Position numbers and translations under genes: made by a program. A stretch of 64,000 bases of DNA, taken from NCBI GenBank assembly GCA_949130485.1, contig OX422191.1, positions 6,325,754 to 6,389,753 of the forward strand. Direction: 5' to 3'. Source of the DNA: Agelas oroides (Eukaryota; Porifera; Demospongiae; Agelasida; Agelasidae). The notes under the pieces were generated by a model. That model searched no databases. It saw only the letters and a list, made by a program, of their open reading frames with translations, and was not told the DNA's origin. Below are positions 1 to 64,000 of this stretch, piece after piece (position 1 is the stretch's first letter; every line of letters begins with the position of its first letter).

Positions 1-2628
1 TAGTGCCACATTTGCCAACTAAGCTATGGCTATGTCAGAGATACTGTATTTTGACATCACAAGGGCTGTATCTGAGGCACATACAGATCCAGTACAGTCT
101 AGATACAGTACCTCTGATGTCAAAGTAGATGTGAAAATAGGCATCTTATTCATTCGTAAATGTACACATCTGGGTACCTCTACAAGAACCAGCAGAAGTT
201 ACTTCACTACTCAGAACGGGTTTGTTTTGAACATGCCATAAATTAGTCATTGTACTTCTCACTTTGGCAGCATCTCAGATACGGCCCTTGTGACGTAACA
301 AAGGTCTTGGTCTGTTTTCTCCTACATAGCCTGCTGTATCAGCCCCAACAAAGAGCTGTATTGATGCTGCCTTGCAAACATTCTGGCTTATAGCCCTTGA
401 ACAGAGGAAGGTCTTTGAGGTCCTCCATGTGTCTACCTTCTGTCCACCTGATTCTCCTGATTCTCCTGGTGTCATTCATGGGACAAGATCTTCTAGGCCT
501 TCTTCCTCATTGACCAAACATACTGAAAGCAATCTAATACCAGAGGCAGTGAAGACCTTGGAATGAGGGTACACAGATCTCACTCACAGTGCACACACAG
601 TGTATTTACTATGGCAATAACAATCAATGCACCCAACATTTAGTGACTCAACGTAGTACTGTTGATTTCAGCTCTCTTTGAACGCTGAAGTAGCCTCGTA
701 CCCAGGCTCCTCCTCTGCAGAAAAACGGAGGAGCTTGGGTACAAGGCTACGCTGAAGTGGTACACAGTGTGCATTTCATTGACTTCATAAGTGGATCAGA
801 CAGGTTTGTGGCTGATAAGTCTTGTAGTTGATTCAATTATCACCACTTAGGTGGTATTGAAGTATGATGTCAACAGTAAATAATTGCAGTCTTGATCAGT
901 CATGTTATGCGTCTTTGCTGCCCAAGAGAGAACACACAGGCACTTTAGATTTGTCACGTATATTTAATCTAACATGCTGTATGGATGGTGGTGACTGTTA
1001 TAGTCTACTTCCTCCTACATAGCTCTTGAGTATATCCCACCTCAATACTAACTATTTAACATCATACAGATACCATGCTTACTTGTTATCTTCCCTTGAT
1101 GTACTGCATACTCTCCGAATCATGTATAATAGTACCGGTGTCAAGTGAATTTTTATATTTACGTGAATATAGGCATTCGGGTGCCCATTTTCACAGTAAA
1201 TATAGGCATCCTGCTGTGAAAATAGGCACCCCATGCAAACAGTGAAATTTTGCCTGTTTTAACAATGAGTATAGACATCCCTATGTAAAAGTAGGTATCC
1301 CATGCAAACATTGGAATTTTGTTTGTGAAATTACTATATATGTGAAAATAGGCATCTTATTCATTCGTAAATATACACATCTGGGTACCTCTACTTAGTC
1401 TTTGAAGACTGCCACTGCCACTGGAGGCATCTGGGTGGCCAATACAAGGCTAAAACCACCCTGCAGGTATCATACTTAGTTTCAGTCGTTTTCCATGAAA
1501 TTGGTTGAATTGCGTAATTACAATTTATTACTTATTCAGACATATTCAAGCAGCCCATTTGGTTTACATGAAAATAGGCTTACTAGCTAAGTATATCCAC
1601 TACACAAACCATGCTACAATATGACTTCAAGACATCCAGGAATACACAAAATAATTGTCAAAAATGAAGTTAGCTGCAGCATAGGTAGTAGAGTCTACTA
1701 TCTATGACTACAGGTTGAACAATACCAAGTGTCAGGTACATTAGAGTCAGAAGATAGATTGATTCACTTCCTTGCTCTGTAAGCTCATCCAAGCTTCACT
1801 ACTAGTCTTGGAGCTGTTGCAGCCGCTTTGTACTGCTGATAGTGCAAGTAGTTGTAAATGGCAGCTATGAATGAGAATCTCCTAGCTATCACCACCTTGC
1901 TCGTCAGAGTGCGGCTCTTCACTCTTCAATTTCTCGCATGAACCTCAGTCCATCTTTCCACATGTATGATCTTTGCTACCTGAATTTGCCACTTTACGTC
2001 CTGCATGCCCCATTTGTGCGTGATGCAATATTTCCACATTGCATGTTGGTTCATGTAGCTAACCACTGTTGCTCAAGAGACAAGACTAGCAGGACAGAAA
2101 GGCTGAACAGTGGGAACCAACATAACTGAAAACGGTTAGGAAAGGGAGGCACGACTAGCAAGACGGAGACTGATTATTAACGTGCTGCGTGACACTGCCA
2201 CCAACGGGGACAGTGCTCAGTGTTAAAAGACAGAGCGATTAGCTTGTGAGGACCTGAACCAGAGGGGTCTGCGTGACTCGACCCTCGTGAGCAACAGCTA
2301 CAGAAGAGCTTCTAAAACCTCATACCACAACTCCAGTAATTGTGCTCTGGAAAAGGGCTGACAATCCACCCTGACTCCATACCCCATAGCTGAGATAACC
2401 CTGATTCCAAAGCTGTATGCTCAGCAAATATCCATGCACTATAGACCGTGACTTGAGGAGACAGTGCCAAGATCTTAATAAGTTGGAGACACAGGAAACC
2501 AATAGAATATCCTTGTTTGCTGAACTCTCATCCTTAACTTGCAACTCTTCAAGCTGCCTCCAAATCCTTTGAGACCTTGTTGCCTGCAGCAGTAGCTACC
2601 ATTTCACAGTAATGACGCAGAGTGTGCA
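1..2628. other. non-coding stretch with short dispersed repeats
   Basis: I see no supportable gene here; the open frames are short and overlap on both strands. A 53-base segment occurs twice with one mismatch by eye (131-183 and 1342-1394). Around 1150-1400 the motif gtgaaaataggca recurs in several degenerate forms, so this is a decayed tandem or dispersed repeat. A small foldback element at 691-749 is listed separately. Confidence 0.6.
691..749. mobile_element. 59-bp foldback MITE with 8-bp target duplication
   Basis: The ends are inverted copies (TAGCCTCGTACCCAGGCTCC at the left, its near-complement at the right) around a spacer of about 13 bases. The element is flanked by the direct repeat CGCTGAAG (683-690 and 750-757). 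Related ends occur at 3225-3361 and as single ends near 9670, 10433 and 33943, so this is a family. An 8-bp target duplication would fit hAT or Mutator-like transposases; I cannot choose. Confidence 0.75.
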
Positions 2629-3047
2629 CACTGTAAAAAATTGGAGGTTAATTTAACCCAAAAAAGGTCATCTCAGTTGCAGTCTGGATTCATCATTCAG
2701 TTTAAAATGGGTTACCTCAGTTGCAGGATCTATACCACCTCCCACTTTTACCACAGTGTAGGGTTACAGTGTTTGTGTACTCAAAGTTCCAATATGGCAT
2801 GAATACTTGCATAAAAGCACATAAATACTGCCCAAAGGTTAGCCAATAGTGCATGAATATTTTTCAGAGTCAATCCAATAATACATGAATATAGTCAGAG
2901 TTCCATCCCCTTTTGGCACAAACATGCAATAACAAATTGAATTTCATTTGCAACCCAATTCATTGTTTGCTAGAAACCTGCACTGGACATGGGGTGTAAC
3001 CCTAAACCCTGGCAAAAGTAGGTGAGCCACTGCCTGGACCTAGATGA
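2629..3047. mobile_element. CACTGTAAAAA-type MITE, right end missing
   Basis: It starts with CACTGTAAAAAATTGGAGG. Its body matches 40130-40495, which has the matching right end (...TTTTTTACAGTG) but no left end. The two copies are collinear from the TTAA near 2702 to about 3047, where this copy stops matching. The family shares its ends with elements at 34048, 41683 and 45033. No coding capacity is seen, so it is non-autonomous. Confidence 0.7.
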
Positions 3048-3224
3048 ATCCAGAATGAACCCAAGATTAGCACATACCCAAGTTATATTGCCCCACAAAC
3101 ACCGGCATACATTTGATATTCCATATAGTATCTTCCCCAGGCGTTCTCCACCTGTAGTTGAGAGGTGGGGAAGACCTGGGAATGAGACTATTGTTACGTG
3201 AGATGTATGCAAGTGGGAAAAGGT

Positions 3225-3361
3225 TAGCCTTGTTCCCAGGCCTTTCCTGGCTCCAGTTTTTGATCACTTGCAGTGTGCATACTGCAAGCGATCAAAAACG
3301 GCTGTCTATATAATCACAGCCACCAAAAACTAGAGCCGGGGAAGGCCTGGGAACGAGGCTA
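3225..3361. mobile_element. 137-bp MITE with internal palindrome and 9-bp target duplication
   Basis: The terminal inverted repeats read TAGCCTTGTTCCCAGGCC at the left and GGCCTGGGAACGAGGCTA at the right. The direct repeat ggaaaaggt flanks both sides (3216-3224 and 3362-3370). A second palindrome built around tttttgatcacttgcag sits inside (about 3257-3300). It is the same family as the 691-749 element, and a half copy lies near 33943-33990. Confidence 0.8.
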
Positions 3362-3605
3362 GGAAAAGGTAGTGCATGGAACGCTTAATGCACCATACAA
3401 ACTCCCTCATGCTTGCCCCACAATGTACTGTACTCCCCTAGTATTTGGCCATTCTGCACCTGACATGTTTTGACGTCTGACTGTATCCGACAGTGTCGTT
3501 CGCACAGTCACCTTAACTTTCCCGCCGTTTGCAGGCTGAGGGTCCGGTGTGCATACTGAATTTTCATGACACCGGTATGCAGGAATTAACCCAGTTCCGA
3601 GATAC

Positions 3606-3849
3606 GTATTTCTTGCCGGTTGGAGGCCATGCAGTGGCCGGAAGTAGGCGGGAAATAATTTCTCCGCGGAATGATAATGAATCGGGGCTAGGTGCAATCT
3701 AATTGGGTGGAGCTAATTAGCAATTTGATTGGTTGAGGTATAAATGGTTGCTTGGTTTCCATCGGTATAAAAGGAATATGCATAATAGTTGGTTACTTCT
3801 CCGGGTTTTTGTCACTAGCACAGCAATAATAAACACAACTTGAAATTTT
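3606..3849 (+). repeat. split direct repeat A1 of the DIRS/Ngaro-like element
   Basis: This 244-bp segment recurs at 8918-9161 with no difference that I can see. It carries two TATA-like stretches (gaggtataaatgg and cggtataaaagg), which would suit a promoter for the element; that role is inference. It ends just before the Gag-like region. Confidence 0.9.
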
Positions 3850-3857
3850 CGCATAGC

Positions 3858-4619
3858 ATGGCTACAGATACATCCGGCGGGTCGAGTTTCGAGGCGCGAG
3901 TGCTGGACAGTATCTCCGCGTTGTCGTCTTCGTTTGACGCGAAGCTTGCAGAGTTTAAGGAGCAGCTGATGGAGGAGCAGAAAATGGAAAATGACCGTTT
4001 GACGAAGAAGTTGAAGCTTGAGAAGAAGTTTGAGTTTCGGAGGTAAGGGAACGAGATTCAACATGTCTTCAACGAAGGTGTAAAGGCGGTAGTAGACGAA
4101 GCGGCTGCTATTCTGGATAAACATCCCGCCACCGGCTTGGAGAGGGCGAAGGAAGCACTCAAAGAAGGTATGCATCTCATTGACGAGCGTCAGAAGCTTA
4201 TCAAGATAGCTGACCGTTCTGAGAGCGGATGGCTGACAGCACAGGAATATGAAACTGACGAGATAGCGGACGACAGTGATGACGAGAAGAGGATTGCCAG
4301 AGCGGAAAGGCAAGCAGAGAGGTTGAAAAAGAAGAGAAGTCAGTCTGTTGGGAGACGTGGTCGAGGAGGTCGGTTTTTTCGTGCCCAACCGTACAGACAG
4401 CCCGATACTGCTGCCACAGCAAGAGTTTTCGACTGGCCAGTTGCCATCCAGCGGTCCAGTTTTCAACCCGCTTCAATGGGGCCTTCAAGATCGGCAAACA
4501 CGGTCGTCTGCTTCATGTGCGGACGTGCTGGACACATTCGGAGAGAATGTCCGCTACAGCGATTGGCGGGAGGGGCTGGAGCAGCCAGTGGGGGAGGAGC
4601 TGGCCCAGCTGGAAAGTGA
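3858..4619 (+). pseudogene. Gag-like region with CCHC zinc knuckle
   Basis: The region is rich in Lys/Glu heptad-like stretches at its start, consistent with a coiled coil. It ends with a CCHC zinc knuckle (CFMCGRAGHIRREC pattern) followed by a Gly/Ala tail. It precedes and overlaps the RT frame, as expected for a nucleocapsid-type protein of an LTR-kin retroelement. It is treated here as a fossil with about one break. Confidence 0.75.
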
Positions 4620-6594
4620 TGAGATAAGTGGAGTGTGGTGGGACCCTATGTTATCTATATCTGGATATACTAATCAGATGTGCGTAACAATTAGTGCTGA
4701 AGAAGAGCCTTTAGACTTTGCAGAGGATACGGTATTTAATCAGTCGTTATTCACTAGTTTTGAGCAGGATTCAGTTATTACTTCATGTGGTATGAGTGAC
4801 ACTATCAATGAAGATGTATGTGATGCTAGTAACTCAGTGCAAGGGAATCTATTCAAGTGCTACGAATTTTGGAAAGACACATTAATAGCGCCAGAGTCTG
4901 TACTGAATATTATTTCGAATGGTTATGTACTTCCGTTCAAGGATCAGCCCCCTAGAAAAGTATTCAAAAATCATAGTAATTGTGTCAGGTATGAACAGTT
5001 TATTGATGACAGTATAAAGGACTTAGTAGCAGACAGATGTGTTAAACCTGTGCAAGAAATACCTCATGTTTGTAATCCACTATCAGTAGTTTGTAGTCGT
5101 AAAGGTAAACTTCGACTTGTATTAGATCTTCGTTATGTTAATAGATATTTATGGAAGTGTAGTTTTAAGTATGAGGATTTACGTACTGTTTTATCTATGT
5201 TCAACCGTGGAGATTGTGTCATTACTTTTGATTTGAAGTCTGGTTATCATCATGTAGATATTAACGAGGAGCACTGGAGGTATTTGGGTTTCTATTGGAA
5301 AGAGCAACACTATGTATTCAAAGTGCTACCATTTGGTCTATCTACAGCTTGTTACGCATTCACAAAACTTTTACGACCCTTAGTTCGTTATTGGCGCTCT
5401 AAAGGTATCAGAGCTGTATTGTATATTGATGACGGTATTGTTGCGTTTTCAACACTGGAACTGGAAACAGGGAATCCCATAGCTCAGGTTAGAGAGGACA
5501 TTGGTAAAGCTGGCTTGACACTTAATGTGCATAAGTCATGTTTCAGTCCATCACAGCGAGGTGTTTGGCTAGGGTTTGTGCTTGACTTTGAAAGAGGGAA
5601 GATATACATTGAAGAGGAGAAGATGGTAAACTTGATTGGCAGTATTGATGGTTTACTTGCTTCTCAACAGATGGTCCATGTTCGTACTTTAGCTAGTGTT
5701 GTGGGTCAGATCATCTCCATGTCTCGGGCTATAGGATATCTAGTTAGGTTGTTTACAAGACATTTGTATGCAACAGTGTCAAGGAGGTTTACTTGGAACT
5801 CTTATGTGTTTTTGGATGTTAGAGCAAAGGCTGAGTTAGAGTTCTGGAAAGCTAATATTCACCACTTGAATGGCCACGGTATGTGGTTTGCATCCTCAGC
5901 TGTTAGAATTGCCTATTCTGATGCCAGTGGCTTGGGTTATGGAGGGTTTGCGGTGGAGCATGCAGACAAAGTAGTACATGGGCAGTGGACGTCTGAAGAG
6001 CAGTTCAAAAGCTCCACATGGAGAGAAATAGTGGCAGTTAGAAGAGTGTTAGTGGAGATTGCACCATTGTTGTCAGGTCTGTGTGTGAAGTGGTGTTCTG
6101 ATAACCAGAATGTGGTGCATATTTTGCAATCTGGAAGTAGAAAGGGTGAATTGCAGGATGAAGCCATTGCTATTTTTAGCATTTGTGCAGAACATTCCAT
6201 CCGTTTAGAACCTGCATGGGTGCCTAGGGAGGACAATGGGTATGCAGATTACGTGAGTAAACTGGCAGATGTTGATGACTGGTACTTGAACCCTAGCGTA
6301 TTTAGGTGGCTGGATGGCATTTGGGGTCCACACACAGTGGACAGGTTTGCAAACAGTGCCAATGCACAACTGCTCAGGTTTAACTCCAGGTTTTGGTCTT
6401 GGGGCACCGAGGCAGTAGATGCCTTTACATGTGATTGGAGTAATGAGAATAACTGGATATGCCCACCTCCTCTGATGATTACAAGGATACTGAGACACAT
6501 GCAGAACTGGGTACAATGGTTGTACCAGAGTGGAAGTCTGCACCATTTTGGCCAGTGCTTTGTCCGAATGGTAGTGGTTTTGCAGAGTTTGTGA
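4348..6594 (+). CDS. reverse transcriptase / RNase H of the DIRS/Ngaro-like element
   Basis: A 748-codon open frame. The reverse transcriptase core lies at about residues 210-430 and contains the catalytic YIDDG box at about residue 358, preceded by a VLDLRYVN-type motif. An RNase H domain follows, with the YSDASGLGYGG signature at about residue 523. DIRS-order elements use this RT/RNase H pair to copy their RNA and carry no DDE integrase; none is seen here. The frame overlaps the Gag-like region and is followed by the minisatellite and the tyrosine recombinase frame. Confidence 0.9.
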   Translation: MGDVVEEVGFFVPNRTDSPILLPQQEFSTGQLPSSGPVFNPLQWGLQDRQTRSSASCADVLDTFGENVRYSDWREGLEQPVGEELAQLESDEISGVWWDPMLSISGYTNQMCVTISAEEEPLDFAEDTVFNQSLFTSFEQDSVITSCGMSDTINEDVCDASNSVQGNLFKCYEFWKDTLIAPESVLNIISNGYVLPFKDQPPRKVFKNHSNCVRYEQFIDDSIKDLVADRCVKPVQEIPHVCNPLSVVCSRKGKLRLVLDLRYVNRYLWKCSFKYEDLRTVLSMFNRGDCVITFDLKSGYHHVDINEEHWRYLGFYWKEQHYVFKVLPFGLSTACYAFTKLLRPLVRYWRSKGIRAVLYIDDGIVAFSTLELETGNPIAQVREDIGKAGLTLNVHKSCFSPSQRGVWLGFVLDFERGKIYIEEEKMVNLIGSIDGLLASQQMVHVRTLASVVGQIISMSRAIGYLVRLFTRHLYATVSRRFTWNSYVFLDVRAKAELEFWKANIHHLNGHGMWFASSAVRIAYSDASGLGYGGFAVEHADKVVHGQWTSEEQFKSSTWREIVAVRRVLVEIAPLLSGLCVKWCSDNQNVVHILQSGSRKGELQDEAIAIFSICAEHSIRLEPAWVPREDNGYADYVSKLADVDDWYLNPSVFRWLDGIWGPHTVDRFANSANAQLLRFNSRFWSWGTEAVDAFTCDWSNENNWICPPPLMITRILRHMQNWVQWLYQSGSLHHFGQCFVRMVVVLQSL

Positions 6595-6916
6595 TAGACT
6601 GCTTGACACTCCCTAACAAGCCTGATTTGTTTCTGCCTGGTGTGCAGCGTCATTCAGCCTTTGGAAGAGGAGCTCTTGCCTTTCCAGTGCTCGCCGTCAG
6701 ATTATCATTTCAGTAATTTTGTATCATGTATTGTGGTGTTGTATGCTATGTTGACTTGACTATGATTAATCTCTGTTATGATGAATGGTGCATGGTCAGC
6801 ACTTGTGGGTATATTCTACATTGCCTTGTGTCGTTGGGTTCACTACCTGTAGTTAATTTTATGAGTATGATGTATTGGTAGCAGTATATACTGTGGTGTT
6901 TGATTATTATGGTGGT

Positions 6917-7560
6917 GTGCATTCAGTGTGTATTGGTGGTGAACCCACCATGTAGATGCAGTGTGCATCAGTGTTGGTGGTGGACCCACCTTGTAGATGC
7001 AGTGTGCATCAGTATTGGTGGTGGACCCACCTTGTAGATGCAGTGTGCATTCAGTGTTGGTGGTGGACCCACCTTGTAGATGCAGTGTGCATCAGTGTTG
7101 GTGGTGGACCCACCTTGTAGATGCAGTGTGCATCAGTGTTGGTGGTGGACCCACCTTGTAGATGCAGTGTGCATCAGTATTGGTGGTGGACCCACCTTGT
7201 AGATGCAGTGTGCATTCAGTGTTGGTGGTGGACCCACCTTGTAGATGCAGTGTGCATCAGTGTTGGTGGTGGACCCACCTTGTAGATGCAGTGTGCATTC
7301 AGTGTTGGTGGTGGACCCACCTTGTAGATGCAGTGTGCATTCAGTGCTGGTGGTGGACCCACCATGTAGATGCAGTGTGCATTCAGGGTTGGTGGTGGAC
7401 CCACGGTGTAGATGCAGCGTAAATTCAGTCCTGGTGTTAGCCCCATTGTATAGTTGCAGTGTGCATTCACGACTGGTGGTAGACCCATGCACTGTGCAAA
7501 ATGCTAATATTGTCAGTATTGGTGGTGGAACCACCGTGTGGATGCAGTGTGCATTCAGGA
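6917..7560. repeat. 41-42 bp minisatellite inside the retroelement
   Basis: The unit is about 41-42 bases and centres on ggtggtggacccacc, whose arms GGTGG/CCACC can pair. About 12 good copies run to near 7430 and are followed by degenerate copies. Units alternate between gtgcatcagt and gtgcattcagt forms. Open frames crossing it are by-products of the repeat. It lies exactly between the RT/RNase H and recombinase frames. Confidence 0.9.
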
Positions 7561-7597
7561 TTTGAAGTTGTTCAGACAGTTAAAGTGGGGTTAGAAA

Positions 7598-8764
7598 TTG
7601 GATCTAGCTATATATTCAAGTGACTTGAGCCTTCAAATTGCTTTGGTAGTGCATGTAAATTATCCTGGTACTAGTTATTCAGTGCATGGGATGGTAAACC
7701 ATGCTACAGTTGTTAGTTACTATACTCAATTGCTTGTTTGCATGCAGTTTTTATTGTCTTACTTAGATGTATTGAAAGCAGGTATTTGGAAGGATATGCA
7801 GACGGTGGAGGCCCCACATTTGCAGGAGTTGGCAAAGGATTTGCCAGAAATGGTGATGTCTTCTAAAGCTACCTCCACAACAGCTAAGTATGTGAGGGCT
7901 TTCAATCGTTGGAAAAGGTGGGCCAGTCAATTTCCAGAAGTACAAGCCTTCCCTGCGTCACCATTATACATTAGTCTGTATCTAAATGAGTTGAAGAAAG
8001 AGTCAGGATCAAAAAGTTCCATTGAAACTGCAGTGTATGGTTTGAATTGGGCACATGAGATGGCAGGCCTGCACAGCCCTACGAAACATCCATTGGTGCA
8101 TGCAGCACTAGAAGGTGCTCGTAGACAGCTGGGCAAGCCTACAGTCAAGAAAGAGCCGGTCACTCCAGAGATGCTCCAGAATTTGGTTGAGAAGTTTGGT
8201 GGAAAGAATGCCTCCCTTGCTGACTTACGTGGGTTGGCTATATGCATTCTGGGGTATGCTGGATTCTTACGATATGATGAGATTGCTGGTTTGCGATTCT
8301 GTGATGTTAAGATTCTAGAGGATCATCTAGACCTGTTTATTGCATCCAGCAAGACAGACAAATTGAGGAATGGGGATTCAGTGCTCATTGCTCAGTCAGG
8401 GAACTCGACTTGTCCAGTTGGAATACTTCAGAGATATATCAGTGCTACTAAAGAGACTTCATTATCCAATAACTATTTATTTAGACCCATTAATGCAAAG
8501 AAGCAAGCCTTACGTGAAGGGAAAATGTCATATACTAGGATTAGGGAAGTTGTCATTGGATTGTTTAAGGATGTGGTTACAGATGTTTCTGTGTTTGGAG
8601 TGCATAGTCTTCGTTCAGGTGGTACCACAGCAGCTGCAAATGCAGGAGTGCCAGATCGACACTTTAAGCGTCATGGACGCTGGAGATCTGAGACTGCCAA
8701 GGATGGTTATGTTAAGGACTCATTGAGTAGTAGGTTACAGGTTTCACGTAATATTGGTTTATAA
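7598..8764 (+). CDS. tyrosine recombinase of the DIRS/Ngaro-like element
   Basis: A 388-codon frame; the conserved protein probably begins at an internal Met. It shows the tyrosine recombinase fold signatures: an Arg in GFLRYDE (about residue 224), the HSLRSGG box (His about 336, Arg about 339), HGRW (about 359) and a Tyr at about 371. In DIRS-order elements this enzyme inserts a circular DNA copy by site-specific strand exchange, which replaces the usual integrase. It is followed by repeats B1 and A2. Confidence 0.9.
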   Translation: MDLAIYSSDLSLQIALVVHVNYPGTSYSVHGMVNHATVVSYYTQLLVCMQFLLSYLDVLKAGIWKDMQTVEAPHLQELAKDLPEMVMSSKATSTTAKYVRAFNRWKRWASQFPEVQAFPASPLYISLYLNELKKESGSKSSIETAVYGLNWAHEMAGLHSPTKHPLVHAALEGARRQLGKPTVKKEPVTPEMLQNLVEKFGGKNASLADLRGLAICILGYAGFLRYDEIAGLRFCDVKILEDHLDLFIASSKTDKLRNGDSVLIAQSGNSTCPVGILQRYISATKETSLSNNYLFRPINAKKQALREGKMSYTRIREVVIGLFKDVVTDVSVFGVHSLRSGGTTAAANAGVPDRHFKRHGRWRSETAKDGYVKDSLSSRLQVSRNIGL

Positions 8765-8813
8765 GTAAGGTTTTGTATGACCTGTACTGATTATTAATAT
8801 CCCCTCTCTCTGA

Positions 8814-8916
8814 TATTCTCCGATGTTGTGCTGGCGACAGCCGGTAGCAAGCAATAATTATTGTTGTGATTAGTGTTATGGGGATTGGGTATAGTGGTGG
8901 GTAATGAGCGGAGAAA
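8814..8916 (+). repeat. split direct repeat B1
   Basis: This 103-bp segment recurs at 10325-10427 (B2) with no difference I can see. It abuts A2 (8918-9161), giving the internal B1A2 junction expected for Ngaro-like elements. Confidence 0.88.
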
Positions 8917-8917
8917 T

Positions 8918-9161
8918 GTATTTCTTGCCGGTTGGAGGCCATGCAGTGGCCGGAAGTAGGCGGGAAATAATTTCTCCGCGGAATGATAATGAATCGGGGC
9001 TAGGTGCAATCTAATTGGGTGGAGCTAATTAGCAATTTGATTGGTTGAGGTATAAATGGTTGCTTGGTTTCCATCGGTATAAAAGGAATATGCATAATAG
9101 TTGGTTACTTCTCCGGGTTTTTGTCACTAGCACAGCAATAATAAACACAACTTGAAATTTT
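8918..9161 (+). repeat. split direct repeat A2
   Basis: This is the second copy of the 244-bp repeat at 3606-3849. It follows B1 directly. Sequence from 9162 onwards has no counterpart after A1, where the Gag-like region begins. Confidence 0.9.
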
Positions 9162-9450
9162 TTGAGTCATAGCTGATGCCAATGTCTTGTCTCTCCATAT
9201 ATGTATGTCATCATGGACGTATGGATGTGAGCTGTACACTGAAGATCATTTAGCTTGAACTGACATTTCATCTCGTATACAGTATTTGTAGTGCAGTATG
9301 TTGCCGATTTTAATTTGGGTTTTTCCCTCTGTGGTCTTTTTATCCCACTGGGTTTTTGTCCACAGAGGTTTTTCCCTGATCCTTGTAGGGCCAGCAGGGA
9401 TCTAAATTTTTGTCTAGAGTTTTGGCCCTCGGCGACTGGTTTGTAATTAA

Positions 9451-10265
9451 CCCTCGGCGCGCATGCGCAGCGAGGGTTACAGTACTTCGTTTGTCTGTCT
9501 GTCTGTCTGTTACAACTAGCTTGGCTCACCTGGCGGCTAAATCTCTGAAGTTTGGACGCAGATAGGCTTCAAACCGAACGAGAATGTGTTTAAATTTCGC
9601 GATTTCGCCAAGAACGTTTCGTTCAAGAGTTATGCTGCGATTCGTTTGCCACGGCGAGCGCTAGTTGTAGCCTCGTTCCCAGGCTCCCCCGGAACGCGAA
9701 TATGTATCGTATTTTTACGTAAGCATGACGTAATCAAAATAGGACTAAAACAGAAAGGCAACGTTTTGCGCGTTGTTCAACCAACTATACGTTCAACGCT
9801 CGGTGTGTATGATATTCAACCCCCGATAACTAGATACATGTAATAAGTTGGCCGCTACCTTCGCTCTTTTTCCTGTTCTGAGTCTCGGGTACGCCCACGC
9901 GCAATTAAGGTCGTTCATGCATGCTCAATACTGCTACAATATGTATGTACATGCATGCTCAATACTGCTACAATATGTATGTACAGGCATGGTCAATACT
10001 GCTACAATATGTATGTAAGGCATGGTACATATCCAGGATTACCAGGGAGTATCCCACAGATTCCCTACTCACTACACATGCTCACTACATTAGGGAGGGG
10101 GTTGTTGGGGGAAGGTAAAGGGCTAGTAGGACAACTTGGGACACTGTTATCCTGTACGACTTTGTGTAGTCTCAGCTAGCTATCTAGTGTACCATCATAC
10201 CGCATGAATTCCTTCGCCTACTTAGCTATGTCCTGTGACTCTGCATTAATATTATGCGCCGAGGG
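9451..10265. mobile_element. 815-bp piggyBac-type MITE flanked by TTAA
   Basis: The ends are CCCTCGGCGC and GCGCCGAGGG, each flanked by TTAA (9447-9450 and 10266-10269), the hallmark of piggyBac insertion. Just inside the left end is a small palindrome (CCCTCG...CGAGGG). It contains a 34-bp tandem triplet at about 9920-10018 (catgctcaatactgctacaa...). No transposase frame is seen. It lies between repeats A2 and B2 of the DIRS-like element and so inserted after it. Confidence 0.88.
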
Positions 10266-10324
10266 TTAAGCACTTCAGTGCTATTCATTTCTTTTGTTAG
10301 TTTGTGGTTGTACCTGTTGTGTGC

Positions 10325-10427
10325 TATTCTCCGATGTTGTGCTGGCGACAGCCGGTAGCAAGCAATAATTATTGTTGTGATTAGTGTTATGGGGATTGGG
10401 TATAGTGGTGGGTAATGAGCGGAGAAA
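10325..10427 (+). repeat. split direct repeat B2, right end of the retroelement
   Basis: A 103-bp copy of B1 (8814-8916). Downstream sequence (gcctctttctccgggcctgg...) resembles one end of the TAGCCTCGTTCCCAGG MITE family rather than the retroelement. Confidence 0.88.
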
Positions 10428-12180
10428 GCCTCTTTCTCCGGGCCTGGGAACGAGGCTAGTTCCGAGACTAAGTTCTGCGTACGACAAATGAATTCCTGTT
10501 AGAGTGCATATTTAAAAACTAACGGTCCAGTCCAGTGATTTATTCAGGCATTGTTCTTCGCCTCTCTACCTACCGAGTCAGCAGCCCTGTTCATATCACT
10601 GGACGGTCGAACGCAGACATCACTGAACGCAGACATCTCTGGACGGTTGAACGCAGATTGCTGGCCTTTGCACCCGAGATCCAGACCAGAGGTCGGCTCT
10701 CCAGTACGTTTCTCTGTTTAGCATGGCTTCAAGCCAGTTTATATTGCCAGAGTCTGAGGAGTATAAAGGCAATGAAATTATGATACAGCCCGAATCGGCA
10801 GTCTGCATGGAGTCACTGCATGGACTGGACTGACATAATTTTGTAACTAAAAATCACCCGCCTGCCTTGTATGGCAGTTGTGTGTGCACCCTGTAATGTT
10901 TGTGTTCTCACTGCATGGTTAGCCATTGGACCCGGTAGTCCTGGCTGCATAGAACTTAGAGAAGCTAAGTATAATGAAAAGATAGATGTGTTTACATACC
11001 AGTGATCAACCAAGCTGTATACTTAACACTTATTCCTTCCAAGAAACATCTACACTGCCAGCGTTGAATGCAAGCTATGCTGGACCTTCATGTGTTATGC
11101 ATTAGCTAAAATTATTAGCTTGGTCAAATCAGTCTGTACAAGGGATTTAAAGGTTGTGTTTTCAGGTTAATATAGTGCATCATTCATCCCTAGGGGTGAG
11201 TGAGTCTCATTATAGGGAGCATAAAAGTGGTTTTTAGTCCAAGAAATGTGACTTCTTCACCAGTTCAGTTCACTAGTGCAATCCAGTTGTAGATGGCCTG
11301 AGTATTGTGTGCAGTAACCTTGGAGCCCTTTGCACTTTTGGTACATGCTCTCACGAGAGAAATGGGGATGCTTTAGTGCCATCTTTAGAGCCGTAAGAAA
11401 ATGGCAGAAAGTGCTCTAAGGGACTAGTATAGCTATTCATTATGTACCTATGGTAACTAGCAACTGAGGGTTGCACAGGTTTGGACATCTTGAGATTTCA
11501 ACTGGGGTTTTAGGTAAAGGTATGAGTTTTCAAGCTAGTTGTGGACCCGTAAGTGGAGGTTTCAAGTTAGTTATATGGACAGTCGGCCAGGTTTATGGAG
11601 ATTTCAGATTTCAACTGAGATTTCAGCAGGGAGTACATGTATACTGTTTGCAGACCCCTTGGTTTTTGCTGATACTCAGCTTGGCTATGATATGGAGTCC
11701 GCCCTTATATAGCTAGCAATAGAGTAAAAGTGCTTGGATCCTGAGTGTTGGTAATCAAACCTAGGGATCCTGGCTTGGACCATGAGTGCTCTACCATTGG
11801 GCTACAACCACTGGACAACCATAAGCCCCCACAACCCCCTATTATATATATGCACAATAAATGTACTGAATCAATCCACCTCACTTGCAATGTGAAGGAA
11901 CATTGTTGTCCCCCAAGAAAGGTTTTGGCTGCTTGCTCACTGCTGTCAATGTCTTGATAGTGTGATGTACTGTTTCAATATCAGCACTTCGATCTACAAG
12001 TGTCCAACGAACAGTTGACATTGGGCAGGCAATATTGTATAATACGTTTGTTTGCTTGACTTCCTATTTAGTGATTTAGCAAGGTATCCAAATGACTGCT
12101 TGAAGACTGGAAGTGCCATGCTTCCACATGTCTAACTGATGTTACTGCATGTGGCAAGTTTGACCAACCTTTTCCTGTAT
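10428..12180. other. non-coding stretch
   Basis: No gene is supported. Near 10590-10660 the motif ctggacggt/gaacgcagac is repeated two to three times. Around 11480-11640 a loose repeat of agatttcaactg occurs. A tRNA-like segment on the minus strand at 11741-11815 is listed separately. Confidence 0.5.
11741..11815 (-). repeat. tRNA-like SINE fragment or tRNA pseudogene
   Basis: Read on the minus strand there is an A-box-like TAGCCCAATGGTAGAGC (11788-11804) and a B-box-like GGTTTGATTACC (11750-11761) at about tRNA spacing. The T-stem and acceptor stem do not pair well, so I do not call a working tRNA. It could be the head of a SINE or a decayed tRNA copy. Confidence 0.5.
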
Positions 12181-12831
12181 TAGTACTGTGAGTTGGGAAT
12201 GAGGCTAGAATACTAGCAGATGGAGTTTAAAATTCAAATTCCTCCTCGTTAATTCTGGCTTAGGGTACTTCCTGGATGATGATATCACCATACAACCACT
12301 TGCTGGATGATATCAGTCAATTTCTGTGTCACTTGTGCATACACAACCATCCTAGGAAGATTTATGGGATACAGTTTAAAGGTTACTATATGATGGTATA
12401 ATAATGTATGCACATATTTATGGTTTGGCAACAAATAATTGCCTGACACAGGGGCGGCAGAAGCAGCTCAAGAGTGGTCCTGCTCCTAATACGGAGGCCG
12501 TGCAGTGGCTGTCCATTTCATGTGCAGCGTGAAATTTTTTTTTACCTTTGTTAATTGAACTGTCGGGAAGCAGCTCTCAGCATGACTGCACGCGGGGTGG
12601 GATGCTAGTATAGTGCAAGAAATCACAGATAATTATATAATGTGTCAAGGTTAGTGAAAAACTCCAAACAAACGGTGCACCGTTCGAATATTGATCACTT
12701 GATCACTGAAAAGTGGTGCAGCCAATTAAAACCGGACCAGCCGGACCAGTTCCGCCGCACCTGTGACAAACAATACCTAACTGATGTGTGCACCTCAATT
12801 TGCAGTTACATGTACATTTGTTCAGTGATTG

Positions 12832-13366
12832 GGGCGAGCCTGAGTGAGCCCCACACTAGCGGGACTGCATTGCAAAGATGTGTGTATGTTTTTTTTGTTC
12901 GCGGCCATATACCATAAACTTTAAATACATGTTATTTCACGAAGCTTGAAAGTCCTCATGTGCTCAGTAGGTAGGTGAAGGCTACTGCCAGAGTGCAGCA
13001 TTGACTACCTGAAACGGAGACGACTGAACTTGAAGCACGCATGGCAACGTACAGCTACGGACATCCGGCGGCAGGCTACTCACAACAGTGCAAATTAAGA
13101 ATGGTGGTTGAGGTCGCTTCAGGTATAGGCCTTACATAAACGGCACTCATAAACGCCGGAGACTCAGCTCTTGATTTGACTGTGAAGCTTAGTCCATGCA
13201 TGCGTCCATTTGGTGGCATATGTGATACCTGGTGAGGACTTAGCTACTTGTACATTATCAATTTTTGGCTTATAGTGACAAATCTTGTTGCGTGCTATGA
13301 AAAATAGTGAATGAGCAGTGTGGTGCTCGTTCAGGCTCGGCCCGCAATGATCAATCGTCTGACTAG
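12832..13366 (+). mobile_element. non-autonomous Helitron-like element, about 535 bp
   Basis: The left end carries GGGCGAGCCTGAGTGAGCCC. The right end carries its inverted counterpart (GCTCGTTCAGGCTCGGCCC), then a weak stem-loop and a terminal CTAG (13363-13366). The arrangement matches the better-preserved copy at 24561-25706, which holds Helitron helicase remains. The right part (about 13070-13366) recurs at 15375-15693. No open frame is of note. Confidence 0.6.
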
Positions 13367-14819
13367 TATTAGATCAAGTATGAAAGCTGACTATACCTTA
13401 AGTGGCTTGGTGCCTGCCTTCTGACCAATCTTGTGAATATGTTAGCCACCAAAGGGTCACTGATATTTGTTATACAATAGGAAATTCTTAGTGCTATTCT
13501 CTGACCAATCCTGTGACTAACCACTAAAAGGTCACTCAGGTATGTGTTACCGCAAAGAGGAAGTTCTAGGCACCTGTTTTGTGGGTGCCAGGGGAAAATT
13601 CTTGGCGCCTGTCTTCTGACGAATCTTGTGACTAACCACTTAAGGGTCACTGATATTAAAATTTTGTTATGACAAAGAGGACTACTAAATGATTACTGCA
13701 TAGTGTGTGTTAGTGTTAAGGAGGATGTTCTAGGGGCCTGTTTTATGAGGGAGGGCGCAGTTTGAGGTGCCTGTCTTCTGACAAATCTTGTGACTAACCA
13801 CTGAAGGGTCACTAAGACATGTGTTAAAATGAAAAGGAAGTTCTTGGCACCTGTCTTCTGACCAATCACATGACTAACCGTCATTTGTATATGTCAAGGC
13901 AAAGAGGAAGTTCTAGGGGATGTTTTAGAGGAAGTTCTAGGCACCTATTGTCTGACCATTCTTGTGACTAACCACTAAATGATCACTGGTATATGTGTTA
14001 CTGAAAGAGGAAATTGTGTGGTTGTGCCTTGATCCCAGCAATGCATTTTGTTTTAGTAATAATTAGCTCAGTGTCTCCATAAGTGTACTGCATTTCCTGA
14101 TTATGTAATCTAATTGGCCTAACTACATCCTGTACATTCGCACTGAGTTAGGTAATGAGCCAGGTGGCTGGTGCTTAACTTAAACAGATCAGTCAACTTT
14201 ACCACAGAAACTGTCATGTTTTACAGTCAATTTCAATATATTTGCGTTAGCTAGTCAACTAAGTTGCTGCAACCACAATAGTAGCTACTAATGACTTAGA
14301 AGCCATTTAGAATTCTTGCTTACTTATGCAATTAGCTACATTGTAGGAGGCCTTACAAGGTTGCGGTTGTAGTGCTTCGTGGCCTTGCCTCTGCAAAGGT
14401 ATTCTTTTGCTCATGCACTGAGGATGGTACTACCTTGCACCATTTGCTCATGAACTGACAATGGTAAAGTACGCAGTTTCATCTTGCATCCATCCACCTG
14501 TGTACCGGCAATTTTAAAGTATAAAGCTTTAGCTTTTACATCTATCTATTTATGTACCAAGGAGAGTGCAACGCAAATACATTCATCTGCTCGTGCGCCA
14601 ACGATGGTAGGATAAGGACGGTATAACTAGGATGGTATAACAAGGATGGTATAACATACATAACATACCTTTCAGCTTGCATCTACCTGCTTGGTCCTCA
14701 AACTGAAAACATCCTCTGCTAAAATCTCAATTAAAATCTGAAAATCCCAGTAAACAAGGGGAGCATATTATCAAGTATTTACAGTATCCTTGCATCTCTA
14801 TCATACCACATAGAGTTAA

Positions 14820-15325
14820 CCCTTTAACTACTGATGACGACTATACTCGTCATGGAAATTCGGCCTCATGTTATCAGTTGGCGCAATCTGTTTTGAAGAT
14901 AGGTTCTGCGCTAGCAGAAAGGGTGGGACGAGGGGAGGTGGGTGGGTGTTACCCGGAGGGTGACAGTGCATGGCGGCTGTTGCAGCTAGCTGTAGAAAAG
15001 CCCTGGTTAGTTCCGGGTGGGCCATTTGTCTGCCTTCTTGCACAAACGGGCGCAGAAAACCCTCCTTTCACCTGCAGGGATTCCATTTCTGGCATTTTAG
15101 GCAGCTTTTAGTCCGGAGGAGCGTTCTCTGGTCGGAGGGCCCTGACTATTGAATGCTCGCTAATGAGAGTGTGTGTTGAAGGTCATGAACCTGCAAAGGA
15201 CATCTGAAACTAGCTGTGGTTCAAGTTTCAAGGGCCAACTCCCAGCAGAAGTCGAAATACAGGTGAAAGAAGGTGGGACTAGTCTAAACAAGACCTCTAG
15301 CAAATACAATTTAGTAATTAAAGGG
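14820..15325. mobile_element. about 506-bp piggyBac-type MITE
   Basis: The left end reads TTAA then CCCTTTAACTACT; the right end reads AGTAATTAAAGGG followed by TTTT. The ends are inverted copies with one mismatch, and the right flanking TTAA seems mutated. The internal reading frames (14878-15111 and overlapping ones) match nothing known and are probably chance. Confidence 0.6.
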
Positions 15326-15369
15326 TTTTAAAGCACGTGTAGCAACTTGCTTCTGGTTTGTGCTTCTAC

Positions 15370-15693
15370 CGACCATCAACGGCAGGCTCGTCACAGGCGG
15401 TACAAATATGGCCAGTGGTTGAGGTCGCTTCAGGTAGAGCCAGTCATGCATGGCATGAACAGCACTCAAAAACGCAGCTCATGATTTCATTGTAAAGCTT
15501 AGTCCATGCAACATTAGCTGCCCTGGCTGGAGAAATGGCTGGTGTATGTGATACTTGGCTATCGGGTGAGGACTTAGCTACTTGTTGAAATTTGGCTATG
15601 GTGACAAATCCTGCTATTTGCCATGAGAAATTAGTAAACCAGCAGTGTGCTGCTCGTTCAGGCTCGGCCCAAGATGATGAATTATCCCACTAG
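15370..15693 (+). mobile_element. Helitron-like element, left part missing
   Basis: It is collinear with 13070-13366 with many substitutions. It ends with GCTCGTTCAGGCTCGGCCC, a weak stem-loop and CTAG (15690-15693). The left end is absent; a piggyBac-type MITE ends 45 bp upstream. Confidence 0.55.
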
Positions 15694-17699
15694 TAGTGTG
15701 ATGTATGTGCTGTAGCAAACAAGCAATGCCCTTGAAACAACTACACTACAACTTACCACCCTCAATTCACCATCAACACTTGGTAACTTACAAACCAAGA
15801 TGAAGCCAAACAAGGCTCTTATTATGCTGCTTTTTCATGACCATTGACACAGATGCATGCTAATCCATGACAATGTTTGAGTAATAAAAATCAGCATGTG
15901 CTTGTCAAAAAATTTTCATGTGCTGAATAATCGCTAACAGCAGAAGTTACTTTGATTCAGTAATCATGGTGAGTAAAATATAATCATCACAAATTGGATA
16001 ATTTTTCTTCCCTAGTGATATCAGTATGCAATCTGACTTCATGGTGTTTAAAAACTGCAACCTAGCTAATTACTTGGGAAATTGTGTCTCTACCCACAAC
16101 ACGCCTTACGCTAAAGCAAAGTTGGCAGACTAACTGTAAAGGGGATATGTGCACCTTAATTTTAAATAATACATGTGTATACTATAGGTCAGGTATAATA
16201 AGCCAATTACATATCTTGTGGTTTTCTAGGCGCCTGTCTTCTGATGACCAATCTTGTAACCAACCGCACTACAGTTGCTGGTATGTGTTACGTAAAGAGG
16301 AATTTGAGTCAATCAGTGGGAATCTCCCAGTAACTGTTCGTAACTGTGTATGTTGGTAGTGCATCCTGTTACCAACATGGTTAGCACTGTGTCTGAGAGA
16401 GCGATGCTTGAATACTAGTTGGTGGAGTTTAATTTGGTGGTACCCTTAAAATTCGATCTTTGTGGCTGCTAGGGTAATTCCTGGATGCTGAAGGCAACTT
16501 ACCTAATTGCATTGGAAGTAGTGTTGTAATATTGTCTCTACCCAGGCCTTCACCCCAGCTATTGGCAGACTAACTGTAAAGGTGATGCAGTCACCTCAAT
16601 ATGCGATTGTTACACGTGCACATACTGGTAGGTCAGTTGTGAAAGTCAACTACACATCTTGTGGTTTTGTAGCCGTCTGTCTTCTGACCAATCTTGTGAC
16701 TAACCGCAAAAGGGTCACTGGTATGTGTTACGTAAAGAGGAAGTTGAGTTGATCTGCGGGAGACTCCCAACAACCCCGTAGGTTGATAATGCATTTTGTT
16801 ATCGGCATGATTAGCCCTGTGTCTGGGATGTGTCTGGGAACAATGCTATAGGATACTTGTTAGAGTTGTTAAAATTTAAATTCTTGGCAGTATTTCTGGC
16901 TATAGGGTACTTCCTGGATGTTAATGATATCATCACCATAGTCACCTGCTGGATGATGTCAGTAGACAACCTGACTTCACGCTGTTTGATAGTTGAAGCG
17001 ACCAAGCTCATTGCATTAGTAGCTGTGTTGTAACACCGTCTCTACCCACGCCTTCACCTCAGCATGCAGTACTAAAGCAAAGTCTGCAGACTAACTGTAA
17101 AGGGGATGTGTGCACCTTAATATGCAATTGCATTTGCTTTAGTTTATAGCAGTACTAAAGTGGTGTTCATAATTTCCTTGTGGCACATGCCAGCACATAA
17201 AGGTAGAAGCTTATAGTTGGTTGAAAACGTGGGTGTATTTTCTGGCTTCTAACTTATATATACACTGTATACACTTATGACTCTGGAGTGACTTTGTCTG
17301 AATCTGAGAAGCATTGTCAAGTTTGCTTGAGTTCAACCATTCAGTTCCTGTTGGTTCACTAAAGATTGGAAGTGCTCTGCCTCCCCACATCTGTATGATG
17401 TCACTGCATGTAACATGTTTTACCAGGCCTTAGCACTGATAGCGACTTACTGTGCACGTGGGTTACAAGATTTAGAGTGAGATTAGAATAGTAGTTGGTG
17501 GAATTTAATTCATTCAGACTCTGATTTCTCATCAGCATTTCTGGCTATAGGATACTTTCTTGATATTACCATAGCCACTTGCTGGATGATATCAGTACAC
17601 AATCGACGTCATGCTGTTTGATACACTGATAGAAGCCACCTGACTGATTGGGATTTGTGTTGTTAACGCCGTCTCTACCCAGGCCTTCACCCCAGTTTG

Positions 17700-19503
17700 C
17701 AATTATTATAGCAAAGTCAATTGGACAATTATTGCATTTGTTATTAACATATAGTTTCTATTTATTTCTAGTACAAATTGATTGCCAAATGCCTTAGCAT
17801 GTGGCATGCGGGTGTGGCAGGCACTAATCTGATTGTATGTATGTATGTCTGTCTGTAACGAGTTTATAGTTGAAGTATACAAGTTGTACATTTCTTTATG
17901 CACCCACTGCCATGTGCACTCTTTGTGGCCTTTTTGGGGGTGTGGTGAAGGCACTTTTGGCCTGCCTTAAAGACTACAGTAGCCTGTTGCCGATTTCCCA
18001 AAATAAAATTGTAGAGTACACATGGGTACCTTCCTCCAGAAGACACAAAGGCTGCAAGAACTCCGTCTCGGTATCAACATCACCATCTTGACACTGCCAT
18101 TTTCATGATCTTGACATGAGATCCAAATGGGGATGAGGACTACTTCTCTGCGCTATGAACTACCGATCCACTGCAGATTCCAAAACACTATTAACTTTGT
18201 TATAGTTTTATTGTTGAATCACAAAAGTAAGCACAAAACATAGTTATTTCGCATCACAACTGTGAGTTCACTTCCGTGAGACAATGACATATTATTGTAA
18301 TCTCCATATCACGTGCAAAATTATTGAGCCAGGAGTGCAGCACCTGTTGCAAAGTGTTATTCAAAACAATCATGACTAGAAACTTGGATACAAAACAGGA
18401 CCCTGAGATATTCAGACTCAACACGTACAGGTAGTAAGTGTAAACTAGGAACAATTAAGACTAGAACCCTCTGACGTCATCAGCAACTCTTTTAGTCAGC
18501 ATACCTCCTGTGGTATGTGATATGTATTCATAGGCTGTGTATTTCACATTAGCTCATAATCATACAAAGTGGGAGGACAGTTGATACTACATAGCCATAA
18601 GATTATGTTAGTAATTTTTTTATAGAGTATGTGGACGGTCCTACATATGTATTGTACTGCATTCATTACGTTTGTTCTGATGGCCCTTGGGGGTTGGCAT
18701 TGATGTTGAGCATAATTTAACTCAACACCAGTATGCAAGACCATTCCTCAAGGAGAGACGTAACTATTATGTAACCTGTTACCTATAATGGCAACAGTCT
18801 ATGAGCTAGAGGCAGCCTTGGTCTTGCATGGCCCAACCCAACCAAAGGTCTGGCCATGCAAAATTAAAGCAGGCCAGCGTTGTTGTAGGGAGACTCCTCA
18901 ATGAAGATGAGCTGCTGATTATTCGATTTTCCTCTGCATGCTATAGTTTCCCACAGTCACATATTGTCACTAAAGACCAAGCAACTAAGCTGTTTCCACA
19001 CCTGCATGAGGCACAATGCACCTGTATGTACTTAGTTAGAGTGTGTGAATGATGTCACAATGCTTTTACATAATCCCTAGCTACATCTTTTACAACTGTG
19101 TCTTGGTGAGCTTGTGGGTGCACAGAATGTCAGTTGAATCAGTCATAACAGTGGTTAATACATGGAACATACACCACAACAGTCACATCTACTGGTGACA
19201 GTTGTATTGTTAGTATTTCAACTTGGGGTACAGGTGTAAAATGTAGGAAAGCGAGGTGTCAAGGTGTTTAGGTGTTGATGATCGACTAATTGTAACTGTT
19301 TGTTGCTTAACAAGGTAGAAGTGGATTGTCTTGTACGTAGAAGGCTGTGGAGTGAGTAGTATTGAGTCTGTAGTACATGTTGATGTGCCCAAATCGTGAG
19401 CATTCTTCTATGGGTCTCTGAGTAGGCTGGTAATGTGGTAATTCTGTCATGTGTGTATCTATCCAGGTGTGTTCTTGTACATGTGTGTCTCTGTGTCTGT
19501 GTG
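17700..19503. other. non-coding stretch
   Basis: Nothing supportable as a gene. There is a short gtatgtatgtatgtctgtctgt run near 17835. Reading frames up to 109 codons occur near 19220-19550 on the minus strand, but they run into the arm of the palindromic element and look accidental. Confidence 0.5.
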
Positions 19504-19910
19504 TAGAGTAAGTTAGCAATCATCGGACGACAGGTATATTCGGACACTCAAACGCGGAGGGAAAACTGCGTAAACATTCGGCGATACCACAAGACTGTAG
19601 CTGAGGTACGTGGTACCTGGTGTACCAAAAATGACGCCCGCGCATTGTTTCCTGTTGGCGCTAGAAGCGATAAAATGGCCGTCCGAAAAACATCAATATT
19701 CGGAAAAGTGTATGTATTTTCAGACACTGTTGTTTGTGCCTTCTCTGAAGCTGCTTTTGGAGAGACCTCCCCAATTCGCAATATATTTTGGTAGCGGTAG
19801 CTGCTTTGAACACTCAGGGGCGCAGCTGAACATGGACCAGTCCGATTCGATCGATAATCGGACGGTGAAATTTGTCGTTTCTTGCTGTGTTGTCTTCAAA
19901 CAAGTTTAAG

Positions 19911-20190
19911 TGTGAATGAGCTTCACACTCGTAACGGTGAATGAGCCTCACAGTAGCACATGTAACTCAAGTGTGAATGAGCTTCACACTCATAATTTAA
20001 AAATGTGAATGAGCTTCACACTCGTAACATAACGGTGAATGAGCTTCACAGTAGTAACTCAAGTGTGAATGTGCTTCACACCCGTAGCATAACTGTGAAT
20101 GAGCCTCACAGTAGTAACTCAAGTGTGAGTGAGCCTCACACTCGTAATTTTTAATGTGAATGAGCTTCACACTGTGAACGAGCCTCGCAG
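19911..20190. repeat. array of short hairpins (gtgtgaatgagcttcacac)
   Basis: About nine copies of a small inverted motif, gtgtgaa-tgagc-ttcacac, alternate with a shorter form (ggtgaatgagcctcacag). They are separated by spacers such as tcgtaacataac and tagtaactcaa. Each copy can form a stem of about 7 bp. The same motif array is at 55081-55300. It is not CRISPR; see the rejected list. Confidence 0.8.
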
Positions 20191-20374
20191 ATAACACAGA
20201 GTAGCCCCAACCCAGCCCTAGCCTTAGCTCAGCCTTATGGAACCGACTACACCCCTAGGCGTACCGTTACTATAGTGAAGCACACGCCATAACTAGCGTA
20301 ACAATGCCGTTACTAGGATAGGTACGCCGTTACTAAGAGAAGCACGCTCCCATTTAAAGCCCGTCGACCGAGTA

Positions 20375-20821
20375 CCGTAAACGCTTTAATTAACGCGCCG
20401 TTAAAAAATAATTACGATCCGCAAAGGCGCCTTGTTTGGAGCGAAAAAAATTACTTCGGACCCTTGGGGGCGCCTTATTTAGAGAGGCGCCTTCGAATTA
20501 GAGCGCAACTGACACCTTTCCGTGAAGTTGAAAGAGCTGAGTATGGCTACACTGATAACGATCGAATTTGAGTACGTTATTCGAGGCTATCGTTAATACA
20601 AGCGCGTTTGGAGTCCAGAGATTAAAAGTAGAAGTAGAAATCAGTCGAAGAACTAGATGTCTCGAAAGTCACACGGGTCGGGTGCGAAATCTCTCTTAAT
20701 AGAAAGCGCCGTTAAAAAATATTTATGTCGTCAAGGGGCGCCCGCGTTAGAGCGAGAAAAATTAGTTTCTTGTCAAAAGGGCGCTTTCATTAGAGAGGCG
20801 CGTTAATTAAAGCGTTTACGG
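20375..20821. mobile_element. 447-bp TA-flanked MITE
   Basis: The left end is CCGTAAACGCTTTAATTAAC and the right end is its inverted copy (GTTAATTAAAGCGTTTACGG), each flanked by TA (20373-20374 and 20822-20823). The interior is rich in ggcgcc-type motifs. It is nested in the insert within the palindromic element 19506-22196. A mariner-type non-autonomous element is the likely class. Confidence 0.8.
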
Positions 20822-21009
20822 TATCACACACAAACAACTAATAACACTCACCGTGAGATGGTCGCCGCAGTACAGACCTGAATAATCTTCGGTACAGGAG
20901 CGCCTACCAGCGAAGAACAAGCCTCCCAGACGTTCCACCAAGACGACACGATAGCGAGCCAGAATCCCGTACGTTAACCGTTCGCCCATTCCCCTAGTTA
21001 TTATAAGTT

Positions 21010-21497
21010 AATGTGATAACTCCACCCATTGAGCCCCACCCCCAATTTGTTTAGTAATTTGAATATTTATAGCACTGTGAATGCCCATAGCACTATGTGC
21101 CAACCAAAAGCTGGGCTCCTCAAAGCAAACCTTAGGCGGGGAGTGGTCCCGCCCTTTCTGTAGTAGGCCACGGGTCGGGAGTTCAAAGGGACCGAAACCC
21201 GTGGTCATGTGAGGACCGGAAAGGGTACTCCCCTGAAGACCAGTATTTTTTGAGCATATCTCCCAAAAACAGTAACTAACCGCCCCATCCATTTGAGCCA
21301 TAAATGCCCCACCCATTTAAGTCATAAATGCCACACCCATTTAAGCCATAAAATGCCCCACCCATTTAAGCCATAAATGCCCCACCCATTTAAGTCATAA
21401 AATTCCCCATCCCCATCTCCCTTTATGTTTTAACTTCACACTTTATGTATGTGTGAAATTTTGAACATCAATGTGCCAGCAGTGTTGGTGCTCCCCC
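21010..21497. repeat. interspersed repeat with 24-bp tandem part
   Basis: It contains the block aggcggggagtggtcccgcc...ggagttcaaagggaccgaaacc (about 21132-21245). This recurs at 54711-54830 and, more decayed, at 50350-50470. It is followed by about five copies of a 24-bp unit (cccacccatttaagycataaatg, about 21300-21400), also present in short form near 54880-54930. No known family is recognised. Confidence 0.7.
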
Positions 21498-22198
21498 GCT
21501 TGACATACAACATCAGTAGAATCTACAGGCTCTTGGCTACATGCTGGTACTTGTCCGGTGTTTGTGCGTTGAGTAGTTCTCGAGATATTGCACGATATCG
21601 TTCGAACTCACCTATTTATACTGCACATATTAAAGTAAATCAACCAGCGTACTTTATGGAAAGAAACATGGATATCTCGAGAACTACTCAATGCACAAAC
21701 ACCGGACAAGTACCAGCATGTAGCCAAGAGCCTGTAGATTCTACTGATGCTAATATTGTGGAGACTTCAACTTGTTTGGAGACAACACAGCAAGAAACGA
21801 CAAATTTCACCGTCCGATTATCGATCGAATCGGACTGGTCCATGTTCAGCTGCGCCCCTGAGTGTTCAAAGCAGCTACCGCTACCAAAATATATTGCGAA
21901 TTGGGGAGGTCTTGGGGCATCGTATCAATGCTAAAATCTCTCCAAAAGCAGCTTCAGAGAAGGCACAAACAACAGTGTCTGAAAATACATACACTTTTCC
22001 GAATATTGATGTTTTTTGGACGGCCATTTTATCACTTCTAGCGCCAACAGGAAACAATGAACAGGCGTCATTTTTGGTACACCAGGTACCACGTACCTCA
22101 GCTACAGTGTTGTGGTATCGCCGAATGTTTTCGCAGTTTTCCATCCGCGTTTGAGTGTCCGAATATACCTGTCGTCCGATGATTGCTAACTTACTCTA

Positions 22199-24140
<1,942 letters not shown>

Positions 24141-24781
24141 GGTTTAAAAATGGCACAAGATGTAGAGATAGTATAACAGTATTGTGGTGCATGCCATTTC
24201 TACCTTGTTTGGTTGCTTCTCCCGGAAAACATTCTTGGCCTTTTTTTAATTTTTTTATTGTAGGACAGAGTGGCAAAGTGGGGTTGCGGGTAGATTGTTG
24301 CTGATGTGAGAATGACTGAGCTTTTTTCCTAGTGGTAACACAGGGATTTGGAGTTAAAAGTATTAAGATGGTCAAATCCTGCATGTAAAGTCATAGTCTT
24401 GAGAACCCTAGTCCTCAGATTACAATGGTGTTGTAATGCCATCAGATAAATTTCTTTTGCCACTATACCTCTTTCAAGCACATATTCACTCACTATGTTA
24501 TGTCTGATCTTGGCCCTTCGGTCTTCAAACAATGGAATTGAATGCATGCCTTCTTAATTAGGGCGAACCTGAGCGAGCCCCGCACTAGCGAGTCGAACGG
24601 TGGAATTTTCATATATTATATATATATCTGTCGTACGTCATTCCGTAAATGCAAGTTGACTCTTTTAACCCGAAACATTGCGCATGCCGAGTTCAAGTGC
24701 AGACGGAATATCGAAAAGAACACTTGGTCAAAGTAAGTACCCTACGTACGGTACTCTAGTCTAGAGCCCTACTTCTGAGTT

Positions 24782-25040
24782 TTGATCCACCTTCATCGTT
24801 TTAGGCTACAAGTTTTGTTGAACATAGATACCCAGAGCAGTTCTAGAAGAGCTCTCAAGCCAGCGCAGGAGCAAGAAGTCGCCGAAGATCGGAGACGGCC
24901 CAGAAACAAGAGAGACAGAGCTCGACGTGCTGCAGAGACAGCGGAACAAAGGAGCGAGAAAGCGAAGGGAGAGAAGTCGCGCTAGGCACGCTGCTCAAAA
25001 GCCATTCACACAGGGCCAAATGCATCCAAGGCTTCGCCTG
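24782..25040 (+). pseudogene. N-terminal Arg-rich remnant of a Helitron protein
   Basis: The translated stretch RDRARRAAETAEQRSEKAKG and its shifted continuation match the Arg/Glu-rich repeats (RRA-ETAEQR) often seen near the start of Helitron Rep/helicase proteins. The frame closes at 24985. The Rep nuclease domain and most of the helicase are missing between this piece and the next. Confidence 0.55.
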
Positions 25041-25461
25041 ATGATGCAACTGGACTGGACCCAGTTATTTGCATAGCACATGGTGCTCGGGTGATGCTCA
25101 CTTCCAACCTTTGGACTGGAGTTGGACTGGTCAATGGAGCCGTGGTCAAGCACCACCCAACCTGCCAGTTCCTGTTATGCTACGGTTTGATTCCTACCCA
25201 GGCCCCACCCTTCCTGACGGAACAGTTCCTATTGTCCCCATCTGCCACACCTGGCCTGTATCAAGTGCCCAGTGTTCACGATTGCAACTGCCACTAAAGC
25301 TAGCATGGGCTGTCACTATCCACAAGGCACAGGGCCTTACCCTAGACAAAGTGGTGATCGATGTTGGAAAGAAAGAGTTCGCCTGTGGACTGACATTTGT
25401 TGCCTGCTCTCGTGTTCGCACACTGACTGATCTGCTTTTCAACATTACACCACAAGTCTGA
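25010..25461 (+). pseudogene. PIF1-like helicase, C-terminal fragment
   Basis: The first part reads GLDPVICIAHGARVMLTSN followed by LWTGVGLVNGAVVK. After a frame change near 25150-25160 the next part holds VPIVPICHTW, QLPLKLAWAVTIHKAQG, LTLDKVVIDVG and LTFVACSRVRTLTDLLF. These are the last helicase motifs of PIF1-family enzymes as found in Helitrons, where the helicase unwinds donor DNA during rolling-circle transposition. Only about 150 residues of a domain usually over 400 remain, and the reading frame is broken, so it is not functional. A host PIF1 copy is less likely given the Helitron ends around it. Confidence 0.85.
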
Positions 25462-25706
25462 AACCGTTGTTGTGCAATGCTGTTGTTTCGTCTCTGGCTT
25501 AGTATCCATTCATGCATTCGTCTCAGGGCACATTCTTTGTACTAGTCTTCAAGTAGTCTTCCTTGCAGACGCTGCTTCTTTGCAAGGTTTGTTATACGCT
25601 GGAAAGGAAATGGAGGGTGTGCACTGACTATACTACCCATATGGCATCCATGTGGTATTGTACCGCTCGCTCAGGCTCGCCCCAAGATGCCTTGCATCTA
25701 CACTAG

Positions 25707-26730
25707 TATATATTATAGGACCAGTAATTGGTATGATTGCTAAAATGGCGTATAGTGGAAGCATTATGTATATTAGGGGACCACTTGAGAATCTCTGAAC
25801 AGTCAGGTTGTTTAATGGAACTGGTTGGAAGTTTGTGCAACAACAAAAGGACAAGGCTGAGCAGCCTCCTTCACTACCACTTAGTGGTCTGCTCATTAGC
25901 ACAGTTCGGTCGTACTTGTTTTGATAAGAGCAAGGTCTGGGTGCTGACTATACTCCTCTGCAGTGACTTCAGAAGTGTTGTTTTGATAAGAACGCTTCTG
26001 GTTGCACTAAACAGACTCATTCTGCCCGTGATTTCGCTGTTTTGAAGAACGCTTCGTGGTGTTCACTACTACAGGCTAGCCAGCTCTTCCGCTAAATTGG
26101 ATTCACTCGAAAATAATTAGTGCAGCTACCGTCCACATAATTGGATTAACAAAAATTGCAAAAATTGAATTTCTTCCGCTAGATTGGATCTACCGTTCTA
26201 TTTGAATAATGACGGTACCATTGAAGTTCTATCTTGTTCATTGGCTCAGTAGCAGTTTGCAAGCATGATATACCATTGAAGTTAGATATGATGAAAGCCT
26301 TGTCATTGACAGAAAGTTCATGATGTCATAAGCGGAATGACATTTTTAGGTCATTCTCAGACGTTATGGCTGAGTCTGAATCCCAACTGATAGTGAGCAG
26401 CAAATCAAACCAGTCTGGAGAAATGGACAAAGTGTATGCTAGAAAAATTGCTTACACATTGTGAAAGTTTACACCATAACTATTGCTAGGTAGTTTGTTG
26501 CAAACATGTGAAATGATTTGGTTGTCCACTACATTATTTGATGAAACCCTCAGGGATTTAAATGCTATATAGTCCCCTCAGTTTTATCGTATCTATACGT
26601 ACAACCTATATTTATTCTAAACTCCTGATCTACATATAGTGTGATCATAATACTACCTTTAAAGAAGTTAGTCCTCTGGTTATACCTTGTGAGGCATGCC
26701 ATAAAGTTGTAATCCTGTTCTTTTTCTTTG
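25707..26730. other. 5' flank of the Pmp-repeat gene
   Basis: No coding exon is recognised. Around 26090-26200 a short motif (cttccgctaaattggatt / cttccgctagattggat) is repeated. The stretch ends with a pyrimidine-rich tract and TTTGCAG (26727-26733), a good 3' splice site, so a 5' non-coding exon probably lies upstream. Confidence 0.45.
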
Positions 26731-26748
26731 CAGTTATTCCAACACGTG

Positions 26749-29700
26749 ATGGCTCTATTCATCGTTCTTGTGGCAGCACTGCTCATTAACACCCTCTCCT
26801 ACTGTTCTGCTGAGAATGTGTACTGTGTCACACCCACTGCCACCTCATGCTCATCCTGCCCTCACAATTCAACCCACTGTGCCACACTCTCTGAGTATGC
26901 ACAAGAAGCTGAATTATATTTTACCTCCAACACCACTATGGTGTTCTTGCCAGGTGACCATACTCTTGATACAAATATCACAGTTACCAATGTCGCCAGG
27001 CTGACCATGTGTGGAAGGTCTTCAGGCAACATACCAATAGTTGTTTGCAGTGGGTCAGTTGGCCTCCTCTTTACAAATATGGTGGACTTCAAAATGTACT
27101 CATTAGCTTTTAAATCTTGCAACAGGTCCTTGAGGGTTGATGACTATCTAACTGGTCTAGCTGGTAACTCTGCCTTGTTTTTGCTTTCCACACAATCTGC
27201 TGAACTAGCTAACTGCTCCTTCCATGACAATCTTTGCACTGCACTTGCAGTTTACAACACCAGTATTACTCTTGCACAGAACAACTTCACGAAGAACCAA
27301 TGTGGAATCACAGCTCTCAACAGCAATTTGATCTTCACCGGAAACACCACCTTCCTTGAAAATGGTTATTCAAGCTCAGGAATTTCAGTTGATGGTCTTG
27401 CTGGAGCAATTTGGGCACTTGCAAGTTCACTACACTTCAGTGGAACCAACAACTTCACAAGCAATGTTAATTTGGCACGGTCTGAATTTGGTGGTGGTGG
27501 AGCCATCACTGCAACAAACAACACATCATTAACTTTTACAGGAAATAGCAATTTCAACAATAACTCAGCACACAGTGGTGGTGCAATCTATGCTGCAAGC
27601 AACACAGCAGTGAGTTTCAATGGAACTAGCAGCTTTACGAACAACTCAGCAGACTCTGATGGTGGTGCAATCTATGCACGATACAGTGTTGTATTTAGCT
27701 TCAGTGGAAACAGCGACTTCATTGCCAACTCAGCACCGTCAGATTTTGGTGGTTTTGGTGGTGCAATTTATGCATCAACCGACACCTCATTGCGTTTTAC
27801 TGGAGTTAGTAACTTTAGCAACAACTTGGCAGGTTTTCAGGGCGGTGCAATCGACGCAGAAATTAACACAGTAGTAAGTTTCAGTGGAACTTGTAATTTC
27901 AATAACAACTCAGCATTTCTTGGAGGTGGGTTCTATGCAGAAACAAACACCTCAGTGAGTTTCACTGGAACTAGTTATTTCAACAATGGCATCGCAAGTG
28001 CTGCAGGTGGTGTAATTCTTGCGGAATTCAACACTTCAGTGAGTTTCAATGGAATTAGTAGTTTCAGCAATAACTCGGCAAGTACTCAAGGTGGTGCTAT
28101 CAATGCTGCATCCAGTACAGTGAGTTTCAATGGAACAAGTAGTTTTATTAACAACTCAGCATATTCTGGTGGTGCAATCTACACTTCAGACCGTGCTCTT
28201 GTTAGCTTCAGAGGAACCAGCAACTTTGACAGCAACAATGCAACTCAAGGTGGAGCCATCTCTGCAACAAACAACACATTAAGTTTCACAGGAATTAGCA
28301 ATTTTAACAACAACTATGCACGCAGTGGTGGTGCAATTTATGCTGCAAGCAACACAGCAGTGAGTTTCAATGGAACTAGCGATAGTAGCTTTACGAACAA
28401 CTCAGCAGACTCTGATGGTGGTGCGATCTATGCACGATACGGTGTTGTATTTAGCTTCAGTGGAAACAGCAACTTCATTGGCAATTCAGCACTGTCAGAT
28501 TTTGGTGGCTTTGGTGGTGCAATTTATGCATCAACCGACACATCATTGCACTTTACTGGAGTTAGTAACTTTAGCAACAACTTGGCAGGTTTTCAGGGCG
28601 GTGCAATCGACGCAGAAATTAACACAGTAGTAAGTTTCAGTGGAACTAGTAATTTCAATAACAACTCAGCATTTCTTGGAGGTGGGATCTATGCAGAAAC
28701 AAACACCTCAGTGAGTTTCACTGGAACTAGTTCTTTCAACAATGGCATCGCAAGTGCTGCAGGTGGTGTAATTCTTGCGGAATTCAACACTTCAGTGAGT
28801 TTCAATGGAATTAGTAGTTTCAGCAATAACTCGGCAAGTACTCAAGGTGGTGCTATCAATGCTGCATCCAGTACAGTGAGTTTCAATGGAACAAGTAGTT
28901 TTATTAACAACTCAGCATATTCTGGTGGTGCAATCTACACTTCAGACCGTGCTCTTGTTAGCTTCAGAGGAACCAGCAACTTTGACAGCAACAATGCAAC
29001 TCAAGGTGGAGCCATCTCTGCAACAAACAACACATTAAGTTTCACAGGAATTAGCAATTTTAACAACAACTATGCACGCAGTGGTGGTGCAATCTATGCT
29101 GCAAGCAACACAGCAGTGAGTTTCAATGGAACTAGCAGCTTTACGAACAACTCAGCAGGCTCTGATGGTGGTGCGATCTATGCACGATACGGTGTTATGT
29201 TTAGCTTCAGTGGAAACAGCAACTTCATTGGCAATTCAGCACCGTCAGATTTTGGTGGTTTTGGTGGTGCAATTTATGCATCAACCGACACATCATTGAG
29301 CTTTACTGGAGTTAGTAACTTTAGCAACAACTTGGCAGGTTTTCAGGGCGGTGCAATCGACGCAGAAATTAACACAGTAGTAAGTTTCAGTGGAACTTGT
29401 AATTTCAATAACAACTCAGCATTTCTTGGAGGTGGGATCTATGCAGAAACAAACACCTCAGTGAGTTTCACTGGAACTAGTTATTTCAACAATGGCATCG
29501 CAAGTGCTGCAGGTGGTGTAATTCTTGCGGAATTCAACACTTCAGTGAGTTTCAATGGAATTAGTAGTTTCAGCAATAACTCGGCAAGTACTCAAGGTGG
29601 TGCTATCAATGCTGCATCCAGTACAGTGAGTTTCAATGGAACAAGTAGTTTTATTAACAACTCAGCATATTCTGGTGGTGCAATCTACACTTCAGACCGT

Positions 29701-32118
29701 GCTCTTGTTAGCTTCAGAGGAACCAGCAACTTTGACAGCAACAATGCAATGAAAGGTGGAGCCATCGCAGCAATTGATACCACACTGATGATGGGAACCA
29801 GTAACTTTACAAACAATGGAAATGATACAAGCAGTAACGAAAGTACTGGAGGTGGAGTGTATTTGAGAGGTAATTCTACTTTCCAAATTTTGCCTAACAC
29901 AACCGTGTATTGGGAGAATAATCGTGCATATTTTGGAGGAGCCATCTACGTTGATGACTACACTAACCCATTCATATACTGTACTCACATTGAAAAATGC
30001 ACACAAAGAAAGTGTTTCTTTCAACTTCCCGGCCAGAATCTCTCTAATGATCTTGATGCCCAACTTGTTTTCAAGAACAACTCTGCTGATGCTGCAGGAA
30101 GTGTGTTATATGGTGGTGGAGTTGATAACTGCAAACTCACTGGCCTGGACTCATATAGCTCTGGTGAAGTTTTTGACACGTTAGTTGACATCGAAAATGA
30201 CAATACAAATTCGAGCATTTCTTCTTTTCCATTTCGCGTCTGCCAATGTGAAAACAGCCTTCCAGATTGCCAAAAATCAAAACTTAAATATACTGTGTAT
30301 CCTGGTGAAAGATTCCAAGTTTCAGTAGTTGCAGTTGGGCAGAAAGATGGAACAGTTGCTGCAGAAATTGGAAGTAGCATAGGCAGTGGTGCTACTCTTC
30401 TAAGTTCTCAATACACCCAATACGCAAATAACACCTGCACCACACTCGACTATACTGTGTTCTCACTGTCTAATTCTGATCGTCCCGTGGTACTAGAATT
30501 GTATGCAAATATCCCATGTTCAACATTTAGTTATACACTAAATGTTAGTTTGACTATAAATCAGACCTGCCCACCTGGATTTAACATCTCTGAGTCAAAG
30601 AGAGCTTGTGTCTGTGAGGAAAGACTTGAACAGTACACTAACAAATGCAATATAACAAGTGAAGAAATAACACGTGAATTGTTCCAGCAGTTTTGGATTG
30701 GGTATGATGATCAATCTCGTGGACTAATTCTTAACCCACTCTGCCCATTAGACTATTGTGTCTCTCAAACAGTGGTCTTTCGTCTCAACAATACAGACAT
30801 CCAGTGTGCAAACAACAGGTCAGGACTCTTGTGTGGAGCTTGCAAGACAGGTCATAGTCTGGTACTAGGCACTTCTCGATGCAAGCAGTGCACCAACAGC
30901 TATCTTGCTTTACTCGTTCCTTTTGCAGTGATGGGAGTAGCATTGGTCTTCTTCCTCCTTGTCTGCAAATTGACAGTGGCCACAGGAACACTCAGTGGCT
31001 TAGTGTTCTATGCCAACATTGTTGGAGTGAATCGTACCATCTTTCTACCAGTTGAATCTACTGATGCTTTATCAGTCTTCATTGCCTGGCTAAACCTTGA
31101 CTTTGGTATCGAAACTTGTTTCTTTGATGGAATGGATGCTTATAGTAAAACATGGCTGCAGTTTGCATTCCCAGCATATCTTTGGCTGCTGGTAGGACTC
31201 ATGATTGTCATTAGCCATTTTTCAAACAGATTCGCAAATCTGCTAGGTAAGAACCCAGTTTCTGTCTTGGCAACACTTGTTCTCCTCTCATATGCCAAGA
31301 TCCTCCGCACATTAATTTCTGCAATTTATGTCACCTACCTTGAATACCCAACATACAACAGAATGGTGTGGCTGTATGATGCAAACATTGACTACCTTGT
31401 TGGTAAGCACATTCCACTCTTTATAGTGGCAGTGGTTGTCTTTGTCTTCCTCTTTCTTCCTTACACTCTCTTGCTTCTCTTTGGGCAGTGGTTGCAGGCC
31501 ATATCCCACTTGAGGCTCTTCTCATGGGTTAACAGTGCCAAGTTACATGCTTTCATGGACTCATATCATGCTCCCTACAAAGCAAAACATCGCTACTGGC
31601 CTGGACTGCTGCTTGTACTTCGCTTCATCCTTCTTGTAGTCTTTGCCTTCAATCCTCAGCAAAACCCCAGCATTACCTTGCTGGCAATTCTAGTTGGAGC
31701 TGGCCTGCTTCACATGTGGGCTTGGTTTAGCGGTGGGGTCTACAGAAACTGGTGTCTAGATGCCCTGGAAGGTTCATTTATGGTGAACATGACTATCTTA
31801 GCTGCTGCCACATACCATGTCAAATACTCAGAAGGGAATCAGTATGCTGTTTGGTACACCTCTGTCTCCATAGCATTCATAACATTTCTTGGAATCCTCG
31901 CCTATCACATCTTCCAGCAAGTGAAAGACACAAAGCTCTGTAAGAAGGTTCCTAATCTAAATCTCAATGGAGAGCACTTCAACGATTTAAAAGATATGAA
32001 CGATTCTGAGAGTCCTATTAACAATTCCATGGTGACAGTCACGGAAATTGCAAACTTTGAAGAACTTCGTGAACCTCTGCTTGAGGACGAGCCTCAGCCT
32101 CATCATCATACTGTCTGA
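26749..32118 (+). CDS. Pmp-repeat multi-pass surface protein, receptor-like
   Basis: A single open frame of 1789 residues. The start chosen is the ATG at 26749, 15 bases after a splice acceptor; it opens a signal peptide (MALFIVLVAALL..., about residues 1-21). Residues from about 40 to 1040 are tandem Pmp-type repeats: more than 20 GGAI (or GGVI/GGGI) motifs, each followed by F-x-G-x-S-x-F and N-rich turns, which in chlamydial Pmp proteins form a beta-helix. Within it, three near-identical modules of 250-252 residues start at about 285, 535 and 787. A Cys-rich part follows (about 1275-1380, ending in GLLCGACKTGHSLVLGTSRC), then 8-10 membrane helices (about 1385-1722) and a 67-residue acidic tail. 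It is rich in N-x-S/T sites. Probable role: cell-surface adhesin or receptor; the ligand is unknown. No intron interrupts 5.4 kb. Confidence 0.93.
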   Translation: MALFIVLVAALLINTLSYCSAENVYCVTPTATSCSSCPHNSTHCATLSEYAQEAELYFTSNTTMVFLPGDHTLDTNITVTNVARLTMCGRSSGNIPIVVCSGSVGLLFTNMVDFKMYSLAFKSCNRSLRVDDYLTGLAGNSALFLLSTQSAELANCSFHDNLCTALAVYNTSITLAQNNFTKNQCGITALNSNLIFTGNTTFLENGYSSSGISVDGLAGAIWALASSLHFSGTNNFTSNVNLARSEFGGGGAITATNNTSLTFTGNSNFNNNSAHSGGAIYAASNTAVSFNGTSSFTNNSADSDGGAIYARYSVVFSFSGNSDFIANSAPSDFGGFGGAIYASTDTSLRFTGVSNFSNNLAGFQGGAIDAEINTVVSFSGTCNFNNNSAFLGGGFYAETNTSVSFTGTSYFNNGIASAAGGVILAEFNTSVSFNGISSFSNNSASTQGGAINAASSTVSFNGTSSFINNSAYSGGAIYTSDRALVSFRGTSNFDSNNATQGGAISATNNTLSFTGISNFNNNYARSGGAIYAASNTAVSFNGTSDSSFTNNSADSDGGAIYARYGVVFSFSGNSNFIGNSALSDFGGFGGAIYASTDTSLHFTGVSNFSNNLAGFQGGAIDAEINTVVSFSGTSNFNNNSAFLGGGIYAETNTSVSFTGTSSFNNGIASAAGGVILAEFNTSVSFNGISSFSNNSASTQGGAINAASSTVSFNGTSSFINNSAYSGGAIYTSDRALVSFRGTSNFDSNNATQGGAISATNNTLSFTGISNFNNNYARSGGAIYAASNTAVSFNGTSSFTNNSAGSDGGAIYARYGVMFSFSGNSNFIGNSAPSDFGGFGGAIYASTDTSLSFTGVSNFSNNLAGFQGGAIDAEINTVVSFSGTCNFNNNSAFLGGGIYAETNTSVSFTGTSYFNNGIASAAGGVILAEFNTSVSFNGISSFSNNSASTQGGAINAASSTVSFNGTSSFINNSAYSGGAIYTSDRALVSFRGTSNFDSNNAMKGGAIAAIDTTLMMGTSNFTNNGNDTSSNESTGGGVYLRGNSTFQILPNTTVYWENNRAYFGGAIYVDDYTNPFIYCTHIEKCTQRKCFFQLPGQNLSNDLDAQLVFKNNSADAAGSVLYGGGVDNCKLTGLDSYSSGEVFDTLVDIENDNTNSSISSFPFRVCQCENSLPDCQKSKLKYTVYPGERFQVSVVAVGQKDGTVAAEIGSSIGSGATLLSSQYTQYANNTCTTLDYTVFSLSNSDRPVVLELYANIPCSTFSYTLNVSLTINQTCPPGFNISESKRACVCEERLEQYTNKCNITSEEITRELFQQFWIGYDDQSRGLILNPLCPLDYCVSQTVVFRLNNTDIQCANNRSGLLCGACKTGHSLVLGTSRCKQCTNSYLALLVPFAVMGVALVFFLLVCKLTVATGTLSGLVFYANIVGVNRTIFLPVESTDALSVFIAWLNLDFGIETCFFDGMDAYSKTWLQFAFPAYLWLLVGLMIVISHFSNRFANLLGKNPVSVLATLVLLSYAKILRTLISAIYVTYLEYPTYNRMVWLYDANIDYLVGKHIPLFIVAVVVFVFLFLPYTLLLLFGQWLQAISHLRLFSWVNSAKLHAFMDSYHAPYKAKHRYWPGLLLVLRFILLVVFAFNPQQNPSITLLAILVGAGLLHMWAWFSGGVYRNWCLDALEGSFMVNMTILAAATYHVKYSEGNQYAVWYTSVSIAFITFLGILAYHIFQQVKDTKLCKKVPNLNLNGEHFNDLKDMNDSESPINNSMVTVTEIANFEELREPLLEDEPQPHHHTV
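27601..29756 (+). repeat. three near-identical 750-bp coding repeats
   Basis: Module starts are at 27601, 28351 and 29107. The spacing is 750 and 756 bp; the second unit has an extra 6 bp near 28380. Differences between modules are few by eye, including at the nucleotide level. The third ends at about 29756, where the text changes from NNATQGGA to NNAMKGGA. The frame is kept throughout. Recent unequal crossing-over or gene conversion is inferred. Confidence 0.93.
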
Positions 32119-34047
32119 GGTTTTCTATTTTGCATTTATGCATATGCACATTCACTAGAATGATGATCTTCTGACTCTAGATGTGGTAATTAAATTGTAA
32201 CAAGCAGCTATGGTTTTACTAACATAGTGATCTGTGTGTATAGTCAGCATTGAACAACAAGCAAAGATTCTAATTGATTTTTGGAATTTGACAATTTAAA
32301 AGGAATTTTAAGTTTTCATGCGTCATTATATGTTGATGTAGCATAGTGCTTAAACTGTGTTGTGCATTATCTATTGATACTTGTATGGAATTCCAGCTCT
32401 TATCTTTGTTTTACTCCCTTTGAGGTCTGTATGGGCCTGTGTGTCCAGCCATTTGTTATGATTTTTTTTGTATATATACACGCCTGCGTACATGTATATT
32501 GGGCCTGTAATGCATTGTTCATTAGACCATTGTTGTCTTGAGTTCATGAGATTTATGTGAGTCTAAGTTACTACAGGTGAGACTGAGCAAGCTAGCAGTT
32601 TAGTGCACGTAATTGCATGTGTACTTTTTCAAGTAGTAATCAATGAATGTAGTGCTAGTAACAGAGGCTGGTATGCAAAAGTACCGTAAACACACACTAT
32701 GTGGTAATACTGTTCATTCATTACCATATATGACTATGCACACCATAAATACTCATAATGCAGAGTTGATTAAGGGAAGCTTACCTGATCTCACGGTCAT
32801 ACATAAAGTAATACTCTTTCTCTTCTCTCCATCCCACTGCCATGCACACAAATTTGGAGGGAGGGCTGTAATTGCTAAAGTTTGATATCTCTAAGATATC
32901 AAACTTAGATAAATCAGGTGTTTACCTACATTTTAAAATCATGAGTCCCAGCCAGTTTATAATACAGTAAGAATGTTGACCCATATACACATAAGAGAAA
33001 TAAAATGGGAATGATATGTGCTAGATTTAGTCTGTCAATGACACGAAGCACATGCCAGACTGTAGCCTGTCTTTCGGATACCATGGAGCATCTCCTGCAC
33101 CACAGATCCCAGTATATACCCACTAAAGTGATGGTACTCTGTGAAGAAACTTGCAACTTCATTCAAATTAGTGTGGGGCTTACTCAGGCTCACCCCCAAC
33201 GAACATGCTAATGAAAAGGTGTAGAATACACTTCAGATAGCTACCTAGCTATATATGGAAGTGAACTAATATAAGATATTCTGTTTTGGTCCCTATACAT
33301 CACATATGGAGTTGTCAAACTTATCATTACTTGGCATGTGCTGCCAATCCAGCTACAAATCGAGCTATATATCCAGCTACAAATCGAGCTATAAATCCAG
33401 CTATAAATCCAGCTACGAACAGAGGATTTCATAACAGTGAAAACTTGCGTAACAGTTCAAGTGCCACATTGAATGCGGAGCCGTTGTATGTATCTTACAA
33501 AAACCCGCAACCACTGTCGAAATGGCGAATAACAGTCACGCAAACAATAGTGTGCAATGCCTGTGCATGCCGAAACACATGCACTGTAAAGCACACAGCT
33601 AGCTTGTTTAGCAATGGCTTCCCAAGCACAAGGCACAAGTTCAATGAATGATTGAAAACCCAGTGTCAGACTAGTCTAAAGATGATTGAGCATCATAGAG
33701 TCAGCTACCTTCATGTGCCATATGGCTCTGTAGCTAGCACGCATACAGTAAATGCCACAGAGATGATAACATGGTAGAACTTCATGCCATAACTATGTGT
33801 TCATAGTCAGCCAAACTGATGTCTGTAATAATTCTATTGATGTTGCTATATAAACAACTGGTGACTTAGATTCAAATCATAGAGCAAGTTTAGGAGATGC
33901 AAATATTCGATCAGAATGAAGTAGACTTGTGCTAGCCTTGTTTCCAGGCCTTCTCAACATCAAGTTTTGATCGCTTACAGTTCAGTAACCTGCACTTGTA
34001 TACCTGTCTCTCAAAGCATAGCGTTCCCATTAACTGTGTCTATATAT
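32119..34047. other. 3' flank of the Pmp-repeat gene and spacer
   Basis: No gene is supported. A short 12-bp tandem (tccagctacaaa / tcgagctataaa) lies at about 33345-33418. A decayed Helitron-like right end (ggggcttactcaggctcacccc) is near 33176. A half copy of the TAGCCTTGTTTCCAGG MITE lies near 33943. The 3' UTR of the upstream gene probably falls in 32119-32600. Confidence 0.45.
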
Positions 34048-34648
34048 CACTGTAAAAATACATATTTTAGCTAAGTGCATCAGTGTAACTACACAGAAAA
34101 AAATGTGCTATTTTGGCACACAATTGGTGTGTCATACAGCTCTTGTGTGCTAATAGAGAAATTAGCACTAGCATGTGCTAATTGGTTCTGCAGCACAGCA
34201 GAACATGCTCACTCTAGCACACTCCAGAATTTGATCAATTAGTGTGTAAAAGACATATAATAGCACACTGTGCTTATTTGGCACACTAGTTTTTTTCTGT
34301 GTACTGTCCAAGGAATGCTACCAAATAGGTTCTCTGAAAGTCCATTGAGGAGCTTCTTCTCGTATTGATTTTCGACGTATTTGGCTATATACATTCCTGG
34401 CATTTCTACTCATGCAACCGAGAAACTTCTCCAGGATAAGGTCAGAGAAACACCAAACCTCACCTAAAATGCTGATTTATAGGCCTTCTGCAAGAGTTCC
34501 TAATTTAACAAAAGGGAAAAGCCTCTCAAACACACTTTGATTGAAATTGTAAGCATCCTTGAACTTTGTGTGTCCTGCCACAGTACACATCAAGTATGCA
34601 ATTGAGATGACCAAATTTGGTTGAAGTAACCCAAATGTTGTTACAGTG
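34048..34648. mobile_element. CACTGTAAAAA MITE with a second MITE inside
   Basis: It starts with CACTGTAAAAATACAT and ends with ...TGTTGTTACAGTG. TAT flanks both sides, a possible 3-bp target duplication. The right half is collinear with 45185-45490 (for example cattcctggcatttc, ctccagg, cttctgcaag). The left part is interrupted by the TA-flanked element 34092-34301. Confidence 0.72.
34092..34301. mobile_element. 210-bp TA-flanked MITE (CACAGAAAAAAA ends)
   Basis: The ends are CACAGAAAAAAA and TTTTTTTCTGTG, flanked by TA (34090-34091 and 34302-34303). The interior repeats gtgctaa/ttagcac motifs. It sits inside the CACTGTAAAAA MITE 34048-34648, so it is the younger of the two. Confidence 0.8.
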
Positions 34649-35166
34649 TATACAATGCTTTCTCTGGCAGGTAGCGTTATTCATTTTTTGATGTGTGCTT
34701 AAGAAAACTCATTTGACTTAGTTAATTACAATTTCAGTAACTCTACATCTATTCGTGTATACACCATTTGGATAGTTACCTTGAAGTGTGGAGAGATTTC
34801 TATTTGTGCATTGTTTTAACCACCACATGCAGTCTCTGCTGTCCATTTATGCTGACGGTGTTGCAGATCAGGAAGCAAATCATTTGATATACAATTCACT
34901 GCTATTGACCATGTCTGGTGTATTCATTTGCCAGGGATAATGTGTCTTTGCTTAAATACGTCTAATTGTGTGAGCAACTAGATAAAGAGGTACATACAAT
35001 TGTAACGATGACTACTATACTGAAATGCACCGATATAGTACTTGAGGCACTTCCGCTAGCGCTTCAAGAACGCGGTGACGCAATTTGCACAGTTATGAAT
35101 ATCGTTTGGACTCGCGAGAGTATCACAAACAAAGTCACATGACAGCATAATCGAGGATCGCTCGAG
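34649..35166 (+). promoter_or_regulatory. upstream region of the 355-residue membrane protein gene
   Basis: No exon is seen. The last 130 bases are GC-richer (gctagcgcttcaagaacgcggtgacgcaatttgc...) and contain TGACGCAA, a CRE/ATF-like site (about 35070). I see no clear TATA box close to the start. The promoter role is inferred from position only. Confidence 0.35.
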
Positions 35167-36234
35167 ATGTCGTTTTCAAACTGCCGACCTAATGGCGATG
35201 CAGCTTTATGTAGTCAGCAGGAGCGTCATCAAGTGGTCACTCCCAAAGCCAAACACCGTAATGCTCCGCTGAGAGAAGATGTACGTGCATTTACAGCAGG
35301 AATTGCAGTCAGTTTCTTCTTGACCTTCCTCATTTACGCCCTCTCCTATCGCCTGGAGAGTGTGCCGCATTTTCCTGACAGAGGGTACCTGTGGTACTAC
35401 TGGGTACTCAAAGAACCAACTTTCTGGACACGATTCTCTGTTTGGGGGTTGTACCTTTGCCACCAGTTTGCACACTGGACGTGCATTTACTACGGACAAA
35501 ATCATCTAACGACAACAACTACAAAATTACAACCCATTCACTACATCTCATTAGCTGTCAATCTGCTATTCAGTGTGCTCCATGTGATTCAAACACATGT
35601 AACTTATGACGGCACTGCACAAGATACGAGTATCCTGAGTTCCCAAGGATCCGTCATTGTCCTCTTGATATGGGTCCTTCTAATGGAAAACAACACACGT
35701 GGGTTGGTCTTTGGATACCCAGCACCAATATCAAAAGAGCTCATCCACTTTGCACGCAAGTATCATGGCTATTACTTCTCATGGGCTGTTGTCTACACAT
35801 TCTGGTATCACCCTGCAGAAGCCACACAGGGCCATCTCTGGGGATTTTTCTATACATTCCTTCTTCTTCTCCAGGGAAGCCTCTTCCTAACCCGCATCCA
35901 CTTGAATCGATGGTGGAAGCTCACACTTGAGGTGCTTGTCTTGTTCCATGGGGTGATTGTTGCTTATGTCACTCAAGGACTAGAAATGTGGACCATGTTT
36001 CTCACAGGGTTTTTGGCTATGTTTGTGATTACACAGATGCATGGTTTAAGACTGAGTTTTGCTGCAAAACTGGTACTTGCTCTGTCAATTGTCATTCCAT
36101 GTGTGGTTATTTATAGCAACAAGGAGCTTTATCGACTGAACGAGCCCATCAGGATCCCCTTCATCAACTATCTTGGAGTGTTTGTCCTTGCAGGCATATT
36201 GTATGTGGTTAGGATTGTGAAAATGGCTTTGTAG
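35167..36234 (+). CDS. multi-pass membrane protein of unknown function, single exon
   Basis: A 355-residue open frame from ATG at 35167 to TAG at 36232. After a hydrophilic head of about 38 residues there are nine or ten hydrophobic segments, beginning with FTAGIAVSFFLTFLIYALSY and ending with YLGVFVLAGILYVVRIV. Polar marks within membrane stretches include HQFAHWTCIYY, ARKYHGYYFSWAVVYTFWYH, LTRIHLNRWW and ITQMHGL; the repeated His and Trp residues may bind a cofactor or ion, which is inference. There is no signal peptide ahead of the first helix. I do not recognise a named family. The lack of introns over the whole protein may reflect a retrocopy or transfer, or may simply be ancestral. Confidence 0.85.
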   Translation: MSFSNCRPNGDAALCSQQERHQVVTPKAKHRNAPLREDVRAFTAGIAVSFFLTFLIYALSYRLESVPHFPDRGYLWYYWVLKEPTFWTRFSVWGLYLCHQFAHWTCIYYGQNHLTTTTTKLQPIHYISLAVNLLFSVLHVIQTHVTYDGTAQDTSILSSQGSVIVLLIWVLLMENNTRGLVFGYPAPISKELIHFARKYHGYYFSWAVVYTFWYHPAEATQGHLWGFFYTFLLLLQGSLFLTRIHLNRWWKLTLEVLVLFHGVIVAYVTQGLEMWTMFLTGFLAMFVITQMHGLRLSFAAKLVLALSIVIPCVVIYSNKELYRLNEPIRIPFINYLGVFVLAGILYVVRIVKMAL

Positions 36235-36850
36235 AGAAATGCTGCTCAATCTATGTATTGTGTGCTGTATATATACCGTCATTACTGTTATGTAGTGTAT
36301 TGTATATAAGTCATCATCATAATCATTACTATATTACCATGATGATCATAACTATAATACCTTGAATGATATGTAGTGGCCTTACGTTAGATTGAATTTT
36401 CTGGAAGTTACTTCTTACATAAAACTGGACCTTACTTTGGGTGAGAATGTACAAGTGTGCTTTCACTAGCTGGGTAAGTGTATATATATAGCTGGTCAGT
36501 TTACTAAGATTGTGTACAGACCTTGGCAAACTCTACTGTGAAGACTGTGGACACCCCTTCAATCTTTAGTGAGTGATCTGTTCATTGTTTCATAATCTAT
36601 AGTTGACTCTGTTTTCAAGTGTCATTCTAGGAAGTGTACTTTTTGGTTTCAGTGATTATCTTACACAAAACTTAGAGAAATAAGTTTAGAGTTAGACTCT
36701 GGTTTAAAAAGAATCATGAATTTCCTGAATCAAATTTCACCTAATTATGTAATAATGGATTATGAGTAGCAAGGTAATGAAGGCACTACTGTATTATCAG
36801 GACAATGTATGATAATAACTAGGCAAATTTGGTGCATTGTGGGGTAGGTG
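36235..36850. other. 3' flank of the membrane protein gene
   Basis: AT-rich, with no gene. Short tandem tcatcatcataatcatt lies near 36312. The 3' UTR probably lies in the first few hundred bases. Confidence 0.4.
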
Positions 36851-37513
36851 CTCTTCAGTCTTCACCCTACCATGATGACTGGGAGCACTTCAGTCTTCAC
36901 CCGACCATGAGGACTGGGAGCACTTCAGTCTTCACCCGACCATGATGACTGGGAGCACTTCAGTCTTCACCCAACCATGATGACTGGGAGCACTTCAGTC
37001 TTCACCCAACCATGAGGACTGGGTGCTCTTCAGTCTTCACCCGACCATGATGACTGGGAGCACTTCAGTCTTCACCCGACCATGATGACTGGGAGCACTT
37101 CAGTCTTCACCCGACCATGATGACTGGGAGCACTTCAGTCTTCACCCGACCATGATGACTGGGAGCACTTCAGTCTTCACCCGACCATGATGACTGGGAG
37201 CACTTCAGTCTTCACCCGACCATGATGACTGGGAGCACTTCAGTCTTCACCCGACCATGATGACTGGGAGCACTTCAGTCTTCACCCGACCATGATGACT
37301 GGGAGCACTTCAGTCTTCACCCGACCATGATGACTGGGAGCACTTCAGTCTTCACCCGACCATGATGACTGGGAGCACTTCAGTCTTCACCCGACCATGA
37401 GGACTGGGAGCACTTCAGTCTTCACCCGACCATGAGGACTGGGAGCACTTCAGTCTTCACCCGACCATGAGGACTGGGAGCACTTCAGTCTTCACCCGAC
37501 CATGAGGACTGGG
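36851..37513. repeat. 35-bp minisatellite, about 19 copies
   Basis: The unit is cttcagtcttcacccgacca followed by tgatgactgggagca. Copies differ at a few sites: atgatgact versus atgaggact, cccgacc versus cccaacc or ccctacc, and gggagca versus gggtgct. The central block of copies (about 37050-37390) is uniform; variant copies lie at the ends, a sign of recent homogenisation. CAGTC and GACTG within the unit can pair. Confidence 0.95.
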
Positions 37514-38049
37514 TGTTTGGGAGTCTAAAATTGCATTAGTGTTCTTTAATAACCTACATTTCTGCTGACAGTTTATGCGATTTCGCTTGTGACTGACCCA
37601 TTGATTTTGAGTCATGCAGTAACAACCTTGACAATATCAAAGCTGTAGATACACACATTTTACTTTGGATTGAACATACCTGGAACATCATGTGCCTATA
37701 CTTCAGTTGTCTTAAAATCCTTAATAATTTCACTTTGAGGCCAGCGCTTGGCACCCTGAATGCTCTGTATGTAGCCTGATCCCCTACACTAAACTAATGT
37801 ATTATGGCAGTGCATCAATTTGCCCACAGTATACAGGTCATGTATATCTTTGTGTACAGCACAATAACTGTGTGGTAGCAGCTAAGCATTTAGCAAGCAC
37901 ATATCACTGAATATGGCATACATTACTCTCAGTGATATCATGCACCACATATACACTCGTGATGTAGCTACATGCATACTTGTGGACTTCCATTATGACC
38001 ATTCTGTTTCGTGTATACTGACGCAGAATCTGGATGGTATCATCAATGT
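37514..38049. other. non-coding spacer
   Basis: No gene or clear repeat is seen apart from the start of the hAT-like MITE at 38050. Confidence 0.5.
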
Positions 38050-38356
38050 CAGGCCCGTAGCCAGGATTTGTAGAAGGGGGGTTACATGGATGTCTGATTT
38101 GTATGTATGCGTGCATAAGCATGCAGGACTATATAGGGGGTGTGGGGGCATGCTCCCCCAGCAAATTTTTAGAAATTAGATGCTCTGCAACCAGACAGTT
38201 TGGACAGCGGTGATTCTCAAAAGCAGTGAGACTAGTGGCCCACTTTCAAACGGTAGGACACTTAAAATGTACAGTTAAGCGGTGTAAATATAATCTTCTG
38301 GAAGTCAAAAGGGGGGTTCGAGCGAACCCCCTCGAATTCCCCTGCCTACAGGCCTG
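38050..38356. mobile_element. CAGGCCCGTAGCC-type MITE, 5-bp target duplication
   Basis: The left end is CAGGCCCGTAGCCAGG and the right end is CCTGCCTACAGGCCTG, flanked by AATGT on both sides (38045-38049 and 38357-38361). It contains the palindrome gggggcatgctccccc and a ggggggttcgagcgaacccc hairpin near the right end. The same family is at 62926-63448 and at the ends of 44635-47928. CAGGG-type ends with 5-bp duplications suggest a hAT5-like group. Confidence 0.85.
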
Positions 38357-39104
38357 AATGTATTTCTCATGTTGGAAAAAGGTACAGTGATAGACTTGTG
38401 GACTGATTGTTGCTGGATCCAGCAACAACTTTCTCTAGGTCTTTCAAGCTGTGAATTTCCTCTATCAGGACTCTTGAGACGCAGTTCAAACCTATTCAAA
38501 CATGCAGCTCATGGCCATCCTTCACATTCAGGTAAACCTCACAGTCCTAACTACTCCTGATCTTCTGAGGGGTTCATCTTCCCAGTTGAGGTCAAATGGA
38601 GGCAGGTTGTCAATTGCCATTGCCAACTGGGTTGTTGTATTTTGTCGATCTATTGAACTTGATTAAACTGAATGAACCTGCTAGAGATGTATCTTCACAT
38701 TCATGACGGATCCTTATAGCTTTGTGCAGGTTAAGTTATCAAGCATCCATATCCCTTTGTTCACTCGATCCTTGTAACTAGCTTCATTTGTTAGCCTTTT
38801 GAGGCACCAATGTGATTCATAGCTGCGATTGCTGTAGTTTGATTAGTCAATGATATAATTACTGCAACTCATTGCTTGTCTGCTTGTGTCCCTAACTCTC
38901 AGGAGGAGAGTACAAGGATTTTTCTCTTCCACTGCCAGATCATCCTACCTTCAGAAGCATTTTACCTCACACCCCTAAGCCAGTTGAACAGATGGAGGAG
39001 CTTGGTCAAGGACAAACTGTTTGATCTTTGAGACTATGGCATTAATGGAAAAGTGATCAAACCTCTTCAGGGTAACGAGACCATGAAGAAGAAAAGAAGC
39101 TTGT
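38357..39104. other. non-coding, possible decayed coding fragments
   Basis: There is one reading frame of 63 codons (38369-38560). Another stretch after a ctctcag near 38900 reads GGEYKDFSLPLPDHPTFRS and ends in a stop. Neither matches anything I recognise, so I do not call a gene. Confidence 0.35.
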
Positions 39105-39108
39105 TTAA

Positions 39109-40125
39109 GGTGGCAGGGAACCCTGCGTTTTCAAGGTCAACATACCTGGAATCCAAGCTCATAGAATTCTTTGTCTTTGTAAACGTTTAGCGCACAGTCC
39201 GTTTGGGAGTCTTCATCCGTTCACTGTCCGTAAAATTGGGGATTTTCCCCATTTCCTGTCGGCATTGCCATCCAATAATCAGTTTATAATTAAGTTAGTT
39301 AAGATGTGGCCTGGCGGAACCCCTCATGTGGTGGTCGGAACTTTGAAGATAAGCTTAGATCGACTTTAAAAAAAATAAATAAATAAATAAAAAAACAGAG
39401 GAGTTTTAGTAGAGTGCTGTAGTGTCAGTGGTTGTGAGTAGTGTGTAATGCCTGCTTGTGAAAGCTAGCTTGTGTCTAGAAGCAGCAGAAAGGCTACAGT
39501 GGCCAAGACTGAACTCACTGGGTAGGCCCAGGTCTTGCGATCGTATGCCAAGCCTAGTAGGTGACCGTGGCCCAGTGCTCCGAGTGCCGGGCTGGGCTTT
39601 AACTAGAATGCGCAATATATCGTTGGTACAACACTGCCGTATACAAGAAAGCTGAAGAGGGTTTGTGTGTGGAACAGAGCCGTGAGTTGTTTAGCGACAT
39701 AATGGGGAGAGGTGGGGCTAGTAATGCTTGCTTCCACTCGTGAATGAGCCCCTCCCGTAGACAAGCTGTGAATTTTTTGAAATGTGCTTTCATTTTGGTG
39801 CAGTCAAAGTTGTCCATTCCAAGAGTAGTGACAAACATGAGTGTAGCCTGACTTTGAGAGTAGCTCTGAGCAAAAGCTAACACAGATTGGTTTGAGATAC
39901 ATTGGTGGTTAGGATGCTACCTACAGTGAGCATGTAGATGCGTCCATCGAGTGGCAATTTTGGGTTCATGAATACATTAATGAGCTAGTAAAACCCTTTT
40001 TAAAATTAGGCAAAGAAAGATTACCCTAAAGCAAACCCTAACCCTAAACTAGGAGTAACCCTGGTCCTGACTGTAACCCATGTTTATGTTTTTGTTAACC
40101 TCCGCCGAGTGACGGGCGTGCCACC
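39109..40125. mobile_element. 1,017-bp TTAA-flanked element (GGTGGCA ends), copy 1
   Basis: The ends are GGTGGCA and TGCCACC, flanked by TTAA (39105-39108 and 40126-40129). It is inverted relative to the 998-bp copy at 60186-61183, and the two align over nearly their whole length. TTAA targets fit the piggyBac or Kolobok superfamilies. The 94- and 91-codon frames that the two copies share (39599-39883 minus; 60433-60708 plus) match no transposase I know, so the elements look non-autonomous. Confidence 0.82.
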
Positions 40126-40129
40126 TTAA

Positions 40130-40495
40130 AATGGGTTACCTCAGTTGCAGGATCTATACCACCTCCTACTTTTACCACAGTGTAGGGTTACACTGTTTGT
40201 GTACTCAAAGTTCCAATATGGCATGAATACTTGCATAAAAGCACGTAAATGCTGCCCAAAGGTTAGCCAATAGTGCATGAATATAGTCCGAGTTCCACCC
40301 TCTTTTGGCACAAACATGCAAAAACAAATTGAATTTCATTTGCAACCCAATTGCTAGAAACCTGCACTGGACAAGGGGTATAACCCTAAACCCTGGCAAA
40401 AGTACGTGAGCCACTGCCTGGACCTAGATGAATCCCAGACTGCAATTGAGATGACCTTTTCTGGGATAAATTAACCTCCAATTTTTTACAGTGGA
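40130..40495. mobile_element. CACTGTAAAAA-type MITE, left end missing
   Basis: It is collinear with 2702-3047 and adds the right end missing there (gggataaattaacctccaat...TTTTTTACAGTG). Its left boundary is the TTAA of the element at 39109-40125. The missing left part is not found on the other side of that element, so a rearrangement rather than a simple insertion occurred. Confidence 0.75.
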
Positions 40496-40549
40496 CTGAG
40501 GATGGAGAAGTTACTGGCAAGAGTTTATAAACTCTTGTTACTGGTGATC

Positions 40550-40926
40550 AGCAGATAGCGGAGGTATTCAACAAATACTTCACAAGCCTGTTTACCAGTA
40601 CTACAAGTGTGTGTAATTTACTCCTGGAGGAAATGAGTGGTGTGAAACAGGGTTCAAGTTTCGTAAACTTACTATTGAAGATACCCAGAAAGAGCTAAAA
40701 TCCCTTGATATGAACAAGGCAACTGGCCTTGACGGGATATCAGCTAAGTGCCTCCGAATAACAGCACAAGCAATTGCTGGTAGTTTGAACCATCTGTTCA
40801 ATTTAAGTCTTGCAAGAGGAGAAATTCCTCAGGAATGGAAAACTGCTAGAGTTACACCCATCTTCAAAGCTGGCAGTGAGATGAACATAGAAAACTATCA
40901 GCCAATCTCTGTCCTGCCTGTAGTTG
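40550..40926 (+). pseudogene. LINE reverse transcriptase fragment
   Basis: The translation reads EVFNKYFTSLF, then in another frame FRKLTIEDTQKELKSLD, KATGLDGISAKCL, HLFNLSLARGEIPQEWKTA and VTPIFKAGSEMNIENYQPIS. This is the N-terminal part of a non-LTR reverse transcriptase domain (Jockey/CR1/L2-like), ahead of the catalytic YxDD box. There is a frameshift near 40650. The fragment is cut off at 40926 by a TTAA-flanked element, and about 130 residues remain. Confidence 0.85.
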
Positions 40927-40930
40927 TTAA

Positions 40931-41120
40931 GGTGGCAGGGAACCCTGCATTTTCAAGGTCAACAAACCTGGAATCCAAGCTGATAGAATTCTATGTCTTT
41001 GTAAACTTTTAGCGCACAGTCCATTTTGGGGTCTTCATCCGTTCACTGTCCGTAAAATTGGGGATTTTTCCCATTTCCTGTCGGCATTGACATCCAATAA
41101 TCAGTTTATAATTAAGTTAG
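40931..41120. mobile_element. short TTAA-flanked partial copy of the GGTGGCA element
   Basis: It matches the first 190 bp or so of 39109-40125 and is flanked by TTAA on both sides (40927-40930 and 41121-41124). The right border falls at a TTAA that also exists inside the full copy (gttagTTAAgatgtgg). It interrupts the LINE fragment. Confidence 0.75.
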
Positions 41121-41124
41121 TTAA

Positions 41125-42965
41125 ACAACAGTTTAGCCACTTACATCAGGTAGACTAATATCAAGCGTTTCAATCCAAAACTCAGTCCAAAAATCAGTCC
41201 ATAGTCCAGTCCAGAGTCCAGAGTCCAGGTTTTACACCAACCCTACAGTGCTTCGGGCAGATATTACACGCGCGTGATGCACGAGTATAAAGCAGGCGAA
41301 GGGTGCCTCGCTATTCACGATTTGATAAACTGATGTCTGGCTCCTCCCTTGAGGGTAAAGCTTTTTTCAGAAGCCACAAAACTCTGAACTCCTACTTCAG
41401 CTAAGTATATAGCAGTGAACTTTTTTCCTAAAGCCTACTAAGAAAGATTTTACCTACGTGTAGGACTGAACTCTGAAGTGTTCGAGCCAAGGTAAACCTG
41501 CAGCACTAACCTTCCGTGAGCATCTTGGGGTGCGGTTACTTTGCTCGTAATATAGATCAATCTATATGTATGGAACGATCATACTGGAGGCAGCAAAGCC
41601 CTGGGAATGAAGCTACGTTCTGTGTGACATGAGTGAGCTTTGCACATCATGAGCTCTGTGCACTGTGAGTAAAGTACACTGTAAACAAAAATGTGGTTAG
41701 TTTAACCATATTTGTAGGTTATCTCAGTTGTACCAGATTGATATCATTATCAGAAGTCCCAGGAATGCTTCTAAAATAGAAATTCCATCAAAGAGCTTCT
41801 GCTTCCTTCAGAAGTCTTACTAGTGGATACATTACTGGCATTTCTACCATAACTGTGTAACCAAACCTTTACCAGGAAATGCTAATTGATAGCTCTTCTG
41901 AAAAGAAGAAGACTTGTTTAGAAGCATTTCTTGAACTTCAAGATGTGTACAATACACATGCAACTGAGATAACTGAAGTATGGTTGAAGTAACCAAAATG
42001 TTTTTACAGTATAATATATCCATACACACATTCTCCACAGGGTTAGCTATAATGACTCAGACAGCTCTCCGTTAGGTACATGCAACATGCACCCTTCACA
42101 CACGCACACACCCTAAGATGTCTGTCAGGTGAACATTCATGCCCTGATTTTGGCTGCATAGTTAGACTACATGACATTAGAATCAAGTAGATTTAAGTAG
42201 AGTCAAGTAGAGCCATGGTAGAGTGTATCTAATACACTTGATAGCTTCGATCTCACTGGCAACTGAATGTTGCCTACACAACAAAGCTTCAAGAGCCATA
42301 GATTATGCCATAGTCAAAACTACTGCTGGGGAGGAGCTTTGATGGAGTGCTAGGGAATAGCTTATCTGTCACTATGCGCATCTCCCTACTGTGAATGCTC
42401 CAACTTCCAGCTCTTGGAAAGACATTTATATAAAAATGGACTTTGAGATCCTTCATGAGGCTGTCCCTGGTGTCTAGCTATTTCTAGCTACCTCATACTC
42501 CTGACGTCACTGCATGTGATGAAATCTCCCAAGCCTTCTCGTTCTATAATTGCATATAATCTCGGTTTTCTGAGTTAGATTTTTTTGTCACATGGGATAA
42601 GGCCTACTGTATAATCATTGGTCATAGCTAATTGCATTCTACATCCAGGACTGAAGCATCTGACAACTTAGAATGCTGTACAACATGGCTTACAAAAGCT
42701 TGAAAGGCCGTGAAGTCTCTTGGAAAAGCCATGAACAGTGAACAGTTGAATGTTTACTCCATGCACATATAAGTGGTCCGCGATTCTCTCAGATCAAAGA
42801 GCGCGAGCCCGCCCCACGTGACACCCATTTAGGCCCCATTATTGGATGCCGATGCCTAGTATAAAGCAAGCATGCACAATCTCCAGATGATTACGCGCTA
42901 TTAATAGACAGTCTGTCTGTTATTGTTTTTACGCTGGCTGCTCCTTTGCAGCTGTAGTGTCTGTG
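41125..42965. other. spacer upstream of the Ig gene
   Basis: It contains a short cagtccagagtccag tandem (about 41165-41230) and a CACTGTAAAC...TTTTTACAG MITE (about 41684-42011, with inverted blocks ggttatctcagttg / caactgagataac). The last 180 bases look like a promoter; see the separate entry. No coding exon is found. Confidence 0.5.
42815..42866 (+). promoter_or_regulatory. candidate promoter: E-box and TATA-like box
   Basis: CACGTG at 42815-42820 lies in ccgccccacgtgacac. ATTGG (inverted CCAAT) is at 42841-42845 and TATAAAG at 42860-42866, about 100 bp before the ATG at 42966. Position and spacing suit a core promoter with a bHLH-type (USF/TFE-like) site. Alternatively, ctcctttgcag just before the ATG could be a splice acceptor, which would move the true start upstream. 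Confidence 0.45.
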
Positions 42966-43533
42966 ATGTCAGGCACAATGTCGTCTAATCCTTCTCAGAG
43001 AAGAGTCTCTCCTCACACGTATCATTTAAGCTTCTTTCTCCTGAGAGTGCCTATCAGCATCCGTGGCCAGCCCGCACAGATCACCTCCGACGATGGACAT
43101 CTTACCATCGGCTGTCCTCCTGTTAGCATCACGTTCGACTCTCTCATTACTGAAGTCGATAATATTGTGAAGAGGTACGGTCTGGAAGGAGTGAGCAACT
43201 ACTGGTGTGACGACGTACCGCTATTTGAGCTGAAGCTATTCTCTCCAGATGACCTTAGGAGACTACTTCGCTCGGAAGAGATAGTGCGGAATGAACTTAC
43301 ATCCAGGATTGCTGCCGCGTTAGCAAAGAAGTCATCAGATATTGGTGAAGTATATGCGCACACTGAGTTGTACATGCTCACCCCTCGTCCTGAAAGCAAA
43401 GATGCACGTATCATCCGAGTGTCGTCAGAAAAAGATCTTGATACTTGCACCACAATCTGGGAGAGTGAAGTGTTCAATTTCGAGGCTCTGTTCCGTGGAT
43501 TCAGGACAGCTCCCAAAGGCATTTCCAACGAAG
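42966..43533 (+). CDS. Ig-repeat gene, first coding exon (N-terminal domain of unknown fold)
   Basis: The exon runs from ATG at 42966 (MSGTMSSNPSQRR...) to a splice donor g|gtaaat, leaving phase 1; it encodes 189 residues. After a basic, Ser-rich start there is a hydrophobic strand (YHLSFFLLRVPISI), a mixed region around FDSLITEVDNIVKRYGL, a helical block (SPDDLRRLLRSEEIVRNEL) and FEALFRGFRTAPKG at the end. No classical signal peptide is evident. I do not recognise the domain. Phase and strand match the downstream Ig exons, so joining them is likely but unproven over the 7 kb intron. A cytoplasmic Ig protein of the MALT1 kind is one possibility. Confidence 0.65.
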
Positions 43534-43628
43534 GTAAATTACGTTCATCTTGTGTGCTTCTGCAAATAGCTATATCTGTTAATAATAAACCCTGCCAAGA
43601 TTTAGGTGTGTATATATATCATTAACGG

Positions 43629-43885
43629 GGGTTGCTGGTGGCCTATTGGTTAAAGCACTGGACTGCGGATCAAAAGATCCAGGGTTCCAGTCCCACTAGC
43701 AGCAGAGATTTATTTCTCTTCTGGGTGCACTCAGCCCTACCTCAAAAAAAAATTGTGTAGAAGGTTTTCCTTCACGTCCTTCAGAGGGGACGTTAAGCCG
43801 TCAGTCCCGGGGAACCCCTTAATATTAGCCTAAGTGCTATTGGGGATTTCCTCGTTAACTGGGTATCCCAGGAAAAACTATACAA

Positions 43886-43916
<31 letters not shown>
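43629..43916 (+). repeat. tRNA-derived SINE with A-rich and AT tail
   Basis: The head has an A box (TGGCCTATTGGTTAAAGC, 43639-43656) and a B box (GGTTCCAGTCCC, 43683-43694), and its outer bases can pair as a weak acceptor stem (GCTGGTG / CACTAGC). A unique body follows (gaggggacgttaagccgtc...), then an A-run and (AT)n. The anticodon region is expanded, so this is not a working tRNA. It lies in the first intron of the Ig gene. Confidence 0.82.
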
Positions 43917-43918
<2 letters not shown>

Positions 43919-44485
43919 TTCAAACATGTTTGCCTGAAATTGGGTGTAATTTTATAGTTCTGTGTGGTTGTACATGCTAACAGTAGAAACGTTAACATTA
44001 AAATTTCTCAACTAGCTAGTGTAGCTAGCTGCATTGTGAATATCCTAACAGGATACTTTCAGTTTTCTCTGAATTGAAGCAATAAGCAAACCGGCATAGG
44101 CTTGAAGGAACTTGATATATCTGGTCTACACGCTTGTGAAAACCTTATGTAAATACCAGCAATCACCATGTAGCTATTTTAAACTTAATTTCACCAATGC
44201 TGGATTCAAGCAGCTTTCAAGGGTTAATGCATGTTGATACTCATGAATCTCAGAGATTATCTGGTGAAATATTGACAGCTTGGCATGGGTTGGATAAGTG
44301 GTGTTGAGTACTTAACTGACTTCAGAGGAGGGAGGATGTACTCATGTGATAAACTGATATTCCAAGGTCGAGAAGCATAGATACAAGTAGCCTCATAGCC
44401 AGGCCGCTTTTCCCGTTATCCACTGTTTGTGCATGTGCAGCAGTCATCTGTTTGCAGAAACTTGTGTGCAAAATGCAGAAGCGAG

Positions 44486-44492
44486 TGGGGGT

Positions 44493-44523
<31 letters not shown>

Positions 44524-44529
44524 GGGGGT
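44486..44529. repeat. poly-G tract
   Basis: About 35-40 consecutive G broken by single T, followed by ggacatgctccccccgaaaatttt. That downstream text is shared with the CAGGCCCGTAGCC MITE family (38130, 63005), so the tract probably grew from a gggggcatgctccccc palindrome of such an element. Confidence 0.85.
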
Positions 44530-44874
44530 CTAGGGACATGCTCCCCCCGAAAATTTTGGCTTCTCAGGTCAATTCTGAGGCTATTGTAGGCCATGTTGTC
44601 GCCTTGAATCTGGAGCACTTCAACCATACCTTTGCAGGCCCGTAGCCAGGATTTTCAGAAGGGGGGTTACATTGGTGTCTTGGTATGTATGTATGCATGA
44701 ATAAGCATGCAAGACTAGCCCTTCACAGAAGCATCCGGTCCTGTCCACCAACTTGGAGCAAATGCTACTCCACTGGACTTTTTTTGGACTGCTCTGGGAT
44801 CCTTCTTTCTTTGACCTTCAAGCTGACGAAACCAACCAGTATGCACAGCTGAAACAAGTGTCCAAGCCCCTTAA

Positions 44875-45732
44875 CACTGCAAAAAATACTTAGTTAAAAT
44901 GACCACTAGTGAATGGTTACTGCAGTTTCAAGGTTCATTGAACAGGTTGGTAGTATGATTAAAGGAATTCCAAACACAATTATCATCCATCAACCCCCTC
45001 ATAATTCCATCTGGCTTCAAAGAGCTAGCACACACTGTAAAAACATTTGGGTTACTTCAACCATATTTTGGTCATCTCAGTTGCATGCCTGTTGTGTACG
45101 TGACACGTTACAAACTTCAAGGGATGCTTCCAATTTGCTTAAATGTAGTTGAGACGCTTCTCCTTTTTGTTCACTTAGGATCTTCTTGCAGAAAGCCTAT
45201 TTGGCTACATTCCTGGCATTTCCACCATAACCATGCAACCAAGGAACTCCTCCAGGGGTGGATGTGTAGGATCAAAGAAACACTAAACCTTACCAGAAAT
45301 GCTAATTTATATATTATATAGGCCTTCTGCAAGATGATCCTAATTTAACAAAAGGGAGAAGCTTCTCAACTACACTTTGGTTCAAATCGTAAGCATCCCT
45401 TATGAAGTTCATAATGTTTCACTTACACAACGGGCATGCAACTGAGATGACCAAAATATGGTTGAAGGAACCCAAATGTTTTTACAGTGGACAGTTCATG
45501 TGCATCCACCTGCTGGCTATTATCTGGTTCTGAACCGGATAATAGCCAGCAGATGGATGGTATGTATTGGCTAGCAGACAAGTGTCTCTGCTAGCTCTTT
45601 GAACTTTGATGGATTGTGAGGGGAGTTGATTGATGATAATTGTGTTTTTGGTTCTTTAATCACCTGTTCAATGAACCCTGAAACTGCAGTAACCTTCACT
45701 GTTGTCATTTTAACCAAGCAGTTTTTGCAGTG
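44875..45732. mobile_element. CACTGCAAAAA-type MITE hosting another MITE
   Basis: The left end CACTGCAAAAAATACTTAG and the right end ...CAGTTTTTGCAGTG are inverted copies. About 120 bp of inner text is also inverted (ggttcattgaacagg / cctgttcaatgaacc; caattatcatccatcaa). The centre is filled by the CACTGTAAAAACATTTGGG element (45033-45490) and a short perfect palindrome around ggctattatctggttc (about 45505-45560). Confidence 0.78.
45033..45490. mobile_element. CACTGTAAAAACATTTGGG MITE
   Basis: The ends CACTGTAAAAACATTTGGGT and ACCCAAATGTTTTTACAGTG are near-perfect inverted repeats of about 60 bp (also tggtcatctcagttgcatg / catgcaactgagatgacca). The interior is collinear with 34310-34640. It is nested in the CACTGCAAAAA element. 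Confidence 0.82.
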
Positions 45733-45950
45733 ATACAAAGTGATATCCAACGACACCTGAAGAGATAAAGGCATTCATTGGTGTCAACATTTTGATGGGC
45801 ATTGACCCGAAGCCAGAAATTTTCAGTTACTGGTCAACAGATGAATTTCTGGGCAACATGGGAATATAGCGTGTGTTTCCACGTGATTGTTTTGAACATC
45901 TAACCAGATAATACCAACTTCAGCTGCTGCTCAGCTTGGTTTCATCACCA

Positions 45951-46256
45951 CAGTGCAAAAAAAACATGTTGGTTGTCTTAACACAGAGTGGTTACTATGG
46001 TTGCAGACAGGGAGGAAGAGACAGTGGTTGTGAGACTAATTGCACAAGGCAACCCAATAGGTAGCTGCCCAGTTCATCTTACAACCACAATACACCAGAT
46101 GTTTGAGGGTTGTCAGTGTATTGTGGTTGTAAGATGAACTGGGCAGCTACCTATTGGGTTGCCTTGTGCAATTAGTCTCACAACCACTGTCTCTTCCTCC
46201 CTGTCTGCAACCATAGTAACCACTCTGTGTTAAGACAGCCAACTTGGTTTACAGTG
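45951..46256. mobile_element. about 305-bp near-perfect palindromic MITE
   Basis: The arms of about 140 bp are almost identical inverted copies (for example gtggttgtgagactaattgc at the left and its complement at the right), with a spacer of about 22 bp around ccagatgtttgagggttg. The outer ends (CAGTGCAAAAAAAACATG / ...GGTTTACAGTG) resemble the CACTGTAAAAA families. A diverged relative is at 51133-51465. The high arm identity points to recent activity. It splits the piggyBac relic. Confidence 0.85.
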
Positions 46257-47145
46257 GGCTTCCATATTTTTGGCACTTAATCAGGAAGTGGGCTCATGTA
46301 ACACATTCCATATGGCATGTAATCAGGAAGTGGGCTCATGTAACACATTACAAAAAAATCATTTTTATTTCTATAGATACTTTCATTTAAATGATTCACA
46401 GCAGCAGGCACCAAGAGGCACTCCCAACTATAATCCACTAAGCTAGGTCCAACATTTTGCCGCGCTCTTTGCGCACGATATATTAGCCGTTTCACCACCG
46501 ACATCAAGCTGGGCCTAACCATGTGCAGATTGCTTCCAACGGGCCTGCTCTATGCCGTATCTTCCAGAGCTCAACACTCCCTTCTCCACTTTATAAGCTT
46601 GAGTTGGCTAAGCAACTGATTGGAGGCTTTTGTGGCAGGAAGCAATACCCTGGAAAGAAGGAAATGTGCCTCCCAAGCTAGAGAATGCATTCACCCTGCA
46701 CAACTTGCCTGATCATCAACAAGTAAAGTTTCTGAGACGAAAAAGTCTGTGTCCACTGCTCCAATCATGGAGGAAAGACCCCGATCTGGATGTACCACTG
46801 AGATCACCTATGGGTGTGGAGTGAACTTGTGCCACAACAGTTACTTCTTACAGTGTCACAAAGAAAATAGCTATATATATAATCATATGTATGCCACTCA
46901 CAGGAATAAAATTTATCTGGCACTGCTATTCCCCACCAATAACTATCTATTCTCCTAGCACTTCCTATCCTTCCCTTTCTCCTTTCATGTAGCAGCCACC
47001 AACTAGTCGATCGTCGCCTCTAGAGTCTGTAACAGCCCCCAACAACACAGTTGGAACTTTCAGTGGCGAGCTCACTTTCAAACTAAAGTCACTTGTAATA
47101 CTTAATTTCACTTCAATTCAATGAGGTATCTGCATGCATGCTACA

Positions 47146-47470
47146 CATTTGCCATCTGAGTTTCAGGTGAGTAAACACATTGCATGCATGACAGTTGATT
47201 CTGTGAACAGATTGGTTAAGAATCCCAAAACACATTACAGCAATCACCTTTTCCGCCTATAATGTTCACCCATACATATCACAAGCAAGTAGTCTGGCAT
47301 TTGTGATGCAGATGAGTAAGCATTCTTGACTACTTGCTTGTGATGCAAATGGGTAAATGATAGGTTTTGAGGAAAAAGTGTAATGTGTTTTGGATTCTTA
47401 ACCAATCTGTTCACAGAATTGACTGTCCATGGATATAATATTTACGCAGCTGAAACTCAGATAGCAAATG
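47146..47470. mobile_element. about 325-bp inverted-repeat MITE
   Basis: The arm 47146-47290 (catttgccatctgagtttca...) is an inverted copy of 47320-47470 (...tgaaactcagatagcaaatg). Internal matches are cacattaca/tgtaatgtg and acaagcaagtag/ctacttgcttgt. It lies within the 44635-47928 composite. No open frame is of note. Confidence 0.78.
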
Positions 47471-48120
47471 GCTTGTTGAAATGCCAATTTCCTTTTTACA
47501 GTGATGCTCCTTCCTGCCATTTTTCGCAAAAAACATTTGGGACATGAGATGGCTTATGCACATGCACCATGTGTGTACTGGGGTAAAGGGTTAATTAACA
47601 AAGTTGTGCAAGCAAATATACCCAAGCTTCAAAGGAACCTAGGAAAATGGCCTATGTATAATAATTACTTTTGGAAACTCTGACATCACTACAATGTATA
47701 CACAACCGCTTATTCGCACGTTCCACGCTGGTCCTCCAGGAGCAAATGGTTTGCATAGTTGCAACCAAACTTATTTGGACAGCAGTGATTTTTCAATGGC
47801 AGTGAAACTAGTGAACCACTTACAAGTGGTAGAGCACTTAAATTGTATAGCTGGGTGGTGTAAAATTTTTTGAGACCAAAAGGAGGTTCGAATGAACCCC
47901 CTCGAATCCCCCCTTGCCTATGGGCCTGCTTTGGCACAAACCTGCGCACAGTGTAAAGTCACTTTACTACTTACGGCAAACTCGCATACATTGAGATCAC
48001 GAGGATACCAGTCCTCGTTATTCTGAAAATACAGATAGCTATACTGCAAAGCTCGATTTGAACACGTTTATGCAATTTAAGCGCCCGTTTCATGATCGAC
48101 AACAGTACATTCGGTGCCAA

Positions 48121-49008
48121 TAATTTTCAGCACCAGGCGTTCTTTTCTTTTGGAACCATAGTCTCTGGACAGCAATGTATCTGCGCATGTGTTGTGCCAC
48201 ATGCTCTGTGTACTTCGACCTTTGACTGATAAGCCTGATGAACAGATTTGAGTGAAACGACACCAACAAAACTGCTATGGTAGAAAGAGATATATATCTT
48301 GGGTGATCTTTAACAACAAAGACCTTCAACCTACAGCTAGCTGCAATGCACTTTCAATGAACTGTGAACAAGAATGGCTACCATTCCATTTAGAAGTCAT
48401 GATTTGTCAGGGACAATGGAGGGACACTACAAAGTCTGTTCTATACAACTGTTAGCAACCTGGAAGCTTCTCAGGGATAGTTGTCCTAGGAGTGGGCAGC
48501 AAGTAGAATGAAACGACCTGAGCTCCGCACACAACTATTAAGTATTTATCATTCTGTGAGGGATTGAAAGAGTGAGATTGAATAGTATCCCTGATGGCAG
48601 ACATTGAAACTGACGTTAGGTTTGTATAGAATCAATAGTTTAAAGTGCCAATAAGACCACAGCACCAATGCTCTTTAATAGCATTCAACTTCAACCAACC
48701 TGGCCATGGGCAATTGCATCATGGACTGAGTAATTTGTGGCTAATAGCAATTCTAGTGATACTACACTAAAAGACAACAGAAATTGAATGCTGGCAGATG
48801 CTTCATTGTACTAAAGGTCTTTGTTGTTAAAGATTACCCTGAGAAATATATGGCTCTCTTCCACTAGCAGTCTTCTTGACATCATTTCACCTAAATTCAT
48901 TCTCAAGCTATCAGTCAAAGGTCGAAGTACACAGAGGGTGGGGCACAACACATGTGCAGATTTGTTGCTGTCCTGAGACTAAGTCAAAAGTGGTTCCAAA
49001 AAAAAAAG
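48121..49008. mobile_element. foldback element with about 200-bp arms
   Basis: The arm 48121-48330 (cttttggaacc...gtacttcgacctttgactgat...tctttaacaacaaagacctt) returns inverted at 48812-49008. The arms differ by many substitutions and indels, so it is older than the 45951 palindrome. The roughly 480-bp middle shows no gene. Text just beyond the right arm (ggggcatgtgccccag) resembles the gggggcatgcccc family. Confidence 0.72.
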
Positions 49009-49574
49009 AAAAATGATGCACTGGTAGGCCACAGCCTCTCATTGCTTGGGGCATGTGCCCCAGTGTGCCCCAGTTTCGCTATGCCACTGCTGACAGGTGT
49101 CTTAGCTGCACACCATCATCTGTCCATGGCTTATTTTTAGCTGGAGATGAATTCTGTCAAGCGATAGCCTAACAGCTAATAAACCCAATAGCTGTACCTA
49201 ACCGATGGGGCTGGCCATGAGAGACTAATTTGGAAGAACACTCCCCTGACCAAGCTTTTGTGGCTATATCAGTTTTAAGTTGAAGAGACCCCTTCCTGAG
49301 TAGTATATATATATTGACAAGTTTCTGTGACATTTCTGTGAGAGTAGCTTCACCATTACCACTTTGATATTGCTTCTGATGGCCTTGCTTTTCAAACTTC
49401 AGCTGATGATCTGTGCAAATTGATAACTATGAAAGCACTCTATGATCATCTACAGTTCAAACAAGAAATCGTTCTTAATCACCAGACCATTTTACCTTGA
49501 AAGAGAGTGGTGATTGAATATATATATATATATATATCTACATTCAAATTTCTCTGTTGTGTCTTTATTTGTAG
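49009..49574. other. intronic sequence with duplicated segment
   Basis: The segment of about 100 bp at 49358-49450 (accactttgatattgcttctg...gatgatctgtgcaaattg) recurs at 50641-50735 upstream of the intact Ig exon. This shows that intron and exon were duplicated together. An (AT)n run is at 49518-49537. Confidence 0.6.
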
Positions 49575-49662
49575 CTGAGTCGCCCAGATAGAAATGCTGT
49601 TCCTCCAGAAGAGTTAAGAGATGTTGTTCAAGAAAATCTGCAAAGTTTATCCCCTAAATTTG
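49575..49662 (+). pseudogene. decayed Ig exon 1
   Basis: After a splice-acceptor-like tttgtag the text ctgagtcgcccagatag aligns with the start of the Ig exons (PPRxTxHPQ), but it holds a stop. A shifted frame reads PPEELRDVVQENLQSLS, comparable with HPQELIDVVQGKSVTFT in the intact exon at 50804. Only the first 30 or so residues of the domain are left. Confidence 0.7.
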
Positions 49663-50349
49663 TATCCTACAGTTCCAATGTGAAAATGGACGTATCACAT
49701 GAAGCTTGTAGCATCATGAATGGAATAAGTCTACATTTTCATCGAAATTGTCATGCATTTCAGTTAGCACAGAGTTTGTGCATTTTGCCTTTGGTATATA
49801 GCTTTTTGGGGATGGAAGGGTTTGTAACTTGTATCTTCAAATTGCCCATGTGCAAATTGGGTCTGTGAAAAAGTGGTTGGGCCAAAACCCGACCTGCCTG
49901 ACCACTTGCTAGCTACGGCCATGTACCTCACAGTTTAACTCTTACCAACCAACATGTAACGTGTACATCTATAAACCCAATTGACATATATAAGCATCAT
50001 GATGAGTATGTAAGAGTAATCTGCAATTGTTTTTTCAAAGGTAGAGGTTTATTAGGGACTGCCTGCACTAGTAACCATACTCATTGCATCCACCGGAAGC
50101 TAGCTGGTCACATTCGTAGTGAAAATAGACTAAGTATGATTCGGAAAGAGAATGTTGTACAGGGTGCGACTCCATCACAAGGGACATGACCATTAAAATT
50201 ATTGTGTCTAACCTTGAGAGGTAGACAAACTATGATGAAGCAGTAAAAAACTAGCTACATGAAAGGAAGCTCTTGTATTCCTGCAGCTATCAAATGAGAC
50301 AGAAGTTGGACTGCCAAGTTGTCAGCATCAAAACTGATTTCTCCTCAAA

Positions 50350-50470
50350 ACTAGCCTTAGGCGGGAAGTTGTTCTACCCTTTCTGTAGCAGACTACAGGT
50401 CAGGAGTTTAAAGGGACTGAAACCCCTGGTCAAGCCAAGATCAGAAAGGATACTTTCCTGAAGAGCAGTG
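50350..50470. repeat. decayed copy of the aggcggggagtgg repeat
   Basis: It matches about 21132-21245 and 54711-54830 (ctttctgtagcag...caggagtttaaagggactgaaaccc...gatactttcctgaagagcagtg) with many substitutions. It lies in an intron of the Ig gene. Confidence 0.65.
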
Positions 50471-50803
50471 TTTTTCCACATATCTAAACGATAGTAACTC
50501 ATTTAGCGTTTACTTCAGCCTTCTAAACATTTTCACGAGGAGGCCCTCCAAGTTATCCGTGCTTCAAAGAAGTACGGCCTGTTCACTGTTTGTCACAATT
50601 TAAAGACCTTATCAGCCCTTTAACAATTAAATTTTATTGATTACCACTTTGATATTGCTTCTGTTGGCCCTGTGTTTCAAACTTCAGCTGATGATCTGTT
50701 CAAATTGCTAACTATGAAAGCACTCCATAGTCAGCAGACTTTCTTCCTTGTGAGAAGGTGTATACAAGACTACTCTGACTACTGAATTTATCTACACATG
50801 CAG

Positions 50804-51097
50804 GTGTGCCTCCCAGAATCACTGCCCATCCACAAGAGTTAATAGATGTTGTTCAAGGGAAATCTGTCACGTTTACTATTCAAGCTATTGGAACAGAACC
50901 TATGAACTATGACTGGCAGTGGAAGCCAACTGAAGAGAGAGGTGCGAGTAAGCAGTGGCAGCAATGTAGTGCGAAGTGGTGCAAGGGTGCTACACTGACC
51001 ATCCCCAAGGTGGAAAAGTCACACGAAGGGAGCTACCGCTGTGTTGTAAGCAATCTTGCCGGTAGCCTGACTTCCAATCCTTCTAAACTCAGTGTTG
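50804..51097 (+). CDS. Ig-repeat gene, Ig exon B
   Basis: A 294-bp exon, phase 1 at both ends: acceptor acatgcag|gt and donor gttg|gtaaga. It encodes one Ig domain beginning VPPRITAHPQELIDVVQGKS and ending GSYRCVVSNLAGSLTSNPS. It keeps the core Trp (DWQWKP) and the F-strand YRC, but the B-strand Cys is replaced (FTIQA). Extra Cys residues occur in QWQQCSAKWC. The same layout is in the two later Ig exons, so this is a subfamily trait. It probably takes part in protein-protein binding. Confidence 0.85.
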
Positions 51098-51132
51098 GTA
51101 AGAGTCTAACATTCAGCTACAGCTATACTGCA

Positions 51133-51465
51133 GAAACAACTTGGTTGTTTTAACCACAGAATGGTTACCCTAGTTGCAGACAAACTGAAGAAACAGTGGT
51201 TATGTATTGCTGATTGCATTAACGACCACAATACTTCTAGATCATCTTACAACCAGGATCTTGCAGTTAGTAACCACTGAACATCTGTGAGAGAGTCACC
51301 AACTTTTATCAAAAGTGTCACATATTTTGAAGTGTAGGGATAACTTATCCGCTGTAAGGTATGCTTTGGGCTCAGGTTGCTTATGCAATTATGTAATACA
51401 AAAATAAACCACTGTCCGCAACCAGAGTAACCACTCAGTGGTTAAAACAACCAACATTTTTTTGA
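51133..51465. mobile_element. MITE related to the 45951 palindrome
   Basis: The left block caacttggttgttttaacca and the right block ggttaaaacaaccaacattt are inverted copies. The inner pair ggttaccctagttgcagaca / tgtccgcaaccagagtaacc follows. The arms are more diverged than at 45951-46256. It lies in the intron right after Ig exon B. Confidence 0.75.
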
Positions 51466-51685
51466 TATATATACAACTATAATCTGAGATGTGTGTCACA
51501 TAGCTACAAACACCCAACAAAATGTATGTCTCAGTAGTTCTCTTAATAAGCCAATGAAGTATATCACATTGTACAAGCATGTGCCTGTTCAAACAAGAAA
51601 TTGTCACCCGACTATTTACTTTGTAACAGAGGGGGGATCAGGTATATAACTACTCTCAAATTTCTCTGTTGTGTCTATTCATGTA

Positions 51686-51746
51686 CCCTCCCAGATAGCA
51701 TTATCATCCTTCTTGAGATGTTGTTCAAACAAATCTGCAAAATGCC
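51686..51746 (+). pseudogene. decayed Ig exon 2
   Basis: The text taccctcccagatagcatta...gagatgttgttcaaacaaatctgcaaa aligns with 49575-49650, including the upstream caaatttctctgttgtgtct. It is shorter and lacks any usable frame. It precedes the Gly/Pro exon at 51774. Confidence 0.6.
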
Positions 51747-51773
51747 CCTCTTAACCCAAACATCCTTCTATAG

Positions 51774-51854
51774 GTGGAAAACATAAACATTCTTCTCCAG
51801 GCGGAAAAGTTCCAGGTGCAAAACTTCCAGGTGGAATACCTTCACTACCTACAG
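51774..51854 (+). CDS. Ig-repeat gene, Gly/Pro-rich linker exon C
   Basis: An 81-bp candidate exon, phase 1 at both ends: acceptor ttctatag|gt, donor acag|gtagag. It encodes 27 residues: GGKHKHSSPGGK then VPGAKLPGGIPSLPT. The repeated PGG and GGIPSLP match exon D, which supports both being real parts of a flexible linker. There is no stop in frame. Too short for certainty. Confidence 0.6.
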
Positions 51855-52000
51855 GTAGAGTACAGTCTGAAAATTTATTCCACCCAGCTCACAATGATGC
51901 ATAGTCAAATTTCAAGCCCCACTTAGGAAGCTTAAGGTTACGGGTACATGTTCATGAGTACGTCAGTGCGCTCGCATTTTTGCCCACAGAATGCAGCATA

Positions 52001-52677
52001 CAGTGAACCCTCATTATAACGGTCACCTATGGGACTCAAGCCACTGGCTGTTATACAGAGGTGACCTTTTTATGGGATAAATTCATAAAACTGCATATTA
52101 ACATAGTATAATGAAGAATAAGTACAAACAACAGTCATATATGAATACACAAATGCTCAAGAGCTGCAAGATGTAAGCTGCTGCATGTACATAGTGTCAA
52201 CAATGTGGAGTCATGTGTCAAAGCCGACACGCATGTGTACGAGTGCGAGTAACGGTGCAGCATAGGTCGAGCGCTTGTGGTCGTCTAGCTAGCTACAAGC
52301 ATTCGCGATTCCCTAGCTAGCTATGTTTTGTGAAGTAACTGCATGGCAGCAGCATCAATTATGGGGTTGGCCTTGGAGTGGAAATTTTGTGCAAGTACAA
52401 GTTCTATGGACATCAAGCCTACGTAGATAGGCTCCAAACTCTCTTATTGTTGCTGTACAGACCACATTTTGCACTGACCGTTATTAACGAGTTGCATTGA
52501 TTATACTTGCATGCTGTTGGGACCACTTATTAGTGGCCGTTATCCGTATTAACGAGTGACCGTTCACTGGGTGCTACTGTGAATATAGCATATTGGCAAA
52601 TATTTTGGGACTGTCCCTTCTGACTGCTATATCATAGGTGACTGCTAAACTAGGTGACTGAAGGTGAGGTTTCACTG
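52001..52677. mobile_element. 677-bp TA-flanked MITE (CAGTGAACCCTC ends)
   Basis: The left end is CAGTGAACCCTC and the right end GAGGTTTCACTG, flanked by TA (51999-52000 and 52678-52679). Internal subterminal matches are taacggtcacc and gagtgaccg. The TA target and CAGT-type ends fit Tc1/mariner. No transposase is seen. Confidence 0.78.
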
Positions 52678-53237
52678 TACCAGTGTTTTATCTAGCTATT
52701 TGTACAATGCAGGGCACACAGAGAGTTTTTAAATTCTCAGTTCACCATAGAATTCATGTATATAATTATACTGTTTTGTAAGTATCCAGTTACCTTTCAG
52801 CCACTGTCGCTCTGTTCTAGTCTGAGATGTGAGCAAAATGCTTTGTGTGGCCAGCCTGCAGTGAGTTGCTCAGCTGTGTTAAATAGCACCTAGTTTCTCC
52901 TACCATCGTAGTAAACTGACGTAGCAGTTTGTACTCATACTTTACCGAGCAGCCGCCTGCTGCCACTTGACTGTGTACTGTAGCAAAGTTAGTGTTATGC
53001 CGAACTATAGCTGAATGCCCTATGTAGTGACTGGTTGTTGTAAAAACCTGGTAGTTTATTTCTGGAAATATTATACAGCCAACTTTGTGACAGACTAATT
53101 TTATTCGTGAACATGTATCCGTATCCTAAGTCAAGATGATACTTACATGGCAAGATGTGAGGTCTATGTACTGTAACTTCATAGCACTGGTGTTTCTGCT
53201 GGTTGCTTTGTGTAGTGGTAGAGGTAGTGCTGGCTCA

Positions 53238-53484
53238 GAGGAGGTCGGACACGGTTGAACTTTACTAATTAAAATGACTGAGGTCACACTAATTGATCTT
53301 GGATATTGCAAGGTAGAAAGCTTTTTAGCTTTTTATATGACTTGCCCCAGCCTTGAATCTTGATTTGAAAACTGGGGCCCTCCTCAGTAAAAGTTGAGAG
53401 AGCTAGTCTGTTGAAATACGAAAAATCAATTAGTGTGACCTCAGCCATTTTAATTAGTAAAGTTCAACCATGTCCGACCTCCTC
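53238..53484. mobile_element. 247-bp MITE with 60-bp inverted ends and 11-bp direct repeats
   Basis: The left end GAGGAGGTCGGACACGGTTG and the right end CAACCATGTCCGACCTCCTC begin inverted repeats of about 60 bp with very few differences. GTGCTGGCTCA occurs on both sides (53227-53237 and 53487-53497, with tg between the right end and the repeat). A target duplication of 9-11 bp would fit a Mutator-like transposase. Confidence 0.82.
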
Positions 53485-53806
53485 TGGTGCTGGCTCACAA
53501 GATTCAGGTTCTAAAATGGGCCATCTTTGATTTGTGGTACAAATAGCTATGCATGGGAAAAGTAGAGCTCCAAGACAATCTTTGCAGCATGAATACATTA
53601 CAATCAGCAGTATAACATGCTCAAGCTAGATGACAGAAGGTCAATTTCCATGGGGAATACGAAGCGTACAGTAGTGGTAAAAATGGCCAAAACATACACA
53701 TGGTAGAGAATACGGTATGAACAAGCAGCCAACAATGCCTAGCTCTCCCGACCATTTACTTTAACTTTCAAAAGGTCCAATTTTCATAACTGTTATACTC
53801 CCTGAG

Positions 53807-53944
53807 ATACGAGTGCTTATTCAAGTGGAATACCCATGCCTCCTCCAGGTGGAATACCCATGCCTCCTCCAGGTGGAATACCCTCACTTCCTTCAGCTGA
53901 ATCACCTCAGCGTTCTCGAAGAAGATCATCTTCATCGCCTGACT
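53807..53944 (+). CDS. Ig-repeat gene, Pro-rich and Arg/Ser-rich exon D
   Basis: A 138-bp candidate exon, phase 1 at both ends: acceptor actccctgag|at, donor gact|gtaagg. It encodes 46 residues: TSAYSSGIPMPPPGGIPM, a second PPPGGIP copy, SLPSAESPQ, then RSRRRSSSSPD. The tandem GGIPMPPP unit repeats twice and links to GGIPSLP in exon C. The RSRRRSSSS end is basic and a possible phosphorylation site. It is placed as a linker between Ig domains. Confidence 0.62.
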
Positions 53945-54710
53945 GTAAGGATTAAATACCATATTACTACACTACTGTATTGTCCTGAGCAAGACGTCAG
54001 TGCTCGTTGGTGCTTGCAGCGCAAGCACCAAAATTTGGGTGGGCGGTTGCACCGAGGTTGGGGTGTTGGGTGGGGGAGCGCCTACACTGTTACACATATT
54101 GTAGCTTCTCAATGGTTGAGGTGAGACTGGTATAGTTGTGTAACTTGTGCCTTCTCCTAGTGTGCGGAGATAGTTGAGGGAGGGGAGGGTGGAATGGCCA
54201 TATGTCCTGGGTTGTGCTACTTGTGGGGGTGGGGATGAATAGTTCGGGGATCCAGGTAATTCTTCATGCTGGGAGCTAGTGCTGCAGGGAGTAGATAGAC
54301 TGATATATTGGGGCTACATGGAGGTAAAGTGGCTGGTCAGCATCAGGAGTTTGGAAAAATAGCTCCTGGGAGACACTGTACAGTTGTTTCAGGCAGCTTG
54401 GTTTCAATTGCTTCACTAGCTGCAGGTAGGACTGAAGTATAAACCTTAGAAGCTACCTCAGAGCACATATTTTCCTCTAAACACAAGTGCCATTTTGTTA
54501 GAATAATGTCATTATTCCAGAAGCTCAACTGAGTGCGTGATTAGATAGCTTACTATGATAACAAGAAGCCAGAAGCTGACACAAATTATGTGAAGAGTAC
54601 AACAGTAGTGGATTGGATATTCATTAATCTAATTGTACAACTACCCAGAAGCGAGCTTTCACTCACCAGCAAGTTTCCTTTCATCAACTACACCTCTCTC
54701 ACAACAAATT

Positions 54711-55310
54711 AGGCGGGGAGTGGTCCCACCCTTTCTGTAGTAGGCCATGGGTCAGGAGTTCAAAGGGACCGAAACCTGTGGTCATGCAATTACTGGAAAG
54801 GGTACTCCCCTGAAGACCGGTGCTTTTTGAGTGTATCTCCCCCAAAAACAATAACCCACTTTGTGATAACTGCCCCCCCCATTTAAGTCATAAATGCTCC
54901 ACCCATTAAGTCGCCATAAATGCCCCGTCCCATTATGTTTAACTTTAGACTTTATGTAAGTGTGAAAAATTTCACATAATGAACATCAATGTGCCAGCTG
55001 GTGTTAGTGCTCCCCCACTCAACACACAACTTCTGAACATGCAGGTAGAGATAAAATTTGTCGGCTTTCCCAAATGGGGAACCCGCAGCCTGAGCTTCAG
55101 ACCCGTAGCATAACTGTGAGTGAGCCTCACAGTTGTAACTCAAGGGTGAGAAAGCCTCACACTCGTAATGTGAAATTAATATGAGAGAGCCTCAGACCCG
55201 TAGCGTAACTGTGAGTGAACCTCACACTGGCATTTCAAGTGTGAGTGAGCCTCACACTGGCAATTCAAGTGTGAGTGAGCCTCACACTCATAATGGGCAG
55301 CAAATTTGTG
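54711..55310. repeat. interspersed repeat plus hairpin array, second copy
   Basis: The first half (54711-55060) matches 21132-21497, from aggcggggagtgg through gaacatcaatgtgccag to gctcccccactc. The second half (55081-55300) is the gtgagtgagcctcacac hairpin array seen at 19911-20190. The order of the two parts is reversed relative to the first copy. Confidence 0.75.
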
Positions 55311-55666
55311 CTGGCCAGTATGTTTTGGCAAAAGGTATGTTTCCTTTTACACAAAGTTCTGGACCATGTTGCACTGTATTCTCTGACCCATCTCTTCGTC
55401 CAGCCAAAGTTCATTACTTTGCTATTCATTCATTTCATGCTAATGATTCATTCATAGTTTTGCAATTGTAACTTGGCCATTACAACATCCCCTTCTGAAT
55501 ACTTTTGGCAAACCTTACCAGGTTTGGTGTTCTTCAGTGTATGATACAAGCTCAGACAGTTGTATTATACCTCTAGAGAACATTTCTTCAGTTTTGTTAA
55601 CAGCCCATTGTGTTCTTAATGAAGAAACAGTACTTGTAACAGTTCCAGTTTTAAGTAATATTTATA

Positions 55667-55812
55667 TAACACACTTAGCTGTACTTTATGGCATTTAATT
55701 TGTTGCACGAGTATGACGCAATAATGCTCGAGATTGTATTATGCAATCGAGAGCATTATTGCGTCATACGAGTGCACTAATTAAATGCCATAAAGTACAG
55801 CTAAGTGTGTTA
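55667..55812. mobile_element. 146-bp near-perfect palindrome flanked by TA
   Basis: The arms taacacacttagctgtacttt... and ...aaagtacagctaagtgtgtta pair over about 60 bp each with few differences, around a centre gagattgtattatgcaatc. TA is on each side. It is a typical palindromic MITE, and such a fold may stall replication. Confidence 0.85.
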
Positions 55813-55820
55813 TAAACGTT

Positions 55821-57709
55821 TTAGTGCAGTCACGTGACCTTCAGCCAATCAGGTGGCGGGTTAGTTGCTGCTGAATCATTCCAAACGTTCGCGCATTCGA
55901 GAGAGCTGTTGTGTGAATGGCTCGAAAAGGCAAGTGTACTTCGTGTTATCACTAGTTTTAGGTAAGCAAAAAGGTAGACATAACATTGAGAGCTGTTTTA
56001 TAGACAAGGCAGTGGCCTAACGACTGCTGGATTCGTGTCTGGAGCGCATGGCTGCCGCTCAAATCGATGTCCTGCACCATAAGTTCGTTGTCGATGCTAG
56101 TAGACTTGCTTACTGGTTGGGGAAGCGGGTAGACGTGTCACGGAAGTCTGAAAAGACGGCACCAAGTAAGCTAACACTTCGTAAGTAGAGTAAGTTAGCA
56201 ATCATCGGACGACAGGTATATTCGGACACTCAAACGCGGAGGGAAAACTGCGTAAACATTCGGCGATACCACAAGACTGTAGCTGAGGTACGTGGTACCT
56301 GGTGTACCAAAAATGACGCCCGCGCATTGTTTCCTGTTGGCGCTAGAAGCGATAGAATGGCCGTCCGAAAAACATCAATATTCAGAAGTGGATGTATTTT
56401 CAGACACTGTTGTTTGTGCCTTCTCTGAAGCTGCTTTTGGAGAGATTTTAGCATCGATACGATGCCCCAAGACCTCCCCAATTTGCAATATATTTTGGTA
56501 GCGGTAGCTGCTTTGAACACTCAGGGGCGCAGCTGAACATGGACCAGTCCGATTCGATCGATATCGGACGGTGAAATTTCTTGCTGTGTTGTCTCCAAAC
56601 AAGTTTAAGTCTCCACCATATTAGCATCAGTAGAATCTACAGGCTCTTGGCTACATGCTGGTATTTGTCCGGTGTTTGTGCGTTGAGTAGTTCTCGAGAT
56701 ATTGCACGATATCGTTTGAACTCACCTATTTATGCTGCACATAAATCAACCAGCGTAGTTTATGGAAAGAAACATGAAATATATTTATATCTCGAGAACT
56801 ACTCAACGCACAAACTCCGTACAAGTACCAGCATGTAGCCAAGAGCCTGTAGATTCTACTGATGCTAATATGGTGGAGACTTAAACTTGTTTGGAGACAA
56901 CACAGCAAGAAATGACAAATTTCACCGTCCGATATCGATCGAATCGGACTGGTCCATGTTCAGCTGCGCCCCTGAGTGTTCAAAGCAGCTACCGCTACCA
57001 ACATATATTGCGAATTGGGGAGGTCTTGGGGCATCGTATCGATGCTAAAATCTCTCCAAAAGCAGCTTCAGAGAAGGCACAAACAACAGTGTCTGAAAAT
57101 ACATACACTTTTCCGAATATTGATGTTTTTCGGACGGCCATTCTATCGCTTCTAGCGCCAACAGGAAACAATGCGCGGGCGTCATTTTTGGTACACCAGG
57201 TACCACGTACCTCAGCTACAGTCTTGTGGTATCGCCGAATGTTTACGCAGTTTTCCCTCCGCGTTTGAGTGTCCGAATATACCTGTCGTCCGATGATTGC
57301 TAACTTACTCTACTTTCCGTATTCCTGTTTTTTGTATACTTGCTTCTGTGCTGTTTTAAAGCATTTCCGTGAAGTGAATAGTAGACTTGGCATCTTGGTT
57401 AAGCGCAAACGACGCGCGCTTTAGCACTTCTCAACGACATTGGGGGCTTACCGGCCCGTTCTGTGTGGACACGCGTATGTGCGCAGAAACAACCAGTTTT
57501 AGTACCTTCAGTCGGCAATATACTTCCATGCACGTCGTTTTGCCTGTATTTCATGCCTTAGACTTGTGGAAATCACTCAACGTTGTACTTAGAAAAGTGT
57601 GCACTAACAACTTAATGCACACTTAAGTGTACATTAAGCGATTTAATGCGCAGTCACCTGACCAAATTCTAAACACCTGATTGGCTGAAGGTCACGTGAT
57701 CTGCACTAA
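55821..57709. mobile_element. element with 35-bp TIR hosting the palindromic element copy 2
   Basis: The left end TTAGTGCAGTCACGTGACC continues cttcagccaatcaggtg; the right end is its inverted copy with one extra base (57675-57709). About 1.12 kb of the interior is the TA-flanked palindromic element 56188-57310. The remaining 760 bp or so shows no transposase. The superfamily is not clear and no target duplication is obvious. Confidence 0.72.
56188..57310. mobile_element. TA-flanked palindromic element, copy 2 (uninterrupted)
   Basis: The ends GAGTAAGTTAGCAATCATCG and the inverted copy are flanked by TA (56186-56187 and 57311-57312). The arms of about 550 bp meet near 56750-56760 and are highly similar to each other and to copy 1 (19506-22196). 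Reading frames of up to 125 codons inside occur in several arms and follow the repeat, so they are not counted as genes. Confidence 0.85.
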
Positions 57710-57710
57710 T

Positions 57711-58329
57711 GTAATGTTATTCCAACAGCTTATTGTAACTAGTATGCTAAAGCGTTTGATGAAATATTTTTGTTGATAAAGAATACTTGCAGATACTATG
57801 GAAACACAAAGTATGTATCATGTTTTGTCATTGGAAACCTTTATAGTTACAAGATGTTTCCAATTTCAAGAAACTCAACCTTTCTTTCAAAGGAAATCCC
57901 CCCAAAAATCAATTGTAAACACTATGATTATTACACAGTGGAAACCTAACAGGAAACACAGTGATTCTGCAAAGTAAACTTGGAAGGAAACTTACAAACA
58001 GGTTTCCTCACAGGTTTACAAACTGAAACTTTCTTGGAAACTTCAATTTTGTCATAGTGTTTCTAACTTAAACTTTCTAATAATATAGAAATGTTATGTA
58101 ACTAACAGTGTCAATAGTAATTCCTTGCACTATAATTTTACACAGTTTTAGAGTATGTATGTCACTGTCCAATTAGTGTCAACAAGCCAACCAAAAAGCA
58201 CTACAGAACAGATGCATGTAATTTCCAATCAAAAAAGCTCTCCATTGTCACCAAACATTCCTTGTGAGATGGTATATACGGTTTTGGAGCAACCTTACAC
58301 AAATATTTTTGTTCTGTCTATACATGTAG
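57711..58329. other. intronic sequence before Ig exon E
   Basis: A loose repeat of ggaaacc/ggaaac motifs occurs at about 57830-58050 (aggaaacacag, ggaaacttacaaacaggtttcc). There is no coding exon and no clear mobile element. Confidence 0.5.
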
Positions 58330-58623
58330 CTGACCCTCCGAGAGTTACCATTCATCCACAAGACATAAGAAACATTGCTCACGGGAAGTCTGTGAAGCTT
58401 TCCATCCAATCTACTGGAACAGGACCTCTGCACTACAAATGGGAATGGATCCCAACTGGGGAGGAAGGTGGGGCTAAACAGTGGCAGCCATGTCATGCAA
58501 AGTTGGGCAAAGGTCCTACACTGACCATCTCCAAGGTGGATGAATCAAATGAAGGAAGCTACCGCTGTGTTGTCAACAATGATGCTGGTAGTGATGTCTC
58601 TAATCCGGCTACACTCACTATAT
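58330..58623 (+). CDS. Ig-repeat gene, Ig exon E
   Basis: A 294-bp exon, phase 1 at both ends: acceptor catgtag|ct, donor atat|gtaaga. It encodes an Ig domain that starts DPPRVTIHPQDIRNIAHGKS and ends GSYRCVVNNDAGSDVSNPA. The core Trp (KWEWIP) and F-strand Cys are present; the B-strand position has Ile (KLSIQS) and the added Cys is in KQWQPCHAK. Splicing from exon D (phase 1, t|) gives a Ser at the join. The intron to exon F is only 88 bp. Confidence 0.88.
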
Positions 58624-58711
58624 GTAAGAGTCCAAAATCTGTCATATAGTTATAGTATGAACTTTGTGTTACATCTACTTCATCTCTTTGCTTCTGCATA
58701 TGTACATGTAG

Positions 58712-59005
58712 CCAAGCCTCCCAGAATCATCACTCATCCACAAAAATTGAAAGATGTCATTCCTGGGAAATCTGCTAAGTTTACAGTCCACGCCACAGGC
58801 ACAGACCCTCTGAACTATAACTGGCAGTGGAAGCGAGATGATAAGGGAAGTGGGAGTAAGCAATGGCAGCCGTGTGACGAAGGTTGGTCTGATGGCACTA
58901 CCCTCACCATCCCCAGTGTGCAGAAGGCCAATGAAGGGAGCTACCGGTGTGTTATCAGCAACCATGATGGTAACCAGACTTCCAAACCAGCTCAACTAAC
59001 TGTTG
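58712..59005 (+). CDS. Ig-repeat gene, Ig exon F
   Basis: A 294-bp exon, phase 1 at both ends: acceptor catgtag|cc, donor gttg|gtaagt. It encodes an Ig domain beginning KPPRIITHPQKLKDVIPGKS and ending GSYRCVISNHDGNQTSKPA. B-strand FTVHA lacks Cys, core Trp is in NWQWKR, added Cys is in KQWQPCDEG, and the F-strand is YRC. Later exons are not found in the window. Reading through the donor gives TVGK and a stop, so a short end at this point is also possible. Confidence 0.88.
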
Positions 59006-60185
59006 GTAAGTAGCCACTACACAAATTCTACAGCTACAGTATCTATGTGTAGCTATCAAGAAAGGCTAAGCAAGCCAATGAAACAGCACTAGCATGATAC
59101 TAGTGTGTACATCATTGGCTCGTTCAGATTGATAACCATATACACATATCAGTAGTCACAAGAGCTTTCTATGTGTGAGCTAGTGGAGTCTGGGACAGGG
59201 TTCTGTCAGAAAATATTGATGGGGTCATAGGCATCGGAAGCAGGGGGGGCCGGGGGAGGGGGGGCATGTGCCCCCCCAAACCTTGAGGCTGGGGGGGCAC
59301 GCGCATTTATGAGTGAGCCAGAGAACGCTTGACATTTGGCTACCTGCAGCCAAGAAAAAGAAAACAGCAAGTGACAGGAGGTAAAAAGTGCATGCCTTGT
59401 AACGTGACCAGGTTATGAATAGAAGAAGTGGGTTAGTTTCCTGTAATCGTGTGGCCATTCTGACCTTTTCAAGTACGGCACACTCTCTGAACTACTGTGC
59501 TTTGCGCGGGAGGGGGAAAACCCCCTTCCCTTACGGCTGCAAAGCGGCTGCCATGCTACAACTGTACCCCCACCCCCCCCCAAATTCGAAGTGTTTCCGG
59601 TGCTTATGGGGGTTGATGAGACCATGCAACATCTATGATGTCTTAAACTCCTGTGAGAGACGTTAGTCTGTTTTACCCTCATTTGTAGTTGCAGCTATTT
59701 TGCCAGCTTTCCTTCACCCGCTCTTAGCCTCTCACTCACAGTCATTCTTCACTCACTGTCACTCGTAGTTGTACTTCCCCTGCTGTCTGTGAAGCACCAC
59801 CGATTTACTGTTTGTCTGAACTGCTCCTCTCACTCTGCACCATTAATGTGGTAGCATATGGTGACTGCTGATGCCGAAACACAATGTCATCATGATCTCG
59901 CCACATGGTTGCCAATATTCTTATTAGACTGAGTGCATGAGTTTGGTTTGAGAATAAACAGGTAGTTTTTGCAAAATATTATAGTATTGCTTATAGTAGT
60001 TGTCGTGAAGATGCCAGTTGTAGGTAATTATAATTAGTACATATTATTGATCGCACCTGACCATCATTGACCACCATGGGCAAAACCCTGTTAAGAGTGG
60101 TTAAGGCATACCCCAAGTCTGATTCTAGCTCAATTTTTGCTTTAGCCTTTGTATTTTGAGCAAGTACTGAAGGAAAAGTACATGA
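59006..60185. other. spacer with a G-rich MITE; no gene
   Basis: A possible MITE spans 59226-59607: CATAGGCATCGGAA at the left and TTCCGGTGCTTATG at the right, with ggggggcatgtgcccccc inside. Open frames here are accidental. I found no further Ig exon with phase-1 sites in this stretch. Confidence 0.5.
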
Positions 60186-61183
60186 GGTGGCACGCCAGTC
60201 ACTCGGCGGAGGGTTAACAAAAACATAAACCTGGTTTACAGTCATGCAGGACCTAGTTGCTCCTAGTTTCAGGGTTAGGGTTTGCTTTAGGGCAATCTTG
60301 CTTTGCCTAATTTTAAAAAGGGTTTTACTAGCTCATTAACATATTCATCAACCCCAAATTGCCACTCGATGGACACATCTACATGCTCACTGTAGGTAGC
60401 GTCCTAACCACCAATGTATCTCAAACCAATCTATGTCAGCTTTTGTTCAGAGCTACTCTCAAAGTCAGGCTAGACTCATGTTTGTCACTACTCTTGGAAT
60501 GGACAACTTTGACTGCATCAAAATGAATGCACATTTCACAGCTTGTCTACAGGAGGGGCTCATTCACGAGTGGAAGCAAGCATTACTAGCTCCACATCTC
60601 CCCCTTATGTCGCTAAACAACTCATGGCTCTGTTCCACACACAACTCCTCTGCGGCTTTCTTGTCTACTGCAGCGTACTACCAACAATATATTGCGCATT
60701 CTAGTTAAAGCCCAGCCCAGCACTCAAAGCACCGGGCCACGGTCACCTACTAGGCTTGGCATACGATCGCAAGACCTGGGCCTACCCAATGAGTACAGTC
60801 TTGGCCACTGTAGCCTTTATGCTGCTTCTAGGACACAAACTTACTTTCACAAGCAGGCATTACGCACTACTCACAGCTACTGACACTACAGCACTCTACT
60901 AAACTCCTCTCTTGTTTTTTTTTAAGTCGATCTAAGCTTATCTTCAATGTTCTGACCACCACATCAGGGGTTCTGCCAGACCACATCTTAACTAACTTAA
61001 TTATAAACTGATTATTGGATGTCGATGCCGACAGGAAATGGGGAAAATCCCCAATTTTACGGACAGTGAACGGAGGAAGACTCCTAAAACTGACTATTTG
61101 CTAACCGATTACGAAGAAAAAGAAGTCTATCAGCTTGGATTTCAGGTTTGTCGACCCTCAAAAATACAAGGTGACGTGCCACC
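60186..61183. mobile_element. 998-bp TTAA-type element (GGTGGCACG ends), copy 2
   Basis: The left end is GGTGGCACGCC and the right end GACGTGCCACC, with TTAA at the right (61184-61187); the left TTAA seems mutated (catga). It is the inverted counterpart of 39109-40125. Both contain an AACCCTAACCCT-like stretch and the same reading frames. No transposase is recognised. Confidence 0.82.
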
Positions 61184-61187
61184 TTAA

Positions 61188-62925
61188 CAATCATTGATTA
61201 ACCAAGTGGCAAATTGATTGTAGTTTATTATAAGCAAACACAGTCGTTAGGCCAGCGGTCCAGATAATTGGATTTTAAAGCAAGAACAGGAAGTACCCGG
61301 GAGGCTTCATTCCAACGTGTAATTAGCATGCCGCTTACTTCCTGCCTTTTCTAAGAGCCAGCTCTCTCCAGCCATAGCCGAACTTGCGCCCGTTTTTATA
61401 GAATGGCACATGTACTTTGCAGAAATCCAATTTTGTTCAGCGTCGGGTGAGGCTAGGCGGCGTACAAGTGGCTTCTATCAACGTTGTCACGCGTGACTCG
61501 ATCGACACCCCCGCACTAAACTTTGGAACATTTTTGTTTTGCCTGGACCATTCTGGACAATGTATATATCGGTGGATAGCCCGAAGAAAATTACACAAAA
61601 TATGTGAAAATGGGCCACTTTCACTGTAAACGTTTTGCACTACCCGAGCGACAAAAATGCCAAAAATTATGCGTTCACATGGCTGTTGATAGAGTGAGTG
61701 GCAGTCTGACACGAGCTCAGGGAGCTGAAAGAAGCGAAAGACTGTCGATACAAGTTGAAACAAATGAAAGGTAGGTAACAGCAGGGTAAAAACAGTGTGG
61801 GCAATGGCATAACTCTACCACATAGCTAAGGTAATGCCAAGTTCACTTATAGTTGTGTTGAACGGAGCAGGCTGTGTGCTACTCTGTCAATCAGTATGCA
61901 AGTGTTGACTCACTTCCACACTGTACTACCTACTGGTGTGCCTGTTGATCAACTGTTGGCCAGTGATGTCTTGCTTTCACTGTACTGACTTATCACCTGT
62001 CATTCTATGTGCTCTAGCCTGGAACCTAAAATACCATGCTATGTTGTTATTCAGATGCTGAGCGTTAGGTAGTGCAGGAGGGAGTGAGACAAAAGTGGCC
62101 TATTGATTGAAGATGCTGGCACACACTGGTTGTGCGGAATGTCACATGTTGTAAATGTCATTAGACTTGTGATAAAACCTGTACTCAAGTGTAACTGATT
62201 TACCAGACCTATTTTCCTCCAGCTGCTTATTTACTGTTAGCATTTAGCACTGTATGTTGTTGATTGAGTCATTTCTCAAAGACTGCTGTATAGTTGCCAG
62301 TTTTTGTGACATATTCCATCACTGTAATTAGCATAAGGTAGACGAGATATTTATGGGACACATAACTATTTTCTTCTATCACTACCACAAGAAAAGTGAT
62401 AGAAAGTTGACAGTACACACAAAGACTAATAAGTAGCACCTTCACTAGCCCCACGATTTGCTTGCACAGTTACTTGTTTTTTTTTTATGGGTTTAAAACT
62501 CTTTAGGGCCTATATTTATTTTGAAAATTTTCTCAACGTGATATAGCTGCTTGCAACTGTACTGAAACTGCACGTAGCAATCTCCATCGTGCCCTACTGC
62601 AATAGTTAGAGCTTGCCCAAACCTCGGGGGTATGTCCCGGTAGTTATTTGTAATGATTGTTATCCTAGGCAGGAAGAGGTGGGGTGTAAGGGGTAGGGCG
62701 ATCATCGAGATAGCCACGCGGTAAGCGTGCAAGTCATGGCTCGATAGAACGATCTGTTTTCTTGTTCACCGCCGCTGTGAGCCTTGCTGCTGAAGAAAAC
62801 AGGGTTACAGCAACTCACATCAGGAGCGTTACTCCAGGTAAGCGTAAAACGAAGGCTTGTTGGACACTTATCTATGTCGAAACAGCTGCTTGCTCTGATG
62901 CTCAGTACCTTAGCCCGCCCTTATT
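61188..62925. other. non-coding stretch
   Basis: No gene is recognised. A 108-codon minus frame (61437-61763) overlaps a 70-codon plus frame and has no recognisable domain. A possible splice donor, aaag|gtaggt, is near 61768, so an exon of an unknown gene cannot be excluded. Confidence 0.4.
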
Positions 62926-63448
62926 CAGGGCCGTAGCCATCAAATTTGGAGTGGTCAGGTGAGTGGTGCGTGCGTAAGCGCGCAACAGGTAGGGTGGTCT
63001 GGGGGCATGCCCCCCCCCCCCCCCCCCAGAAAAATGTTGGAATTTAGAGGCTATGAGGTTGCTTCTGAGACCATTTTTGGATCAAAATGATGCTTCTCGG
63101 AGGCCAGACGACAGAGTTGATCATCTACCCTTTCTGCCCGTTGCACCATATAGTACTGCATGGTTTCGGCTTTCCGATTGTTCGCTAATCTCACAAGCCA
63201 CACCCTTCGCAGATCATTCGGTTGGAAGAACGGAAAATTGTTGGAAGAACAGAAAATTGTTGGAAGACTCGGTCTTTCGCACTGTTCGCAGCCATCTCGT
63301 ATTATGTTGCAACATGTCACCACGCTGTGTGCGGGCCATGGGCGTTTGCCGAGCATTGGCCCTATTTGGCGACGCCAAGCAAGCCATGGGTGAGGGAAAA
63401 GGTGGTCCGGTTGAAACCGGACTAACCGGACCGGTGGCTACGGCCCTG
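62926..63448. mobile_element. 523-bp CAGGGCCGTAGCC MITE, 5-bp target duplication
   Basis: The left end is CAGGGCCGTAGCCA, the right end TGGCTACGGCCCTG, with TTATT on both sides (62921-62925 and 63449-63453). Inside are gggggcatgccccc that runs into a C-tract of about 19 (63010-63028), and a 20-bp tandem (ggaagaacrgaaaattgttg) near 63225. It is the same family as 38050-38356. Confidence 0.86.
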
Positions 63449-63747
63449 TTATTACTACAGTTTCAGAGAGTGGAAGCACTAACAAATTTCCAGCAATAAT
63501 GTCAGTTCTTTGTCGCACATGGCTACCGAGTAAGAAGCCACAAAACGGTACTACGTTAGTTGCACGGATATATCCGCTATCGGCCTTAAAGGGTTAAGCG
63601 TGTACAAATGTACATGGTTACAAACAGCAATTACAAGACATGGTATGTATTATGGGACATCAACAACAATAATAGAGCAGACTTTTCAACAACAAACAAA
63701 CTCAAGAGGAACTTCAGAACATGACTTTGGTTCTCATTTCAGTAGAT
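63449..63747. other. 3' flank of the PHD-finger gene
   Basis: A piggyBac-like single end, AAAGGG then TTAA (63589-63598), is seen without a partner. The remainder may be the 3' UTR of the minus-strand gene to the right. Confidence 0.4.
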
Positions 63748-64000
63748 CTAAAAGTCCTCATTGCATTGCTCACAGAAGTACTGATCTGGAATATCATTTT
63801 CACTAGGTATTGTAGTGCAGTCCAGATCAAACCACACACTGCAACCATCACAACATACCCACATAGAGTCATCCTCTCCATACAAGAGACCACACTTAGG
63901 GCATTGTGCATCGCTTTCATCTTCAGATTCTGTGCTCAGCTGTTTGGAGATAGAGAGTGCTTCAAATCTTTCCTCTTCCTTTTCTTTCTTTTTCTGTTCT
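63748..64000 (-). CDS. PHD-finger protein, C-terminal end (partial)
   Basis: The minus-strand frame is open from the window edge to TAG at 63748-63750. It begins EQKKKEKEEERFEALSISKQ, a charged coiled-coil-like stretch, then ESEDESDAQ and a PHD-type zinc finger: CPKC, WVCCDGC, WFDLDC, YFCEQC, ending NEDF. PHD fingers normally bind histone H3 tails; here Asp replaces the His of the WF-H motif. A C-terminal PHD after a Lys/Glu-rich region also occurs in TAF3 and in some Tigger/pogo transposase-derived proteins, so either is possible. The 5' part lies outside the window. Confidence 0.75.
   Translation of the reverse strand, partial: EQKKKEKEEERFEALSISKQLSTESEDESDAQCPKCGLLYGEDDSMWVCCDGCSVWFDLDCTTIPSENDIPDQYFCEQCNEDF

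Follow-up and report, generated by a model that had tools for sequence, protein, structure and literature searches.

A predicted sponge protein joining a Pmp-type beta-helix to a multi-pass membrane domain, and its expanded gene family in Agelas oroides

Background

The repeats of chlamydial Pmp proteins carry the motifs FxxN and GGA[IVL] in predicted rungs of at least 27 residues, with FxxN on one turn and GGA[IVL] on a later turn (PMC10715098). In Trichomonas vaginalis, 48 Pmp-like proteins have been described, in which a Pmp ectodomain is combined with a transmembrane domain near the C-terminus and a cytoplasmic tail. Their expression increases adhesion, they reside mainly in internal compartments, their transmembrane domain is marked by a conserved ATPITK motif, and their tails contain motifs of the NPx[YF] type (PMC6701047). 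These trichomonad Pmps are the nearest published precedent found. Large recognition gene families of unrelated kinds are known from sponges: Amphimedon has 296 SRCR genes (PMC10855680), and the NLRs of Dysidea avara number 126 (PMC12909245).

The window, a 64,000-nucleotide stretch of the genome of the sponge Agelas oroides, contains a gene whose predicted product resembles chlamydial Pmps in its paired F..N and GGxI motifs, in their spacing of about 28 residues and in a predicted beta-helix. Unlike the chlamydial Pmp autotransporters, this window protein showed neither the Pmp middle domain nor the beta-barrel among the three Pfam families matched at E values up to 0.1; it ends in hydrophobic helices and is encoded by an animal gene from a family apparently numbering in the hundreds. 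With the trichomonad Pmps, as described, it shares its occurrence in a eukaryote, a Pmp ectodomain, a C-terminal membrane part with a tail, and membership of an expanded family. In contrast to them, the window protein has no ATPITK motif and NPx[YF] is absent from the 37 sponge-family tails scored; the sponge family is further distinguished by its Cys-rich collar, its LRExLL tail motif and a membrane domain of about nine helices. The SRCR and NLR expansions are similar in copy number but consist of unrelated domains, and a recognition role for the present family is one that we infer.

Names such as 'outer membrane protein pmp' are attached to certain sponge gene models in public databases, which makes it probable that individual members of the family have been sequenced before. 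In the papers searched, no publication was found that links Pmp or pectin-lyase proteins with sponges, and among the papers listed for Chlam_PMP, PF02415 and related searches no description of the family was found by title or start of abstract, subscription papers being poorly covered in both cases. The phrase 'outer membrane' is absent from the main text of PMC12909245, and the main text of a sponge transcriptome paper (PMC11229196) contains none of the terms 'outer membrane protein', 'polymorphic' and 'adhesin'.

Results and discussion

Coding frame and gene structure

An initial annotation had proposed that a signal peptide, about 1000 residues of Pmp repeats, a Cys-rich part and a membrane domain of 8-10 helices are encoded in one uninterrupted 5.4-kb frame, and this anatomy was largely borne out (Table 1). 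The frame is open from ATG to stop, a hydrophobic signal-like segment covers residues 1-19 by hydropathy alone, 13 cysteines lie between residues 1230 and 1381, and hydropathy averaged over nine family members has about nine peaks within residues 1388-1718. The repeats are present, at an array length nearer 880 residues than 1000. A separate gene for the membrane part was rejected, because the frame is common to dozens of paralogs.

Table 1. Predicted features of the window gene (positions in the window)
Feature	Position	Strand	Basis
Probable 3' splice site (pyrimidine tract plus cag) of a 5' untranslated intron	26718..26733	+	Read in sequence
Single-frame coding sequence, 1789 aa plus stop	26749..32118	+	ATG at 26749, stop at 32118, uninterrupted
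Signal peptide, about residues 1-21	26749..26811	+	Hydropathy; putative cleavage site placed by eye
N-terminal extracellular region with Cys, 'CxTLxEYA...FLPGxHxL' type	26812..27468	+	By eye
Pmp-type beta-helix array, 31 GGxI motifs, about 28 aa per rung	27469..30138	+	Profiles, motif count, AlphaFold2
Block of 750-756 nt (about 250 aa), three near-identical copies inside the array	27627..29432	+	Repeat comparison
Cys-rich juxtamembrane part (collar); sub-threshold DUF7630 in second half	30439..30891	+	Hydropathy/composition, profile search
Multi-pass membrane domain, about 9 helices	30892..31929	+	Hydropathy
Short, probably cytosolic tail	31930..32115	+	Predicted topology
Conserved tail motif EELREPLL, residues 1771-1778	32059..32082	+	Family motif LRE[PS][LMW]L

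The probable splice acceptor ends 15 nt upstream of the ATG of the window gene. A comparable acceptor was seen just 5' of the ATG in six of the nine genes displayed (L001, L003, L006, L039, L040 and L041) and was not clear in the remaining three (L002, L005 and L042). These upstream acceptors suggest a 5' untranslated exon in the family genes, which counts against an origin of the genes as processed retrocopies. The N-terminal region of the window protein is similar, by eye, in divergent family members, and 58 of the 62 N-glycosylation sequons are found before residue 1395, that is, N-terminal to the membrane domain.

The Pmp-type array

Both profile searches and motif counts placed the extracellular part among Pmp-type repeats. 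The Pmp-repeat profile search proposed with the initial annotation gave strong matches to the window protein for PF02415 of Pfam (E=1e-36, 121.3 bits, curated cut-off 20.6) and for TIGR01376 of NCBIfam (E=1.5e-57, 188.8 bits, cut-off 15). All 31 motifs of the form GG[AGV][IVFL] lie within residues 250-1125, with a median spacing of 28, whereas in 1000 shuffles of residues 241-1130 such motifs averaged 0.95 and did not exceed 6. An F..N motif stands 8-14 residues N-terminal to GGxI in 27 of the 31 cases.

AlphaFold2 modeled residues 241-545 (305 aa) as a beta-solenoid with a pLDDT of 87.9, the alignment supplied for this stretch being the two other copies of the internal block. AlphaFold2 is prone to confident but unreal beta-solenoids on repeat sequences (PMC11795689), and the motif match is therefore stronger evidence for a beta-helix than the model is. 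The matched stretches of the three block copies begin at 27627, 28383 and 29133, at spacings of 756 and 750 nt; in two of the three reported repeat families the copies have 96-97% identity over 300-nt stretches, while the values of 70% and 92% in the third come from an ungapped comparison that spans the 6-nt length difference.

PF02415 also exceeded its cut-off in all six further full family proteins that were scanned, including L043 and L045, which have just 2 and 4 GGxI motifs, respectively. Judging from these encoded proteins, the family ectodomain is of a more general kind, and the canonical Pmp array is just one form that it takes. When the 259-Mb assembly was searched with PF02415, a profile of 19 positions, the one match was the window gene itself (E 8.4e-4); the profile is short and also matches the E. 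coli control, so that this search is uninformative on the number of Pmp genes. The repeat array of L039 exceeds the cut-off of DUF6447 (33 versus 27 bits), probably as a chance match to repeats.

Collar, membrane domain and tail

The collar is weakly matched by DUF7630 (PF24633) in eight of nine members (best E 8.7e-4) and in five of six members of another set (best E 1.9e-4); in the window protein the match reaches 19.1 bits against a curated cut-off of 27, and it is uninformative about the helices. Charged or polar residues invariant across the nine members include R351, E400, K243 and D270 in the numbering of alignment A2.

None of the Pfam families listed at E values up to 5 for the nine members matches the membrane helices. 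Sequence and profile searches of the PDB gave 0, 5 and 6 matches, the last of these at E values up to 10, and none was credible (best E 0.15). Neither a 7-helix receptor nor a GPCR proteolysis domain was among the Pfam families listed for the nine members, where matches above E 0.1 were mostly filtered, and the count of about nine hydropathy peaks, compared by sequence without a fold, differs from the seven of GPCRs. Likewise, no TRP-like or polycystin profile matched the helical domain in the Pfam listing or among the six PDB matches (E up to 10), again by sequence only. Searches of IMG/VR with the membrane domain as a single sequence and as an alignment gave no pattern match and then 36 and 29, none of which was confirmed, and neither was any of the 42 and 55 pattern matches in GTDB genomes; no relative of the domain was found with these peptide patterns in 84,980 prokaryote genomes. 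A single-sequence AlphaFold2 model of residues 1064-1789 was unusable (pLDDT 39.6).

An odd number of helices would place the tail inside the cell. The motif LRE[PS][LMW]L is found near the C-terminus in 32 of 37 tails, which otherwise differ, and in all five divergent members with a readable tail; variants of the motif occur in L002, L011, L021 and L037. The first scoring covered 32 tails, 29 of which had the motif, and left out, from 48 loci, six duplicates, L039-L042 (the same genes as others) and the interrupted L047; the five tails missed by the anchor pattern (L007, L017, L021, L030 and L035) were added later to reach 37. A canonical dileucine uptake signal was rejected as an explanation of the motif, since [DE]xxxL[LI] occurs in the last 60 residues of just 3 of the 37 tails. 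Of other uptake patterns, Yxx-phi was found in the last 60 residues of 10 of the 37 tails and NPx[YF] in none. That the membrane domain and the tail motif are the conserved parts of the family goes beyond what had been annotated. L007 lacks the LRExLL motif and ends in a long acidic tail, perhaps with a different output.

Family size and genomic arrangement

The assembly that was searched comprises 259 Mb in 141 contigs, with the window on contig C9. To our knowledge, Wnt genes are confined to animals. Wnt-family exons were found in the same assembly at three strong loci (C8, C10 and C22) and at one further weak locus on C2, one of the C10 pieces containing an internal stop, and the same search was negative in all 14 control genomes. 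These exons mark the assembly as an animal genome, in agreement with the annotation of the gene as animal-type.

The search with the membrane domain scored 82 places, including that of the window, from 1209 first-look candidates, all with at least 66% identity. No stop lies inside the match in 79 of them, and three have one. Open frames of at least 1000 aa contain 69 of the 82 places, and the remaining 13 are in shorter open frames, which means that the family includes split or broken copies. Even the lowest-scoring of the 82 reached 768 bits, which indicates that the true copy number is larger. Two degenerate motifs of the membrane domain had 269 and 266 exact matches in the genome, and the reversed patterns had none. 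On contig C1 the motifs matched 42 and 45 times, with 34 matches in common and a union of 53, from which capture-recapture scaling estimates about 317-329 places in the whole genome, a figure that counts broken copies as well. These counts suggest roughly 300 similar gene copies in the Agelas oroides genome. The annotation of the locus as a single fusion gene was accordingly right in its anatomy and incomplete in its scope, the gene being one of about 300 copies.

Many of the predicted family copies are in tandem arrays: 23 of the 52 gaps between neighbors on C1 measure 4.6-9.6 kb. Other copies are scattered across many contigs. Identity was 86% between genes within 150 kb and 81% otherwise, a difference reached in 0 of 2000 permutations of the 32 genes compared.

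Six divergent places were chosen by hand among 100 listed motif places. The membrane domains of five of them (L047 was not aligned) have 44-53% identity to that of the window gene, and L043, L045 and L048 are single long frames with a signal-like segment, the N-terminal region, beta-helix, collar, helices and tail. Of the other three, L044 was covered in part, L046 is spread across three frames, and L047 has a stop within its membrane domain; the family thus probably includes pseudogenes or intron-bearing members.

Variation and constraint

Substitution rates were calculated for 32 genes, namely L001-L038 without the duplicates L009, L016, L019, L020, L025 and L033; these are the best-scoring matches and represent a near subfamily rather than the whole family. 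With 465 pairs for the region just before the collar and 496 pairs for each other part, the median dN, dS and ratio were 0.105, 0.445 and 0.235 for the membrane domain, 0.267, 0.614 and 0.436 for the collar, 0.297, 0.700 and 0.424 for the region just before the collar, and 0.327, 0.863 and 0.379 for the tail. By these values the predicted membrane domain is the most constrained part, and amino-acid change, measured against synonymous change, is tolerated almost twice as well in the neighboring extracellular parts. Gene conversion would likewise be compatible with the lower dS of the membrane domain. Positive selection is not shown by these ratios, since the extramembrane parts, too, have values below 1.

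Among very close paralogs (L039/L040, L039/L041, L040/L041 and L005/L042), all 11 gaps of at least 3 residues fall inside the beta-helix, and each is 26-29 residues long or close to a multiple of that length (53, 55, 135, 139 and 192). The placement of individual gaps depends on the aligner; the net length differences of the four pairs (274, 324, 50 and 30 residues), calculated from the protein lengths, do not. In this comparison, length varies between the close copies in steps of whole predicted rungs. In five of six close pairs, which are not independent of one another, pN/pS was lower in the membrane domain than in the helix, with L005/L042 as the exception (membrane 0.66, helix 0.34). L039 and L040 are about 99% identical where aligned, with 15 nonsynonymous changes and 1 synonymous change in the ectodomain, differences that are too few for a claim of positive selection.

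Proposed function and alternative explanations

We propose, with a probability of about 0.5, that the window gene belongs to an expanded family of multi-pass receptors that are variable outside and constant in the membrane and that probably recognize microbes or self. The pattern of a variable outside and a constant membrane domain makes recognition more plausible, and it is the likeliest function that we infer, with a common output through membrane domain and tail; uptake, adhesion or signaling may be that output. The protein would sit at the cell surface and bind through its beta-helix; the common output, in the form of uptake, signaling or both, would run through the constant membrane domain and the tail; the family would recognize microbes or self; and tandem duplication together with the gain and loss of rungs would renew the repertoire.

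Among other explanations, a purely structural role in adhesion is unlikely, though it deserves the most serious attention: the beta-helices would act as stalks by which cells attach to one another or to the matrix, and copy number would reflect amount and tissue-specific use rather than recognition. The literature on chlamydial Pmps, which are surface proteins in host-microbe interactions (PMC10715098), and on the adhesion raised by trichomonad Pmps (PMC6701047) is in line with such stalks, as is the concentration of sequons N-terminal to the membrane domain. However, one helix would suffice for an anchor, and the strongest conservation of any part is found in the domain of about nine helices, suggesting that this domain has a separate function. 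A role in feeding or clearance, in which food bacteria are captured and internalized in bulk and without discrimination and the tail serves as uptake signal, appears distinctly improbable. The tail motif is conserved, and C-terminal endocytic motifs are reported for many trichomonad Pmps (PMC6701047), but LRExLL fits none of the canonical uptake patterns tested, as the tail counts given above indicate, and so many diverged copies would not obviously be required for bulk uptake. We give little credence to the membrane domain being a channel or transporter that is gated or positioned by the ectodomain; the invariance of charged and polar residues across nine members, in a domain of roughly nine helices, would be compatible with this, whereas no Pfam or PDB channel or transporter family was matched, a weak argument since the comparison was made by sequence without a fold.

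The name of the Pmp repeats, which comes from Chlamydia, raises the question of bacterial contamination or of a recently acquired chlamydial autotransporter gene. Against this stand the hydrophobic multi-helix end in place of an autotransporter or Pmp-middle domain, the hundreds of motif matches over many long contigs, the probable splice acceptor, a GC content equal to that of the surroundings, and a membrane domain for which the peptide patterns found no relative in the prokaryote genomes searched; the chance of a bacterial origin is negligible, and contamination or a chlamydial autotransporter is in our view excluded for the window gene. Multiplication as a selfish or mobile element, rather than by selection for a repertoire, might be suspected from the scattering of copies over many contigs in addition to arrays, yet there is no mobility domain in the frame, the genes are under purifying selection, and 79 of the 82 places have no stop in the match. 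It was rejected on these grounds and has a vanishingly small probability.

Within the preferred reading of a recognition receptor family, a wider proposal is more tentative and falls somewhat short of even odds: the copies would form an undescribed animal superfamily of about 300 genes, in which beta-helix rungs, gained and lost in the manner of cassettes, provide a germline, lineage-specific recognition repertoire that is coupled through the membrane domain to the LRExLL tail and is about as large as the SRCR and NLR expansions. If this is true, a class of receptors has been visible to domain libraries only as 'Chlamydia Pmp repeat' and is easily dismissed as contamination, hundreds of candidate receptors would become available to research on early-animal immunity and self-recognition, and a route of diversification, the gain and loss of whole rungs, could be seen directly. 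The membrane domain, for which no named relative was found, would be a structure worth solving.

Other features of the window

Positions 4137-8764 contain in a row a zinc-knuckle, a reverse transcriptase (6.2e-16) and a tyrosine-recombinase-like match below the cut-off (9.1e-4), an arrangement that suggests a DIRS- or Ngaro-like retroelement. At 25000-25480 a sequence resembling, by eye, the 3' end of a Pif1 helicase is perhaps the remnant of a Helitron. Two overlapping frames with immunoglobulin domains (Ig_3 and I-set) at 58155-59013 are probably exons of a neighboring gene. Simple repeats include a 35-bp satellite of 18.9 copies with 98% match at 36853-37513, a further tandem array with a unit of 41-42 bp at 6915-7558, and a GT run at 23937-24139.
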